From Tessaracoccus palaemonis (GTDB lineage: Bacteria; Actinomycetota; Actinomycetes; Propionibacteriales; Propionibacteriaceae), in the NCBI RefSeq assembly GCF_019316905.1, contig NZ_CP079216.1, positions 2,170,001 to 2,234,000 of the forward strand: a stretch of DNA of 64,000 bases, read 5' to 3'. Of the stretch, positions 1 to 64,000 are shown piece after piece. Made by a program: the position numbers and the translations under genes. How positions within the stretch are numbered: the stretch's first letter is position 1; the number at the start of each line of letters is the position of its first letter. Below the pieces are notes generated by a model. The model made no database searches and was not told the DNA's origin. It was given only the letters and a program-made list of their open reading frames with translations.

Positions 1-140
1 CCGCATGGGCCCACCTCGACATCGCGGGCCCGGCCGAGAACCCCGACGAGGCGTTCGGCTACACGCCGAAGGGCGGCACAGGGATGGGTGTTCGCACGCT
101 CATCTCGCTGGCCTCCAGGCTGGCCGATCAGCGCGGCTGA
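1..140 (+). CDS. pepA: Leucyl aminopeptidase (M17), C-terminal fragment
   Basis: Only the last 45 codons lie in the window, read in the frame beginning at base 3 and ending in TGA at 138-140. The peptide contains [10 protein letters not shown] and later [10 protein letters not shown], which match the C-terminal active-site-proximal segment of M17 leucyl aminopeptidases, cytosolic hexameric two-metal enzymes that remove N-terminal residues. The metal ligands lie upstream and are not visible. The gene runs toward sucB, 131 bp downstream, an order seen in other actinobacteria. The family call is fairly secure from this C-terminal signature; the exact paralogue is not. Confidence 0.8.
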
Positions 141-256
141 CGCACAGGTCAGGACGCCAATGCGGTGGGCGGTCGCCGATTCCGGCGGTCGCCCACCGTG
201 CATGTGCGAGACCGAAAAGGCGGCTACTGTGGACCCAAACCCGTGGGTCACACATT

Positions 257-261
257 AGGAG
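257..261 (+). promoter_or_regulatory. Ribosome binding site of sucB
   Basis: AGGAG sits 10 nt before ATG 272. It supports starting sucB at 272, even though the open frame continues upstream to base 5. The upstream part does not resemble the lipoyl domain that opens at the second codon after 272. Confidence 0.65.
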
Positions 262-271
262 CCATACGCAC

Positions 272-2029
272 ATGTCAACCGAAGTCACTCTTCCGGCGCT
301 CGGCGAGTCCGTCACGGAAGGCACCATCTCCCGCTGGCTCAAGGCCGTCGGCGACACCGTCGAGGCGGACGAGCCGCTGCTCGAGGTGTCGACGGACAAG
401 GTCGACACCGAGATCCCCTCCCCCGTCGCAGGCACCCTGCTCGAGATCCGCTTCGAGGAGGACGATGTCGCCGAGGTTGGCGCCGTCCTCGCCGTGATCG
501 GTGACGCGGGTGCTGCCGCTTCGACCGCCGAGGCCCCCGAGCCCGAGTCGGCTCCGGAGCCGGCCCAGGAGCCGGCCGCCGAGCCGGCGGCCGAGGAGCC
601 CGTCCAGATCGCCACGCAGGCGGCCGCCCCGGCAGCCTCCGGCCCCGCCGAGGGCACCGAGGTGACCCTGCCCGCGCTCGGCGAGTCCGTCACGGAAGGC
701 ACCATCTCCCGCTGGCTCAAGGCCGTCGGTGACACCGTCGAGGCGGACGAGCCGCTGCTCGAGGTGTCGACGGACAAGGTCGACACCGAGATCCCCTCCC
801 CCGTCGCAGGCACCCTGCTCGAGATCCGCTTCGAGGAGGACGATGTCGCCGAGGTCGGCGCCGTCCTCGCCGTGATCGGTGACGCCGCGGCTGCCGCACC
901 GGCCCCCGAGGCCCCCGCGGCCCCGGCTCCTGCCGCGGCCCCGGCCCCGTCGGAGCCCTCTCCCGAATCGGCCCCGTCGGCTGAGTCTGCCCCCTCCGCC
1001 CCGTCCGCCCCGACCCCCGCGGCCGCCCCCGCCAAGGAGCACTCGCCCGCGGTCCAGGAGGCCGCGGCCCGCCGCGCCTCCGAGTCGGACGGCACCTACG
1101 TCACCCCGCTCGTGCGCAAGCTCGCCAAGGAGCACGGCGTCGACCTGGCCGACGTGAAGGGCACGGGAGTCGGCGGCCGCATCCGCAAGCAGGACGTCCT
1201 CGAGGCCGCCGAGGCCGCCAAGCAGCCCGCGCCGACCGCCCCCGCAGCGGCGGCGGCTCCGGCTCCCGCCGCGCCGGCCGCGAAGGCCGCCCCGGCCCCG
1301 TCGCCGGTGCGCGGCACCACGGAGAAGCTCAGCCGCATGCGCAAGGTCATCGCCTCGCGCATGGTCGAGTCGCTGCAGGTCGCGGCGCAGCTGACCGCCA
1401 CGGTCGAGGTGGACGTCACGGCGATCAGCCACATCCGCGGCCAGGTGAAGGACGACTTCAAGAAGCGCGAGGGCGTCAGCCTCTCGTACCTGCCGTTCAT
1501 CACCATGGCGGCCGTCGAGGCGCTGAAGCAGTTCCCGGTGATCAACGCGCAGATCGACACCGAGGCCGGCACCGTCACCTACCCCGACGGCGAGCACATC
1601 AGCATCGCCGTCGACACGGACAAGGGCCTGATGGTCCCGGTCATCGCGAACGCGGGCGAGCTGAACCTCACCGGCCTGGCGAAGAAGATCGCCGACGTCG
1701 CCGCCCGCACGCGGGCGAGCAAGGTCGAGCCGCACGAGCTGTCGGGTGGCACGTTCACCATCACGAACTACGGCTCCGCCGGCACGCTGTTCGACACGCC
1801 GATCATCAACCAGCCTCAGTCGGCGATCCTCGGCACCGGCGCGCTCGTGAAGCGCCCGGTCGTCGTCGAGGACCGCTTCGGCAACGAGTCGATCGCGGTG
1901 CGCCACATGATGTACCTGTCGCTGAGCTACGACCACCGCCTCATCGACGGCGCGGTCGCCGCCCGCTTCCTGAGCGCCGTCAAGGCGCGCCTCGAGGAGG
2001 GCGACTTCGGCGGTGAGCTCGGCCTCTGA
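272..2029 (+). CDS. sucB: Dihydrolipoamide acyltransferase E2 (2-oxoglutarate dehydrogenase type), two lipoyl domains
   Basis: E2 core of a 2-oxoacid dehydrogenase complex. It moves the acyl group from E1 to CoA via lipoyl-lysine arms. The 585-residue protein has lipoyl domain 1 (about 2-78) with the DKVDTE lysine motif, an Ala/Pro linker, lipoyl domain 2 (about 128-205), a second Ala/Pro-rich linker, a peripheral-subunit-binding domain (about 275-308) and a catalytic domain (about 355-585). The catalytic His lies in DHRLIDG (H555). ATG 272 is preceded by AGGAG. The two lipoyl domains are identical in protein and almost identical in DNA (see repeat). lipB and lipA, which make the cofactor, follow. 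Actinobacterial E2s of this shape are often named SucB although they may also serve pyruvate dehydrogenase, so substrate choice is uncertain. Confidence 0.93.
281..505 (+). repeat. Lipoyl-domain direct repeat, copy 1 (copy 2 at 659-883)
   Basis: The 225 bp here and at 659-883 (offset 378 bp, exactly 126 codons) differ at seven positions by eye, all synonymous. Five of these fall in the first five codons, so the last 210 bp differ at only two positions. The encoded 75 residues are identical. Confidence 0.95.
659..883 (+). repeat. Lipoyl-domain direct repeat, copy 2
   Basis: Second copy of the sucB lipoyl module, in frame with the first and separated from it by an Ala/Pro/Glu-rich linker. The near-identity suggests recent duplication or ongoing gene conversion inside the gene. 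Confidence 0.95.
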
Positions 2030-2050
2030 GCAGGCTGGCCTGATTCTCGA

Positions 2051-2701
2051 ATGCTGACCTTCGAACATCGAGGGCTCGACGTCCCACGCCTCCTGAGCGA
2101 CTATCAGGAGGCGTGGGACTATCAGCGTCTCGTGCATGCAGGGGTGGCCGACGGCTCACGGCCCGGCCACGTCGTCCTGCTGGAGCACAGCCCCGTCTAC
2201 ACCGCCGGGCGCCGCACGAAGCCGAGCGACTACCCCGTCGACGGGACGCCTGTCGTCGCGGTGGACCGCGGCGGCGAGATCACCTACCACGGCCCCGGAC
2301 AGCTGGTCGGCTACCCGATCGTGCACCTCGCAGACGGGCTGGGCGTCGTCGACTACGTCCGCACGCTCGAGTCGGCCATCATCGCCCTGCTCGCCGGCTA
2401 CGGGCTGGCCACCGGCCGCGTCGCGGGCCGCACGGGGGTCTGGCTGCCGGCCACCGACGAGCGGCCCGAGCGCAAGATCTGCGCCATCGGGGTCCGCGTC
2501 GCCCGCCGCACCACCATGCACGGCTTCGCGCTGAACGTGCAGTCCTCGGCCGAACGCTTCGGCAACATCGTCCCCTGCGGCATCTCCGACGCCGGAGTCA
2601 CGTCCATCGTCGAGGAGTTGCCCGGCGAGTGGGACGTGGCGCGCGTCGCCCACGACCTCGAGCCCATCCTGCTCGAAGAGCTCTCCCGCATCACGGCCTG
2701 A
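2051..2701 (+). CDS. lipB: Octanoyl-[acyl-carrier-protein]:protein N-octanoyltransferase
   Basis: Transfers octanoate from acyl carrier protein to the lipoyl lysine of E2 and GcvH, the first step of endogenous lipoate assembly; LipA then inserts sulfur. The 216-residue protein is the usual LipB length and carries RGGEITYHGPGQLVGYPI (about 73-90), the catalytic Lys in RKICAIG (K142) and the thioester Cys in PCGISDAG (C176). It begins 21 bp after sucB, whose product it modifies. It ends base-to-base with the convergent LysR gene. No strong Shine-Dalgarno is visible, so coupling to sucB is possible. Confidence 0.96.
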   Translation: MLTFEHRGLDVPRLLSDYQEAWDYQRLVHAGVADGSRPGHVVLLEHSPVYTAGRRTKPSDYPVDGTPVVAVDRGGEITYHGPGQLVGYPIVHLADGLGVVDYVRTLESAIIALLAGYGLATGRVAGRTGVWLPATDERPERKICAIGVRVARRTTMHGFALNVQSSAERFGNIVPCGISDAGVTSIVEELPGEWDVARVAHDLEPILLEELSRITA

Positions 2702-3625
2702 TCAGGCGACCGGTGAGGCCGGCGCGAGCCGCCACCGGTAGCGGGCGGTGCTGCGCAGCGCGGCCACCACGTCGTCACGGCGCGGGTCCTCCGCGTCGGA
2801 GGTCACGGCGGTGATCAGGCGGTTCGCCGCCGGATGGTCGATGGGCAGCTCGACGGCGTCGTCGTCCTCCGGCGCCGCCGTCGACGGGAGGATCGCGATG
2901 CCGGCGCCGGCCGCGACCAGACCGCGGAGCACCCGGTAGTCGTCGGCCTCGAACGGCTGCTCCGTGGCCACCTCGCCGAGGATGCGGCGGATCGACCCGT
3001 ACAGCCCGAACGCGCTGCCGAGGAACAGGAGCTCGTCGCGGGGCACGTCCTCGGGGCGCACCGCGCGCCCGATGCGGGTGAGCGGGTGGGCCCGCGAGAC
3101 GACCAGGTAGAGGGGTTCGCGGTAGAGCGCCGTCACGTGGCGGCCGGGGCCCGGCCGCGTGTCCGCCACCAGCGCCACATCGGCGTCACCGCCGTCGACC
3201 AGCGCGAGGCAGCCGGCCCGGTCCGTGTGCACGAGCCGGAAGGTCACCGCAGAATGCCGGGCGCGGTACCTCGTCAGAGCCAGCGGGAGGAAGCTCTCGC
3301 CCAGAGCCGCCTGGTAGGCGATCGTCAGCTGCGCGGATCCGTCGACGGCCTCGCGCCGCAGCGAGGCGAGGGCATCGGCCACCGAGCCCAGCGCCCCCGA
3401 GCCGACCCGCGCGAGCTCCCGCCCGGCCTCGGTCAGCACCACCCCGCGGCCGCTCCGGGCCACGAGCTCCACACCGACCCGGTCGGCCAGCCGGGCCAGC
3501 GTCCTGCTCGCGGTGGGCTGCGGCATCCCCAGCGCCTCCGCCGCACCGGACACGCTGCCGGCCCGGCCGAGCTCGACGAGCACGGGAAGGTCCGCGAGGA
3601 TCGGGCCGAGGCCTTCACTATTCAT
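2702..3625 (-). CDS. LysR-family transcriptional regulator
   Basis: A 307-residue LysR-type regulator. The N-terminal winged helix-turn-helix (about 12-70, with SVSGAAEALGMPQPTASRTL) is followed by a periplasmic-binding-protein-like effector domain (about 95-295). It is transcribed away from an MFS transporter that starts 70 bp from its own start, the classic arrangement of a LysR regulator and its target, so it probably controls that exporter and itself. The effector is unknown. Together with the MFS gene it separates lipB from lipA. Confidence 0.9.
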   Translation of the reverse strand: MNSEGLGPILADLPVLVELGRAGSVSGAAEALGMPQPTASRTLARLADRVGVELVARSGRGVVLTEAGRELARVGSGALGSVADALASLRREAVDGSAQLTIAYQAALGESFLPLALTRYRARHSAVTFRLVHTDRAGCLALVDGGDADVALVADTRPGPGRHVTALYREPLYLVVSRAHPLTRIGRAVRPEDVPRDELLFLGSAFGLYGSIRRILGEVATEQPFEADDYRVLRGLVAAGAGIAILPSTAAPEDDDAVELPIDHPAANRLITAVTSDAEDPRRDDVVAALRSTARYRWRLAPASPVA

Positions 3626-3681
3626 GCTCAGAACGTATCAGTCCGGCGCCCAAGGCATTAGTGCATGCGCTGTGGGGAATC

Positions 3682-3687
3682 TATTCT
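3682..3687 (+). promoter_or_regulatory. -10 box for leaderless MFS transcript
   Basis: TATTCT ends 7 nt before GTG 3695, placing the expected transcription start on or next to that codon. This is the main reason for choosing GTG 3695. No convincing -35 is visible, which would fit activator dependence. Confidence 0.5.
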
Positions 3688-3694
3688 CGGCGTC

Positions 3695-4888
3695 GTGGTC
3701 AAGGTCGAAGGTGCGCAGGCGCGACAGTCGAGGCGGGGCTCCCACCTGATGGTAGGGCTCCTCGCCGCGGCGGTTGCGACGTTCGGTGAGCTCTACGCCG
3801 TGCAGGGCGTGCTGACCGGGCTGGCCCGCGACTTCCGGCTCTCGTCGGCCGACTCCGCGCTGGCCGTCTCCGCGGGGACCACCGGGCTGGCCTGCGGGGT
3901 CTTCGGCTGGACGCTCGTCGCCGAGCGGATCGGGCGGCTGCAGGCGATGCGCGTCTCGGTCTTCGGGGCCGCGCTGCTCGGGATCCTCTCGTGCCTCGCG
4001 CCGTCGTTCGCCCTGCTCGTGGGCCTCCGCTTCACGACCGGCGCCCTCCTCGGCGGGGTGCCCGTGCTCGCCGTGGCCTACGTGTACGAGATCCTCGACG
4101 GCGCCCGCGCCGCGGCCGCTGCCACCGCCTACATCTCCGGCACGACGCTGGGCGGGGCCTCGGGCAGGCTCATCGCGGGACCGCTCGCCGGGCCGCTCGG
4201 CTGGCGCGGGGCGCTGCTGGTCGTCAGCGCGCTCTGTCTGCTCGCCGCCGTGGCGTTCGTCGCGCTGACCCCGCGGCCCGACGGCCGCCCCGCCCCCGCC
4301 GGCCGACAGTGGCCACGCATCGGGGACTGCCTGCGCTCCCGGGCGCTGCGACCGCTCTACCTCCAGGCACTCGTCCTGACCGGCTGCTTCGTCGCCGTCT
4401 ACAACTTCCTCGCCTTCCGCCTCGAGGCGCCGCCGTACGGGCTCCCGTCCGCTCTGACCTCGCTCATCTTCGTTACCTACCTCTCCGGCACGGCCTCGTC
4501 GCGCCTGGCCGGCAGCTGGCTGACGCGCCATGGCGCGCGCCGCACGATGGTCGTCGGGCTGCTGACCATGGTGGTGGGCGTCGCGCTGCTGGCCGCAACT
4601 CCCCTGCCCGTGCTGATCGCCGGCCTCATCATCTTCACGGCCGGTTTCTTCCTCGCCCACGCGGCGGCCGTCGCCACCACGGGTGCCGTCTCGGACCCGA
4701 TGCACCGTGGCCAGGCCAGCGCGCTGTACAACGTGCACTTCTACGTGGGCTCCGGCGTCGGCGGCTGGCTGCTCGGCTACGCCTTCGTCCTCGGGGGCTG
4801 GGGCACCATGTCCGCGGCGATCGTCGTCGCGCTCCTGGCGTTGGCGGCGGGCCACATGATGAGCGGTCGGGACCGACCAGTTGGGTAG
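3695..4888 (+). CDS. MFS transporter (12-TM, drug/metabolite efflux type)
   Basis: Major facilitator superfamily membrane protein of about 397 residues. Hydrophobic segments run through most of the sequence, and the loop after TM2 reads [16 protein letters not shown], a variant of the MFS motif A. It is likely a proton-driven exporter of a small molecule, but the substrate cannot be read from sequence. The start is uncertain: GTG 3695 fits a leaderless promoter, ATG 3665 would add 10 residues, and ATG 3749 is also possible. It is divergent from the LysR gene, its likely regulator. Confidence 0.88.
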
Positions 4889-4891
4889 AGT
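4886..4891 (+). promoter_or_regulatory. -10 box for leaderless lipA transcript
   Basis: TAGAGT begins in the stop codon of the MFS gene and ends 7 nt before GTG 4899. It suggests lipA has its own promoter even though the genes abut. Confidence 0.5.
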
Positions 4892-4898
4892 ACGGCCC

Positions 4899-5852
4899 GT
4901 GACCGCAGTGCAGCCCGACGGACGACGACTGTTGAGGGTCGAGGCGAGGAACGCCGAGACGCCCATCGAACGCAAGCCCGGATGGATCAAGACGACCGCC
5001 AAGATGGGCCCGAACTACCGGGACCTGCAGCAGATCGTGACGACCGGCGACCTCCACACCGTGTGTCAGGAGGCCGGCTGCCCCAACATCTACGAGTGCT
5101 GGGAGGACCGCGAGTCCACCTTCCTCATCGGCGGCGACAAGTGCACCCGCCGCTGCGACTTCTGCCAGATCGAGTCCGCGAAGCCCGACGGCTATGATCC
5201 GGCCGAGCCGCTGCGGGTCGCCGCCTCCGTGAAGAAGATGGGGCTGCGCTACGCCACCGTCACCGGGGTCTGCCGCGACGACCTGCCCGACGAGGGCGCC
5301 TGGCTGTACGCCGAGACCATCCGGCAGATCCATGCCGTCAACCCCGGCGTGGGCGTCGAGATGCTCGCCCCGGACTTCACGGGCAGGCCCGAACTCCTCG
5401 ACCAGCTGTTCGACGCGCGCCCCGAGGTGTTCGCGCACAACGTCGAGACGGTGCCGCGGATCTTCAAGAGGATCCGCCCCGGATTCCGCTACGAGCGATC
5501 GCTCGAGGTGCTGCGCATGTCGCGCGACGCCGGCCTCGTCACGAAGTCCAACCTCATCCTGGGCATGGGCGAGACCATGGACGAGGTCTCCGAGGCGCTG
5601 CGCGACCTGTTCGACGCGGGCACGGAGCTCATCACCATCACGCAGTACCTGCGCCCGAACGCCACCCTGCACCCCATCGACAGGTGGGTCACCCCCGACG
5701 AGTTCGAGGCCCTTGCGGAGGAGGCGCGCGGCATCGGATATTCTGGCGTGCTGTCCGGGCCGCTCGTCAGGTCGTCCTACCGTGCCGGCCGGCTGTACCG
5801 CACAGCCATGGACGCCCGCAGGAAGACCACGATGGAGACAGTGAATGGCTAA
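4899..5852 (+). CDS. lipA: Lipoyl synthase (radical SAM)
   Basis: Inserts two sulfur atoms into protein-bound octanoyl groups to form lipoate. The protein of about 317 residues has both iron-sulfur cluster motifs of the family: the auxiliary cluster cysteines C56, C61 and C67 ([12 protein letters not shown]) and the radical-SAM triad C82, C86 and C89 (CTRRCDFC). The conserved RSSY near residues 291-294 supplies the serine ligand of the auxiliary cluster. GTG 4899 is preferred because TAGAGT lies 7 nt upstream; TTG 4881 would overlap the MFS gene. The stop overlaps the start of the DUF4191 gene by 8 bp, so the two are co-transcribed. Confidence 0.96.
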
Positions 5853-6609
5853 GAGCGAACGCGCCAAGGCTCTGGAGGCGAAGCAGAAGGCCGAGGCCAA
5901 GGCCGAGAAGCTGCGCAAGAAGAACTCCACGAACCCCGACGACTGGGGCCGGGTGCGCCAGATCGTCGAGACGTACAAGATGACGGCGCAGTACGACAAG
6001 CAGCTGCACTTCTGGACCATCGCCGGCCTGCTGATCCCGTTCATCGCGCTGCTCGCGCTGGGCTTCGTGCTCGGCTCCCCCATCATGTGGGGCATCACCG
6101 GCCTGCTGCTCGGTTTCCTCGCCGCCATGCTGCTCTTCTCGTGGCGCGCGCGCCGCGGCGTCTACGCGCGCTTCGAGGGTCAGCCCGGCTCTGCCCAGGT
6201 CGCGCTGCAGATGCTGCCGAAGAAGTGGCTCACCAAGCCCGCGATCGCCGCGTCCGGCACGCAGGAGCGCCCCCAGCTCGTGCACCGCGCGCTCGGCCCC
6301 GGCGGCCTGATCCTCGTCGGCGAGGGCGACGCCGGCAAGCTGAAGCCGCTGCTCGAGAAGGAGCGGAAGAAGCACGAGCAGGTCGCCTACGGCGTGGACG
6401 TCACGGTCCTCACGATGGGCAACGGCGCCGGCCAGGTGCCGCTCGACCAGCTCTCCAAGTACATCAAGAAGCTCCCGAAGCAGCTGACCGATGCGAAGAT
6501 CCAGGAGGTCAACCAGCGCCTCAAGGCCCTGGATGCCCGCCCCAACATCCCCATCCCCAAGGGCTACATCAACCCGAAGGGCGCGCGCTCCGCGATGCGC
6601 GGCCGCTGA
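5845..6609 (+). CDS. DUF4191 membrane protein
   Basis: A 254-residue protein of a family known from actinobacteria, where it is commonly found directly after lipA as here. It has a highly charged Lys/Glu/Ala-rich N-terminus (about 1-30, probably helical), two transmembrane helices (about 57-78 and 82-104), and a cytosolic C-terminal region rich in Lys and Gly. The function is unknown; its position suggests a link to lipoate or membrane homeostasis, but this is inference. ATG 5845 overlaps lipA by 8 bp, indicating translational coupling. Confidence 0.9.
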
Positions 6610-6612
6610 CCG

Positions 6613-8376
6613 GTGGCCAACCTCGTCAACCTCGAATCCGTCACGCACGGATTCGGGACCCGCATCCTGCTCGATGACGTGTCGCTCGGCCTCGGTGCCG
6701 GCGACGTCATCGGCGTGGTCGGCCGCAACGGAGACGGTAAGACCACGCTGCTCAGGATCCTCACCGGCGACCTCGTCCCCGACGACGGCCGCGTCACCGT
6801 CGCCACCAACGCCTCCATCGGCGTCCTGACGCAGGCCACCACCGGTGACGACGCGCACACCGTGCGCGACTGGATCGTCGGCGGTGAGCCCGACCATGTG
6901 TGGGCGGCCCAGGCCGACAAGCGCGGCGTCGTCGAGGCGCTGTTGACCGACATCGACCTCGACCGCGAGCTGGGAACGTTGTCGGGCGGGGAACGGCGTC
7001 GGGTCGGCCTGGTCGCCGTGCTGCTCGGACACCACGACCTCGTCGTGCTCGACGAGCCCACGAACCACCTCGACGTCGAGGCCATCTCCTTCCTCGCCGG
7101 CTACCTCAGGGAGCGCACCCGGGCCGGGCTCGCGATGCTGGTCGTGAGCCACGACCGCTGGTTCCTCGACGAGGTGTGCACGCGCATCTGGGAGGTACAT
7201 GACGGCGCCGTCGACTCCTACGACGGCGGCTACGCGGCCTTCGTGCTCGCGCGCGTCGAGCGGCACCGCATCGCCGCCACCACCGAGGCCCGCCGGAGGA
7301 ACCTGGCCCGCAAGGAGCTGGCCTGGCTGCGCCGCGGCGCCCCGGCCCGCACGTCGAAGCCGAAGTTCCGCATCGACGCCGCGAACGAACTCATCGCCGA
7401 CGAGCCGGACCCCCGCGACAAGCTGGAGCTGCAGCAGTTCTCCGTCACCCGGCTCGGCAAGGACGTCTTCGACCTGATCAACGTCGACTACGCCGTCGGC
7501 GGCCGGACGCTGCTGGAGCACCTGACGTGGTCCATCGGCCCCGGCGACCGCATCGGGCTGGTCGGCATCAACGGCGCGGGCAAGACCACATTGCTCGATC
7601 TGCTCGCCGACCGGCGCGAGCCGGGCAGCGGGAAGATCAAGCGCGGCCAGACGCTGCGGCTGGGCTACCTCTCCCAGACCGTCGGCGAGCTGGACGACTC
7701 CGACCGCGTGCTGCAGTCCGTGACACGCCTGAAGGAGCAGACGAAGCTCGCGACGGGGCGCGAGGCGAGCGCCTCCAACCTGCTCGAGGAGTTCGGCTTC
7801 ACCGGCGACAAGCTCGTGGCCCGCATCGGCGACCTGTCGGGCGGCGAGCGCCGCAGGCTGCAGTTCCTCCGGCTCCTGCTCAGCGAGCCGAACGTGCTGA
7901 TCCTCGACGAGCCGACCAACGACCTCGACATCGACACCCTGACCGTGATCGAGGACTACCTCGATTGCTGGCCCGGCACGCTGATCGTCGTCAGCCACGA
8001 CCGCTACTTCCTGGAGCGCATCACGGACGTGACCTACGCGCTGATGGGCGACGGGTCGTGCGTCATGCTGCCGGGCGGGGTCGAGGAGTACCTCGACCGC
8101 CGGCACCGCGCCCAGGCCCTCGCCTCGGCCCCCACCTCCGCGGCCCCCGAGGCGCCGACCAGGTCGGACGCCGCGAAGGAACGCCAGCGGAAGAAGGACC
8201 TCACACGCATCGAGGGCCAGCTGGACAAGGTGGCCCGGGAGATCGAGAAGCTGCACGCCTCGATGGCGGACGCGGCGAGCGACTTCGAGAAGCTGGCTTC
8301 CCTGGACGAGAAGCTGCGCGCCGCGCAGGCACGCCAGGGCGAGCTGGAGGAGGCCTGGCTCGAGGCCGCCGAGTAG
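6613..8376 (+). CDS. ABC-F family ATPase (duplicated ATP-binding cassette, no membrane domain)
   Basis: A 587-residue protein with two ATP-binding cassettes and no membrane segments, the layout of ABC-F proteins that act on ribosomes (translation factors or antibiotic protection). Walker A motifs are GRNGDGKTT (about 37) and GINGAGKTT (about 318), with signature motifs LSGGERRRV and LSGGERRRL and Walker B-type LDEPTNHLD and LDEPTNDLD. The C-terminal 80 residues form a charged coiled coil like that of Uup. It starts with GTG only 3 bp after DUF4191, so it is probably coupled. The ABC-F subgroup cannot be fixed without a tree. Confidence 0.92.
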   Translation: MANLVNLESVTHGFGTRILLDDVSLGLGAGDVIGVVGRNGDGKTTLLRILTGDLVPDDGRVTVATNASIGVLTQATTGDDAHTVRDWIVGGEPDHVWAAQADKRGVVEALLTDIDLDRELGTLSGGERRRVGLVAVLLGHHDLVVLDEPTNHLDVEAISFLAGYLRERTRAGLAMLVVSHDRWFLDEVCTRIWEVHDGAVDSYDGGYAAFVLARVERHRIAATTEARRRNLARKELAWLRRGAPARTSKPKFRIDAANELIADEPDPRDKLELQQFSVTRLGKDVFDLINVDYAVGGRTLLEHLTWSIGPGDRIGLVGINGAGKTTLLDLLADRREPGSGKIKRGQTLRLGYLSQTVGELDDSDRVLQSVTRLKEQTKLATGREASASNLLEEFGFTGDKLVARIGDLSGGERRRLQFLRLLLSEPNVLILDEPTNDLDIDTLTVIEDYLDCWPGTLIVVSHDRYFLERITDVTYALMGDGSCVMLPGGVEEYLDRRHRAQALASAPTSAAPEAPTRSDAAKERQRKKDLTRIEGQLDKVAREIEKLHASMADAASDFEKLASLDEKLRAAQARQGELEEAWLEAAE

Positions 8377-8409
8377 CCCCTCATCCGGCCGGTTCGGAAC
8401 TTCGAGTTA

Positions 8410-8419
8410 CGATATATCG
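8410..8419. promoter_or_regulatory. CGATATATCG palindrome upstream of padR
   Basis: A perfect 10-bp palindrome 32 bp before the padR start, flanked by AACTTC (8398-8403) and GAAGTT (8420-8425). AT-rich palindromes of this kind are typical operators of PadR proteins. The same 10-mer recurs at 12828-12837. It is probably the autoregulatory site. Confidence 0.5.
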
Positions 8420-8450
8420 GAAGTTGTCGTTCGACCTCGAGGAGCCTGCC

Positions 8451-8996
8451 ATGGGCACGTCGTTTTCTTCAGAGCAGTGGGCCGCGGGCCTGCGGGAGGC
8501 GTTCACCGGAGCCTTCCAGCGACCGCACGCGCACGACGCGATGCCGCGGCGCCGCAGCCGGGGCGACGTGCGCACGGCCATCCTCGCGTTGCTCGCGGAG
8601 CAGCCGATGCACGGCTACCAGCTGATCCGCGAGATCGACCGCCGCACCGACGGGGCATGGCGGCCGAGCCCCGGGTCGGTCTACCCCACCCTGCAGCTGC
8701 TCACGGACGAGGGGCTCGTCAAGGTGACGGAGGACGGGGAGCGCAAGAGCTACTCGCTGACCGACGCCGGCCGCGAGGCCGCCCCCGGCGACGACACCCC
8801 GCTGCCCTGGGACGCCGCGCCCGCCGACGGGGACGCCTCCTCCGCGGCCACGACGCAGCTGCCGCAGGCCTGCGTCCAGCTCGCCCGGGCGTTCGCGCAG
8901 GTCGCGCACGACGGGTCAAACGACCAGGTCGCCCGCGCCGTCGAGATAGCCGAGGACGCCCGCCGCAGGCTCTACGCCATCCTGGCAGAGGGCTGA
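8451..8996 (+). CDS. PadR-family transcriptional regulator
   Basis: A 181-residue regulator. The winged helix (about 40-105) contains the PadR signature region MHGYQLIREIDRRTDGAWRPSPGSVYPTLQ, split here as MHGYQLIREIDRRTDG and AWRPSPGSVYPTLQ. A Pro/Ala-rich linker and a C-terminal helical dimerisation segment follow. ATG 8451 has a strong GAGGAG at 8439-8444. A palindromic site lies just upstream. It ends 2 bp before the AarF-like gene, so the two form an operon. The ligand is unknown; PadR proteins often control multidrug or membrane-stress genes. Confidence 0.9.
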   Translation: MGTSFSSEQWAAGLREAFTGAFQRPHAHDAMPRRRSRGDVRTAILALLAEQPMHGYQLIREIDRRTDGAWRPSPGSVYPTLQLLTDEGLVKVTEDGERKSYSLTDAGREAAPGDDTPLPWDAAPADGDASSAATTQLPQACVQLARAFAQVAHDGSNDQVARAVEIAEDARRRLYAILAEG

Positions 8997-8998
8997 GC

Positions 8999-10705
8999 AT
9001 GGCAGAGACCCCCACCGGCGTGCTCACGCCGAGGCTGGCCCGCGCCCGCTACCGCAGGATCGTGATCTTCGCGCTCCGCTTCATGGTCGTCGAGTGGTGG
9101 TACGGCATGGTCCTGCCGCGGCTCGGCCTGATCCGCGTGTCCCGGCGCGGCCGCACCGAGCGGTTCCGCCGCTTCGCGGCCCGCTTCCACGACCTCGCAA
9201 TCGAGCTCGGCGGGCTGATGATCAAGGTCGGCCAGTTCATGAGCTCCCGCCTCGACATCCTGCCGCCCGAGGTCACCGACGAGCTGGCCGGCCTGCAGGA
9301 CGAGGTGCCCGCCCTCGCCTTCCCCGCGATCCGCGAGATGGCCGAGGCCGAGCTGGGCATGCCGCTGGAGATGGCGTTCGCGTCCTTCGATGCTGAGCCG
9401 ATCGCGGCTGCCTCCCTCGGCCAGGCCCACCGAGCCCGGCTGACCGGAGTGGTCGCCGCGGACGCCGGCTTCGCCGACGTCGTCGTGAAGGTGCAGCGCC
9501 CCGGCATCCGCGACATCGTCGAGGTCGACCTCGCCGCGCTGCGGAAGATCGCCGGCTGGGTCGCGCGGGTCAAGTCGATCGCCGCCAGGGTCGACGTGCC
9601 CGGCCTGGTCGAGGAGTTCGCCACCACGAGCCTGCAGGAGATCGACTACCTGCACGAGGCCGCCTCCGCGGAGCGGTTCGCCGAGGACTTCGAGGAGAAC
9701 CCGCGCATCGGCGTGCCGCGCGTCGCCTGGGAGCGCACGACCAGGCAGGTGCTGGTCCTCGAGGACGTCACGGCCATCAAGGTCGGCGACCTCGACGCGA
9801 TCCGGGCGGCGGGCATCGACCCGGCCGCCGTCGCCGACGAGCTGGCCAGCTCGACGTTCGCCCAGTTCTTCGAGCACGGCTTCTTCCACGCCGACCCGCA
9901 CCCCGGCAACCTGTTCGTCACCCCCTCCACCGGCGACGACGACTGGCGCCTGACCTACGTCGACTTCGGCATGATGGGCGAGATCCCCGACACCCTGCGC
10001 GAGGGGCTGCGCGACCTGATCGTGGCCGTGGTCGCGCGCGACCCGAAGGGCTTCGTCGACGGCATCTCCGCCATCGGCGTGCTGCTCCCCTCGGCGGACA
10101 CCGCGACGCTGGAGCGGGCGATGCGCGAGCTGTTCGACCGCTTCGGCGGCATGGCCGTCGGCGACCTCGGCAGCGTCGACCACTCCGAGATGGTGGACTT
10201 CGCCGACCGCTTCGGCGACACCCTGCGGGACCTGCCCGTGCAGCTCCCGGAGGACTTCCTGTTGATCGTGCGCGGCGTCTCGCTCGTCTCGGGCGTGTGC
10301 TCGGCGCTCAACCCCGAGTTCAACATGTGGGAGGCTGTCGAGCCGTTCGCCGCGACCCTGATGCGCGAGGAGGGCACCCGGACGCTGCAGGATCTGGGCG
10401 GGAAGCTGCTTGCCTCCGCCGGCACCATCGTCCGGCTGCCGCAGCGCATCGACGACGTGACCAGCCAGCTGGAGCAGGGCCGGCTCACGGTGAAGACGCC
10501 GGCGATCGACCGCCAGCTGAGGGCCCTGCAGCGCACGGCCACCAGGGTCGTCTCCGCCGTGATCTTCGCGGGCCTGCTGATCGGCGGCGCCGTGCTGCAC
10601 GCCACGGAGCCGACCGTCGGAGTCGCTCTGATGGGCGGCTCCGCGCTGCCCCTGCTGCACGCCCTGCTGGCCGGGCGCCGGCCTCGTCGGCACGGCGCCC
10701 GGTAG
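8999..10705 (+). CDS. AarF/UbiB (ABC1/ADCK) atypical kinase-like protein
   Basis: A 568-residue member of the UbiB/ABC1 family, ATPases tied to isoprenoid quinone or membrane lipid metabolism. It shows the family's KVGQFMSSR motif, the Ala-rich AAASLGQAH loop replacing the P-loop, VVVKVQRPG with the ATP-binding Lys, the HADPHPGNL catalytic loop and VDFGMMG (the DFG equivalent). Two hydrophobic helices close the C-terminus, as in membrane-anchored members. It lies 2 bp after padR, which probably regulates it. The native substrate is not known. Confidence 0.92.
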   Translation: MAETPTGVLTPRLARARYRRIVIFALRFMVVEWWYGMVLPRLGLIRVSRRGRTERFRRFAARFHDLAIELGGLMIKVGQFMSSRLDILPPEVTDELAGLQDEVPALAFPAIREMAEAELGMPLEMAFASFDAEPIAAASLGQAHRARLTGVVAADAGFADVVVKVQRPGIRDIVEVDLAALRKIAGWVARVKSIAARVDVPGLVEEFATTSLQEIDYLHEAASAERFAEDFEENPRIGVPRVAWERTTRQVLVLEDVTAIKVGDLDAIRAAGIDPAAVADELASSTFAQFFEHGFFHADPHPGNLFVTPSTGDDDWRLTYVDFGMMGEIPDTLREGLRDLIVAVVARDPKGFVDGISAIGVLLPSADTATLERAMRELFDRFGGMAVGDLGSVDHSEMVDFADRFGDTLRDLPVQLPEDFLLIVRGVSLVSGVCSALNPEFNMWEAVEPFAATLMREEGTRTLQDLGGKLLASAGTIVRLPQRIDDVTSQLEQGRLTVKTPAIDRQLRALQRTATRVVSAVIFAGLLIGGAVLHATEPTVGVALMGGSALPLLHALLAGRRPRRHGAR

Positions 10706-10706
10706 C

Positions 10707-11123
10707 TCAGGGGGCCGCGGTCGCCCCCGTCAGAGGGGGCGAGTCGGCCAGCAGCCGGTTCTCGTCGTCGGTGAAGGCCCTGGCGCGTGACAGGAACCTC
10801 ACCCCCTCGGGGGCCTCGAGGCTGAACCCCGCCCCTCGGCCCTTGACGACGTCGAGAATCAGCTGGGTGTGCTTCCAGAGCTCGAACTGGTCGCCGTTGA
10901 TCCACACGCGCACCGAGGGGTGGGGCGCCGGCAGGTCGATCTCCCCGACGAGAACGTCGCGCTGCCCGATGCGGAACTCCCCCACCGGGTAGCACATCGG
11001 CGCCGACCCGTCACAGCACCCACCCGACTGATGGATCATGAGCCCACCGTTGGTGGCCGTCAGCCTGGCGAGGAGGTCGACGGCCGCCTCGGTGGCGACC
11101 ACGCGGTCCGGAAGCGCGGTCAT
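10707..11123 (-). CDS. DUF779 protein
   Basis: A 138-residue protein of the DUF779 family, which is typically encoded next to aldehyde or alcohol dehydrogenases as here. It is Cys-rich near the N-terminus (SGGCCDGSAPMC, about 33-44), suggesting metal or redox binding, and has FELWKHTQLILDV in the middle. It begins 1 bp downstream of the aldehyde dehydrogenase stop, so the two are one transcription unit. A role in supporting or regulating the dehydrogenase is inferred from gene order only. Confidence 0.88.
   Translation of the reverse strand: MTALPDRVVATEAAVDLLARLTATNGGLMIHQSGGCCDGSAPMCYPVGEFRIGQRDVLVGEIDLPAPHPSVRVWINGDQFELWKHTQLILDVVKGRGAGFSLEAPEGVRFLSRARAFTDDENRLLADSPPLTGATAAP
10721..10742. 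terminator. Hairpin between convergent aarF-like and DUF779 genes
   Basis: TCGCCCCC and GGGGGCGA form a perfect 8-bp stem around a 6-nt loop. It lies 16 bp past the aarF-like stop, inside the 3' end of the convergent DUF779 gene. There is no T-tract, so terminator function is a guess. Confidence 0.4.
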
Positions 11124-11124
11124 C

Positions 11125-12648
11125 TCAGAAGAAGCCCTTGGCGCTCTGCGCGTAGCCGACCAGCAGGTTCTTGGTCTGCTGGTAGTGCTCGAGCATCATG
11201 AGGTGCGTCTCGCGCCCGATGCCGGACTGCTTGTAGCCGCCGAAGGCCGCGTGGGCCGGGTAGTCGTGGTACGTGTTGGTCCACACGCGCCCCGCCTGGA
11301 TCTCGCGCCCCGCCCGGTAGGCCGTGGCGCCGTCGCGGCTCCAGACGCCCGCCCCGAGACCGTAGAGGGTGTCGTTGGCGATCGAGATGGCGTCCGCGTA
11401 GTCCGAGAAGGTCGTCACCGCCAGCACCGGCCCGAAGATCTCCTCCTGGAAGATGCGCATCCGGTTGCGGCCCTCGAAGACGGTGGGCTGGATGTAGAAG
11501 CCGGTCGACAGGTCGCCGCCGAGGTCGGCCGGCTCGCCGCCGATCAGCACCTTGGCGCCCTCCTCCTTACCGATCCTCAGGTAGGAGGTGATCTTCTCGA
11601 ACTGGTCGTTGGATGCCTGGGCTCCCATCTGCGTGTCGGTGTCGAGCGGGTTGCCCTGCCGGATGCGGCTGACGCGGTCGATGGCCTTGGCCATGAAGTC
11701 GTCGTAGATGTTCTCCTGGATCAGCGCGCGGCTGGGGCAGGTGCAGACCTCGCCCTGGTTGAAGGCGAACATCGTGAACCCCTCGAGCGCGCGGTCGAGG
11801 AACCCGTCGTCGGCGGCGAGCACGTCGGAGAAGAAGATGTTGGGCGACTTGCCGCCCAGCTCGAGGGTGACGGGGATCAGGTTCTCCGAGGCGTACTGCA
11901 TGATGAGGCGGCCGGTGGTGGTCTCGCCCGTGAACGCGATCTTGCGGACCCGGTTGCTGGAGGCCAGCGGCTTGCCCGCCTCCACGCCGAACCCGTTGAC
12001 GATGTTGACGACGCCGGGTGGCAGCAGGTCGGAGATCAGCGACATCAGGTAGAGGATCGACGCCGGGGTCTGCTCGGCGGGCTTCAGCACGACGGCGTTG
12101 CCGGCGGCCAGCGCCGGGGCGAGCTTCCACACCGCCATCAGGATGGGGAAGTTCCACGGGATGATCTGGCCGACGACGCCCAGCGGCTCGTGGAAGTGGT
12201 AGGCGACGGTGTCTTCGTCGACCTCGGAGATGGCACCCTCCTGCGCGCGCAGGGCCCCGGCGAAGTAGCGGAAGTGGTCGATCGCGAGCGGGATGTCGGC
12301 GGCCAGCGTCTCGCGGACGGCCTTGCCGTTGTCCCAGGTCTCGGCGACGGCGATCTTCTCGAGGTGCTCCTCCATGCGGTCCGCGATCCGCAGCAGCGCC
12401 AGGGCACGGTCGGCGGGCGGGGTCTTCCCCCAGGCGGGGGCCGCAGCGTGCGCGGCGTCGAGCGCGAGCTCGATGTCCTCGGCGGTGGAGCGCGCCACCT
12501 CGCAGAACGTCTTCCCGTCGACCGGAGACGGGTTCTCGAAGTACTGCCCCCTGACCGGCGGCACCCACTCACCCCCGATCCAGTTCTCGTAGCGGGACTC
12601 GTAGGCCATGACGGACCCGTCGGTGCCGGGCTTCGCGTAGACGGTCAT
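11125..12648 (-). CDS. NAD(P)-dependent aldehyde dehydrogenase
   Basis: A 507-residue ALDH-superfamily enzyme oxidising aldehydes to acids. Visible features are the cofactor-binding PWNFP segment, the Rossmann motif FTGETTTGR, the general base in LELGGKSPN and the nucleophile in [12 protein letters not shown] (first Cys is residue 302). The DUF779 partner and the sequence resemble the acetaldehyde dehydrogenase (AldB/ExaC-like) group, so acetaldehyde or another short aldehyde is the likely substrate. ATG 12648 has GGGGAACCCC upstream rather than a clean Shine-Dalgarno. Confidence 0.93.
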
Positions 12649-12765
12649 AGGGGTTCCCCTTCAGCTGTCAGCCTCGTCGTTGAGGCGGTTGACACGGCGG
12701 CCACGTCGGTGTGGGCCATGTGATCGGCAAGCATAGGAGCCGACGGGGCCGCTGACCCGGACCTG

Positions 12766-12771
12766 TTGACG
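12766..12771 (+). promoter_or_regulatory. -35-like TTGACG before the ABC pair
   Basis: TTGACG lies 10 bp before the DtxR-like box, so the box would overlap the expected -10 region. No clear -10 hexamer is visible, so the promoter assignment is weak. Confidence 0.35.
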
Positions 12772-12781
12772 GGGCGTCAGG

Positions 12782-12800
12782 TTAGGTAAGCCTCAGCGAA
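12782..12800 (+). promoter_or_regulatory. DtxR/IdeR-like iron box
   Basis: The 19 bp match the DtxR/IdeR consensus at 15 of 19 positions. The left half (TTAGGTAAG) is nearly perfect and the right half is degenerate. It lies in the 268-bp gap between the aldehyde dehydrogenase (minus) and the half-ABC pair (plus), 117 bp before the latter, so either direction could be controlled. Iron-dependent repression is expected if it is functional. Confidence 0.5.
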
Positions 12801-12827
12801 GCCGGGGAGTCTAGCACCCGTCGTTCC

Positions 12828-12837
12828 CGATATATCG
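12828..12837. promoter_or_regulatory. Second CGATATATCG palindrome
   Basis: Identical to the 10-bp palindrome before padR (8410-8419) and located 80 bp before the first half-ABC gene. It could be a second binding site of the same PadR regulator. Confidence 0.35.
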
Positions 12838-12916
12838 CGGGGGGTCGCGACAGGGTGTCGACAACCTGCGTGTAGCGTTCCGGACGCCGGATATCCCCGC
12901 TCCGACAGGAGGCCAC

Positions 12917-14590
12917 ATGAGCCGCGACACGGCACCGAAGAAGGCGAAAGCCCCCCTGCATCCGCAGGTGAAGGCCGCCACCCCGTCCTGGATGGGACGC
13001 GTCAGCGTCGGCCTCGCCTGGGGCGGCGCCGCGGCCACCTCCGTCCTGTTCATCCGCGCCGGGATCATCCTCGACCGGGGCGTCGTGGCACCGGACGTCA
13101 CGCTGCTCGTCGTCTGCGCCGTGGTCGCGGCCGCCTGCTCCGCCGGCTCGTCGTGGTTCGCGCAGTGGGCCGGGGCCACCGCCGAGCGCACGCTGCGGCA
13201 GCGACTCGTCGCGGCCGCCTTCGGCTCGGGTGTCGCCGGCACCGCCGGCCGGTCAGGCAGGCTGCTGTCGTCGGCCACCGGCGGCGTCGAGCGGACCGCG
13301 CACTACCGAGCGGGCTTCCTCGGCCCCATCACGGGCGCGCTGACCACCCCGTTCCTGGTGCTCGCCGTCATGGCAGTGGGCGTCAGCCCCGCCGTCGCGG
13401 GCTGGCTCGCCCTGCTCGTCCTTCTTGTTCCTGTGCTGATCGGCGCGTTCCAGCGCTTCGTCCGCCCGCTGGGCGCCGAGTACGGCCGCTCGCTCGGCGC
13501 GCTGACAGCGTCCTTCCTCGAGGCCATCCAGGCCCTCGAGACGCTCGTGCTGGCCCGCGCTGCCGGCCGCGTCGCCGACGACCTCGCGGAGCGCGGGGAG
13601 CAGCACCGCACCAGGATCATGAAGCTCCTGGCCGGCAACCAGCTGATCATCCTGATCGTCGACGGCGCATTCTCCCTGACGGTGATCGTCGCCGCGGCCG
13701 GAATGTCGATCGCCCGGATCCAGGACGGCGCCATGACGTTCGGCCAGGGTGTTGCCATCGTGCTCATGTCGCTGCTGGTCACAGGCCCCGTCGACATGGT
13801 CGGCCAGTTCCTCTACATCGGCATCGGCGGCCGCGCGGCCCAGAGCCAGCTCAGCGCCCAGCTCGCCGCGCACGAGGCGGCCGCCCCCGCGGCCGGCACT
13901 GTCCGCGCCGCCGACGCCCTCCCCGGCTCGCTGGTGCTCGACGGCCTGACGTGCGGCTGGCCCGGCGGCCCCGACGTGCTGACCGACCTCAGCTTCACCG
14001 TCGCCCCGGGTGAGCGCGTGGCGCTGGTCGGCCCCAGCGGCGTCGGCAAGTCCACCGCGGGCGCCGCCATCCAGGCCCACCTCCTGCCCACCTCCGGCCG
14101 CGTGATCGTCGACGGATACGACACCGCGACGACCGACGCGGCCACCGTCCGCGCCTCGCTGGCCGTGGTCGAGCAGCGCACGTTCCTGTTCCTCGGGTCC
14201 ATCGCGGACAACCTCCGCCTCGCGAAGCCGGGCGCGACCGACGACGACCTGTGGCGCGTCCTCGAGCTGGCCGGGCTGGGCGACGAGGTCGCTGCCATGG
14301 AGCGCGGCCTCGACACCCCCGTCGGCGAGCACGGCATGCTGCTGTCCGGCGGTCAGGCGCAGCGCCTGTCGATCGCGCGTGCCTGGCTGCGCGACGCGCC
14401 GATCCTGCTGCTCGACGAACCGACCTCCCAGGTGGACCTGGCGGGCGAGGCCGCGATCCTCGAGGCCCTCGACCGGCTGGCCGAGGGCCGCACGGTCCTC
14501 ATGATCGCGCACCGCCCCGGGGCCATCCTGGCCGCCGACCGCACCGTCAGCCTCCGCCCCGCCGTCAGCTCCCAGAAGGGCATGCGGTGA
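12917..14590 (+). CDS. Half-ABC transporter 1 (membrane domain plus ATPase)
   Basis: A 557-residue type I ABC exporter fold. About six transmembrane helices (residues 35-310) precede a nucleotide-binding domain (335-555) with Walker A GPSGVGKST, signature LSGGQAQRL and Walker B ILLLDEPTS. It overlaps the next half-transporter by 4 bp, so the two almost certainly form a heterodimer. The pair resembles CydD/CydC thiol exporters and also siderophore-linked pairs such as IrtAB, but lacks the IrtA flavin domain. The DtxR-like box upstream favours an iron- or heme-related role. The substrate is unresolved. Confidence 0.88.
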   Translation: MSRDTAPKKAKAPLHPQVKAATPSWMGRVSVGLAWGGAAATSVLFIRAGIILDRGVVAPDVTLLVVCAVVAAACSAGSSWFAQWAGATAERTLRQRLVAAAFGSGVAGTAGRSGRLLSSATGGVERTAHYRAGFLGPITGALTTPFLVLAVMAVGVSPAVAGWLALLVLLVPVLIGAFQRFVRPLGAEYGRSLGALTASFLEAIQALETLVLARAAGRVADDLAERGEQHRTRIMKLLAGNQLIILIVDGAFSLTVIVAAAGMSIARIQDGAMTFGQGVAIVLMSLLVTGPVDMVGQFLYIGIGGRAAQSQLSAQLAAHEAAAPAAGTVRAADALPGSLVLDGLTCGWPGGPDVLTDLSFTVAPGERVALVGPSGVGKSTAGAAIQAHLLPTSGRVIVDGYDTATTDAATVRASLAVVEQRTFLFLGSIADNLRLAKPGATDDDLWRVLELAGLGDEVAAMERGLDTPVGEHGMLLSGGQAQRLSIARAWLRDAPILLLDEPTSQVDLAGEAAILEALDRLAEGRTVLMIAHRPGAILAADRTVSLRPAVSSQKGMR

Positions 14591-16302
14591 ACCGCCTCGA
14601 CCTGACCCGTTGGCTCGTGCACCACACGCGCCAGTTCCTCCCCACCCTGACCCTCGCGGTGCTGGCCCGCCTCGCCGGGCAGCTGCTCGGCGTCGCGCTG
14701 CTGGTGGTGGCCGTGGACCGCCTCGGCCGCGCCGCCGCCGGCGAGGACGTCTCCGTCTGGGGCTCCGTCGGTGTGCTCGCCGCCATCGCGATCCTCAAGG
14801 CCGTCCTGCGCTACGCCGAGCACTACGCCGGCCACTGGGTGGCCTTCACCGCGCTGCAGCACCTGCGCAACCTGTTCTTCCACCGCCTCGTGCCGCAGGC
14901 CCCCGCCGCCACCCGCGGCCGCGCCGGCGCCGAGCTGACCGAGCGCGCCACCCGGGACATCGATCGCATCGAGGTCTTCTTCGCGCACACGCTGCCCCCG
15001 GCGATCTCGTCGGTCCTGGTGCCGGCCACGGCGCTGATCTGGCTCGGCGCGGCCGTCGACTCGCGGCTGGCGCTGATCGTGGCCCCGCTGGTGGTGCTCG
15101 GCGTCGTCGTCGCACCCTGGCTGGCCGGGAGGTCGACCTGGCGGGCGGCCGGTCGCGTCGCGAAGGGTCGAGGCGACATCGCCGCCCACCTCGGCGACGA
15201 CTTCCAGGGCCTGCGCGAGATCCTCGCGTTCGGCCAGGCGGGGCAGCGCCTCGCCGGCCTCGATGCCGCCGACGCGGAGCTCACGAAGGCCCGCAGCGGC
15301 TCCGGCCGCGTGCAGGGCGCCCGCGCCGCCGTCGGCACCGTGCTGCAGCTCGGCGCGATCGTCATGCCGCTGATCGTCGGCAGCGCCATCGGCGCCACCG
15401 CCATCGACATCGCCGTGACCCTGGCGGTGGCCGTGGCGCTGTGGAAGCCCGCGCAGGGCATCGACGACTTCGTCACGGGCCTCGACGCCTCGTTCGCGGC
15501 CGCCGAGCGAGTCCGCCGCATCGTCGACGGCGTCCCGACCGTGCAGGAGCCGACGGCGCCCGGCGCCCTCCCCGCCGACGCGTCCGTCACCCTCGAGGAT
15601 GTCACGATGCGCTATCCCGGAGCCGAGCGCCCAGCACTCGATGCGGTGAGCGTGTCGTTCCCCGCCCGACGCTGGTCGCGCCTGGTCGGCATCTCCGGCA
15701 GCGGCAAGTCGACGCTGGCCAGCCTGATCCCCCGCGGCTTCGATCCCGCCTCCGGCACCGTGCGGATCGGCGGGGTGGACGTCCGCGGGCTGCCGCTCGA
15801 CGAGCTGCGCCGACGCGTGGCGCTCGTGTCTCAGCGGCCCACGATGCTGAAGGGCACCCTGGGCGACAACCTGCGCCTCGGCCGCCCCGACGCCACCGAC
15901 CTCGAGCTGGTGGAGGCGATGCGCACGGTCGCCCTCGACGGCTGGCTCGCCGGGCTGCCCCAGGGCCTCGACACCCCGATCGGCGAGCGTGGCACCACCG
16001 TCTCCGGCGGCCAGCTGCAGCGAGTCGCCCTCGCCCGCGCACTGGTGTCCCGCCCGGACGCCCTGATCCTGGACGAGGCACTCAGCCAGCTCGACGCCGA
16101 CACTGCGCGCGAGGTGTGCGCCCGGCTCGCGGCGTTCGACGACGAGCTCACTGTGATCGAGATCACGCACCGCGCCGACCTCGTGCCGGACGACGGGTTC
16201 GTCACCGTCCTGGATGAGGGGCGCGTCGTCGAGGCGGGTACCGCGGGTGAGCTGCGCGCCGGCCGTGGCGCGTTCGCCCGCCTGGAGGCGCGCGTCGCCT
16301 GA
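14587..16302 (+). CDS. Half-ABC transporter 2 (membrane domain plus ATPase)
   Basis: A 571-residue partner of the preceding gene. The membrane domain (about 15-300) is followed by a nucleotide-binding domain with Walker A GISGSGKST, signature VSGGQLQRV and Walker B ALILDEAL, where Glu is followed by Ala-Leu instead of the usual Pro-Thr. It starts with GTG 14587, overlapping the previous stop by 4 bp, with AGAAGGG just upstream. The arrangement is that of CydC-like or other heterodimeric exporters. Expression should follow the DtxR-like box before partner 1. Confidence 0.88.
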   Translation: MNRLDLTRWLVHHTRQFLPTLTLAVLARLAGQLLGVALLVVAVDRLGRAAAGEDVSVWGSVGVLAAIAILKAVLRYAEHYAGHWVAFTALQHLRNLFFHRLVPQAPAATRGRAGAELTERATRDIDRIEVFFAHTLPPAISSVLVPATALIWLGAAVDSRLALIVAPLVVLGVVVAPWLAGRSTWRAAGRVAKGRGDIAAHLGDDFQGLREILAFGQAGQRLAGLDAADAELTKARSGSGRVQGARAAVGTVLQLGAIVMPLIVGSAIGATAIDIAVTLAVAVALWKPAQGIDDFVTGLDASFAAAERVRRIVDGVPTVQEPTAPGALPADASVTLEDVTMRYPGAERPALDAVSVSFPARRWSRLVGISGSGKSTLASLIPRGFDPASGTVRIGGVDVRGLPLDELRRRVALVSQRPTMLKGTLGDNLRLGRPDATDLELVEAMRTVALDGWLAGLPQGLDTPIGERGTTVSGGQLQRVALARALVSRPDALILDEALSQLDADTAREVCARLAAFDDELTVIEITHRADLVPDDGFVTVLDEGRVVEAGTAGELRAGRGAFARLEARVA

Positions 16303-16306
16303 GCCG

Positions 16307-17119
16307 CTACTGGCGGTCGTCGGGGTGCGTGCCCGTGCGCTGCCCCGTCTCGAGCCGGGCGATGGTGGACATGTCCTCCTCGCTCAGCTCGAAGCCGTCC
16401 ACGTCGTTGTTCTGGCGAAGCCTCTCGGGGTGCGTCGACTTGGGGATGAGCGCGCTGCCGAGTTGCAGGTGCCAGCGGATGATGACCTGCGCGACGGTGA
16501 CGTCGAGCCGCTCCGCGATGGCCGCCAGCGTCGGGTCCTGCAGCACCCGGCCCCGGCCGAGCGGGCTCCAGGCCTGGGTGACGATGCCGTGGGCGGCGTG
16601 GAAGGCGCGTAGGTCGTGCTGGGGCAGCCACGGGTGCGACTCCACCTGGTTGACGGCCGGGGTGACGCCCGTCTCGTCGATCAGGCGCTGCACATGGGCC
16701 TCCGTGAAGTTGGAGACGCCGATGGTGGTGACGCGGCCCGCGTCGCGCAGCTCGATGAGCGTGCGCCAGACGTCGACGTACTGGTTCCGGGCCGGGCGAG
16801 GCCAGTGGATCATGTAGATGTCGATGTGGGTGTCGAGGGCCTTCTCGGACGCGTCGAAGGAGCGCAACACGGCGTCGCGCGACTGGCTCTCCTCCCCCCA
16901 GAACTTGCTGGTGACGCGTAGCGCGTCGCGGTCGACGTGCTTCAGCGCGCGGCCGACCTCCTCCTCGTTGCCGTAGAACTCGGCCCCGTCGACCAGCCGG
17001 TAGCCGGCGGCCACACCGTCGGCGATGACCTGTTCCGTGAGCTCCGCAGGCACCTTGTACAGGCCGAAGCCCAGCGCGGGGAGTGTCGTCGCATCGTTGA
17101 GCGTGAAGTCAGCTGGCAT
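16307..17119 (-). CDS. Aldo/keto reductase
   Basis: A 270-residue NADPH-dependent aldo/keto reductase, a soluble TIM barrel. It carries the catalytic tetrad: Asp in RLVDGAEFYGNE, Tyr in the same segment, Lys in VTSKFWGEE and His in IYMIHWPRP. The cofactor-binding IPKSTHPERLRQN lies near the C-terminus. The open frame extends to 17194, but MPADFTLND at 17119 begins the conserved fold and has AGGA upstream. It resembles 2,5-diketo-D-gluconate reductases, although the substrate is not predictable. It ends 4 bp after the convergent ABC gene. Confidence 0.92.
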   Translation of the reverse strand: MPADFTLNDATTLPALGFGLYKVPAELTEQVIADGVAAGYRLVDGAEFYGNEEEVGRALKHVDRDALRVTSKFWGEESQSRDAVLRSFDASEKALDTHIDIYMIHWPRPARNQYVDVWRTLIELRDAGRVTTIGVSNFTEAHVQRLIDETGVTPAVNQVESHPWLPQHDLRAFHAAHGIVTQAWSPLGRGRVLQDPTLAAIAERLDVTVAQVIIRWHLQLGSALIPKSTHPERLRQNNDVDGFELSEEDMSTIARLETGQRTGTHPDDRQ

Positions 17120-17170
17120 GTGGCCATCCTGCCACCCGCCTGGCGTCCGCCGACTGTCGGTCCCCGGCCG

Positions 17171-17176
17171 TAGGGT
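17171..17176 (+). promoter_or_regulatory. -10 box for leaderless AAA ATPase transcript
   Basis: TAGGGT ends 7 nt before ATG 17184, supporting that start over the longer open frame from 17025. Confidence 0.45.
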
Positions 17177-17183
17177 CGTCGGC

Positions 17184-18320
17184 ATGTACCGCACCCTCGC
17201 CGTCTCCGGCTACCGCTCGCTCCGCGACGTCTCCGTGAAGCTGGGGCGCGTCACCGTGGTGACCGGGCCGAACGGGGCGGGCAAGTCGAGCCTGTACCGG
17301 GCGCTGCGCCTGCTCGCCGGGTGCGCGCTGGGCGACGCGATCGGGTCGCTGGCCCGCGAGGGCGGGCTCTGCTCCGTCCTGTGGGCGGGGCCGGAGTCGC
17401 TCGCCGGGGCCAGGCGCACGGGAGTGACGCAGGGCACGACGCGGTCCGGACCCGTCTCGCTCCGGCTCGGGATCGGCGCCGACGGTTACTCGTATCTGAT
17501 CGACCTCGGGCTCCCCCAGCCGCTGACCTCCGCGTTCGAGCGCGACCCGGAGATCAAGCGCGAGGCCGCCTGGGCCGGGCCCGTGATGCGGGCCTCCACG
17601 ATGCTTGCCCGGCGGAAGGGGCCCCGGATCGAGGTCCGCGACGAGGGGCCGTGGGAGGAGCTGGGGCTGCGGCTTCCGTCACACGCGTCGATGCTGGCCG
17701 ACGTGCCCGAGCTGCGCGCCCTGCGCGACGACCTGGCCGCGTGGCGCTTCTACGACGCGCTGCGCATCGACGCGGCCGCGCCGGCGCGGCAGCCGCAGGT
17801 CGGCACCCGCACGTGGGCGCTGGCCCCCGACGGCGCCGACGTCGCGGCCGCCCTGCAGACCATCCGCGAGCGCGGGAAGGCCCCGCTCGCGGAGGCCGTC
17901 GCCGATGCCTTCCCCGGGTCGACGCTCAGCATCCACGTCTCCGACGGGGTTTTCGACCTCGCGATGCAGCAGCCCGGGATGCTCCGCCCGCTGCGCGCCG
18001 CCGAGCTGTCCGACGGGACCCTGCGCTACCTCATGCACCTGGCCGCGCTCTACTCCCCCGCGCCGCCGCCGCTCATGGCGCTCAACGAGCCGGAGACGAG
18101 CCTTCACCCGTCGCTGATCGCGCCGCTGGCGAGGCTCATCGCCGCGGCGCCGACGCAGGTCGTGGTGGTGACGCACTCGGCCGAGCTGCTCGAGCGGCTC
18201 ACCGACGAGGTGCCGGAGGGCGACCTGGAGCTCGTCGAGCTCGGTAAGGACCTCGGCGAGACCGTCGTCGGCGGCCAGGGGCTGCTCAGCCGACCCGCGT
18301 GGGAGTGGGGCCGCCGGTGA
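17184..18320 (+). CDS. RecF/OLD-like AAA ATPase
   Basis: A 378-residue predicted ATPase. Walker A is GPNGAGKSS (28-36) right after an N-terminal beta strand, as in RecF/SMC-like ABC ATPases. A signature-like LSDGTLRYL precedes the Walker B-type LMALNEPETSLHPSL (about residue 300) and a switch His in VVVTHSAEL. The compact head with no long coiled coil or TOPRIM domain fits the AAA_21/COG4637 group, of unknown role, sometimes fused or adjacent to defence or DNA-repair genes. Here it stands alone, divergent from the aldo/keto reductase. Confidence 0.85.
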   Translation: MYRTLAVSGYRSLRDVSVKLGRVTVVTGPNGAGKSSLYRALRLLAGCALGDAIGSLAREGGLCSVLWAGPESLAGARRTGVTQGTTRSGPVSLRLGIGADGYSYLIDLGLPQPLTSAFERDPEIKREAAWAGPVMRASTMLARRKGPRIEVRDEGPWEELGLRLPSHASMLADVPELRALRDDLAAWRFYDALRIDAAAPARQPQVGTRTWALAPDGADVAAALQTIRERGKAPLAEAVADAFPGSTLSIHVSDGVFDLAMQQPGMLRPLRAAELSDGTLRYLMHLAALYSPAPPPLMALNEPETSLHPSLIAPLARLIAAAPTQVVVVTHSAELLERLTDEVPEGDLELVELGKDLGETVVGGQGLLSRPAWEWGRR

Positions 18321-18323
18321 TCG

Positions 18324-18755
18324 TCAGCGGCGGTTGACGACGACGGTGCCGAGCACCAGGTCGGTGATCGCGCGGCGCTCCGCCCCGACCACGAGCGCCG
18401 GGATGACGAGGCACTTCAGCGCGGTGCGGACGATGGGGCGCCACCAGCCGAGCGGCGAGCCGTCGACGCGGACGATGCCGATGCGCGCGATCAGCTGCCC
18501 GAAGGACCCGCCGGCGAAGATCGTGAGCAGGCTTGCCTGGACGAAGTAGACGGCCAGGATCATGAACGACTTCCAGCCCGAGCCGGTCATCACGTCCATG
18601 CCGAACAGCGCGATCGCGACGACCATGCTGGCGGCCCAGTCGCCGATCATCGCGCCGACGCGGGCGAGCCAGGATGCGAGCGACCCGCGGCCGGCCTGCG
18701 GGAGTCCGAGCGACTCGCCGGGGTAGAGGTCGTGGTCCTCGTGCGTCTGGGTCAC
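18324..18755 (-). CDS. RDD-family membrane protein
   Basis: A 143-residue protein with the RDD domain: the Arg-Asp pair appears as ARVGAMIGDW at the start of TM1 (about 31-40), and two further hydrophobic segments follow. RDD proteins near glnA are common in actinobacteria; their molecular role is not established. The start is GTG 18755, with TAGGCT on the minus strand (18762-18767) 6 nt upstream, so it is probably leaderless. It is convergent with the AAA ATPase. Confidence 0.85.
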   Translation of the reverse strand: MTQTHEDHDLYPGESLGLPQAGRGSLASWLARVGAMIGDWAASMVVAIALFGMDVMTGSGWKSFMILAVYFVQASLLTIFAGGSFGQLIARIGIVRVDGSPLGWWRPIVRTALKCLVIPALVVGAERRAITDLVLGTVVVNRR

Positions 18756-18940
18756 GCGGCGAGCCTACCAGCGGCCCGATTTCATCGATGCCGCCTGGAT
18801 GGTGCATGATGCCAGGGTGATTCTCCTTCTCGTCGGAAGGCCGTGGGTCGATCTTCGTCGCCAGGCCAGCGCCACCTGTTGTCGCTGAGCCGTTTCCTCG
18901 ACCCCTCACACTTTTTCCTTTTCGACGCCTTAGGACATCC

Positions 18941-20308
18941 ATGTCTTCAACCACCCTCGGCGCTTCCGCCGCGCTCTCATCCGAGCAGTCGCCGCGAAAG
19001 AAGCCCTTCTACACCGGCCTCGCGTTCCAGATCGTCGCCGGCCTGGTCGTCGGCCTGATCCTCGGCCTCATCGCCGTGGCGATCGGCCCCGTCTCCGAGG
19101 ACCAGCCCAACTGGCTGACCGGCCTTCTGACCCAGGTCGGCAGCGCCTACGTCAAGCTCCTGACCGTCCTTGTCATCCCGCTGGTGGTCACCGCCGTCAT
19201 CTCGTCGGTCGCCCGGCTGCGCGAGGTCACCAACGCGGCCCGCCTCGCCGTGCAGACCCTGATCTGGTTCGCCATCACCGCGCTGGCCTCCGTCATCGTC
19301 GGCATCGTCGTCGGGCTGGTGTCCAGCCCGTGGCTCACCGCCGGCGTCTCCGGCGACGCGGCCGCCGAGCCCAGTCGCGTCGGCGACTGGACCGCGTTCC
19401 TCACCGGGCTCGTGCCGTCGAACATCTTCGGCCTGTCCGTGAACGTCACCGACACCGGCGACGCCGTCACCGCCTCCCCCAGCTTCTCGATCCTGCAGAT
19501 CCTGCTGATCTCTATCGCGCTCGGCATCGCGGCGCTGAAGGTCGGCGCCAGGGCCGACGCGTTCGTCTCCTTCGCCGAGTCCGCGCTCGCCGTCGTGCAG
19601 AAGGTGCTGTGGTGGATCATCCGGCTGGCCCCCATCGGCACCGCCGCCCTGATCGGCAAGGCCGTCGTCACGTACGGCTGGAGCTCGCTCGCCTCGCTGG
19701 GCGTGTTCGTCGTCGCCCTCTACATCGGCCTGCTGATCGTCCTGCTGGTGGTCTACCCGATCGTCCTGCGGAGCAACGGGCTCGGCATCGGGCAGTTCTT
19801 CCGCAACGTCTGGCCCGTCACGTCTCTCGGCTTCATCACCCGCTCGTCCATGGGCGTGATGCCCGTCACGCAGCAGGTGACGGAGCGCAACCTCGGCGTG
19901 CCGCGTGAGTACTCGTCGTTCGCCGTGCCGCTGGGCGCGACCACGAAGATGGACGGCTGCGCCGCGGTCTACCCCGCGCTGGCCGCGATCTTCATCGCAC
20001 AGTTCTACGGCGTGCACCTGAACCTGACGCACTACCTGCTGATCGCGTTCGTCGCCGTCATCGGGTCCGCCGCCACCGCGGGCACCACCGGCGCGACGGT
20101 GATGCTGACGCTGACGCTGTCCACGCTCGGCCTGCCGCTGGCGGGCGTCGGCCTGCTGCTGGCCGTCGAGCCGATCGTCGACATGGGCCGCACCGCGCTG
20201 AACGTGACCGGCCAGGCGCTCGTTCCGACGATCGTCGCCAAGCGGGAAGGCATCCTGAACGAGACGGTCTACGACGCCGACCCGTCGTTCAACGGGGTCT
20301 CCGTCTGA
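18941..20308 (+). CDS. Dicarboxylate/amino acid:cation symporter (DAACS, GltP-like)
   Basis: A 455-residue secondary transporter of the glutamate/aspartate/dicarboxylate (SLC1-like) family. About eight helices and re-entrant hairpins are implied by the hydrophobicity. The first hairpin Ser motif is RSSMGVMPV and the metal-binding motif on TM7 is TKMDGCA in place of NMDG. It would import glutamate, aspartate or C4-dicarboxylates with Na+ or H+. TTAGGA precedes ATG 18941. It lies upstream of glnA1 on the same strand with 175 bp between, so it has a related theme but its own transcript. Confidence 0.92.
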   Translation: MSSTTLGASAALSSEQSPRKKPFYTGLAFQIVAGLVVGLILGLIAVAIGPVSEDQPNWLTGLLTQVGSAYVKLLTVLVIPLVVTAVISSVARLREVTNAARLAVQTLIWFAITALASVIVGIVVGLVSSPWLTAGVSGDAAAEPSRVGDWTAFLTGLVPSNIFGLSVNVTDTGDAVTASPSFSILQILLISIALGIAALKVGARADAFVSFAESALAVVQKVLWWIIRLAPIGTAALIGKAVVTYGWSSLASLGVFVVALYIGLLIVLLVVYPIVLRSNGLGIGQFFRNVWPVTSLGFITRSSMGVMPVTQQVTERNLGVPREYSSFAVPLGATTKMDGCAAVYPALAAIFIAQFYGVHLNLTHYLLIAFVAVIGSAATAGTTGATVMLTLTLSTLGLPLAGVGLLLAVEPIVDMGRTALNVTGQALVPTIVAKREGILNETVYDADPSFNGVSV

Positions 20309-20393
20309 CGCGCATCCACCGTCACCCGCGCCGTCGGCCCGATCTGGGCCGGCGGCGCGGCCGCGTTCGGGGCACAGCCTGACACAGGGATGC

Positions 20394-20431
20394 GTAACGC
20401 CGCTGTAATGGACATGACACTGCAAGGCAAC
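20394..20431 (+). promoter_or_regulatory. GlnR-type box before glnA1
   Basis: Four pentamers (GTAAC, GTAAT, GACAC and GCAAC) are each separated by exactly 6 nt. This is the a1-b1-a2-b2 spacing of actinobacterial GlnR binding sites (gTnAC-n6-GaAAC repeated). It lies 53 bp before the glnA1 start, overlapping the likely -35 region. Nitrogen control by GlnR is the expected function. Confidence 0.65.
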
Positions 20432-20441
20432 CGATCGGGTC

Positions 20442-20447
20442 TAGCGT
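20442..20447 (+). promoter_or_regulatory. Candidate -10 of glnA1
   Basis: TAGCGT, followed by a leader of about 30 nt with GGAGG at 20472-20476 before ATG 20484. It has no good -35, consistent with activation from the adjacent GlnR-type box. Confidence 0.4.
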
Positions 20448-20483
20448 CGGAGCCACGTTCACAACACATCCGGAGGATGACCA

Positions 20484-21905
20484 ATGTTCCAAGGCGCAGA
20501 CGACCTCCTGGCCTACATCAAGGAAGAGGGCATCGAGACCATCGACGTCCGCTTCTGTGACCTGCCCGGCGTCATGCAGCACTTCACCGTGCCCGCAGGT
20601 TCCTTCGGCCCGGAGGTCTTCGAGGACGGCCTGAACTTCGACGGTTCGTCGATCACGGGCTTCCAGAAGATCCACGAGTCGGACATGTCCCTGTTCCCAG
20701 ACCCGACCACCGCCTACGTCGACCCCTTCCGGAAGTCGAAGACCCTCAACGTCAACTTCTTCGTGCACGACCCGCTGACGAAGGAGCCCTACTCGCGCGA
20801 TCCCCGCAACATCGCCAAGAAGGCCATGGCGTACCTCGCCTCCACCGGCATCGGTGACACCGCCTTCTTCGCCCCCGAGGCCGAGTTCTACGTCTTCGAC
20901 GACATCCGCTTCGACACCTCGTCGAACTCCTCCTACTACCACATCGACTCCGAGGCCGGCGCCTGGAACACCGGCCGCGTCGAGGACGGTGGCAACCGCG
21001 GTTACAAGGTCAAGTACAAGGGTGGCTACTTCCCCGTGGCCCCCGTCGACCACTTCGGCGACCTGCGCGACGACATCGTCCGCCACATGGAGGCCGCAGG
21101 CCTCGAGGTCGAGCGTGCGCACCACGAGGTCGGCACCGCCGGCCAGGCCGAGATCAACTGGCGCTTCGACGTGCTGCTCAAGGCCGCCGACGACGTCATG
21201 AAGTTCAAGTACCTCGTCAAGAACACCGCCTGGGCCGCCGGCAAGACCGCGACCTTCATGCCGAAGCCGATCTTCGGTGACAACGGCTCGGGCATGCACT
21301 GCCACCAGTCGATCTGGGACAGCGGCAAGCCGCTGTTCTACGACGAGAACGGCTACGCCGGGCTCTCCGACATGGCCCGCTACTACATCGGTGGCCTGCT
21401 GAAGCACGCCCCGTCGCTCCTGGCGTTCACCAACCCGTCGGTCAACTCGTACCACCGCCTGGTCCCCGGCTTCGAGGCCCCGGTCAACCTGGTCTACTCG
21501 CAGCGCAACCGCTCGGCCTGCATCCGCATCCCGATCACCGGGTCGAACCCGAAGGCCAAGCGCATCGAGTTCCGCTGCCCCGATCCCTCCAGCAACCCGT
21601 ACCTGGCCTTCGCGGCCATGCTGCTGGCCGGCATCGACGGCATCCAGAACCGCATCGAGCCCATGGCCCCGATCGACAAGGACCTCTACGAGCTGCCCGC
21701 CGAGGAGCACGCGCAGGTCCCGACCGTCCCCGGCAGCCTCGGCGCCGTCCTCGACTCCCTCGAGGCCGACCACGAGTTCCTGCTCGCCGGCGACGTGTTC
21801 ACGCCCGACCTCATCGAGACGTGGATCGAGCTGAAGCGCGCCGAGATCCAGGCCATCGCGATGCGCCCGCACCCGCACGAGTTCGAGCTCTACTACGCGA
21901 TCTGA
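20484..21905 (+). CDS. glnA: Glutamine synthetase type I (adenylylatable)
   Basis: Makes glutamine from glutamate, ammonia and ATP. The 473-residue length and motifs are those of dodecameric GSI-beta: FDGSSI, the latch DxSS region, [10 protein letters not shown] and [13 protein letters not shown], and C-terminal EFELYY. The adenylylation tyrosine is present in [11 protein letters not shown] (Y402), so GlnE (38765-41677) can regulate it. A strong GGAGG ribosome site and a GlnR-type box precede it, and a terminator hairpin follows. It corresponds to GlnA1 of other actinobacteria. Confidence 0.97.
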
Positions 21906-21922
21906 CAGACGCCGAAACTCCG

Positions 21923-21963
21923 AAGGGCCCCTGACCTGCATGTTTGCAGTGTCAGGGGCCCTT
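21923..21963 (+). terminator. Rho-independent terminator after glnA1
   Basis: AAGGGCCCCTGAC (21923-21935) pairs perfectly with GTCAGGGGCCCTT (21950s-21962), with a small inner stem TGCA/TGCA in the loop and a short T run after it. It starts 18 bp after the glnA1 stop. Confidence 0.85.
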
Positions 21964-22041
21964 TCGCGTCGCCCGATGAGCGGGCGGCAGAAGGCCGACC
22001 GAGTCCCAGCCTCCGGCCCAATCCCCAAGGCCCGGCTCTAC

Positions 22042-22047
22042 TAGAGT
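22042..22047 (+). promoter_or_regulatory. -10 box for leaderless transcript entering the SIR2 gene
   Basis: TAGAGT ends 7 nt before GTG 22055. If used, transcription would begin at the small ORF and run into the SIR2-DUF4020 gene. Confidence 0.45.
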
Positions 22048-22054
22048 TGCGCCC

Positions 22055-22174
22055 GTGATCACTGGTGATACTCCCACCGGACCCGACTTTGGTTTCCACG
22101 ACGCCGACGTAGCGGTCATCATCGACACCCTCGAGCACATCAACAAGGCGGCAATGCCGAGCGTCGTAGCCTGA
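22055..22174 (+). CDS. Hypothetical 39-residue ORF upstream of SIR2-DUF4020 gene
   Basis: A short frame (GTG 22055, TGA 22172-22174) encoding an acidic 39-residue peptide ending NKAAMPSVVA. It is placed behind a leaderless-type -10 and ends 3 bp before the SIR2 gene. I recognise no homologue. It could be a real small partner or leader peptide of the SIR2 protein, or the 5' stump of a host gene cut off where the island inserted. The evidence is promoter placement and coupling only. Confidence 0.35.
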   Translation: MITGDTPTGPDFGFHDADVAVIIDTLEHINKAAMPSVVA

Positions 22175-22177
22175 CCC

Positions 22178-25100
22178 ATGTGGATCGGTGACATCGATGT
22201 GCCGCAGGCCGTGCTCGACGCTGCAGAGGCTGGCGAGCTTGTCTTCTTCGTGGGAGCCGGCGCGTCACGCGCGCATCCGGCCGACCTGCCGGACTTCGTG
22301 CAACTGGTGCGCAGTATTGGCGCCCTCGTCGGGCGCGAGCCGACGGACGATGAGCTCCGCCACCCCGATGTGTTTCTTGGCCGACTTCACGACGACGGCA
22401 ACGACGTACATCTGCTGGTGGCTAATGCGATTGATCGGCCCGGGTCACAGCCGAATGCCCTTCACCATGCGATCACGGGGCTCGCCGTTTCCTATCCGAG
22501 CCCACGAATAGTCACCACCAACTACGACCGGCATCTCACCTCGTCGGCAATCCCGAGTTCCGTAGCACTGGACGTCTACGAGGCTCCTGCCCTTCCGCTA
22601 GGCGATGACTTCGAGGGAGTTGTTCACCTCCACGGGTCGTTGTCGCAGCCCAGCCGCAGACTCGTCGTTACGGACACTGACTTCGGACACGCCTACCTCA
22701 GGGAGGCATGGGTAGCCAGGTTCCTCGAGAGGATGTTCTCGAAGTACACGATCGTCTTCATCGGCTACAGCCACGGCGACGTCGTGATGCAGTACTTGGC
22801 TCGTTCCCTCGGACCGGATCAGAGCCGATACGTGCTCACCGACGATGCACAGAACGCAGAGTGGCGCCGTCTAGGTCTGACACCGATCACGTATCCGAAC
22901 GATTCCGGGGACCATTTAGCCCTGCCCGAGTCACTCGAGCGATGGCGGACCTTGGCGACGATGGGGCAAGTCGAGCATCGCGCACGACTTGCTGAGATCC
23001 TCTCCGCGGAACCGCCCACCATCCCGGAAGAAGTCTCGTATGTCGAGGCTGCACTCGCTCACCCGGAGCGGGTGAGGTACTTCGCCGAGAAGGCGAGGTT
23101 CGATGACGCAGACCGTAGCCGGCGGTGGTTCGCCTGGTTGGAGGCCCGCCCGGCCTTCCTCGCCCTGTTCTCGCAGGCCGCAGCCAGCGAACCGACGGCC
23201 CGCGCGCTCATGGGATGGATCGCCGACCAGTACATCCTCTCGGAGGGAGTCTCCGGGTCGGCACTGCGGGCGTTCCGCGATCGGCCTTGGCCGTCAGATA
23301 CGTGGTGCGCCATCGCGCAGGCGCTGTGCTTCTTGACCGGCACCTTCCCGAAGTGGCTCAATCCGTGGCTCTTGCTTGTCCTTCAGAACGCCCCGACCCA
23401 TCAGCATGACCTGCTCGACATGCTGCTTGTTGACAAGGACTGGTCCACCAACTTCGAGCTCGCCCTCATGGTCTTCGAGGATCGAACCCGCCCACTCCTG
23501 AGGCGAGCGTTCGACCTCGGCCGACCCGCGGACGAACCTCGGTTCGAGGTGACCCTTCGCGGCGATGAGCACTGGCTCACGGACAACTGGACGAAGGTAT
23601 TCGTACCAGTGCTCGACGAACACTTCGCAGAGGTCCTCAGCCTGACAACGCAGCAGATCTCGAGTGTCTATGGAAGCCTTCGTAGCGCGAATCCTGACAG
23701 AACCTTCGATCCTGTCTCCTTCTCGCGATCAGCCATCGAACGCCACGAGCAGGACAGCCATCGTGACCCCGTAGATGCCCTCATCGACGCGGCGCGTGAC
23801 TCGATAGAGGCTGCCCTCATCCAGTCCATTCCGCTCGGAGAGTCCTACCTGGCGGTCTGGGCATCCTCACCCAATGCGATCCTTCAACGCCTCGCCGTGC
23901 ACGGGTGGCGCGTGCGCACCGACATTGGGCCCGATGCGAAGCTGAGCTGGATGCTCAGCCAAGACCTTCTGTGGGACGTCCTGCCACAACACGAAGTGTT
24001 CCAGCTGATCCGAGACACACTCCCGGCCTCTGGCAGCGAAGTGGCCCAGAGGCTTGTCGACGACGCTATCGCTGGCCCTCCTGGCGACGCTGACGATGAG
24101 TACGCGCAGTACCGGAGCTACAACCTCCTTGGTTGGCTCGCAGACTCCGCGCCCGATCTTCAGATCGCAACGACTGCCTTTGCGGTAGCGCAGGCGGCGA
24201 ACCCCCAGTACGCCCGAAGGGAGCACCCCGATCTCAACAGCTTCGGATCATTCGGAGTCGTCGAGGATGCGTTTCCGTTCACCGAGGCGGAACTCCACGA
24301 TCTGATTGACCAAGATCCAGCTGCAGCCCTCGCTCACGTCAGAGGGTTCCAGACGGAGAGACACAACCATAGAGGGCCTTCCTGGACCGGCGCGCTTCGC
24401 GCCGTTCGAGCCTGTGTCACGGCGTACCCCGCTGATGGCACGGAACTCGCTCGAGTCTTGGAGGCTGAGGACAGCGACATCCGCGAGTCAATGATCTACG
24501 GCTGGGGCGCCGCGACTCTCGATGCGGAGCTGATCGAGAGTGTATTGGCGACCATCGCCAGCTGGGATCACCACGAGATTCGGCGGCCAGCATGCGCAAT
24601 GCTGTCGAACGGCGGCGACCCCGAACACCCGACACCGTGGCACCAGCTCGAACACGCTCAGCGCCTCGCCGCTGACCTTTGGCCATCGTCTGACGTCGAT
24701 GGCGCAGTCATCGGCGGAGCCGACATCCTCACTGAAGCACTCGATCACCCGGCAGGCGATCTTGCCGAGTTCTGGACGAAGGTCGTTCAGTGGGAGTGGT
24801 CTCAGGAGGGGACGTCCTGGGTGGGCCTCCCTGAGCGGCTTGCTGCACAGCTAGACGTCATGGTGTCGGCCGCCGATCGCAACGGTCTCCTCGCGCGAAC
24901 CCTCCTCGCTTCACGGTTGCACTTCTTCTTCGCGGCCGACCGTGAGTGGTGTGAGGAACGACTACTCCCCCTGTTTGGTTGGGAGGATGAAGCCGAGGCC
25001 TCGGCCGCCTGGCAGGGCTTCCTCGCATGGGGGCGGTGGAACGACGGTCTGCTCCAGTCCGGATTGCTCGACGCCTATGTGGCGACCTCGGCGCACGTCG

Positions 25101-25687
25101 AGGAGTTGCCCAATGCCCTCCGCCGTCAGCTCGCCACGCATCTGACTTCAATCGCGATGTTCGCCCCTGTTGACCAAGCGACCTGGTTGACGCGCTTCGT
25201 TCGCTCAGCGTCAGAGGATCTCAGAGTCTCTTGGGCCCGAGAGGTCGGGCGTGCCTTGGCGGAGCTCGACCCCAGGGACGCACCCGGCCAGTGGGACCGA
25301 TGGATCTATGCGTACTGGTCCGGCCGCAATCAGTCTGTGCCGCTGCCCTTCACAGCCGCCGAGGCATCTTCGACGGCCGATTGGGTCGTCGGGCTTCCCG
25401 GCGTGCGGAGCCAGGCGATCGATCTTGTGCTGCGTTCCGCGGCAGGGCTCGACCAACGCGGCAGGCACCTCGACCTCCTCACGGACATCGATGTGACAGC
25501 TGAGGCAAGCGAATGGGCTCGACTGCTGACACACCTCCTCAAGAACACGAGCAGCCCGCCGTGGGGTATCGGCTATCGGCTCCACGAGATTGTGTCTCGA
25601 CTTCGCGAAGGCGATCCTCAACCCGATCTCAAAGAGCTGGTCAACGAGGCGATGCGGCTTGGCGCAACCGATGCCGCCGACTGGTAG
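22178..25687 (+). CDS. SIR2-DUF4020 protein, DSR1-type defence-associated sirtuin
   Basis: A 1169-residue protein with an N-terminal SIR2-like domain (about 1-270) and a long helical C-terminal region resembling DUF4020. SIR2 motifs are GAGAS (26-30), TTNYD (113-117), HLHG (150-153) and FIGYS (194-198); N115 and H152 are the likely catalytic pair. SIR2-DUF4020 proteins were named DSR1 among anti-phage systems; such sirtuins deplete NAD+ on phage sensing and abort infection. The gene has visibly more A/T at third codon positions than its neighbours, suggesting transfer. It has no Shine-Dalgarno and begins 3 bp after the 39-residue ORF. The DUF4020 call is from memory of the architecture. Confidence 0.8.
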   Translation: MWIGDIDVPQAVLDAAEAGELVFFVGAGASRAHPADLPDFVQLVRSIGALVGREPTDDELRHPDVFLGRLHDDGNDVHLLVANAIDRPGSQPNALHHAITGLAVSYPSPRIVTTNYDRHLTSSAIPSSVALDVYEAPALPLGDDFEGVVHLHGSLSQPSRRLVVTDTDFGHAYLREAWVARFLERMFSKYTIVFIGYSHGDVVMQYLARSLGPDQSRYVLTDDAQNAEWRRLGLTPITYPNDSGDHLALPESLERWRTLATMGQVEHRARLAEILSAEPPTIPEEVSYVEAALAHPERVRYFAEKARFDDADRSRRWFAWLEARPAFLALFSQAAASEPTARALMGWIADQYILSEGVSGSALRAFRDRPWPSDTWCAIAQALCFLTGTFPKWLNPWLLLVLQNAPTHQHDLLDMLLVDKDWSTNFELALMVFEDRTRPLLRRAFDLGRPADEPRFEVTLRGDEHWLTDNWTKVFVPVLDEHFAEVLSLTTQQISSVYGSLRSANPDRTFDPVSFSRSAIERHEQDSHRDPVDALIDAARDSIEAALIQSIPLGESYLAVWASSPNAILQRLAVHGWRVRTDIGPDAKLSWMLSQDLLWDVLPQHEVFQLIRDTLPASGSEVAQRLVDDAIAGPPGDADDEYAQYRSYNLLGWLADSAPDLQIATTAFAVAQAANPQYARREHPDLNSFGSFGVVEDAFPFTEAELHDLIDQDPAAALAHVRGFQTERHNHRGPSWTGALRAVRACVTAYPADGTELARVLEAEDSDIRESMIYGWGAATLDAELIESVLATIASWDHHEIRRPACAMLSNGGDPEHPTPWHQLEHAQRLAADLWPSSDVDGAVIGGADILTEALDHPAGDLAEFWTKVVQWEWSQEGTSWVGLPERLAAQLDVMVSAADRNGLLARTLLASRLHFFFAADREWCEERLLPLFGWEDEAEASAAWQGFLAWGRWNDGLLQSGLLDAYVATSAHVEELPNALRRQLATHLTSIAMFAPVDQATWLTRFVRSASEDLRVSWAREVGRALAELDPRDAPGQWDRWIYAYWSGRNQSVPLPFTAAEASSTADWVVGLPGVRSQAIDLVLRSAAGLDQRGRHLDLLTDIDVTAEASEWARLLTHLLKNTSSPPWGIGYRLHEIVSRLREGDPQPDLKELVNEAMRLGATDAADW

Positions 25688-25752
25688 TCCGCCCCTCCCC
25701 CGACACCCCCTTTCCTCCACCGCTCGCCCCGTAGCCACCCGCGTCCCAGGCG

Positions 25753-26997
25753 CTACCCCCGACGTCCGACGCGCTCCGCGAAGGCGTCCAACGCCTCGAT
25801 GACATCCGGCGCGATCCAGACTCGGTTGCGCCGGTTCTCGTTCGTGCGTGTGACGATCCCGGCCGCCTCCAGCTGCTCGATCGCCCGCTGCGCGGCCGAG
25901 AGCGCGACGCCGGTGACCGCCTCCACATGGGCCACAGTGACCGCGGGCTGACTCAGCAGATGCGGCAGCAGGCGTCTCGCAGCCGATCCCCTACGCGACG
26001 TGAGCTGCTCGCTCCACGCGCCGTAGACCCTTTCGAGATCGTCGACGAGCTCCCGCCCATTGCTGATCGCGCGGAAGGAGGCGTTGACGAACTGCCGGAT
26101 GATCGTCTCGATGTATCCCTCGCGGTAGTCGGTCAGCGCCCGGAAGTAGCCGGTGGTGTCGGTCAGCAGGCCCGCTGAAACGGGAACCGTGAGCGTGCGT
26201 GTGACGCCTGAGTGGCGCAGCATCGCGTGGACAAGGGTGCGCCCTGTGCGACCGTTGCCGTCGTTGAACGGATGGATCGTCTCGAACTGTGCATGAGCCA
26301 GCGCGACCTGCACCAGCACGGGCAGATCGACGCGCTGAACGAACACCATGAGGTCGTCGAGAGCCGCTGCGACCCGTGACGGGTGGGGCGGGACGAACGA
26401 AGCCGTGTGCGGACTCAGCGCGTTGCTGCCGATCCACACCTGCAGATCCCGCAGCTGGCCCGGCGCGGCGTAAGCCTGACTGCCGTGAAGAGCACGGTGC
26501 GCTGCAAGGATGGCCTCGACGCTGATGTCGTCAGCCAGCTCAACGGCTCGCTGCATGGCGGCGACGTTCGCGGTCACCAGCTGTGCGTTCGGCCCTGCCT
26601 TGGCGTCGATTGCTGCCAGAGCCAGGGCCCGAGCGCCAGCGGTGACGCCTTCGATCTCCGATGACGACGCCGACTCGGTGCGCAGGAGGACGGAGGCCAG
26701 CGGCGCGAGCTCCGACGTGTTGTCGTCGCCGTCCGTCGCGGCTCTCCGTTCTGCGAAGGCCGTGATCTCGGCGTCGAAGCGGGTGATCTCCTGGACGGCG
26801 TCCTCCGCCTCGGCCAGCAGGCCATTGGGGACCACGACCCCGGCGCCGGCAATAGCGGCCGGCACGGCCGCTTCATACGGTCCCCGAGCCGCGAGTTGTT
26901 GGCGACGCGAGGCGCCATGATCCGACTCGCGATGCCATGGATGGGCTTCCCAGCCGACCACGAACGCAGAGTGCAGATCACCTCGCTCCCGGTCCAT
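25753..26997 (-). CDS. Fic-family AMP-transferase with winged-helix tail
   Basis: A 414-residue Fic protein, which would transfer AMP from ATP to a protein hydroxyl. The catalytic loop HPFNDGNGRTGR is intact (H242). Upstream lies a class II-type inhibitory motif SSEIEG (112-117), whose Glu would block ATP until displaced. The C-terminal 70 residues look like a winged helix, suggesting DNA binding. ATG 26997 is preferred to the longer frame because an inverted repeat sits just upstream. It is convergent with the SIR2-DUF4020 gene. The target is unknown, and it could be a stand-alone toxin-like or regulatory Fic. Confidence 0.9.
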   Translation of the reverse strand: MDRERGDLHSAFVVGWEAHPWHRESDHGASRRQQLAARGPYEAAVPAAIAGAGVVVPNGLLAEAEDAVQEITRFDAEITAFAERRAATDGDDNTSELAPLASVLLRTESASSSEIEGVTAGARALALAAIDAKAGPNAQLVTANVAAMQRAVELADDISVEAILAAHRALHGSQAYAAPGQLRDLQVWIGSNALSPHTASFVPPHPSRVAAALDDLMVFVQRVDLPVLVQVALAHAQFETIHPFNDGNGRTGRTLVHAMLRHSGVTRTLTVPVSAGLLTDTTGYFRALTDYREGYIETIIRQFVNASFRAISNGRELVDDLERVYGAWSEQLTSRRGSAARRLLPHLLSQPAVTVAHVEAVTGVALSAAQRAIEQLEAAGIVTRTNENRRNRVWIAPDVIEALDAFAERVGRRG

Positions 26998-27010
26998 ATT
27001 CCCACAGTAC

Positions 27011-27034
27011 ACCACTTTATAACTCTAAAGTGGT
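27011..27034. promoter_or_regulatory. Perfect inverted repeat before fic gene (candidate operator)
   Basis: ACCACTTTA (27011-27019) and TAAAGTGGT (27026-27034) are perfect 9-bp arms with a 6-bp spacer. The repeat lies 14 bp upstream of the Fic start, where a promoter is expected. The Fic protein's own winged helix is a natural candidate for binding it. Confidence 0.6.
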
Positions 27035-27080
27035 ACAAGAACACAGGGATCTCCACCATCTGACAGGCGGAGAGTTCCAC

Positions 27081-28295
27081 TCACCCGGTCTTTGGCGTTG
27101 GTCGGAAGTTGATGGAGGTTGTCTCCATGATCCAGCCACGGACCGGCTGCTTGTCGGGCGGCGGGTGGCCGGGTGGGGGGATCTCGTCGGGGATGTCACG
27201 CTCGATGGGCAGCCCGTGGCGGTTCGTGAAACGCAGCCCGGCCGGGGAGCCGGGGTTGCCGGTGATGGTGAACTCGCCCTGATGGTGTTCCCGGTGATGC
27301 CTGGGACACAACGAGATCAGCGTGTCCATGTCCGTGGGACCACCCGCTGACCAGTGATACAGGTGATGATTCTCCAGGAACCCGCTCACATTGCAGCCGG
27401 GGAACCGACATCCCCCGTCACGATCCTCGATCAACCGCCTCGTCCGCTCCGGCACGATCCGCATACTCCGACCCACCGAGACCGGCTTCGCATCCTGGGT
27501 CCACACCGGCTTCAACGCGCCGTCACAGGTCAGCTTCTTCATCAGCCGCGACGGCAACGAGCCACGCTTGTTCAACCACCCGTTACCGTCGGCATCCAGA
27601 TGCACCAGCACCCGGTAATGCTCCCTGCGAGACGCCGGCGAAGCCTGATGCAGGCTCCGGGACGCGGTCTCGACGAGGCCGTCGGCCAGCGTCGCCTCCG
27701 TGTCGCCGGCCGTGAACAGCGCATCCTTCGCCTCCCGGATGGCCTGCTCCACCAGCGCCCCATCCAGCGGGTTCGCGTCGAACCGCAACACGAACCGCCC
27801 ATCGCGCACTCCCATCTGCAGCTTCGGCGCGTCATCGACCGGCCGTTCGGGTCCGGGAGGATCCTCCACCGGCCCCGGCGTGCCGGGCTCGAACAGGTAC
27901 TTCGGCAACACCCGCCGCAACTGCGACACCGTCGCGGCCTCCACGAACTCCGTCACCGACTCCGCATACTCCGTGGGCACATGACGCGCCACCACGACCA
28001 GCTGATCAAGACTCACCGTCCCCCGCGCCAGGCGCGCCTCCAACTCGGGAAAGTCGCCCTTCCTCCGGGCCACCGCCACAATGTCCGCGGCATGGGAAGG
28101 CGAGACCGCCGTCATCAACTGCAGCCAATGCTCAGGAGACTTGATCCCACCACCGGACCAGCAGTTGGTCTCCAACACCTCGACCATCAGATCCACCAGA
28201 TCCGCGTTCAGCTGGGCCGCCTGCCCCGCGATCACGCCCGCGCGACGGGAGGCAACCTCCCACGCGTCCGCCCCGGCGTCCCCCAACGAATCCAT
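27081..28295 (-). CDS. DUF222/HNH endonuclease-domain protein
   Basis: A 404-residue protein of the DUF222-HNH family, abundant in actinobacteria and often present in several copies per genome. The DUF222 region (about 15-280) is followed by an HNH nuclease domain with CRFPGCN, ENHHLYHW and CPRHHREHH (about 300-345), giving two Cys pairs for zinc and the catalytic His. ATG 28295 has TACGAT on the minus strand 5 nt upstream. The role is unknown; family members have been proposed as mobile or selfish elements. It lies between the Fic and helicase genes. Confidence 0.92.
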   Translation of the reverse strand: MDSLGDAGADAWEVASRRAGVIAGQAAQLNADLVDLMVEVLETNCWSGGGIKSPEHWLQLMTAVSPSHAADIVAVARRKGDFPELEARLARGTVSLDQLVVVARHVPTEYAESVTEFVEAATVSQLRRVLPKYLFEPGTPGPVEDPPGPERPVDDAPKLQMGVRDGRFVLRFDANPLDGALVEQAIREAKDALFTAGDTEATLADGLVETASRSLHQASPASRREHYRVLVHLDADGNGWLNKRGSLPSRLMKKLTCDGALKPVWTQDAKPVSVGRSMRIVPERTRRLIEDRDGGCRFPGCNVSGFLENHHLYHWSAGGPTDMDTLISLCPRHHREHHQGEFTITGNPGSPAGLRFTNRHGLPIERDIPDEIPPPGHPPPDKQPVRGWIMETTSINFRPTPKTG

Positions 28296-28518
28296 ACCTA
28301 ATCGTACACCCGCACGAATCCAGGGACAAGGGTTCCCACCTCCGAAAAGCGTTCAAAGTCCGGCCTATCTCCCACAGGCGACTCTGTAGGGCACAGAGAT
28401 CTGACCCCTTATGCAGAATGGCGACTCGGCCCTCTGGAAACGGTCGATTCGCGCCAGCATTGCGCCACTGACTTGGCCCAATGCCCCACAGGTTCCGGAT
28501 AACCGGCAGGATGGCTCC
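28296..28518. other. Intergenic gap between HNH and helicase genes
   Basis: The 223 bp between divergent genes hold no clear terminator, tRNA or repeat. The helicase frame is open back to ATG 28411, but that extension is not conserved-looking. Confidence 0.4.
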
Positions 28519-31143
28519 GTGCACAGAATGTGGGTCGGCAGAGGCGGATGGAAACTCTGGCACGACATCGACAGGTTGTCGTTGGCCGTCGGCGACACCT
28601 TCTCCCAGTTCATCGGCCTCGAGGCGACCCGGCTCACCTTACGTCGCGGCTTCATCCGGACGGCACTCGTCGTGGACGGCCGCACGCGACTGAGGGGACT
28701 CCCCCGCGCCGCCGCGCCCGCGGTCCAGGCCGCCATCGACGAGGTGACCCGCCGCGGCAGGCTCGGAGACCAGCTTCCGCTCGCAGTCTCGCGCCGGGCG
28801 GCCTTCCTCCAGTTGATCGACGACCACGTGCGCGCGCAGCGCTGGATCCCCCACGACGCCGCCGCGGCCGCCCTCTCCGGTCTCCCGACCCGCTACGTCC
28901 TCCTGGCTCCTCTACACCCAGCCGATCAACAGGCCCTGCTGCCACGCCTCTCACTCCAGGAGCATGAGACCCTCGCGTTCCTCGACGAGGATCACTGGGC
29001 GCGAGTCGCGGCGGCCAACGACGAGATCCTCCGTCGAGAGCTGCGAGAGAGGAAGCCGTTCTTCGACACGATCGAGAAGTCCCCGCTGACCGCAGAGCAG
29101 GCCTCAGCGGTGGTCTCGTTCGACAACCGGGTACGGGTCATCGCCGCCGCCGGCTCCGGGAAGACCTCGGTCATGGTCGCCCGGGCGGCCTACGCCGTCA
29201 CGCGGGGCATCGTGCCGGCGCAGCGCATTCTGATGCTCGCGTTCAACGCTGACGCCGCCGAGGAACTTCGGGAGCGGGTCACCACGCGCCTCGATGCCCT
29301 CGGGATCTCCTCCGACGGGGTGCTCGCCAGCACCTTCCACTCCTTCGGACTGTCGATCATCGGCGAGGCGACCGGACGCAAGCCCCGCATCGCCCCGTGG
29401 GTGGAGAACGGTAAGGATGTCGCGAAGATCTCCGAGATCGTCGACGCCCTGCGGGACTCCTCCCCCGGCTTCCGCTACAAGTGGGACACCTTCCGGCTCC
29501 TCTACCCCCACATGGCCGACGAGCCGGACGGCGGCGAGCCCGACAGCTACGACCGCGCCACGAGGCTCACGGGTTTCGAGACCTACCGCGGCGAGACCGT
29601 CCGCAGCGAGGGCGAACGGCTCATCGCGAACTGGCTGTTCCTCAACGGCGTCGAGTACGAGTACGAGCACCGCTACGCCCACGACGTCACGGACGCGGAG
29701 CACTCCCAGTACCGGCCGGACTTCTTCTATCCCACCGTCCAGGTGTGGCACGAGCACTGGGCCCTGCGGGCCGACGGCACGCCCCCGGAGAGCTTCACCG
29801 GCTACGCGGAGTCGATGCGGTGGAAGAAACGGATCCACGAGCGGTACGGCACGACGTTGGTGGAGACGACGTGGCATGAGATCGCGGACCTCAGCGGGTT
29901 CGAGTCCCTGGAACGGGATCTCACGAGGCACGGGCTGGAACTCGACTGGAACCCCGACCGACCCATTCCCGGCGCCCCGCCGATGGAGCACGAGCGGCTG
30001 TCGCGCCTCGTGCGTACCTTCATGTCCCACGTGAAGTCAGGCTCGTGGACCCGATCGGACCTGGAGGATCGAATCCGCGACCTCCCGAAGCGTCGCCAGG
30101 CGCGCGCCAGGCTCTTCCTCGACCTGTACTGGCAGGTCCACGACCGGTGGCAGGCCGAGTTGCGAGCCATCGAGGCTGTCGACTTCGACGACATGCTCCT
30201 GCGGGCCGCGGAACTCGTCGAACAGAACCCTCACCTGAGGCGCTGGGATCTCGTCATGGTCGACGAGTTCCAGGACACCAGCCGGGCGCGGGCCCGCCTG
30301 ACGAAGGCCCTCATCACGGGCCCCGACAAGCACCTCCTCGCTGTCGGCGACGACTGGCAGGCCATCAACCGCTTCGCCGGGGCGGATCTCGCCGTGATGA
30401 CCGGCTTCGACGCCTTCTTCGGGCCGGCCGTGACGTGTCGGCTGGAGACGACGTTCCGCTGCACCCAGACGATCGCCGACGTGGCCAGCCGGTTCGTAGC
30501 GCGCAACCCGAGTCAGTTGCGCAAGTCGGTCCGCGCCTCGCGCGGGCCCGGCGGACCGCCCGTGACCGTGGTGCGCCTTCCGAACAGGGAGGCCATCCCC
30601 GCCGCCATCGCCGAGCATCTCACCGAGCTCTCCGAGTCCGCGCCTGGCAGCAGCGTCGACGTGCTCGGCCGCTACCGATTCGAACGCGACCTCCTCCGCC
30701 GCGGCAGCTACCCGGACCTGCGCCTCACCTTCCGTACGATCCACGCGTCGAAGGGGCTGGAGGCCGACTTCGTCGTCCTGCCGAACCTCACCACCGGGAC
30801 ATTCGGCTTCCCCAGCGGGATCGCCGACGACCCGATCCTCACGCTCGCGATGTCCGGCGACGATGGCTTCCCCCACTCGGAGGAGAGGCGCCTCTTCTAC
30901 GTGGCACTGACGCGGGCCCGGCGGGGCGTCACCATCTTCTCGGTGGCAGGTCTTGAGTCGCCGTTCGTGGTGGAACTCCTCCAGGACCCGGGCGTCGTCG
31001 TGAAGAGCCCCGCCGCCGACGTGCATGCGGTCCGGGTCTGTCCGACCTGCGGCGAAGGAACCATGGTCCAGCGGAAGAGCCGGCATGGCCTGTTCCTCGG
31101 CTGCAGCAGGTTCCCGAAGTGCAGGGCCACGGCCAGGCTCTAG
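28519..31143 (+). CDS. UvrD/HelD-like superfamily 1 helicase with nuclease-like insert and zinc ribbon
   Basis: An ATP-dependent DNA helicase of about 874 residues. Walker A is AAAGSGKT (about 209-216) and motif II is VDEFQDTS (about 581), with the C-terminal motif VALTRARRGV. Between the helicase halves lies an insert (about 360-470) with EGERLIANWLF, YRPDFFYP (398) and WKKRIHERYG, reminiscent of a PD-(D/E)XK nuclease fold. The C-terminus has a four-Cys zinc ribbon (CPTCG and FLGCSRFPKC, from about 841). This is the helicase IV-like plan. The start is uncertain: GTG 28519 has AGGAT upstream, and ATG 28528 and 28411 are alternatives. It may repair DNA or act in defence. Confidence 0.88.
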   Translation: MHRMWVGRGGWKLWHDIDRLSLAVGDTFSQFIGLEATRLTLRRGFIRTALVVDGRTRLRGLPRAAAPAVQAAIDEVTRRGRLGDQLPLAVSRRAAFLQLIDDHVRAQRWIPHDAAAAALSGLPTRYVLLAPLHPADQQALLPRLSLQEHETLAFLDEDHWARVAAANDEILRRELRERKPFFDTIEKSPLTAEQASAVVSFDNRVRVIAAAGSGKTSVMVARAAYAVTRGIVPAQRILMLAFNADAAEELRERVTTRLDALGISSDGVLASTFHSFGLSIIGEATGRKPRIAPWVENGKDVAKISEIVDALRDSSPGFRYKWDTFRLLYPHMADEPDGGEPDSYDRATRLTGFETYRGETVRSEGERLIANWLFLNGVEYEYEHRYAHDVTDAEHSQYRPDFFYPTVQVWHEHWALRADGTPPESFTGYAESMRWKKRIHERYGTTLVETTWHEIADLSGFESLERDLTRHGLELDWNPDRPIPGAPPMEHERLSRLVRTFMSHVKSGSWTRSDLEDRIRDLPKRRQARARLFLDLYWQVHDRWQAELRAIEAVDFDDMLLRAAELVEQNPHLRRWDLVMVDEFQDTSRARARLTKALITGPDKHLLAVGDDWQAINRFAGADLAVMTGFDAFFGPAVTCRLETTFRCTQTIADVASRFVARNPSQLRKSVRASRGPGGPPVTVVRLPNREAIPAAIAEHLTELSESAPGSSVDVLGRYRFERDLLRRGSYPDLRLTFRTIHASKGLEADFVVLPNLTTGTFGFPSGIADDPILTLAMSGDDGFPHSEERRLFYVALTRARRGVTIFSVAGLESPFVVELLQDPGVVVKSPAADVHAVRVCPTCGEGTMVQRKSRHGLFLGCSRFPKCRATARL

Positions 31144-31213
31144 CTGCCTCGACCACCGGAGAGCGCACCCAGCGGGCCGGATAATGCGACAAACGCCTGA
31201 CCCAGGAGCCACC

Positions 31214-31477
31214 ATGACCGTCTTCCGCACCGTCCTCGCCGCCACGGGCGGCAACAACGTCGGCATCGAGGTGCCCGAGGACATCCTCCTGGCCTTCGGG
31301 CGCGGAAAGCGCGTGCCCGTCATCGTGACGATCGACGGCGACTACACCTACACGACGACCACCGGCGTGATGGGCGGCCGTTACCTCGTCTCGTTCAACG
31401 CGGAGACCAGGAAGAAGACCGGTCGCGGCGCGGGCGACGAGGTCGAGGTGGAACTGGTGGTCGACCCCGACCGCTGA
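31214..31477 (+). CDS. DUF1905 domain protein
   Basis: An 87-residue stand-alone DUF1905 domain, a small beta-barrel-like fold usually fused N-terminal to a YdeI/OmpD-associated domain. Diagnostic features are IEVPEDILLAFGRGKRVPV in the middle and an AGDEVEVELVVD end. No YdeI partner follows. CAGGAG precedes ATG 31214. The function is unknown. It is on the same strand as the helicase (70 bp away) and the MMPL gene. Confidence 0.85.
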   Translation: MTVFRTVLAATGGNNVGIEVPEDILLAFGRGKRVPVIVTIDGDYTYTTTTGVMGGRYLVSFNAETRKKTGRGAGDEVEVELVVDPDR

Positions 31478-31543
31478 GCGACACGCGTACGCGGTCCGCG
31501 GAAGAACAGGCGCCATGGTGGGCCAAGGTGGTTCAATCCCCTT

Positions 31544-33694
31544 GTGAACACCACCACCCGACGCCTGCGCATCGCGATCCCCGCCATCCTCGTGCTCCTC
31601 TGGTTCGTGGCCGCTGGCATCGGCGGACCGTACTTCGGCAAGGTCGACGAGGTCGCACAGAACGACCAGAGCACGTTCCTGCCGTCGTCGGCCGAGTCGA
31701 CGGTCGTCGGCGAGCGGTACCTGGACTTCGTCGGCTCGGAGTCGATCCCGGCCATCGTGATCGTCACCGGCGAGGAGAAGCTCACCGAAGAGCAGCTGGC
31801 CTCCCTCAACACGCTCGCCGAGGACCTGGGCGACGAGCCCAACGTGGTGTCGTCCTCCCCCGCCGTCGCGTCGGAGGACGGGCTCGCCGCCGAGCTGTTC
31901 GTCGGCCTCGACACCGACGCGGACATCTCCGAGGCAGTCGACGAACTCCGGGCCACCATCACCGACGAGCTCCCCGACGGCCTCACCTTCAACATCACCG
32001 GACCCGCCGGGTTCACCGCCGACCTCGTCACGGCCTTCGGCGGCATCGACGGCATCCTGCTGATCACGGCGCTGGGCCTGGTGCTGGTGATCCTGCTCGT
32101 CGTCTACCGCTCGATCGTGCTGCCGTTCGCAGTGCTCGCCACCAGCATGTTCGCGCTGTGCGTCGCGCTGCTCGTGAACTGGTGGCTGGCCAAGTGGGAC
32201 ATCCTGACGCTGACCGGCCAGACGCAGGGCATCCTGTTCATCCTCGTGATCGGCGCCGCCACCGACTACTCGCTGCTCTACACGGCCCGCTACGCGGAGG
32301 CACTGCGCCGCCACCGGCACCGCGGCGACGCCACGCGCTCCGCGCTGAAGGGCGTCCTCGAGCCGATCCTCGCCTCGGGCGGCACCGTCATCGCGGGCCT
32401 GCTCTGCCTGCTGCTGAGCGACCTCGGGTCCAACCGGTCGCTCGGCCCCGTCGCCGCCATCGGCATCGTGTTCGCCATGCTGTCCGCTCTGACGCTGCTG
32501 CCCAGCATCCTGTACCTGCTCGGCCGCTCGGCCTACTGGCCCCGGCGTCCGAAGTACGACCCCGACCGCAGCGACGACCAGCAGGTCCACACCGGCATCT
32601 ACGCCAAGGCGGGCGAGTTCGTCTCCCGCCGACCGCGCACGGTGTGGATCGTCTGCGCCCTGCTGCTGGCCGCCGGCGCCGCGTTCGTTCCGACGCTGAA
32701 GGCCGACGGTGTGCCGACCAGCGAGTACGTGCTCGGCTTCTCCGATGCCCGCGAGGGCCAGGACCGCCTGAGCGAGCACTTCCCCGGCGGCTCCGGCGCC
32801 CCGGCCTATGTCCTGACCGACGAGGGCAACCTGCAGGACGTCACCGACAAGCTGCTGGCCGCCGACGGCGTCGACTCCGTCGCCGTCGTGGCGAAGGACT
32901 CCCCCTCCGGGCAGGCCGAGGTGACCTCCGACGGGGTCCAGTCGCTGATCCCGGGCCAGCCCGCGCCCGCGCCGACCGTCTCCGAGGGTCAGGTGATGCT
33001 GCTCGCGACCCTGGCCGACGCGCCCGACTCCGACGAGGCCGTCGAGACCATCCGCGAGCTCCGCACGGAGCTGGCCGGCACGGCCCAGCTCGGCGGCGAC
33101 ACCGCCACGGACGTCGACACCCGCGACACCAACGAGCACGACCGGGCGCTGATCATCCCGATCGTGCTGGCCGTGATCCTGGTGATCCTGATCGCGCTGC
33201 TGCGCAGCGTCGTCGCCCCGCTGCTACTCATCGCGACCACGGCCCTGAGCTTCGGCACCGCGATGGGCACCGCGGCCCTGGTGTTCAACCACGTGTTCAA
33301 GTTCCCGGGCGCCGACCCGTCCGTACCGCTGTACGGGTTCGTGTTCCTCGTCGCGCTCGGCATCGACTACAACATCTTCCTGATGACCCGCGTGCGCGAG
33401 GAGTCCCGGCGCCACGGCACCCGCGAGGGCATCCTGCGCGGGCTCGCCGTCACGGGCGGCGTCATCACGTCGGCCGGCCTCGTGCTCGCCGCGACCTTCG
33501 CCGCGCTGGCCGTCATCCCGATCCTCTTCCTGGCGCAGCTCGCGTTCATCGTCGCGTTCGGCGTGCTGCTCGACACGTTCGTCGTGCGGACGCTGCTGGT
33601 GCCGGCGCTGGTCTACGACATCGGGCCGGCCGTGTGGTGGCCGTCGAAGCTGGCCCGCGACGAGGCCGCTGCTAAGGGGCGACACGCCGCCTGA
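31544..33694 (+). CDS. MMPL-family transporter (RND superfamily)
   Basis: A 716-residue membrane protein with the MMPL plan: TM1, a large outer loop, five helices, then the same again. Paired intramembrane signatures are ATDYSLLYTARYAEAL in the first half and GIDYNIFLMTRVREE in the second, whose Asp-Tyr pairs carry protons. Actinobacterial relatives export lipids or drugs; the substrate is unknown here. The start GTG 31544 has TTCAAT 6 nt upstream, a weak leaderless -10. No TetR regulator is adjacent, unlike many MMPL genes. Confidence 0.92.
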   Translation: MNTTTRRLRIAIPAILVLLWFVAAGIGGPYFGKVDEVAQNDQSTFLPSSAESTVVGERYLDFVGSESIPAIVIVTGEEKLTEEQLASLNTLAEDLGDEPNVVSSSPAVASEDGLAAELFVGLDTDADISEAVDELRATITDELPDGLTFNITGPAGFTADLVTAFGGIDGILLITALGLVLVILLVVYRSIVLPFAVLATSMFALCVALLVNWWLAKWDILTLTGQTQGILFILVIGAATDYSLLYTARYAEALRRHRHRGDATRSALKGVLEPILASGGTVIAGLLCLLLSDLGSNRSLGPVAAIGIVFAMLSALTLLPSILYLLGRSAYWPRRPKYDPDRSDDQQVHTGIYAKAGEFVSRRPRTVWIVCALLLAAGAAFVPTLKADGVPTSEYVLGFSDAREGQDRLSEHFPGGSGAPAYVLTDEGNLQDVTDKLLAADGVDSVAVVAKDSPSGQAEVTSDGVQSLIPGQPAPAPTVSEGQVMLLATLADAPDSDEAVETIRELRTELAGTAQLGGDTATDVDTRDTNEHDRALIIPIVLAVILVILIALLRSVVAPLLLIATTALSFGTAMGTAALVFNHVFKFPGADPSVPLYGFVFLVALGIDYNIFLMTRVREESRRHGTREGILRGLAVTGGVITSAGLVLAATFAALAVIPILFLAQLAFIVAFGVLLDTFVVRTLLVPALVYDIGPAVWWPSKLARDEAAAKGRHAA

Positions 33695-33726
33695 CCGGGG
33701 CCGCCCCCGGCACTAAGGTGGGGCCC

Positions 33727-34701
33727 ATGATCAAGGCTGTTGTGGTGCGTGAATCCGGCGTCGCTCTCGAGGAGGTCGACGAGGAGTTCCTCGGCGACGG
33801 CGGCATCGTCGTCGACGTCGCCTACAGCGACCTCAACTACAAGGACGGCCTCGCCGTGACGGGACGCCCGGGCGTCGTGCGCACCATGCCCCTGATCGCG
33901 GGCATCGACGTCGTCGGCAAGGTCGCGGAGTCGAACGACCCGCGCTGGAGCCCCGGCGACTGGCTCGTCCTCAACGGCGCCGGCCAGTCCGAGACCCGGC
34001 ACGGTGGCTTCGCCCAGCGGGCGCACGTCGAGCCGACGTACGCCGTCGCGCTGCCCGACGGCATCTCGCCCGAGCGCGCCGCAGCCCTCGGCACCGCCGG
34101 CTACACCGCGGCGCTCGCCGTGCTGCGCATCGTCAGCGAGGGCGCCAAGCCCGAGGACGGCCCCGTACTGGTGACCGGCGCGACGGGCGGCGTCGGGTCG
34201 ATCGCGACCATGCTGCTCGCCTCCGCGGGCTTCGAGGTCGCCGCCGTGACGGGACGCGTCGAGAGCCACGAGGACTACCTCCACACGTTGGGCGCGACGC
34301 AGATAGTGCCCCGCAGCGAGTTCGAGGAGAAGGGCCGCCCGCTGCAGAAGGCGACCTACGCGGGCGTCGTCGACTCGGTCGGCGGGCAGGTGCTGGCCAA
34401 CGCGATCGCCCGCACGCAGCCCGGCGGCACGGTCTCCGCCTGCGGCCTCGCCGGCTCGGCCGCCCTGCCGGCCACCGTCATGCCCTTCATCCTGCGCGGC
34501 GTCACCCTGGCCGGCATCGACTCCGTGTGGGCCTCGCTCGAGGACCGCGCCGACGCCTGGCGCATCCTGGCCCGCGGCGTCGACCCGGAGCTGCTCGACG
34601 ACATCACCACGACCATCACGCTGGACCAGGTCATCGACGCGGGCGCGCAGCTGCTGGACGGCAAGCTGCACGGGCGGACGCTGGTGCGCATCGCCGACTG
34701 A
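33727..34701 (+). CDS. MDR-family oxidoreductase, YhdH/AcuI type (acryloyl-CoA reductase-like)
   Basis: A 324-residue zinc-independent medium-chain dehydrogenase/reductase. The N-terminal GroES-like fold (SDLNYKDGLAVTG, about 39-51) is followed by a Rossmann domain with VTGATGGVGSIA (about 149-160). This matches YhdH/YhfP quinone-oxidoreductase-like proteins, including AcuI, which reduces acryloyl-CoA to propionyl-CoA with NADPH. Such a role would fit propionate metabolism or acrylate detoxification but is inference. ATG 33727 follows AAGGTGGGG. Confidence 0.88.
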   Translation: MIKAVVVRESGVALEEVDEEFLGDGGIVVDVAYSDLNYKDGLAVTGRPGVVRTMPLIAGIDVVGKVAESNDPRWSPGDWLVLNGAGQSETRHGGFAQRAHVEPTYAVALPDGISPERAAALGTAGYTAALAVLRIVSEGAKPEDGPVLVTGATGGVGSIATMLLASAGFEVAAVTGRVESHEDYLHTLGATQIVPRSEFEEKGRPLQKATYAGVVDSVGGQVLANAIARTQPGGTVSACGLAGSAALPATVMPFILRGVTLAGIDSVWASLEDRADAWRILARGVDPELLDDITTTITLDQVIDAGAQLLDGKLHGRTLVRIAD

Positions 34702-34745
34702 TGCTTCAGATCCCGAATAGCTAAGAAAAACTTCTTGGTCCTTTT

Positions 34746-34775
34746 TTGGAACCAATCCAGATTAACCGCTAGTCT
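34746..34775 (+). promoter_or_regulatory. fur-katA promoter
   Basis: TTGGAA (-35, 34746-34751), an 18-bp spacer and TAGTCT (-10, 34770-34775), then 6 nt to ATG 34782, so a leaderless fur transcript. Just upstream are AAGAA/TTCTT arms and TTGGT/ACCAA arms around the -35, an AT-rich stretch suitable as a Fur operator. Confidence 0.6.
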
Positions 34776-34781
34776 GGGGTC

Positions 34782-35210
34782 ATGACCGATTGGCCGACCC
34801 TTCTGCGTGACGCGGGACTCCGCGTCACCGCCGGCAGGCTCGCCGTGCTCACCGAGCTCGAGTCCGGAGACCATCTGGGCGTCGGTGAGATCACGGACGC
34901 CGTCCGCTCCCGCATCGGCAGCGCCTCCACGCAGGCCGTCTACGACGTGCTCGCCGCGCTGCACGACGCCCACCTCATCCGGCGCGTAGAGCCCGCGGGC
35001 CACAGCCCCCGCTACGAGCTCGAGACGAGCGACAACCACCACCACCTGATGTGCCGCCGCTGCGGCGCCATGCGCAACGTCGCGTGCGTGACCGGTCATG
35101 CCCCCTGCCTGTCCCCCAGCGAGACGGGAGGCTTCGTCGTCGACGAGGCCGAGCTCGTCTTCTGGGGACTGTGTCCGAGCTGCCAGGAAGACACTGAGGA
35201 GAAACGATGA
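34782..35210 (+). CDS. Fur-family regulator (FurA/CatR type)
   Basis: A 142-residue ferric-uptake-regulator homologue. The N-terminal winged helix (about 1-80) precedes a metal-binding dimerisation domain with [12 protein letters not shown] (about 85-97) and a C-terminal CPSC pair for structural zinc. It is followed with a 4-bp overlap by katA, the FurA/KatA arrangement in which the regulator represses catalase and itself and is inactivated by peroxide. Its upstream AT-rich inverted repeats are the probable autoregulatory site. Confidence 0.92.
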
Positions 35211-36688
35211 CCTGCCCCTACCGCGACGGCATGCACGATCCCGCCACCCCCTCGACCCGCCTGAACGGAGCGCCCGCCGACTCCGACCAGCACTCCCTGA
35301 CCGTCGGCAACGACGGCCCAATCGTTCTGCACGACGTCCACCTGGTCGAGCAGCTGGCCCACTTCAACCGCGAGCGCGTCGCCGAGCGCAGCCCGCACGC
35401 GAAGGGCTCCGGCGCCTTCGGCACCTTCACCGTGACGCAGGACGTGACCGCCTACACCAAGGCGGCGGCCTTCCAGCCGGGCGCGAAGTCCCAGATGCTG
35501 GCCCGCTTCTCGACCGTGGCCGGCGAGCAGGGCTCCCCCGACACCTGGCGCGACGTGCGCGGCTTCTCCGTGCGCTTCTACTCCAGCGAGGGCAACCTCG
35601 ACATCGTCGGGAACAACACTCCGGTGTTCTTCCTGCGCGACCCGCTGAAGTTCCCGCACTTCATCCGCTCGCAGAAGCGCCTCCCCTCCTCGGGCCTGCG
35701 CGACGCCACCATGCAGTGGGACTTCTGGACCGCCTCCCCCGAGTCGGCGCACCAGGTCACCTACCTGATGGGCGACCGCGGCCTGCCGGCCACCTGGCGC
35801 CACATGCACGGCTTCTCGTCCCACACCTACATGTGGGTCAACGCCGAGGGCGAGAGGTTCTGGGTCAAGTACCACTGGCGCTCCAACCAGGGCGAGGTCA
35901 ACCTCACGAACGAGGAGGCCGAGAAGCTGGCCGGCGCCGACGCCGACGCGCACCGCCGCGACCTCTACGACGCGATCGAGCGCGGCGAGTTCCCGAGCTG
36001 GACGCTGCACATGCAGGTCATGCCCTACGCCGAGGCGAATCACTACCGCTTCAACCCGTTCGACCTCACCAAGACCTGGTCCCAGAAGGACTACCCGCTG
36101 GTCGAGGTGGGCGTCATGGAACTCAACGAGAACCCGACGAACTTCTACGCGCAGATCGAGCAGGCGGCCTTCTCCCCGTCGAACATGATCCCCGGCACGG
36201 GCATCTCGCCTGACAAGATGCTGATGGCCCGCGTGTTCTCCTACCCGGACGCCCAGCGCGCCCGCATCGGAGCCAACTTCCACCAGCTGCCGGTCAACCA
36301 GCCGATCACCGCGGTCAACAACTACGCGGACCAGGGCCACATGCAGTACCAGCACACCGGTGGCGCGCCCGTCTACCAGCCCAACAGCTTCGGCCGGATG
36401 TTCTCCGACGCGCAGGGCCGGGCGGAGGAGGGCTGGGAGGCCGACGGCCCGCTCGTCCGCGCCGCCGCCACCCTGCACGCCGAGGACGACGACTGGGGTC
36501 AGGCGCGCACGCTGCTGACCGAGGTCTTCGACGACGAGCAGCGTGACCGCTTCGTCGACACGGTCTCCAGTGCCCTCAGCGGTATCACGGACGCCGAGGT
36601 CATGGCGCGCGCGCTGCAGTACTGGAGGAACGTCGACGAGACCGTCGGAGGCCGGATCGAGGCGAAGCTCAGCGGCGGAGGCGCCTGA
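35207..36688 (+). CDS. katA: Heme catalase (monofunctional)
   Basis: Converts hydrogen peroxide to water and oxygen. The 493-residue clade III-sized enzyme has the active-site His in [15 protein letters not shown] (H64), the Asn in [11 protein letters not shown] (N137) and the proximal heme Tyr in [12 protein letters not shown] (Y346); spacing matches bovine catalase closely. ATG 35207 has GAGGAG before it and overlaps fur by 4 bp, so the pair is one operon under Fur-type peroxide control. Confidence 0.97.
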
Positions 36689-36694
36689 CCGGGG

Positions 36695-37693
36695 TCAGAC
36701 GATCCGGTACGGCTCGGCGGGTGCCTGATCGATGATCCCGGCCTGCGTCAGGAACTCGCCCATGGCTGCGAAGGCATCGGTGTCGACGGTGACGTCGACC
36801 GTGCCGTCCTTCAGCCACAGCTCCGTGGTGGCGGCCAGCACCTTCTCCGCCACGGCCCGCTGCTCGGCCTCCGCGAGCGCGGGCACCTGCTCGGCCGTGG
36901 CGTCCAGGGCGGCCTCGGGATCGTCGATCACGGCCTGCTCCGCCTGCTTCATGCCCTCGGCCAGGGCGGCCAGGGTCTCGTCGGAGAGGGAGTCGCCGCT
37001 GGAGACGAGGCTCGGGCCGACCAGCGTCGGGGAGTCGGGGTCGGAGACGGGGATGGACGTCACGTCGCCGCCGGTGGCCTGCAGCTGCACGAGCTCGTTG
37101 TTGTGGAAGCCGACGATGAAGTCCACCTGGTCCGCGGCCAGCGCGGAGAGCTGCGTGTAGCCGATGTCCTGCAGCGTGACGTCGTCCTCGGTGAGCCCGG
37201 CCTGATGGATCGCGGCGAGTGCCGCGTAGTAGCTGGAGCCGTAGTGACCCGGGATGCCGAGCGTGTGTCCCTTGAGGTCGGCCAGGGTCGCGCCCTCGAT
37301 GGCGCGGTCGGTCATCACCTCCGCGGGGAACCGCTGGTAGCTGGTGGCGAACGTCTGCAGGTCCTGCCCGGCCGCCGCGGCGACCATCGCCTCGTCGGCC
37401 GACGCGAACACGACGTCCTCCTGGCCGCCGAGGAGGGCGCCGAACACGTCCTCCTGCTCGCCGTGGTGGCGCAGCGTCACGTCCAGCCCGAGGTCCTCGA
37501 AGATGCCCTGTTCGACGCCGACGTAGAAGGCGCTGAACTGGACGTTCGGGATGTAGCTCAGGCCGACGGTGACGGGCGTCAGGTCGACGGCCGATGCGGA
37601 GGCCTCCGGCTCGGGGCCGGCGGAGCAGGCGGTCAGCGGCGCGACGGCGAGCGCGGCGGCTACGGCGAGGGCGGGAAGGCGGCGGTTGATCAT
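36695..37693 (-). CDS. Substrate-binding lipoprotein, NMT1/THI5-like (RibY-type candidate)
   Basis: A 332-residue extracytoplasmic binding protein. A signal peptide ends in the lipobox LTAC (Cys23), so it is membrane-anchored. The mature part has the NMT1/THI5 fold (VGLSYIPNVQFSAFYVG near 43-59, then GQEDVVFASAD). These proteins bind thiamin pyrimidines, nitrate-like ligands or, in RibXY systems, riboflavin. The FMN riboswitch upstream of its operon favours a flavin. It overlaps the permease stop by 4 bp. ATG 37693 begins the signal peptide; the open frame continues far upstream in a shadow. Confidence 0.88.
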   Translation of the reverse strand: MINRRLPALAVAAALAVAPLTACSAGPEPEASASAVDLTPVTVGLSYIPNVQFSAFYVGVEQGIFEDLGLDVTLRHHGEQEDVFGALLGGQEDVVFASADEAMVAAAAGQDLQTFATSYQRFPAEVMTDRAIEGATLADLKGHTLGIPGHYGSSYYAALAAIHQAGLTEDDVTLQDIGYTQLSALAADQVDFIVGFHNNELVQLQATGGDVTSIPVSDPDSPTLVGPSLVSSGDSLSDETLAALAEGMKQAEQAVIDDPEAALDATAEQVPALAEAEQRAVAEKVLAATTELWLKDGTVDVTVDTDAFAAMGEFLTQAGIIDQAPAEPYRIV

Positions 37694-38517
37694 GTGGTGA
37701 CTCCTTGTAGTCGTCTGACAGCTGCGCGTTCCGCGATCGAGACGATCCCGTAGAGAGCCATCGCCACGAGGGCGATCCAGGCGACCACGGCGAACACCGA
37801 TGCGGTGTCCGCCGTCTGCCGGGAGATGGTGAGGAGTGTGCCCATGCCGGATCCGCCCATGACCATCTCGCCGACGACCGCGCCGGTCATCGCGAGCGCC
37901 ATCCCGCCGCGGACCCCTGCCAGCACCGCGGGGGCCACCATGGGGCCCTCGATGTGCCACAGCCGCTGCGGGAAGCTGGCGCCGTCGAGCAGCGCCGTCT
38001 CCACCACTCGCATGTCGAGGGACCGGAGCCCGACGACGGTGGTGGTGATCATCGGGAAGAAGGCCACGATCGCGCACAGGACGGCGATCGGGACGGTGCC
38101 GTAGCCGAGCCACAGGACCAGCAGCGGCGCGATGGCCACCAGCGGGACGGTCTGCGACAGGGCGACGAACGGCTCGAGCACCGCGGCCAGCGGCCGCGAG
38201 TGCGCGATGAGGATGCCGACCGGGATGGCCACGGCCACCGCGATGAGGGCACCCAGCAGGGCTGCGGAGATCGTCGGCGTGAGGTACCTCCACGCCACTC
38301 CGCTGGACAGCTGCGAGACCATGCGGGCAGCCACGTCCTCCGGACCCGGCAGGTAGAGCGGAGCCACGAGGCCCCCGGCCGTGACCGCCCACCAGATGGC
38401 GAGCAGCAGGGCGGCGGCGACGGTGGCGGGGACCCAACGACCGGTGCCCGGTCGGGTCCTCGCGGGGTAGGCGGACCACAGGCCGGCGCCTACGCGTCGC
38501 CTCATCGTGGTGGTCAT
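37690..38517 (-). CDS. ABC transporter permease (RibX-type candidate)
   Basis: A 275-residue inner-membrane permease of the BPD type. About six helices and the EAA loop, which reads ETALLDGASFPQRLWHIEGP (about 168-187), are clear; the latter contacts the ATPase. It follows an FMN riboswitch and has GGAGGAAGG before ATG 38517. The next gene is the binding protein, but no ATPase gene is present in this window, so the cassette protein must come from elsewhere. Flavin import is the best reading. Confidence 0.9.
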   Translation of the reverse strand: MTTTMRRRVGAGLWSAYPARTRPGTGRWVPATVAAALLLAIWWAVTAGGLVAPLYLPGPEDVAARMVSQLSSGVAWRYLTPTISAALLGALIAVAVAIPVGILIAHSRPLAAVLEPFVALSQTVPLVAIAPLLVLWLGYGTVPIAVLCAIVAFFPMITTTVVGLRSLDMRVVETALLDGASFPQRLWHIEGPMVAPAVLAGVRGGMALAMTGAVVGEMVMGGSGMGTLLTISRQTADTASVFAVVAWIALVAMALYGIVSIAERAAVRRLQGVTT

Positions 38518-38593
38518 CTACCCCGTCCTTCCTCCAGGTCCGGGGTGCGCGCGAACGGCAGGCGCGCAGACACAGCTGTGCCCACGCTGCCGC

Positions 38594-38727
38594 GCGGCGC
38601 GTTCCTCCCATCCAGACTTTCACTGTCGGTCTCGGAATTCCACCGAGTCAACCTGGCCTGGCCGAAGCCTGACAAGGGTCGCGGACTGTCACCGCCGGTT
38701 CGGACTTACACCGACCCCGGAACACGT
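38594..38727 (-). ncRNA. FMN riboswitch (RFN element)
   Basis: Read on the minus strand, the element shows the conserved RFN core: GTCGGTGTAAGTCCGAACCG, then GGCGGTGACAGTCCGCGA, and further on GGTGGAATTCCGAG, CCGACAGTGAAAGTC and TGGATGGGAG. The closing stem forms between CGTGTTCC and GGAACGCG. It ends 76 nt before the permease start. FMN binding would shut off the flavin-uptake genes. The Shine-Dalgarno for the permease lies in that gap, so translational control is possible. Confidence 0.93.
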
Positions 38728-38764
38728 GCCTGACAGGTTACCAGCCCTCGCCGCCGAGCCGCCG

Positions 38765-41680
38765 TCAGGCCCAGAACAGCTGGTTCGTCACGTCGAGCGC
38801 GTGGCGCATCAGCCTGCGGGTGTCGTCGACCATGCCCGACGCTGCGCCCGACTCGTACCCGAGCAGCACCGAGATCTGCGCCAGGTCGCGCGTGTCCGAC
38901 GGCAGCGCGTCGCTCGCCCGGCCACGTACCAGCATGATCGCGTTGCGCAGCCGGCTGGCGCGCCGCCAGGCCTCGGAGAGCCGCTCCGCCTGTGTGCCGT
39001 CGACCAGCCCGAGGCGGTCAAGGCAGGCCAGGGCCCGCATGGTCGACGGCGTGCGCAGCTCGGGATGTGCGTGGGCATGGCACAGCTGGAGGAGCTGGAC
39101 GGTCCATTCGACGTCCGACAGGCCTCCGGGTCCCAGTTTCAGGTGCCGTTCCCGCGGCACCCCCTTCGGGATCCGTTCGTGCTCCATCCGCGACTTGAGC
39201 CTGCGGATCTCGGTCACCTGGGCGTCGGTCAGGCCGCCCTCGGGCCACCGGAAGCCGTCGACCCCCTCGAGCAGCGCATCGGCCAGTGCCAGGTCCCCGG
39301 CCCCCGCCCGGGCGCGGACGAGCATCTGCCTCTCCCAGGTGGAGGCCCACCTGTCGTAGTACGCGAGGTACGAGGAGACGGTGCGGACCTGCGGCCCGCC
39401 CTTGCCCTCGGGCCTCAACTCCGTGTCTACCACCAGCGCGGGGTCGGGTCCGGGCCGCCCGACGATGTCGCAGGCCAGGCGCACCAGCTCGGTGGCCCGC
39501 GCCTGCCCCTCCCCGTCCGTGCCGTCGGGGACGATGAAGACGCAGTCGGCGTCGGAGGCGTAGCTCAGCTCGCGCCCACCCCAGCGGCCGAGGGCGACGA
39601 CCCCGATGTCGGGCGCGACGACGCTGCGGCGCGCGAGGTCGAGGCCCGCGTCGAGGGTCGCGGCGGCGAGGTCGCTGAGCGCCTCGCCCACCACCTCGAC
39701 GTCGGCGAGCCCCAGGACGTCCGCCAGCGCGACGCGGCACAGCTCCGAGCGGCGTAGCGCCCGGACCGAGGCCGCGGCGGCCTCGGCGTCGTCGTTGCGG
39801 GCCGAAGCGGCGCGCATGGCGGCCGTGAGCTCCTCGGCCGACCTGGGCCGCAGCTCCTCGTTGCTCGCAAGCATGCGGATCATGTCTGGCGCGCGGCGGA
39901 GCAGGTCGACGACGAAGCGGCTCGACGACGCGATGCGGGCCAGCCGGTGGGCCATGTTCGCGTCGTCGCGCAGCGCACGCAGGTACCAGGTGTTGTCGCG
40001 CAGCGCCTCGGACAGCTGCCGGAAGGCGAGCAGCCCGAAGTCTGGGTTCGGCCCCTCCGCGAACCATTCCAGCATGGCGGGCAGCAGCTGCCGCTGAATC
40101 TCGGCTGACCGGCTCGTGCCGCGCGTCAGGGCCTCGAGATGGCCGAGCGCCGTGCGCGGGTCGAGGAAACCGAGCGCCCGCAGCCGCGCCGCCGCCGCCT
40201 CCGACGTGAGACGCAGGCCCTCTGTCGAGACCTTCGAGACGGCGTCCAGCAGGGGCGAGAAGAAGATCCGCTGCTGCAGGGCACGCACCTGCCTGGTCGA
40301 CGCACGCCACGTGTCGATCAGCTGTTCCGCGCGCAGCCCCATCGAGCGGGCGATCTGCTCGCGGGCCAGCGGCTCGTCCGGCACCAGATGGGTGCGGCGC
40401 AGCCGCCTGAGCTGCACGCGGTGTTCGAGCAGCCGCTGGAAACGGTAGGCGGTCTCCATCTCGGCGCCGTCGGCGCGCCCGATGTACCCGTCATCCACGA
40501 GCTCCTGCAGCGCCCGGAAGGTGCCGCGGGAGCGCAGCCGGTCGTCGGCGCGGCCGTGCACGAGCTGCAGCAGCTGCACCGAGAACTCGGTGTCGCGCAG
40601 GCCTCCCTCCCCCAGCTTGATCTCGGCATCTGCCTGCCTGGCGGGCAGCAGCGAGATCACGCGGGCCCGCATCGCGCGGACCTCGCTGAGGAACCCGGGG
40701 CGCTCCCCCGCCCGCCACACCAGCGGCGAGACGAGCTCGACGAAGTCCTCGCCCAGCCGCAGGTCGCCGGCCGCGGGCCGGGCCTTGAGCATGGCCTGGA
40801 ACTCCCAGTTCTTCGCCCACTTCTCGTAGTAGACACGGCAGCTGTCGAGCGTCCGCACCAGCGGCCCGGCCTTGCCCTCGGGGCGCAGCGCGGCGTCGAC
40901 CTGCCAGATGGTCCCCTCCGCGGTGTGGGCCGAACAGATCCGGGCCTGCGCGGCGGCGATCCGTGACCCGATGGCGACGGCCTCGTCCGCGCCGACCCCG
41001 TCGGCGGGTTCCGCAACGTAGACGACATCCACGTCGGAGATGTAGTTGAGCTCCTGCGCGCCGGTCTTGCCCATGGCGAGGACGGCGAGCCGGGTCTTCT
41101 CCCAGCCGGGGACCTCGGCGCGGGCGTAGGCCAGCGACATCTCCAGCACGGCGTCGGCGACGTGGCTCAGCTCGGCCGCGATGTCATCTACGAGGTCGAC
41201 GGGGTTCTCGGCGGCCAGGTCCCGGCAGGCGATCTCGAGGAGCGCGACCCGGTTGGCCAGCCGCAGCGCGTCGCCATTGCCCTCGGCGACGGCGCCCACG
41301 GGAGCGACGCGGTCCTCGAAGAACGCCTGCCAGCCGTCGGCCCCCCGAGCCTCGGGGGCATGCTCCAGCCGCAGCGCCTCCTCGGGGTGCCGGGTCAGCG
41401 TCTGCGCCAGCGCGGTGGACCCGCCGAGCACAAGGAGCACGCGCAGCAGCCACGCCTCGTCGGAGACGATGCGCCCGAAGAGCTGCGGGTCGGCGTGCCA
41501 CAGGCGCTCGAGGGCCTCGAGGGCCTGGTCGCGGTCGGCGATGCGCTCGAAGAGCCTCAGGTCGATCGGCAGGTCGCGCCCGTAGTCGGACTCCCAGCGT
41601 TCCCACACCCTGGCCGCGGACGCCGCGGAGTCGAAGCCGCGGCGGGCGAACTCTGCGGATGGCGACTCGTACCTGCTCAC
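38765..41680 (-). CDS. glnE: Bifunctional glutamine-synthetase adenylyltransferase/deadenylase
   Basis: Adds and removes AMP on GlnA1 Tyr, switching glutamine synthetase activity. The 971-residue protein has two nucleotidyltransferase domains, with GKTGAQELNYISDVDVV (about 204-220) in the first and GRWGGRELSYASDADCV (about 695-711) in the second. The start is GTG 41680, with TAGGGT on the minus strand 6 nt upstream. It is divergent from the SCP2-like gene and lies close to glnA2, an order shared with other actinobacteria. Its usual neighbour glnA1 is about 17 kb away here. Confidence 0.97.
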   Translation of the reverse strand: MSRYESPSAEFARRGFDSAASAARVWERWESDYGRDLPIDLRLFERIADRDQALEALERLWHADPQLFGRIVSDEAWLLRVLLVLGGSTALAQTLTRHPEEALRLEHAPEARGADGWQAFFEDRVAPVGAVAEGNGDALRLANRVALLEIACRDLAAENPVDLVDDIAAELSHVADAVLEMSLAYARAEVPGWEKTRLAVLAMGKTGAQELNYISDVDVVYVAEPADGVGADEAVAIGSRIAAAQARICSAHTAEGTIWQVDAALRPEGKAGPLVRTLDSCRVYYEKWAKNWEFQAMLKARPAAGDLRLGEDFVELVSPLVWRAGERPGFLSEVRAMRARVISLLPARQADAEIKLGEGGLRDTEFSVQLLQLVHGRADDRLRSRGTFRALQELVDDGYIGRADGAEMETAYRFQRLLEHRVQLRRLRRTHLVPDEPLAREQIARSMGLRAEQLIDTWRASTRQVRALQQRIFFSPLLDAVSKVSTEGLRLTSEAAAARLRALGFLDPRTALGHLEALTRGTSRSAEIQRQLLPAMLEWFAEGPNPDFGLLAFRQLSEALRDNTWYLRALRDDANMAHRLARIASSSRFVVDLLRRAPDMIRMLASNEELRPRSAEELTAAMRAASARNDDAEAAAASVRALRRSELCRVALADVLGLADVEVVGEALSDLAAATLDAGLDLARRSVVAPDIGVVALGRWGGRELSYASDADCVFIVPDGTDGEGQARATELVRLACDIVGRPGPDPALVVDTELRPEGKGGPQVRTVSSYLAYYDRWASTWERQMLVRARAGAGDLALADALLEGVDGFRWPEGGLTDAQVTEIRRLKSRMEHERIPKGVPRERHLKLGPGGLSDVEWTVQLLQLCHAHAHPELRTPSTMRALACLDRLGLVDGTQAERLSEAWRRASRLRNAIMLVRGRASDALPSDTRDLAQISVLLGYESGAASGMVDDTRRLMRHALDVTNQLFWA

Positions 41681-41686
41681 GCGCCA

Positions 41687-41692
41687 ACCCTA
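41687..41692 (-). promoter_or_regulatory. -10 box of leaderless glnE
   Basis: TAGGGT on the minus strand ends 6 nt before GTG 41680. A TAGTGT box for the divergent gene lies 14 bp further on (41707-41712). Confidence 0.5.
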
Positions 41693-41720
41693 TCCGCGGT
41701 CACGGGTAGTGTGGCGGATC

Positions 41721-42149
41721 ATGTTCAAGCCCACCCCTCCCGTCGTCGCCGCGCTGCGCGCGCGGCTCGGCGACGCGGCCGTCGACCCGGTCCTCGCGCT
41801 GCGGAAGCCGGACCTCACGCCGCTGCTGCTGGCCGCCGCGGGGACCCCGGAGCCGCTGGGCAGGGTGCTGACAGCCGCGGCGTGCAGGGCGGCCTGCGCG
41901 CGTCTCGGCGAGCGGTACCCGGGCGCGACGATCGAGGTGCGCGTGCCGCCCTTCGCGGCCGTGCAGATCGGCTTCGAGGCCGGCTCGCGCCATACGCGCG
42001 GCACCCCCCCGAACGTGGTGGAACTGACCCCGGAGACGTTCCTGGCGCTGGCGACCGGACGTCAGCGCTGGGAGGACGCGGCCATGCAACGCAGCGGGGT
42101 GCACGCGGCCGAGACCGCGCGCGCCTTTCCCCTTGTCACATCACCTTGA
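41721..42149 (+). CDS. SCP2-like sterol carrier family protein
   Basis: A 142-residue protein resembling the small actinobacterial sterol-carrier-type family: a RVPPFAAVQIGF strand then HTRGTPPNVVELTPETFLAL. The fold would bind a lipid-like ligand; the physiological role is unknown. ATG 41721 has TAGTGT 8 nt upstream, hence leaderless, and shares the intergenic region with glnE. The C-terminus overlaps the convergent glnA2 stop by 14 bp. The family name is moderately sure. Confidence 0.65.
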   Translation: MFKPTPPVVAALRARLGDAAVDPVLALRKPDLTPLLLAAAGTPEPLGRVLTAAACRAACARLGERYPGATIEVRVPPFAAVQIGFEAGSRHTRGTPPNVVELTPETFLALATGRQRWEDAAMQRSGVHAAETARAFPLVTSP

Positions 42150-43461
42150 TGTGCCGCTCCAGCTCCCACGGGGTGACCTGCTTGCGGTAGGCGTCGAACT
42201 CCTCACGCTTATTGCGCAGGAAGTACTCGTAGACGTGCTCGCCGAGCGTGTCGGCGACGAGCTCGCTCTCCTCCATCAGGCGGATCGCGTTGTCCAGGTT
42301 GCGCGGCAGCTCACGGATGCCGATGGTCTGGCGCTCGCGGTCGCTGAGGCGCCACACCTCGTCCTCGGTCTCCTCGGGCAGCGGGTACTCGCCCTCGACG
42401 CCCTTGAGGCCGGCGTTGAGCAGCAGCGCGAACGCGAGGTACGGGTTGACCGCGGAGTCGACGGCCCGGTACTCGATGCGGGCCGACGAGGTCTTGCCTG
42501 GCGTGAACTGCGGCACGCGGATGAGCGCGGAGCGGTTGGCGCGGCCCCAGCAGGCGAACGAGGGGGCCTCGCCGCCGCCGACGAGCCGCTTGTAGGAGTT
42601 GACCCACTGGTTCGTGACCGCGGTGATCTCCGGCGCGTGGCGCAGCAGGCCGGCGATGAAGTGCTTGGCCGTCTTCGACAGGTTGTACTCGTCGCTGGCG
42701 TCGTAGAAGGCGTTGGTGTCGCCCTCGAACAGCGACATGTGCGTGTGCATGCCTGAGCCGGGGTGCTGCGAGAAGGGCTTCGGCATGAACGTCGCGTGCA
42801 CGCCCTGGCTGACGGCCACCTCGCGGACGACGACGCGGAAGGTCATGATGTTGTCGGCCATGGTCAGCGCGTCCGCGTACCGCAGGTCGATCTCATGCTG
42901 GCCGGGCGCCGCCTCGTGGTGGCTGAACTCGACCGAGATGCCCATCTGCTCCAGCATGGTGATGACGTCGCGGCGGAAGTCGGTCCCGTCGCCGAGCGTG
43001 GTGTGGTCGAAGTAGCCGCCGTCGTCGAGCGGCACCGGGGGCTGCAGGGAGCGCAGCAGGAAGAACTCGATCTCCGGGTGGATGTAGAACGTGAAGCCCA
43101 TGTCGGCCGCGCGGCGCATGGCGCGCTTCAGCACGTACCGGGGGTCGGCGTAGCTCGGCGAGCCGTCCGGCAGCTTGATGTCACACAGCATGCGCGCGGT
43201 GGAGCGGCCGGCCTGGCGCCACGGAAGCACCTGATACGTCGACGGGTCCGGATGGGCGACCATGTCCGACTCGAAAACCCGGGCGAAGCCCTCGATGGCG
43301 GATCCGTCGAAGCCGACACCTTCACCGATGGCGCCTTCGACCTCCGCGGGGGCGATGGCCACGGACTTCAGCGATCCCAGCACGTCCGTGAACCACAGCC
43401 TGACGAACCGGATGCCCCGCTCCTCCATTGAGCGCAGCACGAACTCAGTCTGCCTATCCAT
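42136..43461 (-). CDS. glnA2: Glutamine synthetase, GlnA2 type
   Basis: A 441-residue type I glutamine synthetase of the GlnA2 group found with glnE in actinobacteria. FDGSAIEGFARV, the MPKPFSQHPGSGMH loop and the RVPQFTPGKTSSARIEYR region are visible. The region around the adenylylation site (PEETEDEVWRLSDRER) has no matching Tyr, so GlnE should not modify it. Related proteins include conventional GS-beta-like enzymes and gamma-glutamylpolyamine synthetases, so function is not certain. ATG 43461 opens the conserved MDRQTEFVLRSM; 43479 is an alternative. Confidence 0.93.
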   Translation of the reverse strand: MDRQTEFVLRSMEERGIRFVRLWFTDVLGSLKSVAIAPAEVEGAIGEGVGFDGSAIEGFARVFESDMVAHPDPSTYQVLPWRQAGRSTARMLCDIKLPDGSPSYADPRYVLKRAMRRAADMGFTFYIHPEIEFFLLRSLQPPVPLDDGGYFDHTTLGDGTDFRRDVITMLEQMGISVEFSHHEAAPGQHEIDLRYADALTMADNIMTFRVVVREVAVSQGVHATFMPKPFSQHPGSGMHTHMSLFEGDTNAFYDASDEYNLSKTAKHFIAGLLRHAPEITAVTNQWVNSYKRLVGGGEAPSFACWGRANRSALIRVPQFTPGKTSSARIEYRAVDSAVNPYLAFALLLNAGLKGVEGEYPLPEETEDEVWRLSDRERQTIGIRELPRNLDNAIRLMEESELVADTLGEHVYEYFLRNKREEFDAYRKQVTPWELERHIKVM

Positions 43462-43544
43462 GCCAGCCAGTCTGCCCATCGCGTGTTACAGGCATGTGAC
43501 GGGCGCGCCATGTTCCGGCAACATCACCCCACGGCGCGGCCCAG

Positions 43545-43550
43545 TACACT
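43545..43550 (+). promoter_or_regulatory. -10 box, leaderless DUF2510 gene
   Basis: TACACT ends 6 nt before ATG 43557. Confidence 0.5.
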
Positions 43551-43556
43551 GGCGCC

Positions 43557-44402
43557 ATGGCACAGCCCGGATGGTACGCGGACCCCTCCGCGCCCGACGG
43601 TCGGCGCTACTGGGACGGTGAGCGCTGGATCGAGGAGACCCCACAGCGCAGAGGGCCGAGGGCGTGGCTGTGGCTCATGATCGCCCTGGTGGTGGTCGCC
43701 GCGGTCGTCGTCGCGCTGGTGGTGCTGCCCGGATCGTCGAACCCCTTCGCGGCCGTCCCCGAGGACACCAGGAGCGCCCGCCCCACCGGGACGCAGTGGA
43801 ACGAACTCGAACCCACCGAGACCCCGTCGCCGACGGCGGTGGAGACGGGTTTCGGCGAGCCCATCGACTGCCCGGTGGCCGAGGACTGGCCACGCAGCGA
43901 GGTCGTCGACGGCAGGCTGCACGGCGGCGGGCTGTCGATCGATGTGCCCACCGGATCCCAGTGGGAGGCTGACCCCGCCTACATCGACTGGCTGTGGGAC
44001 AACAACTCGATGATCCGCCCGATCGCGACGGGGTGGATCAGCAACGTCGGCGTCGGGTACATCAAGGTCAGCGACGGGTTCTCCGACGACCTTTCGACCG
44101 CCGCCGAGCAGTTCGTCACGTGCATGTCGTCGTCCGGCATGTTCACCGGCTTCACCAAGCGGGAGATCCTCCGCGACGAGGAGTACAAGGTCTCCACCCG
44201 CATCGGGTGGCGGCTGACGAACAATGTCTACGTGGGCAACCAGCTCTACCAGGGCATCCAGGGCGACGTCGTCGACATCATCCTCGTGCCCACGGACGAC
44301 AAGGACCGGATCGCGGTCTACGTGTCGTGCGTGACGATCGACCATGCGGAGAACGCGGCAGAGGTGCAGCACTCGCTGGACTCGCTCCGCTGGGACGGGT
44401 GA
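43557..44402 (+). CDS. DUF2510 membrane protein
   Basis: A 281-residue actinobacterial protein. The short N-terminal DUF2510 motif GWYADPSAPDGRRYWDG (about 5-21) precedes a single transmembrane helix (about 38-60). A Thr/Pro/Glu-rich linker and an extracellular domain of about 170 residues with two Cys follow. DUF2510 is thought to be a cytoplasmic sorting or interaction module; the outer domain is not recognised. It lies 24 bp before map and 78 bp after the glnA2 region. Confidence 0.85.
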   Translation: MAQPGWYADPSAPDGRRYWDGERWIEETPQRRGPRAWLWLMIALVVVAAVVVALVVLPGSSNPFAAVPEDTRSARPTGTQWNELEPTETPSPTAVETGFGEPIDCPVAEDWPRSEVVDGRLHGGGLSIDVPTGSQWEADPAYIDWLWDNNSMIRPIATGWISNVGVGYIKVSDGFSDDLSTAAEQFVTCMSSSGMFTGFTKREILRDEEYKVSTRIGWRLTNNVYVGNQLYQGIQGDVVDIILVPTDDKDRIAVYVSCVTIDHAENAAEVQHSLDSLRWDG

Positions 44403-44412
44403 CGGCCGCGGG

Positions 44413-44418
44413 TAGACT
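44413..44418 (+). promoter_or_regulatory. -10 box, leaderless map
   Basis: TAGACT ends 8 nt before GTG 44427. Confidence 0.5.
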
Positions 44419-44426
44419 CATCGGTC

Positions 44427-45275
44427 GTGAACCCTGTCACCCCCTACGACGTCACCCCCATGCGTGAGGTGCCCCACGCGATCGCGCGCCCCGAGTATGT
44501 GGGGCGTCGGGCCCCGAAGCCCTACACGGGCTCGGACGTGCAGAGCGAGGACGTGATCGCGCGGATGCGGGTCGCGGGGAGGATCGCCTCCAACGCGATG
44601 CACGAGGCCGCAAAGGCCATCGCGCCCGGGGTCACCACCGACGCCCTCGACGCCATCGCCCACGAGTACATGTGCGACCACGGCGCGTACCCGTCGACGC
44701 TGGGCTACCGCGGCTACCCGAAGTCGATCTGCACGTCGGTCAACGAGGTCGTGTGCCACGGCATCCCCGACCTCCGCCCGCTCGAGGACGGCGACCTAGT
44801 CAAGATCGACTGCACCGCCTTCAAGGACGGCGTGCACGGGGACAACTGCGCGACCTTCTTCTGCGGCGACGTGGACGAGGAGTCGCGCCTGCTGACCGAG
44901 CGGACTCTCGAGTCCCTCAACCGGGCCATCAAGGCGGTGCGCCCCGGCCGCCCGCTGTCCGTGATCGGGCGGGTCATCGAGTCCTACGCGAAGCGCTTCG
45001 GCTACGGCGTGATCCGCGACTACACCGGCCACGGTGTCCACACCACCTTCCATTCGGGCCTGGTGATCCTGCACTACGACGAGCCGCGCCTCGACACCGT
45101 CATGCGCCCCGGCATGACCTTCACCATCGAGCCGATGCTGACTCTCGGGGGTGCGGAGACGAAGGAGTGGGACGACGACTGGACCGTCCTGACCCGCGAC
45201 AAGTCCCGCGTCGCGCAGTTCGAGCACACGCTCGTGGTGACGAAGGACGGCGCCGAGGTCCTGACACTGCCCTGA
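44427..45275 (+). CDS. map: Methionine aminopeptidase type I
   Basis: Removes the initiator Met from nascent proteins using two metal ions. All five ligands are visible: D128 (VKIDCTAF), D139 (HGDNCATF), H202 (GHGVHTTF), E235 (FTIEPML) and E266 (QFEHTLV). The 282-residue form carries an N-terminal extension with a PXXPX-like segment typical of actinobacterial type Ic enzymes. GTG 44427 has TAGACT 8 nt upstream. Confidence 0.97.
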
Positions 45276-45313
45276 GCCGGTCGCCCCACGGTGCGGCGAC
45301 GTCGCGGCTCGGC

Positions 45314-45319
45314 TACCCT
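45314..45319 (+). promoter_or_regulatory. -10 box, leaderless transglutaminase-like gene
   Basis: TACCCT ends 6 nt before GTG 45326. Confidence 0.45.
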
Positions 45320-45325
45320 GTCCCG

Positions 45326-46135
45326 GTGATCCCGCCCGCGCGCCATGTCTCCAGCCATCTGCAGGTGCAGGTGAGGTCCACCGCCGACCTGGTCTTCTCC
45401 GTGGCGGTGAGCGGCGACCATCCCGGCCTCAGCGAGGGCCTCGTCTTCCGGCTCGACGGCGAGGAGATCGAGGCGGAGGAACAGCTCGACTCGTCCCGCA
45501 GCCGCCTGCACCGCCTGCGGGAGACGCCTCCAGGGACCCTCACCGTCGACTACGAGGCGGACGTGCCGCAGCCCGCGCCGGCCGCGCAACTGCAGGGTAT
45601 CGACGAGATCCTCTACACCCGGCCGTCGCGCTACTGCGACTCCGATCGGCTCGCCAACCTCGGCGCGACGCACTTCGCGGGCCTGACCGGCTACGAGCTG
45701 ATGAGCGCCGTGACGCAGTGGGTCCGCACCAAGGTCAGCTACCAGCCCGGCTCGAGCCGCGTCGTCGACGGCGCGCTCGAGACGTACCTCAGCCGGGTGG
45801 GCGTGTGCCGCGACTCGGCGCACCTGGTGATCGCATTCCTGCGCGGGCTGAACATGCCCGCCCGGCTCGTCTCCGTGTACGCGCCCGGCCTGGTTCCGAT
45901 GGACTTCCACGCCGTCGTCGAGGCGTGGCACGACGGCGCCTGGCACCTGCTCGACGCCACGGGGCTGGCCCCGCGCGACTCCATGGTGCGCATCTGCACC
46001 GGCCGCGACGCCGCCGACACGGCCTTCATGACGACGCTGGCCGGCAGCACCCGGCTGCGTCGGATCAAGGTGGACGCGCGCGTCGACGGCGAGCTCCCCT
46101 ACGACGACAAGTTCAGCTTCAGAACGCTCAGCTGA
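45326..46135 (+). CDS. Transglutaminase-like cysteine protease superfamily protein 1
   Basis: A 269-residue transglutaminase-like protein with the Cys-His-Asp triad: C161 (GVCRDSAHL), H195 (MDFHAVVEAW) and D210 (HLLDATGL). The N-terminal 80 residues are a beta-rich transglutaminase N domain. Such proteins may cleave or ligate peptide bonds; the target is unknown. It is convergent with a second transglutaminase-like gene, sharing 37 bp at their 3' ends. GTG 45326 has TACCCT 6 nt upstream. Confidence 0.9.
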   Translation: MIPPARHVSSHLQVQVRSTADLVFSVAVSGDHPGLSEGLVFRLDGEEIEAEEQLDSSRSRLHRLRETPPGTLTVDYEADVPQPAPAAQLQGIDEILYTRPSRYCDSDRLANLGATHFAGLTGYELMSAVTQWVRTKVSYQPGSSRVVDGALETYLSRVGVCRDSAHLVIAFLRGLNMPARLVSVYAPGLVPMDFHAVVEAWHDGAWHLLDATGLAPRDSMVRICTGRDAADTAFMTTLAGSTRLRRIKVDARVDGELPYDDKFSFRTLS

Positions 46136-47055
46136 GGGATGTCGTCGCCCGTCATGGGGACGACGTCGACGCCGACGCTCAGCTTCGACGTCTCGGCGTC
46201 GGTCACCACGATGCCGCGCAGCGGCGACACATCCGCGAAGTCCCGTCCCCACGCCGTCACGAGGTAGCGCGAGTCGGCGTACTGGGCGTTGGTGGGGTCG
46301 ATGTCGACCCAGGTGCCGTTCGGCGCCAGGACGGAGACCCAGGCGTGAGTGGCGTCGGAACCCTCCAGTTTGGCCTTGCCGGGCGGCGGCTGCGTCTCCA
46401 GGTAGCCGGACACGTAGCGCGCCGGGACCCCGAGGCGCCGCAGGATGGCGATGGCGAGATGCGCGAAGTCCTGGCACACCCCGGCACGCAGGTCGAGGAG
46501 CTCGTCGACGGTGGTGCGCACGGAGGTGGCGCCCGGCCGGTAGGCGAAGTCGCGGTGGATGCCGCGGGTCAGCTCAGCCAGCGCCTGCCCGAAGCCCAGG
46601 TCGGGCGCGAGGATCGTCTCCATGTAGCTCACGAGCCGCGGCGGGATCGAGACGTGCCTGCTCGGCAGCCCGAACATGGCGCGGTCGAGCGCCAGCGCCG
46701 GGTTCTCCGCGATGGCCCGCTGGGCCGAGGCGAGCGTCCAGCGGTTGAGGAGCTCCACGTCGACCTCCGGCCATGTGACGTCGACCACGGCCTCCTTCAC
46801 TACCTCGAGGTGGAGCGTCGGCTCGTGGATCTCGAAGTAGTGGCTCACGTTGCCGAACCGGTCGATGTGCTCGGTGTGCAGCAGCGGGTCGGGGCTGACG
46901 CGTACACCGTCGACGAGCACGCGCTGACTCGGCGCCTCGCGGGGCGTCAGGAAGCCGCGCTCGTGGCACGCCGTGACCGGCTCCGGCCAGACATAGGAGG
47001 TGCGGTGCTTGACGAAGTACCGCCTGAGGGTGAGATTCTCCGACCGCTGCCTCAT
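46099..47055 (-). CDS. Transglutaminase-like cysteine protease superfamily protein 2
   Basis: A 318-residue protein with N-terminal beta domain (about 10-120) and transglutaminase core: C194 (GVCQDFAHL), H237 (SDATHAWVSV) and an Asp in WVDIDPTN (251 or 253). It starts inside the stop of the ATP-grasp/alpha-E gene (4-bp overlap), so they are co-translated. In other bacteria this trio recurs, sometimes with Anbu proteasome-like peptidase, and has been proposed to make or break peptide tags; none has been proven here. It overlaps the convergent transglutaminase 1 gene. Confidence 0.9.
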   Translation of the reverse strand: MRQRSENLTLRRYFVKHRTSYVWPEPVTACHERGFLTPREAPSQRVLVDGVRVSPDPLLHTEHIDRFGNVSHYFEIHEPTLHLEVVKEAVVDVTWPEVDVELLNRWTLASAQRAIAENPALALDRAMFGLPSRHVSIPPRLVSYMETILAPDLGFGQALAELTRGIHRDFAYRPGATSVRTTVDELLDLRAGVCQDFAHLAIAILRRLGVPARYVSGYLETQPPPGKAKLEGSDATHAWVSVLAPNGTWVDIDPTNAQYADSRYLVTAWGRDFADVSPLRGIVVTDAETSKLSVGVDVVPMTGDDIPQLSVLKLNLSS

Positions 47056-49541
47056 CGGTGGCCCTCCGCCGCGCCCGACCAGTCCGTGAGCGTCGGCCTG
47101 CGGGGCGCGGACCTGGTGAGGTGAACGCGGCCGAGCTCGTCGGCGATCTCACGCAGCTCAGTGCGTTGGTCGGCGAAGCAGCCCGCCAGCGCGGTCCGGT
47201 CCGGCGTGGAGAAGAACAATGCGAAGTCGGTGTCGACGATGGCGCCGCACTGCGCGGCGACCCGGTCGGCGAGCCGCTGGTCGCCGATGAGGCGCAGATC
47301 GTCGACGAGCCTGTCGAGCTGGAACGCGACGCTGCGGGGGTTGATGCGGTCGGCGACGAGCAGCTGCGTTGCGCCGAGGCCGGGCTGCCGCGGCCCCTCG
47401 CCGGCGGCCGAGCGACGCCGGTGCGTGATGAGCGACTCACCCATCTCGAGGATCGCCTCGGCCAACTGGTTCTCCACGACCGCCGCCCTCTCCCGGCCGA
47501 GCGCGAAGCCGACGAGGCTCAGCATGCGCTGGGCCCGCTCCAGCCTCACGCCCGCGTCGACGAAGGCCCAGGTCACGTCGCGGGTCAGCGACTCGTTGTT
47601 GATGCCGGCGAGGGCCAGGGTCGAGCTCACCAGAGCGTCGAGCACACCGGTCAGATCGCGGCGCCGGGCGGCGTCGCCGACGAGCTGCTCGAGCTGGCTG
47701 AGTACCTGCCACAGGTCGCCGGACATGAGGTCGGGGACCTCGTGGGCGGCTGCTGTCAGGCGTCGGACGGCGTGCGCGACGGATCCCTTGAGGTCGCGGT
47801 CGCTGATGGCCAGCCGGATGAACCTGTGGGCGTCGGCGATGCTGTCGCTGCCCAGCGGGAGGCCGGTGATCCGCTCGCCGGTGGCCAGCACCGCCTCAAG
47901 CACCTGGGCGCCGAGCGACTCGGGCCGACGGCCATGGTCGAGGGCCAGGTCCAGCGCGAGGCGGAGGAGGCGTGCGTTCGCGTCGGCGCGCTCGCTGTAG
48001 CGGCCGAGCCAGAGCAGGTTGTCGGCGATGCGGGGCGCCAGCGCCGCGGCGCGACGCAGGACGACGGGGCCGCCCTCGAACGTCGGGGTCCAGGTCTCGA
48101 CGATGTCCTCGGCGTCGAGGACCCACACGTCCTTGGCCAGCCGCGGCCCGTCGAAGGCGAGCATGGCCGCGTCGTGGGGGGTCATCAGGGCCAGCCCCCC
48201 CGGAAGGAACTGGTGGGCGTGGTTGACCTGGGCCCCGAAGGCTCGCAGCACCAGCCGGTTGGGGATGAGACCCTCATCGGCCACGACGGGGGCGGTCGAG
48301 AGTTCGAAGGGCTGCTGGCCGACCCAGGCCCACGGCTCGGCAGCGATACGGGCGGCCAGCTCCGATCGCTCGGCCGCCGAGAGCGTCCAGCCCTGGTGGC
48401 TCTCCCCGTGGATCGAGACGATCCGGAGCTTGGCGAGCTTCTTCGTCACGTGCGACAGCGAGCCGGCGTCGCCGCACCACCAGCTGGGCAGCGAGGGCAG
48501 GCTGAGTTCCTCCCCGAGAAGCTGCGGCGCCAGCGACTCCAGGTACGGCTGCAGAGCCGGGCTCTCCGTCACGCCACTGCCCAGCGGGTTGGCCGCGACG
48601 ACGTTGCCCAGCCGCGTGGATTCCAACAGCCCGGCGATGCCCAGCTGGGAATCGCTGCGGAACTCGAGCGGGTCCACCATGTCGGAGACGACGCGGCGGA
48701 GGATCACGTCGACGAGGGTGCGACCCTCGGGCGTGTTGATCCAGACCTGTCCGTCGCGCAGCACCAGATCCTCGGCCTCGACGAGCGCGTAGCCGAGCAG
48801 CGTCGCGATGAAGCCCTGCTCGTAGGCCGTCGCGTCGTCGACCCCCGACCAGAGCAGCACGCCCTTGGGCGTGTGTCCCGCGCGGGGCGCGAGCTGCTGA
48901 AGGCCCGCGCGCATCGCGGAGAAGAAGGAGCGGTAGCGCGCGGGGCGGGCGTCATGGTGCAGGTCGCCCATCACGCGGGAGGTCAGCCTCCGGTTGGTCA
49001 TGGCGTACCCGATGCCCGCCGGGGTGGCGGTGCGGTCGGCCAGCACGGTCCAGGCGCCATCCGGGCCGCGCCCGAGGTCGGCGCTCACGATCGGCAGCCA
49101 CACGCCGCCGGGGACGCTGACGCCACATGCCTGCGGCAGGAAACCGGAGTGCCCCCACACGATCTCGGCAGGCAACGCACCGGAGGACAGGAGCCGCTGT
49201 TCGCCGTAGAAGTCGTCCAGCAGGAGCCCGAGCAGCCGGGAACGCTGTTCCAGTCCCTTCTCGACACGGCGCCATTCCTCGGCTCCCAGGACGATCGGGA
49301 GCGGGTCGATGGCCCAGCTTCTGGCGTCGCCGCCGCCGTAGAGGATGCCCTCATCGCGCACCAGCGAACTCATCTCCGAGCGCGCGGCCAGCATCCCGCG
49401 GAGCCCGAGCTCCTCGACGGCCTCGGAGAGAAGGCGCTGGTCAGCACGCACTCCGGACGCAGCGAGCAGCTCGTCCCAGCCGCCGGTCAGGCGGGAGCGG
49501 TAGCCGACGAGTTCGCTCGTCACGGTCGCGTCAGCTGTCAC
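47052..49541 (-). CDS. Circularly permuted ATP-grasp / alpha-E fusion protein
   Basis: An 829-residue fusion. Residues about 1-480 match the circularly permuted ATP-grasp family (DUF404/407; motifs DEGILYGGGDAR, RVMGDLHH and WGHSGFLPQ are visible), and about 500-815 match the helical alpha-E domain (DUF403; NLLWLGRYSERADANARL). In many genomes these are separate adjacent genes. ATP-grasp enzymes form amide bonds, so the product could be a peptide ligase partnering the transglutaminase encoded next. The physiological reaction is unknown. GTG or ATG choice near 49541 is not critical to the domain. Confidence 0.9.
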   Translation of the reverse strand: MTADATVTSELVGYRSRLTGGWDELLAASGVRADQRLLSEAVEELGLRGMLAARSEMSSLVRDEGILYGGGDARSWAIDPLPIVLGAEEWRRVEKGLEQRSRLLGLLLDDFYGEQRLLSSGALPAEIVWGHSGFLPQACGVSVPGGVWLPIVSADLGRGPDGAWTVLADRTATPAGIGYAMTNRRLTSRVMGDLHHDARPARYRSFFSAMRAGLQQLAPRAGHTPKGVLLWSGVDDATAYEQGFIATLLGYALVEAEDLVLRDGQVWINTPEGRTLVDVILRRVVSDMVDPLEFRSDSQLGIAGLLESTRLGNVVAANPLGSGVTESPALQPYLESLAPQLLGEELSLPSLPSWWCGDAGSLSHVTKKLAKLRIVSIHGESHQGWTLSAAERSELAARIAAEPWAWVGQQPFELSTAPVVADEGLIPNRLVLRAFGAQVNHAHQFLPGGLALMTPHDAAMLAFDGPRLAKDVWVLDAEDIVETWTPTFEGGPVVLRRAAALAPRIADNLLWLGRYSERADANARLLRLALDLALDHGRRPESLGAQVLEAVLATGERITGLPLGSDSIADAHRFIRLAISDRDLKGSVAHAVRRLTAAAHEVPDLMSGDLWQVLSQLEQLVGDAARRRDLTGVLDALVSSTLALAGINNESLTRDVTWAFVDAGVRLERAQRMLSLVGFALGRERAAVVENQLAEAILEMGESLITHRRRSAAGEGPRQPGLGATQLLVADRINPRSVAFQLDRLVDDLRLIGDQRLADRVAAQCGAIVDTDFALFFSTPDRTALAGCFADQRTELREIADELGRVHLTRSAPRRPTLTDWSGAAEGHR

Positions 49542-49591
49542 CGGTTCACCCTACCCCGCCCCCGGAAGCCGCTCAACGAGGTATCCGGCGC

Positions 49592-49597
49592 TAGACT
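49592..49597 (+). promoter_or_regulatory. -10 box of rnpB
   Basis: TAGACT lies about 6 nt before the expected 5' end of RNase P RNA. Confidence 0.45.
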
Positions 49598-49601
49598 TGC
49601 C

Positions 49602-49972
49602 CGCGGACGAGACGGCCAGATGATCGCGGCTGGAGACAGCTGAGGAAAGTCCGGACTCCACAGAGCAGGGTGGTGGGTAACGCCCACCCGGGGTGACCCG
49701 CGGGACAGTGCCACAGAAAACAGACCGCCTGGCGACAGGTAAGGGTGAAACGGTGGTGTAAGAGACCACCAGCATCCCAGGTGACTGGGATGGCTCGGTA
49801 AACCCCACTCGGAGCAAGACCAAGAAGGTCGACCCCAGGGTCGGCTGCGGACGCCGCCTGAGCGCTGCTCGCGCGAGGCGCCCGGGTAGGTTGCTTGAGC
49901 CCCATGGCGACACGGGGCCTCAGATAGATGATCATCCGTCGACAGAATCCGGCTTACCGGCCGTCTCGTCCC
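49602..49972 (+). ncRNA. rnpB: RNase P RNA (type A)
   Basis: Catalytic RNA that matures tRNA 5' ends. Recognised by GGAAAGTCCGGACTCCACAG (near 49645), the ACAGAAAACAGACCGCC segment, GGTAAGGGTGAAACGGTG, the GAGACCACCAG stretch and the closing P1/P4 partners CAGAATCCGG and GGCCGTCTCGTCC near 49946-49972. Its 371-nt length is usual for actinobacterial type A. Ends are estimated from P1 pairing and may be off by several nt. Confidence 0.96.
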
Positions 49973-49984
49973 TCACACACGGCA

Positions 49985-50016
49985 ATGCGCCCGCCCCACA
50001 CCGGGGACGGGCGCAT
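49985..50016. terminator. Hairpin between rnpB and the Bcr/CflA gene
   Basis: ATGCGCCCGCCCC pairs with GGGG-A-CGGGCGCAT (one bulge) around a 5-nt loop. It lies 12 bp past rnpB and 24 bp past the stop of the convergent MFS gene, so it may terminate both. No T-tract is present. Confidence 0.6.
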
Positions 50017-50039
50017 CTGGTTCCCCACCTGTCGTCCCG

Positions 50040-51290
50040 TCAGCGGGACGCGCCGACCGCGACCGGCTCGGCCTCGGGGGCCGCGATCTCCTCCTGCCTC
50101 ATGCCGCCGGCTGCCCACAGGGCGATGTTGGCGATCAGCGACGCCGCAATCATCACGACGGCGAGCGGGACCGCGGTGGTCTCGCCGCCGATGCTGACCA
50201 GCGGGGAGACTGCGCCCGCGAGGCCGAACTGGGCGACGCCGAGGACTGCAGAGCCCATGCCGATGCCGCCGGGGAGGCTGTCGAGCGCGAGCGCCGTCGT
50301 GGTGCCGAAGACCATGCCGAGGGAGCCGACGGCGACCATGATGGCCAGGCAGACGGCGACGGTCGGGGTGCCCATCAGCACGAGGACCCCGATGACGGCG
50401 ACGGCCGCCAGGTTCACACCGAGCCCGATGCGCGCGACGGGGACGGCGGAGGTCGTACGGGTGATCCTGGCCGCAACGGCGCTGACGATGCAGAGCACGA
50501 CTGCGTTGGCCGCGAACATCACCCCGTACTGCACCTCGCTCATGCCCATCAGCACCTGATACAGGAAGGGGGACGCGGAGATGTACGCCATCATCACGGC
50601 GAATCCGAAGGCGTACGCGACCGCATTGCCGAGGAACCGGCGGCTCATGAGGGCACGCCCCTGGCCTGCCGAGGCGGCGTCCTTGACCCTGGCCTCTGCG
50701 GGATGCGTCTCGCGCACGACGAGCAGCGTCGCCACCAGGCCGACGACCGCCACTCCCGCGATGATCCACAGCAGGCCACGCCAGCCGAGCGGCGCCAGGA
50801 GCAGCGACCCGGCGAGCGGCGCGATCACGGGGGCGACGCCGCCGACGAGCATCAGCAGCGAGAAGGCGCGGGCGGCCTCCCTGCCCTTCGCGAGGTCGGA
50901 CACAATGGCCCGGCCGATCACCATGCCGGCGGCACCGCTGACACCCTGCACGAAGCGGCAGGCGATCAGGACGGCGAGCGTCGGCGCAAGTGCCGCGGCC
51001 ACGCTGGCGATCACGTAGATGACAGCGCCGACCACCAGGGGTCGCATGCGGCCGAGCCGGTCGGACAGCGGGCCGAACAGCAGTTGGCCGAGTGCGGCGC
51101 CCAGCAGGAAGGCGGTCAGCGTGAACTGGATGCCCGTCGCGCTCGACTGCAGGTCCGTCGCCATGCCGGGGAAGGCCGACAGGTAGAGATCCGTCGCGAT
51201 GGGCGCGACGGATGCAAGGAGCGCGAGCGTGACGAGCAGGCTCACGCGGATGGCGGGGCGGTCGGCGACCGCGTTATCAGAGGATTTCAC
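50040..51290 (-). CDS. Bcr/CflA-type MFS multidrug transporter
   Basis: A 416-residue 12-helix proton antiporter of the DHA1 group. TM1 contains TDLYLSAFPGMA, loop 2-3 GPLSDRLGRMRPL (motif A) and TM4 ACRFVQGVSGAAG, all typical of Bcr/CflA bicyclomycin or chloramphenicol exporters. It is divergent from a marR gene over a 50-bp gap containing a perfect 20-bp palindrome, so regulation by that MarR is expected. Confidence 0.93.
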   Translation of the reverse strand: MKSSDNAVADRPAIRVSLLVTLALLASVAPIATDLYLSAFPGMATDLQSSATGIQFTLTAFLLGAALGQLLFGPLSDRLGRMRPLVVGAVIYVIASVAAALAPTLAVLIACRFVQGVSGAAGMVIGRAIVSDLAKGREAARAFSLLMLVGGVAPVIAPLAGSLLLAPLGWRGLLWIIAGVAVVGLVATLLVVRETHPAEARVKDAASAGQGRALMSRRFLGNAVAYAFGFAVMMAYISASPFLYQVLMGMSEVQYGVMFAANAVVLCIVSAVAARITRTTSAVPVARIGLGVNLAAVAVIGVLVLMGTPTVAVCLAIMVAVGSLGMVFGTTTALALDSLPGGIGMGSAVLGVAQFGLAGAVSPLVSIGGETTAVPLAVVMIAASLIANIALWAAGGMRQEEIAAPEAEPVAVGASR

Positions 51291-51305
51291 GTACTTCTTA
51301 CCTCG

Positions 51306-51325
51306 TAGCTATGTTTACATAGCTA
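51306..51325. promoter_or_regulatory. Perfect palindromic MarR operator
   Basis: TAGCTATGT and ACATAGCTA are perfect 9-bp arms around TT. The site lies in the 50-bp gap between the Bcr/CflA (minus) and marR (plus) genes and overlaps the space where both promoters must be. Its length and symmetry suit a MarR dimer. Confidence 0.75.
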
Positions 51326-51340
51326 TAGTAGCATTGATAC

Positions 51341-51796
51341 ATGGATGCCCCCCGAGACGAGCTCGCCGACCTGGTGGAGCTGATCATGACGCTCTCCCGC
51401 AAGATCAGCGTCCGCTCCACCACAGGGGCCGGCATCGACCTCGGCACCGTGGAGGCGCTCGCCATGGGCCTGATCACCGCGACACCGGGCCTCACGTCGG
51501 GGCAGATCGCGGCCGAGCTGAACCTCAAGTCGAGCAATGCGAGCACGACCCTGCGCAGCCTGGAGCAGCGTGGCTTCCTCGAACGCCACCACGATCCGGC
51601 GGACGGCCGTGTGATCCGTGTCTACCCGACGGCGAAGGCACGCCAGAACCTGGCCCTGAAACGAGAAGCCTGGGCCGCCACGCTCCTCGCCGCCCATCCC
51701 GACCCCGCGCAGCTCACCGCCCTCCTCCCCGCGCTGAAGGCCCTCGACGACGCCCTCACCACCCCAGACCTCCGACCACCACCTGAGCCGCGATGA
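51341..51796 (+). CDS. MarR-family transcriptional regulator
   Basis: A 151-residue MarR protein with a winged helix (about 38-105) containing TSGQIAAELNLKSSNASTTLRSLEQRG, here split as TSGQIAAELNLKSSN and ASTTLRSLEQRGFLE, and the wing DPADGRVIRVY. Its target is likely the divergent efflux gene and itself, through the palindrome at 51306-51325. The inducer is unknown. The start follows AATTCAC-poor sequence with no clear Shine-Dalgarno. Confidence 0.92.
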   Translation: MDAPRDELADLVELIMTLSRKISVRSTTGAGIDLGTVEALAMGLITATPGLTSGQIAAELNLKSSNASTTLRSLEQRGFLERHHDPADGRVIRVYPTAKARQNLALKREAWAATLLAAHPDPAQLTALLPALKALDDALTTPDLRPPPEPR

Positions 51797-51871
51797 GCAC
51801 GACACACTTGTCGTCGTCGAAATCGAGCGGTGTTGACGTTGACATGCCCGACGGGCAGGAGGATCTGCTCA
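51790..51871 (+). repeat. Degenerate direct repeat, copy A
   Basis: Matches 52327-52408 at about 67 of 82 positions by hand, including an identical 23-bp start. The plus-strand frame from ATG 51793 keeps MSTTHLS and later DVDM, GQ and DLL, but no intact protein results. Copy A lacks a ribosome site, and the repeated unit begins at the end of the marR gene. Confidence 0.6.
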
Positions 51872-52154
51872 GGTTGATCTGGGCGTTCCTAGCAGCCCAC
51901 CTCCCTCGCTCGGGGACATGCGGCCCTCCACCCACGCCACCCACCATGCGAAGCGACGCCCGAAAAGCGTGCAGTGCCCGATTCTCCCCGGTCAGCCGAC
52001 GAGAAACGCTCACTGCCTCCCCTCCCCGACGGCACCCGTCGCAGTGCCTCTCTTCACGGCGCACTGAGTCCGCCCCCGGATCGGCGGAGAATGCATGAAC
52101 GGACGACGGACGGGCGACGCTGAATGCCGGTCCGCTTGAGCTGGGAGTTCGGCT

Positions 52155-52205
52155 CCGTGAGACTTGCCACTTCTCGGGCTAGGCCCCGGAAGGGGAGTCT
52201 CACGG
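52155..52205. repeat. Inverted repeat/hairpin
   Basis: CCGTGAGACT (52155-52164) pairs perfectly with AGTCTCACGG (52196-52205) over a 31-nt loop. GTCTCAC also recurs just downstream. Function unknown. Confidence 0.5.
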
Positions 52206-52326
52206 TTCGTGGAGGCCGAAGTCTCACAGTCTCGTCGACGGATAGTCCTGGATCCCCGTGAGGAGTTGCTGCGCTTCCCCCTGCGCGCCCAACTCCCGCG
52301 ACCCCGCCAGCCGCAAACGGGAGGGT

Positions 52327-52408
52327 GCGATGAGCACGACACACTTGTCATGGAGGGATTCAGGTGATGCTGACGTTGACATGCTCGGTGGGCAGGACGA
52401 TCTGCTCA
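52327..52408 (+). repeat. Degenerate direct repeat, copy B
   Basis: Second copy of the repeat at 51790-51871. Here the ATG (52330) follows a perfect-looking GGGAGGG, and the frame MSTTHLSWRDSG to a TGA at 52429-52431 is 33 codons. It may be the true 5' end of a truncated gene. Confidence 0.55.
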
Positions 52409-52657
52409 CCTATCGCCCGATGGTCCAGTGATGGGCGACGGGCCCAGCGTCCTCATTGCGGAGGGACGCCCCGCCACCTCCGCGCGTACCACTTTCCCCA
52501 GCTGTCAGGAGGCTCGGCGCACGCACGCGGCCGGAGGTGCGTGACGGCGGCCGAGGAGGCGGGGGTGGTGTGCGGTTTTCGTGCCGGGACCGGCCAGAAG
52601 CGGGCACTGCCCACTTTTCCGCGTTCGTTCCCGGGGGGTGTTGTGCGTCGGGGGATG

Positions 52658-52705
52658 AAAAAAGAGAGAGCACCCGACCCCTGGTGGGGGTGGGTGCTCT
52701 CTCTT
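52658..52705 (-). terminator. Rho-independent terminator of the rRNA operon
   Basis: AAGAGAGAGCACCC (52662-52675) pairs perfectly with GGGTGCTCTCTCTT (52692-52705). On the minus strand the stem is followed by a T run (the As at 52658-52663). It lies 9 bp past the 5S rRNA. Confidence 0.92.
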
Positions 52706-52713
52706 GTAAGTGT

Positions 52714-52830
52714 TGGTCCGGCGGCGTCCTAGTCTCCCACAGCGTCCCCGCTGCAGTACCATCGGCGCTGAGAAGCTTAACTTCCGGGTTCGGGATGGGA
52801 CCGGGTGTTTCCTTCTCGCTATGACCACCG
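52714..52830 (-). rRNA. rrf: 5S ribosomal RNA
   Basis: About 117 nt recognised by the segment whose minus-strand reading includes GGTGGTCATAGCGAGAAGG, with the conserved loop CCGGGTTCGGGATGGGACC on the plus strand. It is the last gene of the 16S-23S-5S operon; ends are approximate. Confidence 0.93.
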
Positions 52831-52915
52831 AAACATTTATTGAACTGTATCACGAACAACCCTGCCGGCCACAAACCCGAGGGTTGTGGTGCGGGGGTTG
52901 TCTCGATCGTTGTTC

Positions 52916-52951
52916 GAGACATTACACAGTGGACGCGTAGCATCTTTGTAG
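52916..52951 (-). other. 23S processing stem, 3' strand
   Basis: Complementary, with few interruptions, to 56063-56096 on the other side of 23S. It would form the long stem cut by RNase III during rRNA maturation. Confidence 0.7.
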
Positions 52952-52954
52952 AAG

Positions 52955-56056
<3,102 letters not shown>

Positions 56057-56058
56057 AA

Positions 56059-57908
<1,850 letters not shown>

Positions 57909-58145
57909 AACATTTCAGCACCCACCAACCACCACAGCGGCCAGCAGGAAAACACTGTCAACAAAAAGAAGACACTGACAAACAGAAACAACCAAAACTG
58001 GCTGAATCAATCAATCAATCTCAAAGAAAAAACCGCGACACAACCACAAAGGGCCATGCCGACGGGGTAAAAACGCGACAAACAACACAACCCCCAAAGA
58101 GGCCACATTGCTTGGTGCATCAATAAAATTGGCATTGACTTAAAG

Positions 58146-58166
58146 CACGCTGTTGAGTTCTCAAGT
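58146..58166 (-). promoter_or_regulatory. rRNA leader antitermination/processing motif
   Basis: On the minus strand this reads TTGAGAACTCAACAGCGTGC with one flanking base, the element repeatedly seen in actinobacterial rRNA leaders and thought to act in antitermination or processing. Confidence 0.7.
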
Positions 58167-58233
58167 TTCGGGTACACACCGCGCCAACCCAGACAAAAAC
58201 CTTGTCCGAATCAACCCCGGGGCAACTCGATCA

Positions 58234-58262
58234 ACCTTACTCGGTCATTTTCTCCCGGTCAA
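58234..58262 (-). promoter_or_regulatory. rRNA promoter (proximal)
   Basis: Minus-strand TTGACC (58257-58262), 17-bp spacer, TAAGGT (58234-58239). A good sigma70-like match, about 70 bp upstream of the leader motif. Confidence 0.65.
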
Positions 58263-58320
58263 ATCCGGGGCTCAGTGCCGAGCTTGGGTTGTCTTCGCCG
58301 TCGCTGTGACGGCTTGGAGA

Positions 58321-58349
58321 ACATTACCCCGCCGGACCCCAGACGCCAA
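58321..58349 (-). promoter_or_regulatory. rRNA promoter (distal)
   Basis: Minus-strand TTGGCG (58344-58349), 17-bp spacer, TAATGT (58321-58326). It lies 87 bp upstream of the proximal promoter, giving a tandem arrangement. Confidence 0.5.
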
Positions 58350-58454
58350 ATCGCAGGTCCGTCATTGCGCAGCCCCGGCCCGAAAGCCCTTGTCAGACGG
58401 TCATGACGGGCAGTTGCTGCACTCCCGCGGCCGGGCGTGTCGCCCTGGCCATCC

Positions 58455-59894
58455 TCATGCGTCGATGCTGATATCGACCTTGCCCTCATGAAGATTCACC
58501 TCGACGATGTGTACGACGACCTCGCTGCCCGGCTTCGTCTCCTCCGCCTGAACCCTCAACTCCACAGCGGGATTGGCCACCTGGACTGTGGCCTGACCGG
58601 TCTTGGGATTCACGTCGGTGACGACCGCCCGGAACCGCTCCCCCACCCGGCCACGCAGCACGAGCGCCTCCGCCAGGTCCATGACTCCCCGCTCGTACGC
58701 TGCGGCGGTCCGGTCCGAGGCGGCCATCTCTCCGGGGAGCTCAGCCAGCGCCGCTCTCGCCCAGTCGGGGACGGGCGTCCCGCCCAGCTCTGCGAGGCAG
58801 ATCTCCAGCACGTACCTGTCGATCAGTCGCCTCAGCGGTGCCGTGGTGTGGGCGTAGGGCGCGGCGAGCGCCGAGTGGAGATGGTTCCCATCCGGGAGCG
58901 CCCCGTCAAAGGCAACGTAGCCCGCGCCACGGAACAGGCTGGTGCAGCGGGTCAACGCAGCAAGCTCCCGTGGCCGGTGGGGAGAGAGTGAACGCACGAA
59001 GTCCGGGTACGTCACCGAGCGCGGCCACTCGATTCCCAGCGCGTTGACGCGACGGCGCAGCGAGTCGACCTCATCGTCGCCCGCCGGGGGCAGCGTGCGG
59101 AGGATCCCGACCTTGGCGTCGAGCATGACCCTGGCGGCCGCCATCCCGGTCAGCAGCGAGATCTGCGCGTTGCACTCCTCCACGTCGACGACGTCGCGGA
59201 ACTCCAGCCCCCACCGTCCGTCCGGCTCCTCGACGATCTCCTGCTCCGGCAGGTTCAGGGAGACGCCGCCCCGTTGGATCTCACGCTCCCTGCGGAGCCG
59301 GCCCACCTCCGGGAGCAGCGCAATGCTGGGGTGCGGGATACCCGCGTCCAGGTCCGCCTGCACCGACTCGTAGCTGAGCTTGGCGCGGCTGAGCACCAGC
59401 GCCCTCGAGAGTGCGACATCGGTGAGCTCGCCCGTCGCGTCGAGACGGAGTTCCCAGAGCATCGACGGGCGGGGGCGGCCGTCGGCCAGCAGCGACGCTG
59501 CCCCTTCGCTCAGGACCGGGGGATGGAGCGGGATGCGGGCCCCGGGCGCGAACATGGTCTGGCCGCGCCGGTGGGTCTCCGCGTCGAGGGCCGAGCCCGG
59601 CTGCACGAAGTGCCCGACATCGGAAATGGCGTACCTCACGAGGAAGCCCGTGCCCGCCCGTTCGATCTGCACCGCCTGGTCGAGGTCCATGGAGCTGGCC
59701 GGGTCGATCGTCACGAACTCGATCCCGGTCCTGTCGGCGTGCGTCTCCGAGGGCGGCAGGGACGCGGCACGCTCGGCGTCCACCACGACCTCGGCGGGGA
59801 ACTCAGCAGTGAGCCCCAGACGCGCCTGGAGGGCCGCCAGAGCCTCCCGCACGTCAGCTGGCGGCCCAGGGATGCTGACGTGCGGGGAGGGCAT
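58455..59894 (-). CDS. RNB-domain ribonuclease (RNase II family)
   Basis: A 479-residue exoribonuclease of the RNase II/R type. The RNB catalytic core shows IDPASSMDLDQAV with the metal-binding Asp residues (about 68-80) and the C-terminal APYAHTTAPLRRLIDRYV. It is shorter than RNase R, with a small C-terminal OB-like (S1) segment and no clear N-terminal cold-shock domains. It starts within the stop of the zinc-ribbon gene (ATGA), so they are coupled. It probably degrades RNA 3' to 5'. Confidence 0.92.
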   Translation of the reverse strand: MPSPHVSIPGPPADVREALAALQARLGLTAEFPAEVVVDAERAASLPPSETHADRTGIEFVTIDPASSMDLDQAVQIERAGTGFLVRYAISDVGHFVQPGSALDAETHRRGQTMFAPGARIPLHPPVLSEGAASLLADGRPRPSMLWELRLDATGELTDVALSRALVLSRAKLSYESVQADLDAGIPHPSIALLPEVGRLRREREIQRGGVSLNLPEQEIVEEPDGRWGLEFRDVVDVEECNAQISLLTGMAAARVMLDAKVGILRTLPPAGDDEVDSLRRRVNALGIEWPRSVTYPDFVRSLSPHRPRELAALTRCTSLFRGAGYVAFDGALPDGNHLHSALAAPYAHTTAPLRRLIDRYVLEICLAELGGTPVPDWARAALAELPGEMAASDRTAAAYERGVMDLAEALVLRGRVGERFRAVVTDVNPKTGQATVQVANPAVELRVQAEETKPGSEVVVHIVEVNLHEGKVDISIDA

Positions 59895-60634
59895 CAGAGG
59901 CCCGACTCGGCGGTGCGGATCAGGATCCGCTCACACTCCACGCACCGGATCACCTCGTCGGCGGGAGCCCGCCGGTACATCTCCAGGTCGGCCACCGTGG
60001 CCTGCAGCTGACATCCCCCGCAGCGACCGCGGGTGAACGCCGCCGCGCCGAGGCCCGACGCGCTGCGCAGCTTCTCGTAGAGCTTCAGCAGGTCGGACGG
60101 GATCTGGGCGGCGATGGGGCCGCGGGTCGCGGTCAGGTCCTGGGACTCGCTCCGCAGCTTCGCGACGGCCTCGTCGCGGATTGCGACGCCGTCGCGCAGC
60201 ATCGCCTCGATCTCGGCCTTGCGCGCGGCGATCCTGTCGCGGTGCGTGGTCGCGTCCTCGAGGCGTCCCATCAGCTCGAGCTCGTTGTCCTCGAGGTCGG
60301 AGATTCTGCGCAACAGGTGCTCGACCTCGTCTGTCAGCGACCGCAGGATCTTGCTGTCGCTCACGGACCCGTCGTGGATGCGCTTCTCCTCGCGCTCGAG
60401 GCGCGCCTTCACCGGGGCGAGGTCGGACTCGGCCTTCTCGACGGCGACGCTGAGGTCCTCCACGTCGACGCCGGAGGCGACCAGCTCGTCGGTGACGGCC
60501 TGTCGCGCCGCCATCAGCTCCGCGATCTCCTTGTGCTGGGGCAGCGTCCGCGCCGCGTGCGCGACCCGACCGATCTCCTTGTCCAGATCGGCGAGGGTCA
60601 ACAGCTTGAGTTGCGCGGCGGGATCAGCGTGCAT
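59894..60634 (-). CDS. Zinc-ribbon coiled-coil protein (COG1579)
   Basis: A 246-residue protein. Residues about 1-180 form a long coiled coil rich in Glu/Arg/Leu, and the C-terminus has a four-Cys zinc ribbon: CGGCQL and CVECERIL. This is the COG1579 family, conserved in actinobacteria and unassigned, proposed to be nucleic-acid-associated. It overlaps the RNB gene by 3 bp, suggesting an RNA-related job. An AAGGA site precedes ATG 60634. Confidence 0.9.
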   Translation of the reverse strand: MHADPAAQLKLLTLADLDKEIGRVAHAARTLPQHKEIAELMAARQAVTDELVASGVDVEDLSVAVEKAESDLAPVKARLEREEKRIHDGSVSDSKILRSLTDEVEHLLRRISDLEDNELELMGRLEDATTHRDRIAARKAEIEAMLRDGVAIRDEAVAKLRSESQDLTATRGPIAAQIPSDLLKLYEKLRSASGLGAAAFTRGRCGGCQLQATVADLEMYRRAPADEVIRCVECERILIRTAESGL

Positions 60635-60696
60635 CGGGGGTCCTTATCCAGTTGGTTGGCGCCCACCTTACCGACAACACATCGGCAGCCCCTCGC

Positions 60697-62049
60697 CTAG
60701 AGGGACAGGCGCTCCCGGACCTTCGCCGCGAGGTTCTCCGCGTGCTCCCGCGCGATCTGCTCCGTGGGGGCCTCGACCATCACGCGGACCAGCGGCTCCG
60801 TGCCCGACGGGCGGAGCAGCACCCTGCCGTCGTCGCCGAGCGCCCGGGCGGCGGCGCTGACCGCGGACTGGACCTCGGTGTCGATGCCGGCGCGCAGCTT
60901 GTCGACGCCGCGCACGTTGATCATCACCTGCGGCAGCACCGTCATCACGGAGGCGAGGTCCGCCAGCGTGCGTCCGGTGGCCAGCATGCGCGCCGCGAGG
61001 TGGAGACCGGTCAGCGTGCCGTCTCCGGTGTTGGCGTACTCGGAGATGATCACGTGCCCCGATTGCTCGCCACCGAGCGCGAAGCCGTTGGCGTTCATCG
61101 ACTCGAGCACGTAGCGGTCGCCGACCTTCGTCTGGTCGACGCGGATGCCGTTGTCGCGCATCGCGTTGATGAGGCCGAGGTTGCTCATCACCGTCGCGAC
61201 CAGGGTGTCTGAGTGCAGACGGTGCTCCTCCTTCATCGCGATCGCGAGGATCGCCATGATCTGGTCGCCGTTGACGAGGTTGCCTTCGTGGTCGACGGCC
61301 AGGCACCGGTCGGCGTCACCGTCGAGGGCGATCCCGAGGTCCGCCCCCTCGGCGACGACGCGCTCGAACAGGTCCCCCATGTGCGTGGAGCCGCAGTTCT
61401 CGTTGATGTTCAGCCCGTCGGGGTCCGCGTGGATGGCGACGATGTCGGCCCCCTGCGCCGCGAAGGCCTCCGGCGCGGTGACGGAGGCCGCGCCGTTGGC
61501 GCAGTCGATGACGATCTTCAGGCCCTGCAGGGAACCCTCGGTCCCCAGCGACGACACCAGGTGGGCGACATACGTCTCGATGGCCCCGAGGTCGTCGGTG
61601 ATGCGGCCGACGGAGGCGCCGGTCGGCCGGACCCACTCCTCCCCGAGGCGAGCCTCGATGGCGTCCTCCAGGTAGTCGTCCAGCTTGACGCCGCCGCGCG
61701 AGAAGAACTTGATCCCGTTGTCGGGCATCGGGTTGTGCGATGCCGACAGCATGACGCCGAGATCGGCGCCGAGGTGGTTGACGAGGAACGCGGTTGCGGG
61801 GGTGGGCAGCACGCCGAGGCGCACCACGTCGACGCCGGCCGATGCCAGCCCGGCGACGACGGCGGCCTCCAGGAACTCTCCGCTCGCCCGGGGGTCGCGT
61901 CCCACCACCGCGAGGGGACGCCGGTCGGCGAAAGCTCCCGCCTCCCCCAGGATGTGCGCCGCCGCGACCGAGAGGTCGAGGGCCAGCTCGGCGGTCAGGT
62001 CCTTGTTCGCGACGCCGCGGACGCCGTCGGTTCCGAAAAGTCTTGCCAC
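60697..62049 (-). CDS. glmM: Phosphoglucosamine mutase
   Basis: Interconverts glucosamine 6-phosphate and 1-phosphate for UDP-GlcNAc and peptidoglycan synthesis. The 450-residue enzyme has the phosphoserine loop [12 protein letters not shown] (Ser104), the metal loop DGDADRC, the sugar-binding GGEQSGHVI and the phosphate-binding [15 protein letters not shown] 62049 is favoured because TAAGGT on the minus strand lies 7 nt upstream (leaderless). It follows rpsI, the order common in actinobacteria. Confidence 0.96.
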
Positions 62050-62056
62050 CCGTCCC

Positions 62057-62062
62057 ACCTTA
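62057..62062 (-). promoter_or_regulatory. -10 box of leaderless glmM
   Basis: Minus-strand TAAGGT, 7 nt before GTG 62049. Confidence 0.5.
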
Positions 62063-62099
62063 CCGTCGAGCGCTGAGGGGTTCTTCGGGGCAATGCAGA

Positions 62100-62126
62100 A
62101 CGCCCGCCCCCTGAGGGGACGGGCGT
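62100..62126 (-). terminator. Hairpin after rpsI
   Basis: ACGCCCGCCCC pairs with GGGG-A-CGGGCGT. It lies 16 bp past the rpsI stop and just before glmM. The T-tract is poor. The arms resemble those of the rnpB hairpin. Confidence 0.6.
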
Positions 62127-62141
62127 CGCTGCAGAGCTGGA

Positions 62142-62663
62142 TCAGCGCTTGCTGTACTGCGGGGCCTTGCGGGCCTTCTTGAGACCGGCCTTCTTGCGCT
62201 CGATGACGCGGGCGTCGCGGGTCAGCATGCCGGCCTTCTTCAGCGCGGGGCGTGAGGCCTCGGCGTCGACGAAGTTCAGCGCACGGGCCACGCCGAGGCG
62301 CAGCGCGCCGGCCTGACCGGAGGTGCCGCCGCCGTCGATGCGGGCGATGACGTCGTAGGAACCGACGACACCGGCGACCACGAAGGGCTCGTTGACGTGC
62401 TGCTGGTCGATCTTGTTGGGGAAGTAGTCCTCAAGCGTGCGACCGTTGACGGTCCACTGGCCGGAGCCGGGGACGATGCGGACGCGGGCGACAGCCTCCT
62501 TGCGGCGGCCGGTGGCGGCACCGGGGGCCACGACGGCGGGGCGAACGTCGGCGCCAGCGGCGGCCGCCGGGTTCGAGTCCGAGCGGTAGGCGATCTCGCG
62601 GTTCTGATCGTCGACGAAGGGGGTGATCTCCTCGACGGCGGCTTCGTTAGCGGTGTCAGTCAT
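62142..62663 (-). CDS. rpsI: Ribosomal protein S9
   Basis: Small-subunit protein whose C-terminal tail contacts P-site tRNA. The 173-residue form has an acidic, Ala-rich N-terminal extension of about 45 residues, then the S9 core with [18 protein letters not shown] and [16 protein letters not shown], and the canonical end [11 protein letters not shown] 62663 is the start of the extension. It is co-transcribed with rplM, 11 bp upstream. Confidence 0.97.
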
Positions 62664-62674
62664 CTGCTTCTCAC

Positions 62675-63118
62675 TCACTGGGCGATCTGGGTGATCTCGT
62701 AGGGCTGCGGCTGCTGCGCGGTGTGGGGGTGCTCCGGGCCGGCGTAGACCTTGAGCTTGCCCATCAGCTGACGGCTCAGCTTGTTCTTCGGCAGCATGCC
62801 CCACACGGCCTTCTCGACGGCCTTGCGGGGATCCTTCTCGAGCAGCTCGCCGATCGAGACGGTCTTCAGACCACCCGGGCGACCGGAGTGCGAGTAGCGC
62901 ATCGAGTTGGCGCGCTTGTTGCCGGTCAGGGCGATCTTGGAGGCGTTGACGATGACGACGAAGTCGCCACCGTCGACGTGGGGGGCGTAGGTGGCCTTGT
63001 GCTTGCCCCGGAGCAGGGTCGCAGCGGCCACGGCGAGACGACCGAGGACAATGTCCTCGGCGTCAATCACATGCCAGTTCCGGGCGATTTCGCCTGGCTT
63101 CGGAGTGTACGTAGACAC
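62675..63118 (-). CDS. rplM: Ribosomal protein L13
   Basis: Early-assembly large-subunit protein. The 147-residue product (GTG 63118) matches the family length and its start ([19 protein letters not shown]); the core includes [20 protein letters not shown]. An ATG at 63142 would add eight residues that L13 normally lacks, and neither start has a strong Shine-Dalgarno. It forms the usual rplM-rpsI operon. Confidence 0.95.
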
Positions 63119-63222
63119 GGAGGCAGACCAACTTCCATTCATTGCGTTCTAAAAATCTCGTAGGCACTGGCGGCAATCGACTCTAAAAGGTCGCCAAGCC
63201 ACACGGCGCGCAACAGCTACCT

Positions 63223-63252
63223 AGCTTAGGCCGTCGATCCCCTTGACAGCAA
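63223..63252 (-). promoter_or_regulatory. Candidate promoter of rplM-rpsI
   Basis: Minus-strand TTGCTG (63247-63252), 18-bp spacer, TAAGCT (63223-63228), about 105 bp before GTG 63118, leaving a leader long enough for L13 autoregulation. Confidence 0.4.
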
Positions 63253-63283
63253 ATCGGGCCGTCGCATGCGTCTGACCAGCAGG

Positions 63284-64000
63284 CTACCGGGCCGGGGGCC
63301 GCAACGCCCGCACGACCGCGTCCAGAAGCCCATCCGCAGCCTCCCTCTTGGATCCGGTCACGTCACCGACGATCGCACCGTCGGATCCGAGGATCACCAG
63401 GTGGTTGTCGGAGGTCTCGAAGCCCGCGGTCCAGCCCACCTCGTTCACCGCAAACAGGTCGGCCCCCTTTCGGACACGCTTCCGCCTGCCACGCTCCAGC
63501 AGTTCCTCTCCGGCGGCAGTCTCCGCCGCGAATCCGACGATCAGCTGTCCCTCACTGCGGGAACGGACGAGCCCGGCGAGGATGTCGGGGTTCTCGGTGA
63601 GCTGCAGAGTCGGGATCCCGCCGTCCTCCTTCGTGAGCTTGCCGTCGGAGACCGAGGCGACGCGGAAGTCGGCGACCGCAGCGGCCATGACGATGACATC
63701 GGCCCTTGCGGCGAAGCCCTGCATGGCCTCCGCCAGCTCGGCGGTGGACCCGACCTCGACGATCTCGACCCCTGGGACGCGCGCCGCGTCGAGCACCGTC
63801 TGCTCCACATTGGCCGCGGCCAGCAGCACCGTCGCCCCACGGTCGACGGCGGCCCTCGCCACTGCGACTCCCTGCTTTCCGCTCGACCGGTTCCCGAGGT
63901 AGCGCACCGGGTCGATGGGCTCACGGGTGCCACCCGCCGACACCGAAACCGTGACGCCGGTCAGGTCCCGCCTGACGTTCAGCAGCGCCAAGGCGGCCGC
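63284..64000 (-). CDS. coaBC: Phosphopantothenoylcysteine synthetase (CoaB part of CoaBC), 5' end outside window
   Basis: The C-terminal half of the bifunctional coenzyme A enzyme. It carries the CoaB domain that joins 4'-phosphopantothenate to Cys: TVSVSAGGTREPIDPVR, then GNRSSGKQGVAVA, AAAVADFRV and the Lys/Asn-rich ATP-binding region with GFAAETA. The frame stays open to base 64000 and reads AAALALLN there, so the N-terminal CoaC decarboxylase probably lies beyond the edge. It is on the same strand as rplM, 165 bp upstream of it. Confidence 0.93.
   Translation of the reverse strand, partial: AAALALLNVRRDLTGVTVSVSAGGTREPIDPVRYLGNRSSGKQGVAVARAAVDRGATVLLAAANVEQTVLDAARVPGVEIVEVGSTAELAEAMQGFAARADVIVMAAAVADFRVASVSDGKLTKEDGGIPTLQLTENPDILAGLVRSRSEGQLIVGFAAETAAGEELLERGRRKRVRKGADLFAVNEVGWTAGFETSDNHLVILGSDGAIVGDVTGSKREAADGLLDAVVRALRPPAR

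Follow-up and report, generated by a model that had tools for sequence, protein, structure and literature searches.

Upstream of a large dsr1-like gene in Tessaracoccus palaemonis lies an open reading frame of only 39 codons, and the locus raises the question of whether this small frame is a second component of a defence system or something else. The window examined is a continuous stretch of 64,000 nucleotides (contig NZ_CP079216.1, positions 2,170,001 to 2,234,000), and window coordinates are counted from its first nucleotide. A preliminary description had proposed that the frame encodes a new regulator or sensor, or else is the stump of a host gene. Neither proposal is retained. The frame is almost certainly an hsdM'::'hsdR fusion, derived from a type I operon with dsr1 as its last gene, and neither an independent gene nor part of a gene at the insertion site; we reject the proposed unrecognised component, and the finding is a deletion scar before a Dsr1-like gene. 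The best explanation of the locus overall, with a probability of roughly 0.85, is a collapsed hsdM-hsdS-X-hsdR-dsr1 operon whose dsr1 would be expressed via the scar. The features concerned are as follows.

21978 to 22054, forward strand: remnant of the hsdM upstream region, matched by blastn to Phycicoccus elongatus at 21978-22011 (79%) and 22018-22068 (88%).
22042 to 22047, forward strand: -10 element TAGAGT of the putative hsdM leaderless promoter, 7 nt before the GTG and at the same place in relatives.
22055 to 22174, forward strand: chimeric ORF hsdM'::'hsdR (deletion scar) of 39 codons, the 5' part being an hsdM start and the 3' part an hsdR end.
22055 to 22068, forward strand: first ~5 codons of hsdM.
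22069 to 22174, forward strand: last ~34-35 codons of hsdR and the stop, from a tblastn match to P. elongatus HsdR.
22178 to 25687, forward strand: dsr1-like gene, intact, 1169 amino acids, with its ATG at 22178 and its stop at 25687.

The small frame runs from GTG at 22055 to TGA at 22172-22174 and its product is VITGDTPTGPDFGFHDADVAVIIDTLEHINKAAMPSVVA; a CCC separates the TGA from the ATG of dsr1, in agreement with the 3-bp gap originally reported. Its beginning is that of hsdM. HsdM of P. elongatus begins VITGELKSKID, and the first nucleotides of the window frame, GTGATCACTGGTGA, are exactly those of the P. elongatus hsdM start, while a second relative, genome G401, has GTGATCACGGGTGA. Around this start the window reads TACTAGAGTTGCGCCCGTGATCACTGGTGA, P. 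elongatus TACTAGAGTTACGCCTGTGATCACTGGTGAGCTGAAG and G401 TAAAGT-N7-GTGATCACGGGTGAG. Homology to the region upstream of hsdM reaches back to about 21978, with a local alignment score of 36 (500 shuffles gave at most 20.5). The end of the frame is that of hsdR: residues 1080-1116 of P. elongatus HsdR match window positions 22061-22171 in tblastn (59% identity, E 1.7e-6), and a whole-genome search with HsdR recovered the same site (58%, E 3.8e-6) and found no other HsdR of the same kind and no intact operon in the host genome. The exact breakpoint is ambiguous by a few bases, and the HsdR part comprises only about 35 codons. The scar diverges about five times faster than HsdR tails (dN 0.22-0.24 versus 0.04-0.05), a rough figure drawn from 37 codons only. 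An hsdR stump alone was also considered as the identity of the frame and was dropped upon recognition of the hsdM start at its 5' end.

A frame that is open, follows a good leaderless promoter and abuts dsr1 has the appearance expected of a genuine small regulator or sensor coupled to Dsr1, but this reading is very unlikely, as both ends of the ORF come from other genes, the 39-residue peptide diverges fast and has no match in Pfam, NCBIfam or PADLOC, and no comparable ORF precedes dsr1 in the four solo relatives read outside the hsd-linked loci (L018, L113, L114 and L115). At the RNA level, an Rfam search of 21850-26000 gave no match, and the predicted fold of 22055-22240 is not more stable than its shuffles (z 0.79). 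We infer that the scar peptide has no function of its own. Chimeric junctions can also arise by misassembly; an artefact is nevertheless extremely improbable here, given that the genome is a single contig, 100% complete and 0.1% contaminated, that both halves of the frame show the divergence from their relatives expected of resident DNA, and that the host genome holds no intact operon as a source.

The complete arrangement, hsdM-hsdS-X-hsdR followed by dsr1, is found in two loci only, those of P. elongatus (L016/L144) and G401 (L112). Their products are an HsdM of 519 or 520 amino acids (N6_Mtase), an HsdS of 383 or 376, the X protein of 359, and an HsdR of 1116 with ResIII and EcoEI_R_C domains, encoded directly upstream of dsr1. 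Gene X (L016 558-1637; L112 4844-5923) lies between hsdS and hsdR; its product, a possible extra nuclease of the type I operon, is 89% conserved and matches NucS_C weakly, below the cut-off. HsdR ends ...APTGPDYFFPDADVEVIVDTLQQIKRTAVPSDVA, with its stop 3 nt before dsr1, and the TGA-N3-ATG junction occurs in 4/4 hsdR-linked loci. A further hsdR-linked locus is that of Janibacter anophelis (L145 16869-17867), where a 332-codon 3' piece of hsdR, corresponding to residues 783-1116 and 88% identical, precedes dsr1 and adjoins an unrelated divergent gene; this truncation is an independent decay, separate from that of the window. A description of a SIR2 or Dsr1 gene within an hsd operon was not found in the open literature, judged mostly by titles and abstracts.

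In the dsr1 tree, the window gene is sister to that of P. elongatus (100/99), followed by Janibacter (97/98) and then by G401 (95/99), with Mycobacterium hubeiense outside; the hsd-linked clade that holds the window gene includes L017 and G401 (95/99). A complete operon is present on the deepest of the four branches, and by parsimony the window has lost it, so that the absence of hsd genes is the derived state. Comparison with the complete operons shows the extent of the loss. An internal deletion took out about 6.9 kb (6,927 and 6,906 nt relative to the two operons), and with it almost the whole type I restriction-modification set. The leaderless promoter of hsdM and its first ~5 codons now run in frame into the final ~35 codons of hsdR, behind which the TGA-N3-ATG junction of the ancestral operon and an intact dsr1-like gene are retained. 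Since hsdM and hsdR lie in different frames in the relatives, the in-frame fusion is either a one-in-three outcome or selected. The EcoEI_R_C-family type I operon is accordingly the source of the window promoter and of both ORF halves, but unlike a type I system the window has no functional parts of one: about 40 codons remain, comprising only the hsdM start and the hsdR end.

The leaderless-type -10 element that the preliminary description had placed before the 39-codon frame is borne out by comparison. TAGAGT-N7-GTG occurs at hsdM of P. elongatus and TAAAGT-N7-GTG at hsdM of G401, and the spacing is enriched at gene starts: in about 20 actinobacterial loci, 1.5% of starts but 0.14% of internal codons have TANNNT-N7-RTG (~11-fold), and for TANNNT-N6-RTG the figures are 5.4% and 0.11%. 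In M. tuberculosis, leaderless transcripts account for 26% of the genes that have a primary start, with TANNNT as the -10 element (PMC3898074). A sigma-70 scan reported no site; its single terminator-like match lies inside dsr1, and the glnA hairpin upstream (see below) is not among its results. From this promoter, RNA polymerase would start at GTG 22055, and ribosomes loading on the leaderless GTG would read the 39-codon scar and stop 3 nt before the ATG of dsr1. Because no clear Shine-Dalgarno sequence is seen by eye at this ATG, it would be reached mostly by termination-reinitiation; short intergenic gaps favour translational coupling (PMC12548453). Expression of dsr1 from the old hsdM promoter by scar-coupled translation is, on these grounds, rather probable.

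A real but less likely alternative is that dsr1 has gained a leaderless promoter of its own within the scar and is transcribed from it, the 39-codon ORF being irrelevant to expression. A second TANNNT hexamer, TAGCCT at 22167-22172, precedes the ATG by 5 nt; the corresponding bases of the hsd-linked relatives are TGGCCT, so that the motif is due to the A in the window. TANNNT-N5-RTG is itself enriched (0.85% of starts versus 0.11% of internal codons), and among the solo relatives L113 and L114 carry TANNNT-N6-ATG directly at dsr1, with weaker NANNNT hexamers at N6 in L018 and L115. However, N5 is a minor spacing, with only 5 cases as against 32 for N6, the change is synonymous in the scar frame (GTG to GTA) and may be due to chance, and the hsdM promoter upstream is intact, in an arrangement conserved in two relatives. 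Scar-coupled translation from the hsdM promoter is preferred for these reasons.

The protein encoded by the large gene carries two recognisable domains.

22505 to 22825, forward strand: SIR2_2 domain (Pfam), residues 110-216, E 6.9e-17, 62.3 bits with a cut-off of 24.5.
25163 to 25450, forward strand: DUF4020 match (Pfam PF13212), residues 996-1091, E 2.3e-8, 34.4 bits with a cut-off of 22.7.

Both profiles are thus above their Pfam cut-offs, and the SIR2 motifs described earlier are all present: GAGAS at 26-30, TTNYD at 113-117, HLHG at 150-153 and FIGYS at 194-198. N115 and H152 are invariant across 11 homologues and belong to the TTNYD and HG motifs shared with DSR2. The long DUF4020-like helical tail is likewise recovered, the AlphaFold model giving helical repeats whose arrangement is unreliable at a pTM of 0.46. 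Close homologues are encoded in genome contigs of P. elongatus (80%), J. anophelis (78%) and M. hubeiense (70%), with a fourth in G401, and those of Janibacter and Mycobacterium have the same length without gaps. No homologue was found in the phages and viral contigs searched, and the plasmids searched contain distant homologues only, one of them full-length at 33%. Distant homologues in six further contigs (G188 C75, G027 C1, G570 C32, G1324 C202, G1511 C1 and G1522 C29) give split matches, some with stops or separate frames, and decayed members may be common in this family.

Assignment to DSR1, as first suggested, holds for the architecture and not for the equivalog. The protein shares with Dsr1 an N-terminal SIR2 domain, a DUF4020 near the C-terminus and the same overall plan; PADLOC matches it to Dsr1 with 201 bits, and a profile of the 11 homologues aligns end to end with an annotated Dsr1 in hhalign (probability 100%, E 1.3e-53, 1084 columns), while residues 7-256 show 36% identity to an annotated Dsr1. 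The NCBIfam model NF041818, in contrast, gives 255.3 bits, far below its equivalog cut-off of 1400 bits, and the protein is about 100 residues shorter than the 1263 of the model. In addition, hsd genes are absent beside the five plasmid relatives inspected, of which four carry the annotation Dsr1, whereas the window gene descends from the last gene of a type I operon. We therefore describe the protein as a full-length but distant Dsr1-like relative, not as a Dsr1 equivalog.

The modelled SIR2 domain superposes on those of DSR2 (PDB 8wy8 and others) and ThsA with Z ~19.5 and rmsd 3.3-3.5 Å over ~245 residues. Because it models well on these proteins and N115 and H152 are intact, the best guess, and a likely one, is that the product is a SIR2-NADase defence effector. 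By homology, the N-terminal SIR2 NADase would stay inactive until a phage component is sensed by the helical-repeat C-terminus, upon which NAD+ depletion or phage inhibition would follow. According to a review, DSR2 kills upon sensing tail tube protein, whereas phage inhibition by DSR1 involves no cell death (PMC10952713). Resemblance to DSR2 includes the SIR2 fold (Z ~19, rmsd ~3.4 Å over ~247 residues), the catalytic N and H motifs and a long helical array after the SIR2 part; the helical part, on the other hand, has no confident match to that of DSR2, alignments past the SIR2 part having an rmsd of at least 8 Å, and tail-tube recognition as in DSR2 cannot be assumed for the window protein.

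The position of dsr1 at the end of an hsd operon, behind a 3-nt gap, would also suit a guardian of the restriction enzyme that fires upon inhibition of HsdMSR, like PrrC in EcoprrI, and guardians encoded inside type I loci or close to them are known (PrrC, PARIS; PMC12707154). A strict guardian should nevertheless penalise the loss of its enzyme, whereas dsr1 is intact without hsd in the window, is also hsd-free in the four solo relatives and is frameshifted in both complete operons, so that this role is improbable. The likeness to PrrC-type accessory genes consists in a defence effector within an hsd operon (L016, L112); the dsr1 product is unrelated to PrrC, its gene is last in the operon instead of embedded, and it persists without restriction genes. 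As for the frameshifts in the complete operons (L016 5001-8502; L112 9287-12788), P. elongatus lacks 8 nt near codon 21 and G401 about 5 nt near codon 127, and neither is a homopolymer error by eye; dsr1 is intact in both hsd-truncated loci, those of the window and Janibacter (n=4 loci). It is doubtful, yet conceivable from these comparisons, that dsr1 regularly closes the operons of one type I lineage, that the two parts are in conflict, and that the in-frame collapse in the window was selected as leaderless translation of the scar is needed for Dsr1. Each of the four loci shows decay of either hsd or dsr1, a pattern that merits a wider look across genomes, although four loci prove nothing. 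The finding is a modest one, and the hsdMSXR-dsr1 operon with its repeated decay is the more interesting part: an operon uniting type I restriction with a predicted Dsr1-like NADase offers a place to test conflict or guardian behaviour. The collapse of a larger defence operon can leave a solitary defence gene, with promoter and stop-start junction kept and four genes lost, and it is a warning, of relevance to catalogues of small proteins, that small ORFs adjoining defence genes can be deletion scars.

The locus occupies a variable region between glnA and an MMPL-family transporter gene, with the following borders and neighbour.

20484 to 21905, forward strand: glnA, left host gene of the variable region, an ORF of 473 amino acids.
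21906 to 21967, forward strand: glnA terminator region with a hairpin at ~21925-21962, 86% to the sequence downstream of glnA in congener G010 and 82% to that in P. elongatus.
25753 to 27015, reverse strand: Fic protein (SoFic-like; Pfam/PADLOC), next hotspot gene, found directly after glnA in G010.
31544 to 33694, forward strand: putative MMPL-family transporter, right hotspot border, named from its sequence.

Homology with the closest relative, G017, is 99% over 1363 bp and ends at the glnA stop (21905), while that with G010 continues past the terminator to ~21967; the insert of the window lies between ~21968 and ~25750. The MMPL gene follows the glnA stop by 36-214 bp in 13/29 congener loci, which are near-empty sites. 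Besides the SoFic-like gene, the hotspot contains within 25753-31143 genes for a DUF222-HNH protein and for a helicase IV/UvrD-like protein. In P. elongatus, the hsd-dsr1 operon is located about 2.9 kb downstream of glnA, after a tyrosine-integrase gene and before a TrwC relaxase gene, and on account of these neighbours it probably travelled on an integrative element; an att-like repeat of the glnA 3' end was not found within the 24 kb searched. At the same glnA-mmpL site, G017 carries 28 kb that include a BREX set of PglW, PglX, PglZ, BrxD and BrxHI (C1:917290-935030; L092, L093). In this genome the final 25 bp of glnA also recur at C1:940307-940331, about 5.2 kb away from the gene and again followed by similar sequence; this repeat looks like the attachment site of an integrative element.

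Follow-up and report, generated by a model that had tools for sequence, protein, structure and literature searches.

An ATP-grasp/alpha-E fusion with lost catalytic motifs is encoded beside two transglutaminase-like proteins with intact triads in Tessaracoccus palaemonis

Three overlapping genes of Tessaracoccus palaemonis lie at positions 45326 to 49541 of the window, the whole 64,000-nucleotide stretch of contig NZ_CP079216.1 that was analyzed. They encode two transglutaminase-like proteins, TG1 and TG2, and a protein named FUS, in which an ATP-grasp part is fused to an alpha-E part. The features of the locus are as follows.

45326..46135, + strand: TG1, a 269-aa transglutaminase-like protein of the PDB 3isr type (Pfam Transglut_core)
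46099..47055, − strand: TG2, 318 aa, with Bact_transglu_N and Transglut_core (Pfam)
47052..49541, − strand: FUS, 829 aa, a pseudo-ATP-grasp (circularly permuted) fused to alpha-E
47052..47055, − strand: ATGA overlap of the FUS stop and the TG2 start, 4 bp
46099..46135, no strand assigned: tail-to-tail overlap of TG1 and TG2, 37 bp
48189..49298, − strand: CP_ATPgrasp_2 domain of FUS, residues 82 to 451 (Pfam E value 7e-116), catalytic motifs degenerate
47124..48038, − strand: alpha-E domain of FUS, residues 502 to 806 (Pfam E value 3e-47), ER motif kept
48990..49040, − strand: altered metal-site loop, FUS residues 168 to 184, ADRTATPAGIGYAMTNR (intact paralogue, EDNVRCPSGVSYVMTNR)
48387..48428, − strand: remnant of the Lys/Gly-rich ATP loop, FUS residues 372 to 385, LRIVSIHGESHQGW (intact paralogue, LVVKPVDGSGGKGI)
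Codons 45806-45808, 45908-45910, and 45953-45955, + strand: TG1 triad Cys161/His195/Asp210
Codons 46474-46476, 46345-46347, and 46297-46299, − strand: TG2 triad Cys194/His237/Asp253

All three open reading frames are real, and their strands and coordinates match a first-pass annotation of this DNA. Its ATP-grasp, alpha-E, and transglutaminase domain calls hold, with Pfam matches in all three proteins, as do the coupling of FUS to TG2 by the ATGA overlap and the meeting of TG1 and TG2 across shared 3′ ends. FUS and TG2 probably share a transcript. TG1 begins 50 bp behind map, on the strand opposite to FUS and TG2. The genes of the cluster overlap or sit within ~70 bp of each other, so that a small precursor or tag gene has no room inside it.

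The arrangement recurs. FUS, TG2, and a convergent TG1 occur together in all 9 other FUS loci seen in the genus group (8 genomes, one with a broken FUS, plus locus L051). A wider set of loci was fetched with two patterns, the altered loop containing one of them, and the best 80 of at least 589 were kept; in 74 of these 80, TG2 directly follows FUS on the same strand. Genus-group recurrence and this gene order argue that the three-gene arrangement is not due to chance. The cluster recurs in many bacteria, as had been proposed, and the records in which FUS turned up carry names from many phyla.

Annotations name the fusion “circularly permuted type 2 ATP-grasp protein,” which implies a ligase. 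The CP_ATPgrasp_2 profile was matched over positions 1 to 371 of 374, and the ATP-grasp fold is kept: the FUS model (pLDDT 89) aligns with PDB 3n6x (Z 42.3, 443 residues, rmsd 3.0) and with Gss 2ioa (Z 21.1, 355 residues, rmsd 4.0). The alpha-E part corresponds to helices 503 to 807 of the model and carries WLGRYSER at 511 to 518 and ER at 668 to 669. Among the top Foldseek chains there was no clear PDB match for the alpha-E fold, a weak result because the query was the entire fusion.

While FUS has the glutathionylspermidine/glutathione synthetase fold in common with Gss, 3n6x, and Cp1B, it lacks the E-x-N ligands and the ATP loop. In the window, A168-x-R170 occupies the position of the E-x-N metal pair and V375 that of the ATP lysine; the Gly-rich loop has disappeared, and VSIHGES stands in place of the KPVDGSGG of the intact paralogue. 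The equivalents of the pair in E. coli Gss, assigned by motif match and order, residue numbers, and fold, are E330 and N332, which we take to be metal ligands; an hhalign comparison with one Gss sequence yielded no match. The pair probably also corresponds to E163/N165 of Cp1B, where, according to the available part of the report, replacement by alanine eliminated or significantly reduced activity (PMC12568646).

The same loss was found throughout the family. Rows were sorted into FUS and unfused by best BLAST hit, giving 96 FUS rows (the window itself, L015, and the frameshifted G008 loci being left out) and 36 unfused rows, which represent 35 distinct genes, as the unfused gene of T. palaemonis is in twice (L012 and L037). 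The E or N of E-x-N is present in 0 of the 96 FUS rows versus all 36 unfused rows. Among FUS rows obtained without a motif pattern, E and N were each found in 0 of 27; this set consists of 26 rows obtained by other routes plus the window, contains close relatives, and shares 16 rows with the 96. The N is replaced by R in 86 of the 96 rows, while W, L, or F stands instead of R in 8 of the 10 FUS rows from a phylum draw, and the alignment contains no loop region at all for L151 and L152. Other parts of the site are kept: the R next to the metal site in 95 of the 96 rows, the D of the third metal position in 84, and the lysine, though V in the window, as K in 71. Since E-x-N ligands, ATP lysine, and Gly-rich loop are all lost, the sequence makes FUS unlikely as a bond-forming enzyme, the role first assigned to its ATP-grasp part. 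The K kept in 71 of 96 rows means that members of the family could still bind a nucleotide without chemistry.

In a tree built without the motif columns, by a quick method and from the 102 of 131 rows left after thinning, a single branch separates fused from unfused rows (SH-aLRT 100), and the motif loss is clade-wide. One member, L151 (G121), has a slightly better score with the unfused query; it was assigned to FUS on its position and motif, and it showed no alpha-E motif. The fusion, earlier singled out as notable, is the normal condition in this clade. We also considered that fusion causes the degeneracy and rejected this: in L141 and L142, from two genomes, an ATP-grasp is fused to alpha-E with LEDN kept, so that degeneracy follows the clade and not the fusion. 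The Gly-loop pattern gave no match in these two loci.

FUS is under purifying selection and is maintained. Its dN/dS values are 0.26 to 0.50 in seven comparisons (ratios divided by hand), compared with 0.13 to 0.22 for the intact ATP-grasp, and it thus evolves faster than the latter. The altered loop has a conservation of 0.74, fifth in the 27-row set obtained without a motif search, where the best stretch has 0.75 and the mean is 0.49; its first place in the pattern-fetched set is inflated because the pattern P[SA]GxGY[AV][LM][EA]N lies in the loop.

Both transglutaminase-like proteins retain their catalytic residues, in a fold compatible with cross-linking as well as with hydrolysis. Cys, His, and Asp are present in 92, 92, and 91 of 92 TG2 rows and in 17, 16, and 17 of 17 TG1 rows, in line with the potential bond-breaking function proposed at first. 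Degeneracy of all three predicted active sites had been named as what would refute that proposal; it was found in FUS and not in TG1 or TG2. In the corresponding triad check of transglutaminases from unfused sets, 16 of 20 rows had gaps at the active site. TG1 matches PDB 3isr with an E value of 1.6e-35, and the TG2 model (pLDDT 93) aligns with it over 264 residues (Z 28.3, rmsd 2.4); this Cytophaga hutchinsonii protein is the closest solved structure to both, and its PDB entry is named just putative cysteine protease. We take Rv2569c to be the mycobacterial TG2, in part on the gene order of L110 and L123. In the accessible text of one study, Rv2569c is reported as a serine-type, cell-wall protease (PMC11081392).

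The T. palaemonis genome (G000) also encodes an unfused set at C1:796-799 kb (L012), ~1.4 Mb away, which is presumably the counterpart of Rv2411c-Rv2409c. Like the window locus it comprises ATP-grasp, alpha-E, and transglutaminase, but as separate genes, and its ATP-grasp motifs are complete. A second CP-ATP-grasp was found in all 12 FUS genomes from a set of 41 relatives and, by profile search, in 48 of 50 FUS genomes (34 isolates and 16 metagenome bins, representing 50 of the best 80 of at least 589 loci), with motifs read for part of the sequences. In the two others, the metagenome bins G079 and G085, the profile detected no second ATP-grasp. All 10 FUS genomes from a draw of 197 have one; here, 18 regions were fetched, mainly with frames of >700 aa, so that shorter or broken FUS genes may be missed, and the motif was read in 7 of the 10 (G000, G121, G128, G200, G209, G239, and G244), the second ATP-grasp of G161, G183, and G233 being known by score alone. 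The Fisher values that were calculated take no account of relatedness.

A DUF2126 amidoligase (PF09899) is present in 42 of the 62 FUS-bearing genomes examined. It belongs to the usual form of a cassette that we call GIANT-FUS-TG2 (transglutaminase-DUF2126 amidoligase, fused ATP-grasp/alpha-E, and transglutaminase), of which Rv2567 and Rv2569c of Mycobacterium tuberculosis are, we assume, members. Rv2566 of the same cassette is named in PMC2588565. The window has the same FUS and TG2, in the same order and with the same degenerate motif, but differs in its convergent TG1 and in that PF09899 was found neither in G000 nor in any of the 10 FUS-bearing genus-group genomes; none was seen in G085 either. 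More notable than the fusion or the absence of Anbu are the missing amidoligase and the presence, elsewhere in the genome, of a paralogous set whose motifs are complete.

As FUS is conserved beside a transglutaminase with its own site lost, it probably recognizes or regulates rather than joins molecules. The reading that we favor, with a little less than even confidence, is that FUS is a catalytically retired ATP-grasp paralogue that serves TG2 as recognition or adaptor partner. In the scheme that we infer, with its binding role, shared substrate, and direction of the transglutaminase reaction, the unfused ATP-grasp and alpha-E pair would, judging from its family, make an amide-linked peptide-like product or tag. 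FUS would bind this product or its carrier in a remodeled cleft, with arginine in place of a metal ligand, while its alpha-E domain might dock a partner. TG2, as a Cys-His-Asp peptidase, amidase, or transamidase, would hydrolyze or exchange the amide bond with release of ammonia or an amine, alongside TG1, another enzyme with this fold. On this view, the making arm of a make-and-break system would be located elsewhere, and the window locus would supply the arm that breaks or exchanges the bond. Several observations sit uneasily with this explanation: an invariant Cys and a partner inside the cell are hard to square with a serine-type cell-wall Rv2569c, the lysine and the third-position D persist in many FUS rows, FUS evolves faster than its intact paralogue, G079 and G085 showed no second ATP-grasp, and the Yersinia Anbu-operon proteins show no specific interaction with Anbu (see below). 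If the fused clade is indeed a pseudoenzyme, searches for ligation products target the wrong protein; the ligase candidates would be the intact paralogue and the DUF2126 amidoligase, with FUS-TG2 as the recognition or removal arm. Because of links to nitrogen limitation (PMC5491218, PMC8050072), laboratory strains can be used to test the question.

The near-universal second CP-ATP-grasp also suits a different, possible though not probable, role in which FUS, as a pseudoenzyme activator, joins the intact unfused ATP-grasp and alpha-E in a mixed complex and turns ligase activity on or off, TG2 only trimming the product. Dead paralogues such as prozyme provide a precedent, as far as the available portions of two reports go (PMC5201418, PMC6221367), and in some loci the unfused pair directly precedes GIANT-FUS-TG2. 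However, FUS adjoins TG2 and not the ligase, the two sets are far apart in T. palaemonis, and an unfused ATP-grasp lies within only 18 of the 80 fetched loci (best 80 of at least 589).

As for TG1, it may be an unrelated chance neighbor, perhaps expressed with map, which we consider rather unlikely. Its opposite strand and closeness to map would fit, and TG1-like proteins were found in only 10 of the 80 loci (best 80 of at least 589), two of them at distances of 5.6 and 8 kb. Nevertheless, TG1 is kept in the 9 other FUS loci seen in the genus group and is convergent with FUS-TG2 also in Nocardioides (L053), while TG1-like proteins directly follow FUS-TG2 co-directionally in L144/L158 of one genome (50 percent identity) and in L060 (34 percent).

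The conservation of the altered loop raises the question of a new function. That the lost metal site became a conserved active or ligand-sensing site working with the partner transglutaminase fold, as an amide-exchange or sensing module, seems to us quite unlikely. A repurposed active site of FUS is likewise quite unlikely; here the D-R-T-Q-A-P-S-G-x-G-Y loop would support a new reaction, such as acyl transfer without ATP, phosphate transfer, or the sensing of nucleotides. In conservation the loop all but equals the best FUS stretch, unlike a merely dead site, and the change of N to R is widespread, but ligand or partner binding could also explain the conservation, and the R itself gives way to W, L, or F in the phylum draw. 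That FUS is an active amide ligase whose product TG2 removes, the view taken in the first-pass annotation, is very unlikely: domain identity, Pfam score, and the D and R kept beside the metal site speak for it, as does the phosphate release from ATP by a Yersinia Anbu-operon ATP-grasp described in the part of that paper at hand (PMC6376114), but E and N are gone in every FUS row counted, the Gly loop and the window lysine are lost, and L151 and L152 have no aligned loop region at all.

Anbu operons, which consist of ATP-grasp, alpha-E, transglutaminase, and Anbu, have three domain families in common with the window, but there ATP-grasp and alpha-E are separate, whereas here they are fused, with a degenerate ATP-grasp, in a genome without Anbu. 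A PF00227 search of this genome at E ≤ 0.1 gave two genes, which encode the beta and alpha subunits of the actinobacterial 20S proteasome, and no Anbu, and there is none next to FUS; an Anbu partnership was therefore rejected. The absence of an adjacent Anbu, reported as notable, is thus real but does not look special, as Anbu is annotated near FUS in 0 of 6 plasmid loci, for which the gene table is incomplete. Two Pseudomonas regions, taken as a possible source of an Anbu query, showed none among their listed open reading frames. Although Anbu operons hold the same families (PMC5666114, PMC6376114, in the sections available) and a 20S proteasome is encoded here, it is very unlikely that the set adds a peptide tag routing proteins to a protease, given the missing Anbu, the lost ligase site, and a cluster with no room for a small tag gene. 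As far as the available text of the Yersinia study extends, co-expressed proteins of the Anbu operon showed no specific interaction with Anbu, and published functional hypotheses on ATP-grasp/alpha-E/transglutaminase sets, going back to Iyer et al. 2009, had not been confirmed (PMC6376114).

The favored pairing of a retired ATP-grasp with a putatively active transglutaminase-like protein has a parallel in the rlo operon of Pseudomonas aeruginosa, which likewise combines an ATP-grasp with a transglutaminase-type partner, one member being inactive. There, however, according to the portion of the report available, the inactive member is the membrane-bound transglutaminase, and the ATP-grasp is 24 percent identical to RimK (PMC12239564).

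All three genes described in the first-pass annotation, with their ATGA and tail-to-tail overlaps, are present. FUS, an ATP-grasp/alpha-E fusion protein of 829 aa, overlaps TG2 by an ATGA, and the transglutaminase-like genes TG1 and TG2 overlap tail to tail by 37 bp; this layout leaves no room inside the cluster for a precursor-peptide gene. The features of the locus are as follows.

45326-46135, + strand: TG1, Transglut_core (Pfam)
46099-47055, - strand: TG2, Bact_transglu_N + Transglut_core (Pfam)
47052-49541, - strand: FUS, CP_ATPgrasp_2 + Alpha-E (Pfam)
49608-49972, + strand: RNase P RNA, class A, on the opposite strand, 66 bp past the FUS start
43557-44402, + strand: DUF2510 protein, between glnA and map, beside TG1
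L051:15118-15960: counterpart of the DUF2510 protein, between glnA and map, beside TG1
52716-57907, - strand: rRNA operon (16S, 23S, 5S)
38596-38728, - strand: FMN riboswitch, overlaps the start listed for the 36695-38623 ORF

FUS and RNase P RNA start 66 bp apart on divergent strands, which leaves a very short common promoter region. No tRNA was detected by ARAGORN anywhere in the window. The closest named match is Tessaracoccus sp. MC1679 (locus L051), with a FUS identity of 64 percent and the gene order FUS-TG2-TG1-map-DUF2510-glnA, as in the window. By “genus group” we mean the window's genus together with L051, whose membership in one genus we infer.

The ATP-grasp motifs of the intact family read LEDN..R.PSGVSY, KP..GSGG.G, and DLRPF, while the window FUS has LADRTATPAGIGY, VSIHGES, and VLRAF at the same positions. 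Escherichia coli Gss carries the same E-x-N pair at 330/332 and a lysine at 533, and its E330 and N332 bind magnesium. In Cp1B, a fungal relative, alanine at R139, D141, E163, or N165 was reported to abolish or significantly attenuate activity (PMC12568646). Neither residue of the E-x-N pair is kept in any of the 96 FUS rows, the E being replaced by A (47), G (18), S (17), D (8), N (4), K (1), or T (1) and the N by R (86), W (8), or H (2); both are kept in 36/36 rows (35 distinct genes) of unfused ATP-grasps. Because the search for the 80 loci (the best 80 of at least 589) had relied in part on a pattern lying inside the altered loop, the count was repeated for the window and 26 FUS rows obtained by other routes, with the same outcome (E 0/27, N 0/27). 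With the pair absent from both sets and the window motifs altered, the earlier assignment of FUS as the bond-forming ATP-grasp, with the transglutaminases as potential bond breakers, does not hold for FUS. FUS is most probably no ligase, and the fused cassette protein is a conserved pseudo-ATP-grasp. Nowhere in the literature searched, Iyer et al. 2009 lying outside it, was the fused ATP-grasp described as inactive; such inactivity may well already be in print.

The ATP-grasp fold is kept in the FUS model (mean pLDDT 89), which matches 3n6x with Z 42.3 over 443 residues (rmsd 3.0) and Gss 2ioa with Z 21.1 over 355 residues (rmsd 4.0). Since the D is kept in 84/96 and the K in 71/96 FUS rows, nucleotide binding is possible in some FUS members; judging by these residues, some may still bind a nucleotide. 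Four divergent rows (L151-L154), all from the actinobacterial family f31, align with the Gly-rich-loop region mostly or wholly missing, and their FUS-like genes stand after unfused ATP-grasp and alpha-E genes.

The motif-altered FUS proteins are one old clade under persisting constraint. In a tree built without the motif columns, a single branch (SH-aLRT 100) separates the 78 fused rows from the 24 unfused ones. Motif loss does not result from fusion itself, because two independent ATP-grasp/alpha-E fusions, found in two genomes of one family, keep LEDN:

L141:2070-4280, - strand: independent fusion, LEDN kept, adjoins a TG
L142:2106-4313, - strand: independent fusion, LEDN kept, adjoins a TG

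Comparison of the window genes with their counterparts in the genus group gave dN/dS values of 0.26-0.50 for FUS, 0.23-0.39 for TG2, and 0.18-0.42 for TG1, from seven comparisons per gene; the value for the intact ATP-grasp was 0.13-0.22 (six comparisons). All four are under purifying selection, which is weaker for FUS than for the ligase. In a 50-row alignment, no 15-residue stretch is more conserved than the altered loop, a rank inflated by the in-loop search pattern; in the set without the pattern it scored 0.74 (best 0.75, mean 0.49). The second conservation peak of FUS is the alpha-E ER motif. In G008, a genome of this genus that is 60 percent complete, FUS is broken across several frames (L026, L031, and L044), through either decay or sequencing error, and at L024 (G035:C1) it lies inside a 2360-aa stop-to-stop frame, possibly a larger fusion.

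The window's own genome encodes a second alpha-E, CP-ATP-grasp, and TG as three separate genes at C1:796-799 kb, and this ATP-grasp, unlike the window FUS, keeps every family motif. Among 41 relatives, FUS occurs in 12, all 12 of which also have an unfused ATP-grasp, and 4 have the unfused ATP-grasp without FUS. A second CP-ATP-grasp is present in 48/50 FUS genomes (drawn from the best 80 of at least 589 loci), the two exceptions being the metagenome bins that hold L072 and L111. CP-ATP-grasp genes occur in 49 of 197 Actinomycetota genomes drawn, and the 18 regions fetched gave FUS-clade genes in 10 genomes (own included); each of these 10 carries an unfused ATP-grasp as well, recognized by LEDN in 7 and by score alone in 3. 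Fisher tests on co-occurrence ignore relatedness among the genomes. Family f20 of this draw (G101, G116, and others) has short CP-ATP-grasp genes, sometimes two or three per genome, most in frames of 460-560 aa at about 240-325 bits.

FUS is followed by a co-directional TG2 in 74/80 loci (best 80 of at least 589). As for the other six, TG2 is on the opposite strand in L110 and L123, there is none in L068, and the fetched locus ends too early in L075, L095, and L128. Of these best 80 loci, 54 have a TG-DUF2126 protein upstream; DUF2126 is a “putative amidoligase” by Pfam name (3 examples scanned), and the Rv2566 type was described as a fusion of transglutaminase-like and carboxylate-amine ligase domains (PMC2588565). 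DUF2126 occurs in 42/62 FUS-bearing genomes examined and in 0/10 of those in the genus group. At some loci in different phyla (including L065, L074, L077, L084, and L089), unfused ATP-grasp and alpha-E genes precede the DUF2126 cassette, giving five genes in a row. Ten of the best 80 loci have TG1-like genes, of which two lie 5.6 and 8 kb away. In L144/L158, FUS, TG2, and TG1 (50 percent identity) are consecutive on one strand, an arrangement that speaks for TG1 as a member of the FUS-TG2 set. The window locus is a variant of the widespread cassette, from which it differs in lacking the amidoligase gene and in having TG1.

FUS and TG2 very probably work together, and it is somewhat likely that they share a pathway with the intact set. 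In the make-and-break system that we favour, the maker would be the intact ATP-grasp, elsewhere also DUF2126, and FUS would be the recognition or adaptor partner of TG2, a role that we propose only tentatively. Anbu operons were described with the same three families and with no function confirmed (PMC5666114, PMC6376114), and the ATP-grasp of one Yersinia Anbu operon was reported to release phosphate from ATP (PMC6376114). Burkholderia I35_5080-83 (DUF404/407, DUF403, TG) were listed among common NtrC and sigma-54 targets (PMC5491218), two Pseudomonas putida genes, one proteasome-like and one for a CP-ATP-grasp, were reported as up with nitrate versus ammonium (PMC8050072), and metagenome correlations linked urea metabolism to these domains (PMC3597751).

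The catalytic triads of both transglutaminases are conserved (TG2: Cys 92/92, His 92/92, Asp 91/92; TG1: Cys 17/17, His 16/17, Asp 17/17). The TG2 model (pLDDT 93) matches 3isr (Z 28.3, 264 residues, rmsd 2.4), followed by eukaryotic transglutaminases (at best Z 9.6 over 187 residues, rmsd 14.6) and by TgpA (Z 8.8 over 194 residues, rmsd 5.5), matches that fit hydrolysis and transfer equally. Rv2569c is presumably the mycobacterial TG2, as the gene order in L110 and L123 suggests. It was reported as a protease of the serine type by its inhibitor profile, with casein and E-cadherin as substrates (PMC11081392), a classification that sits badly with the invariant Cys of the Cys-His-Asp triad in its presumed family.
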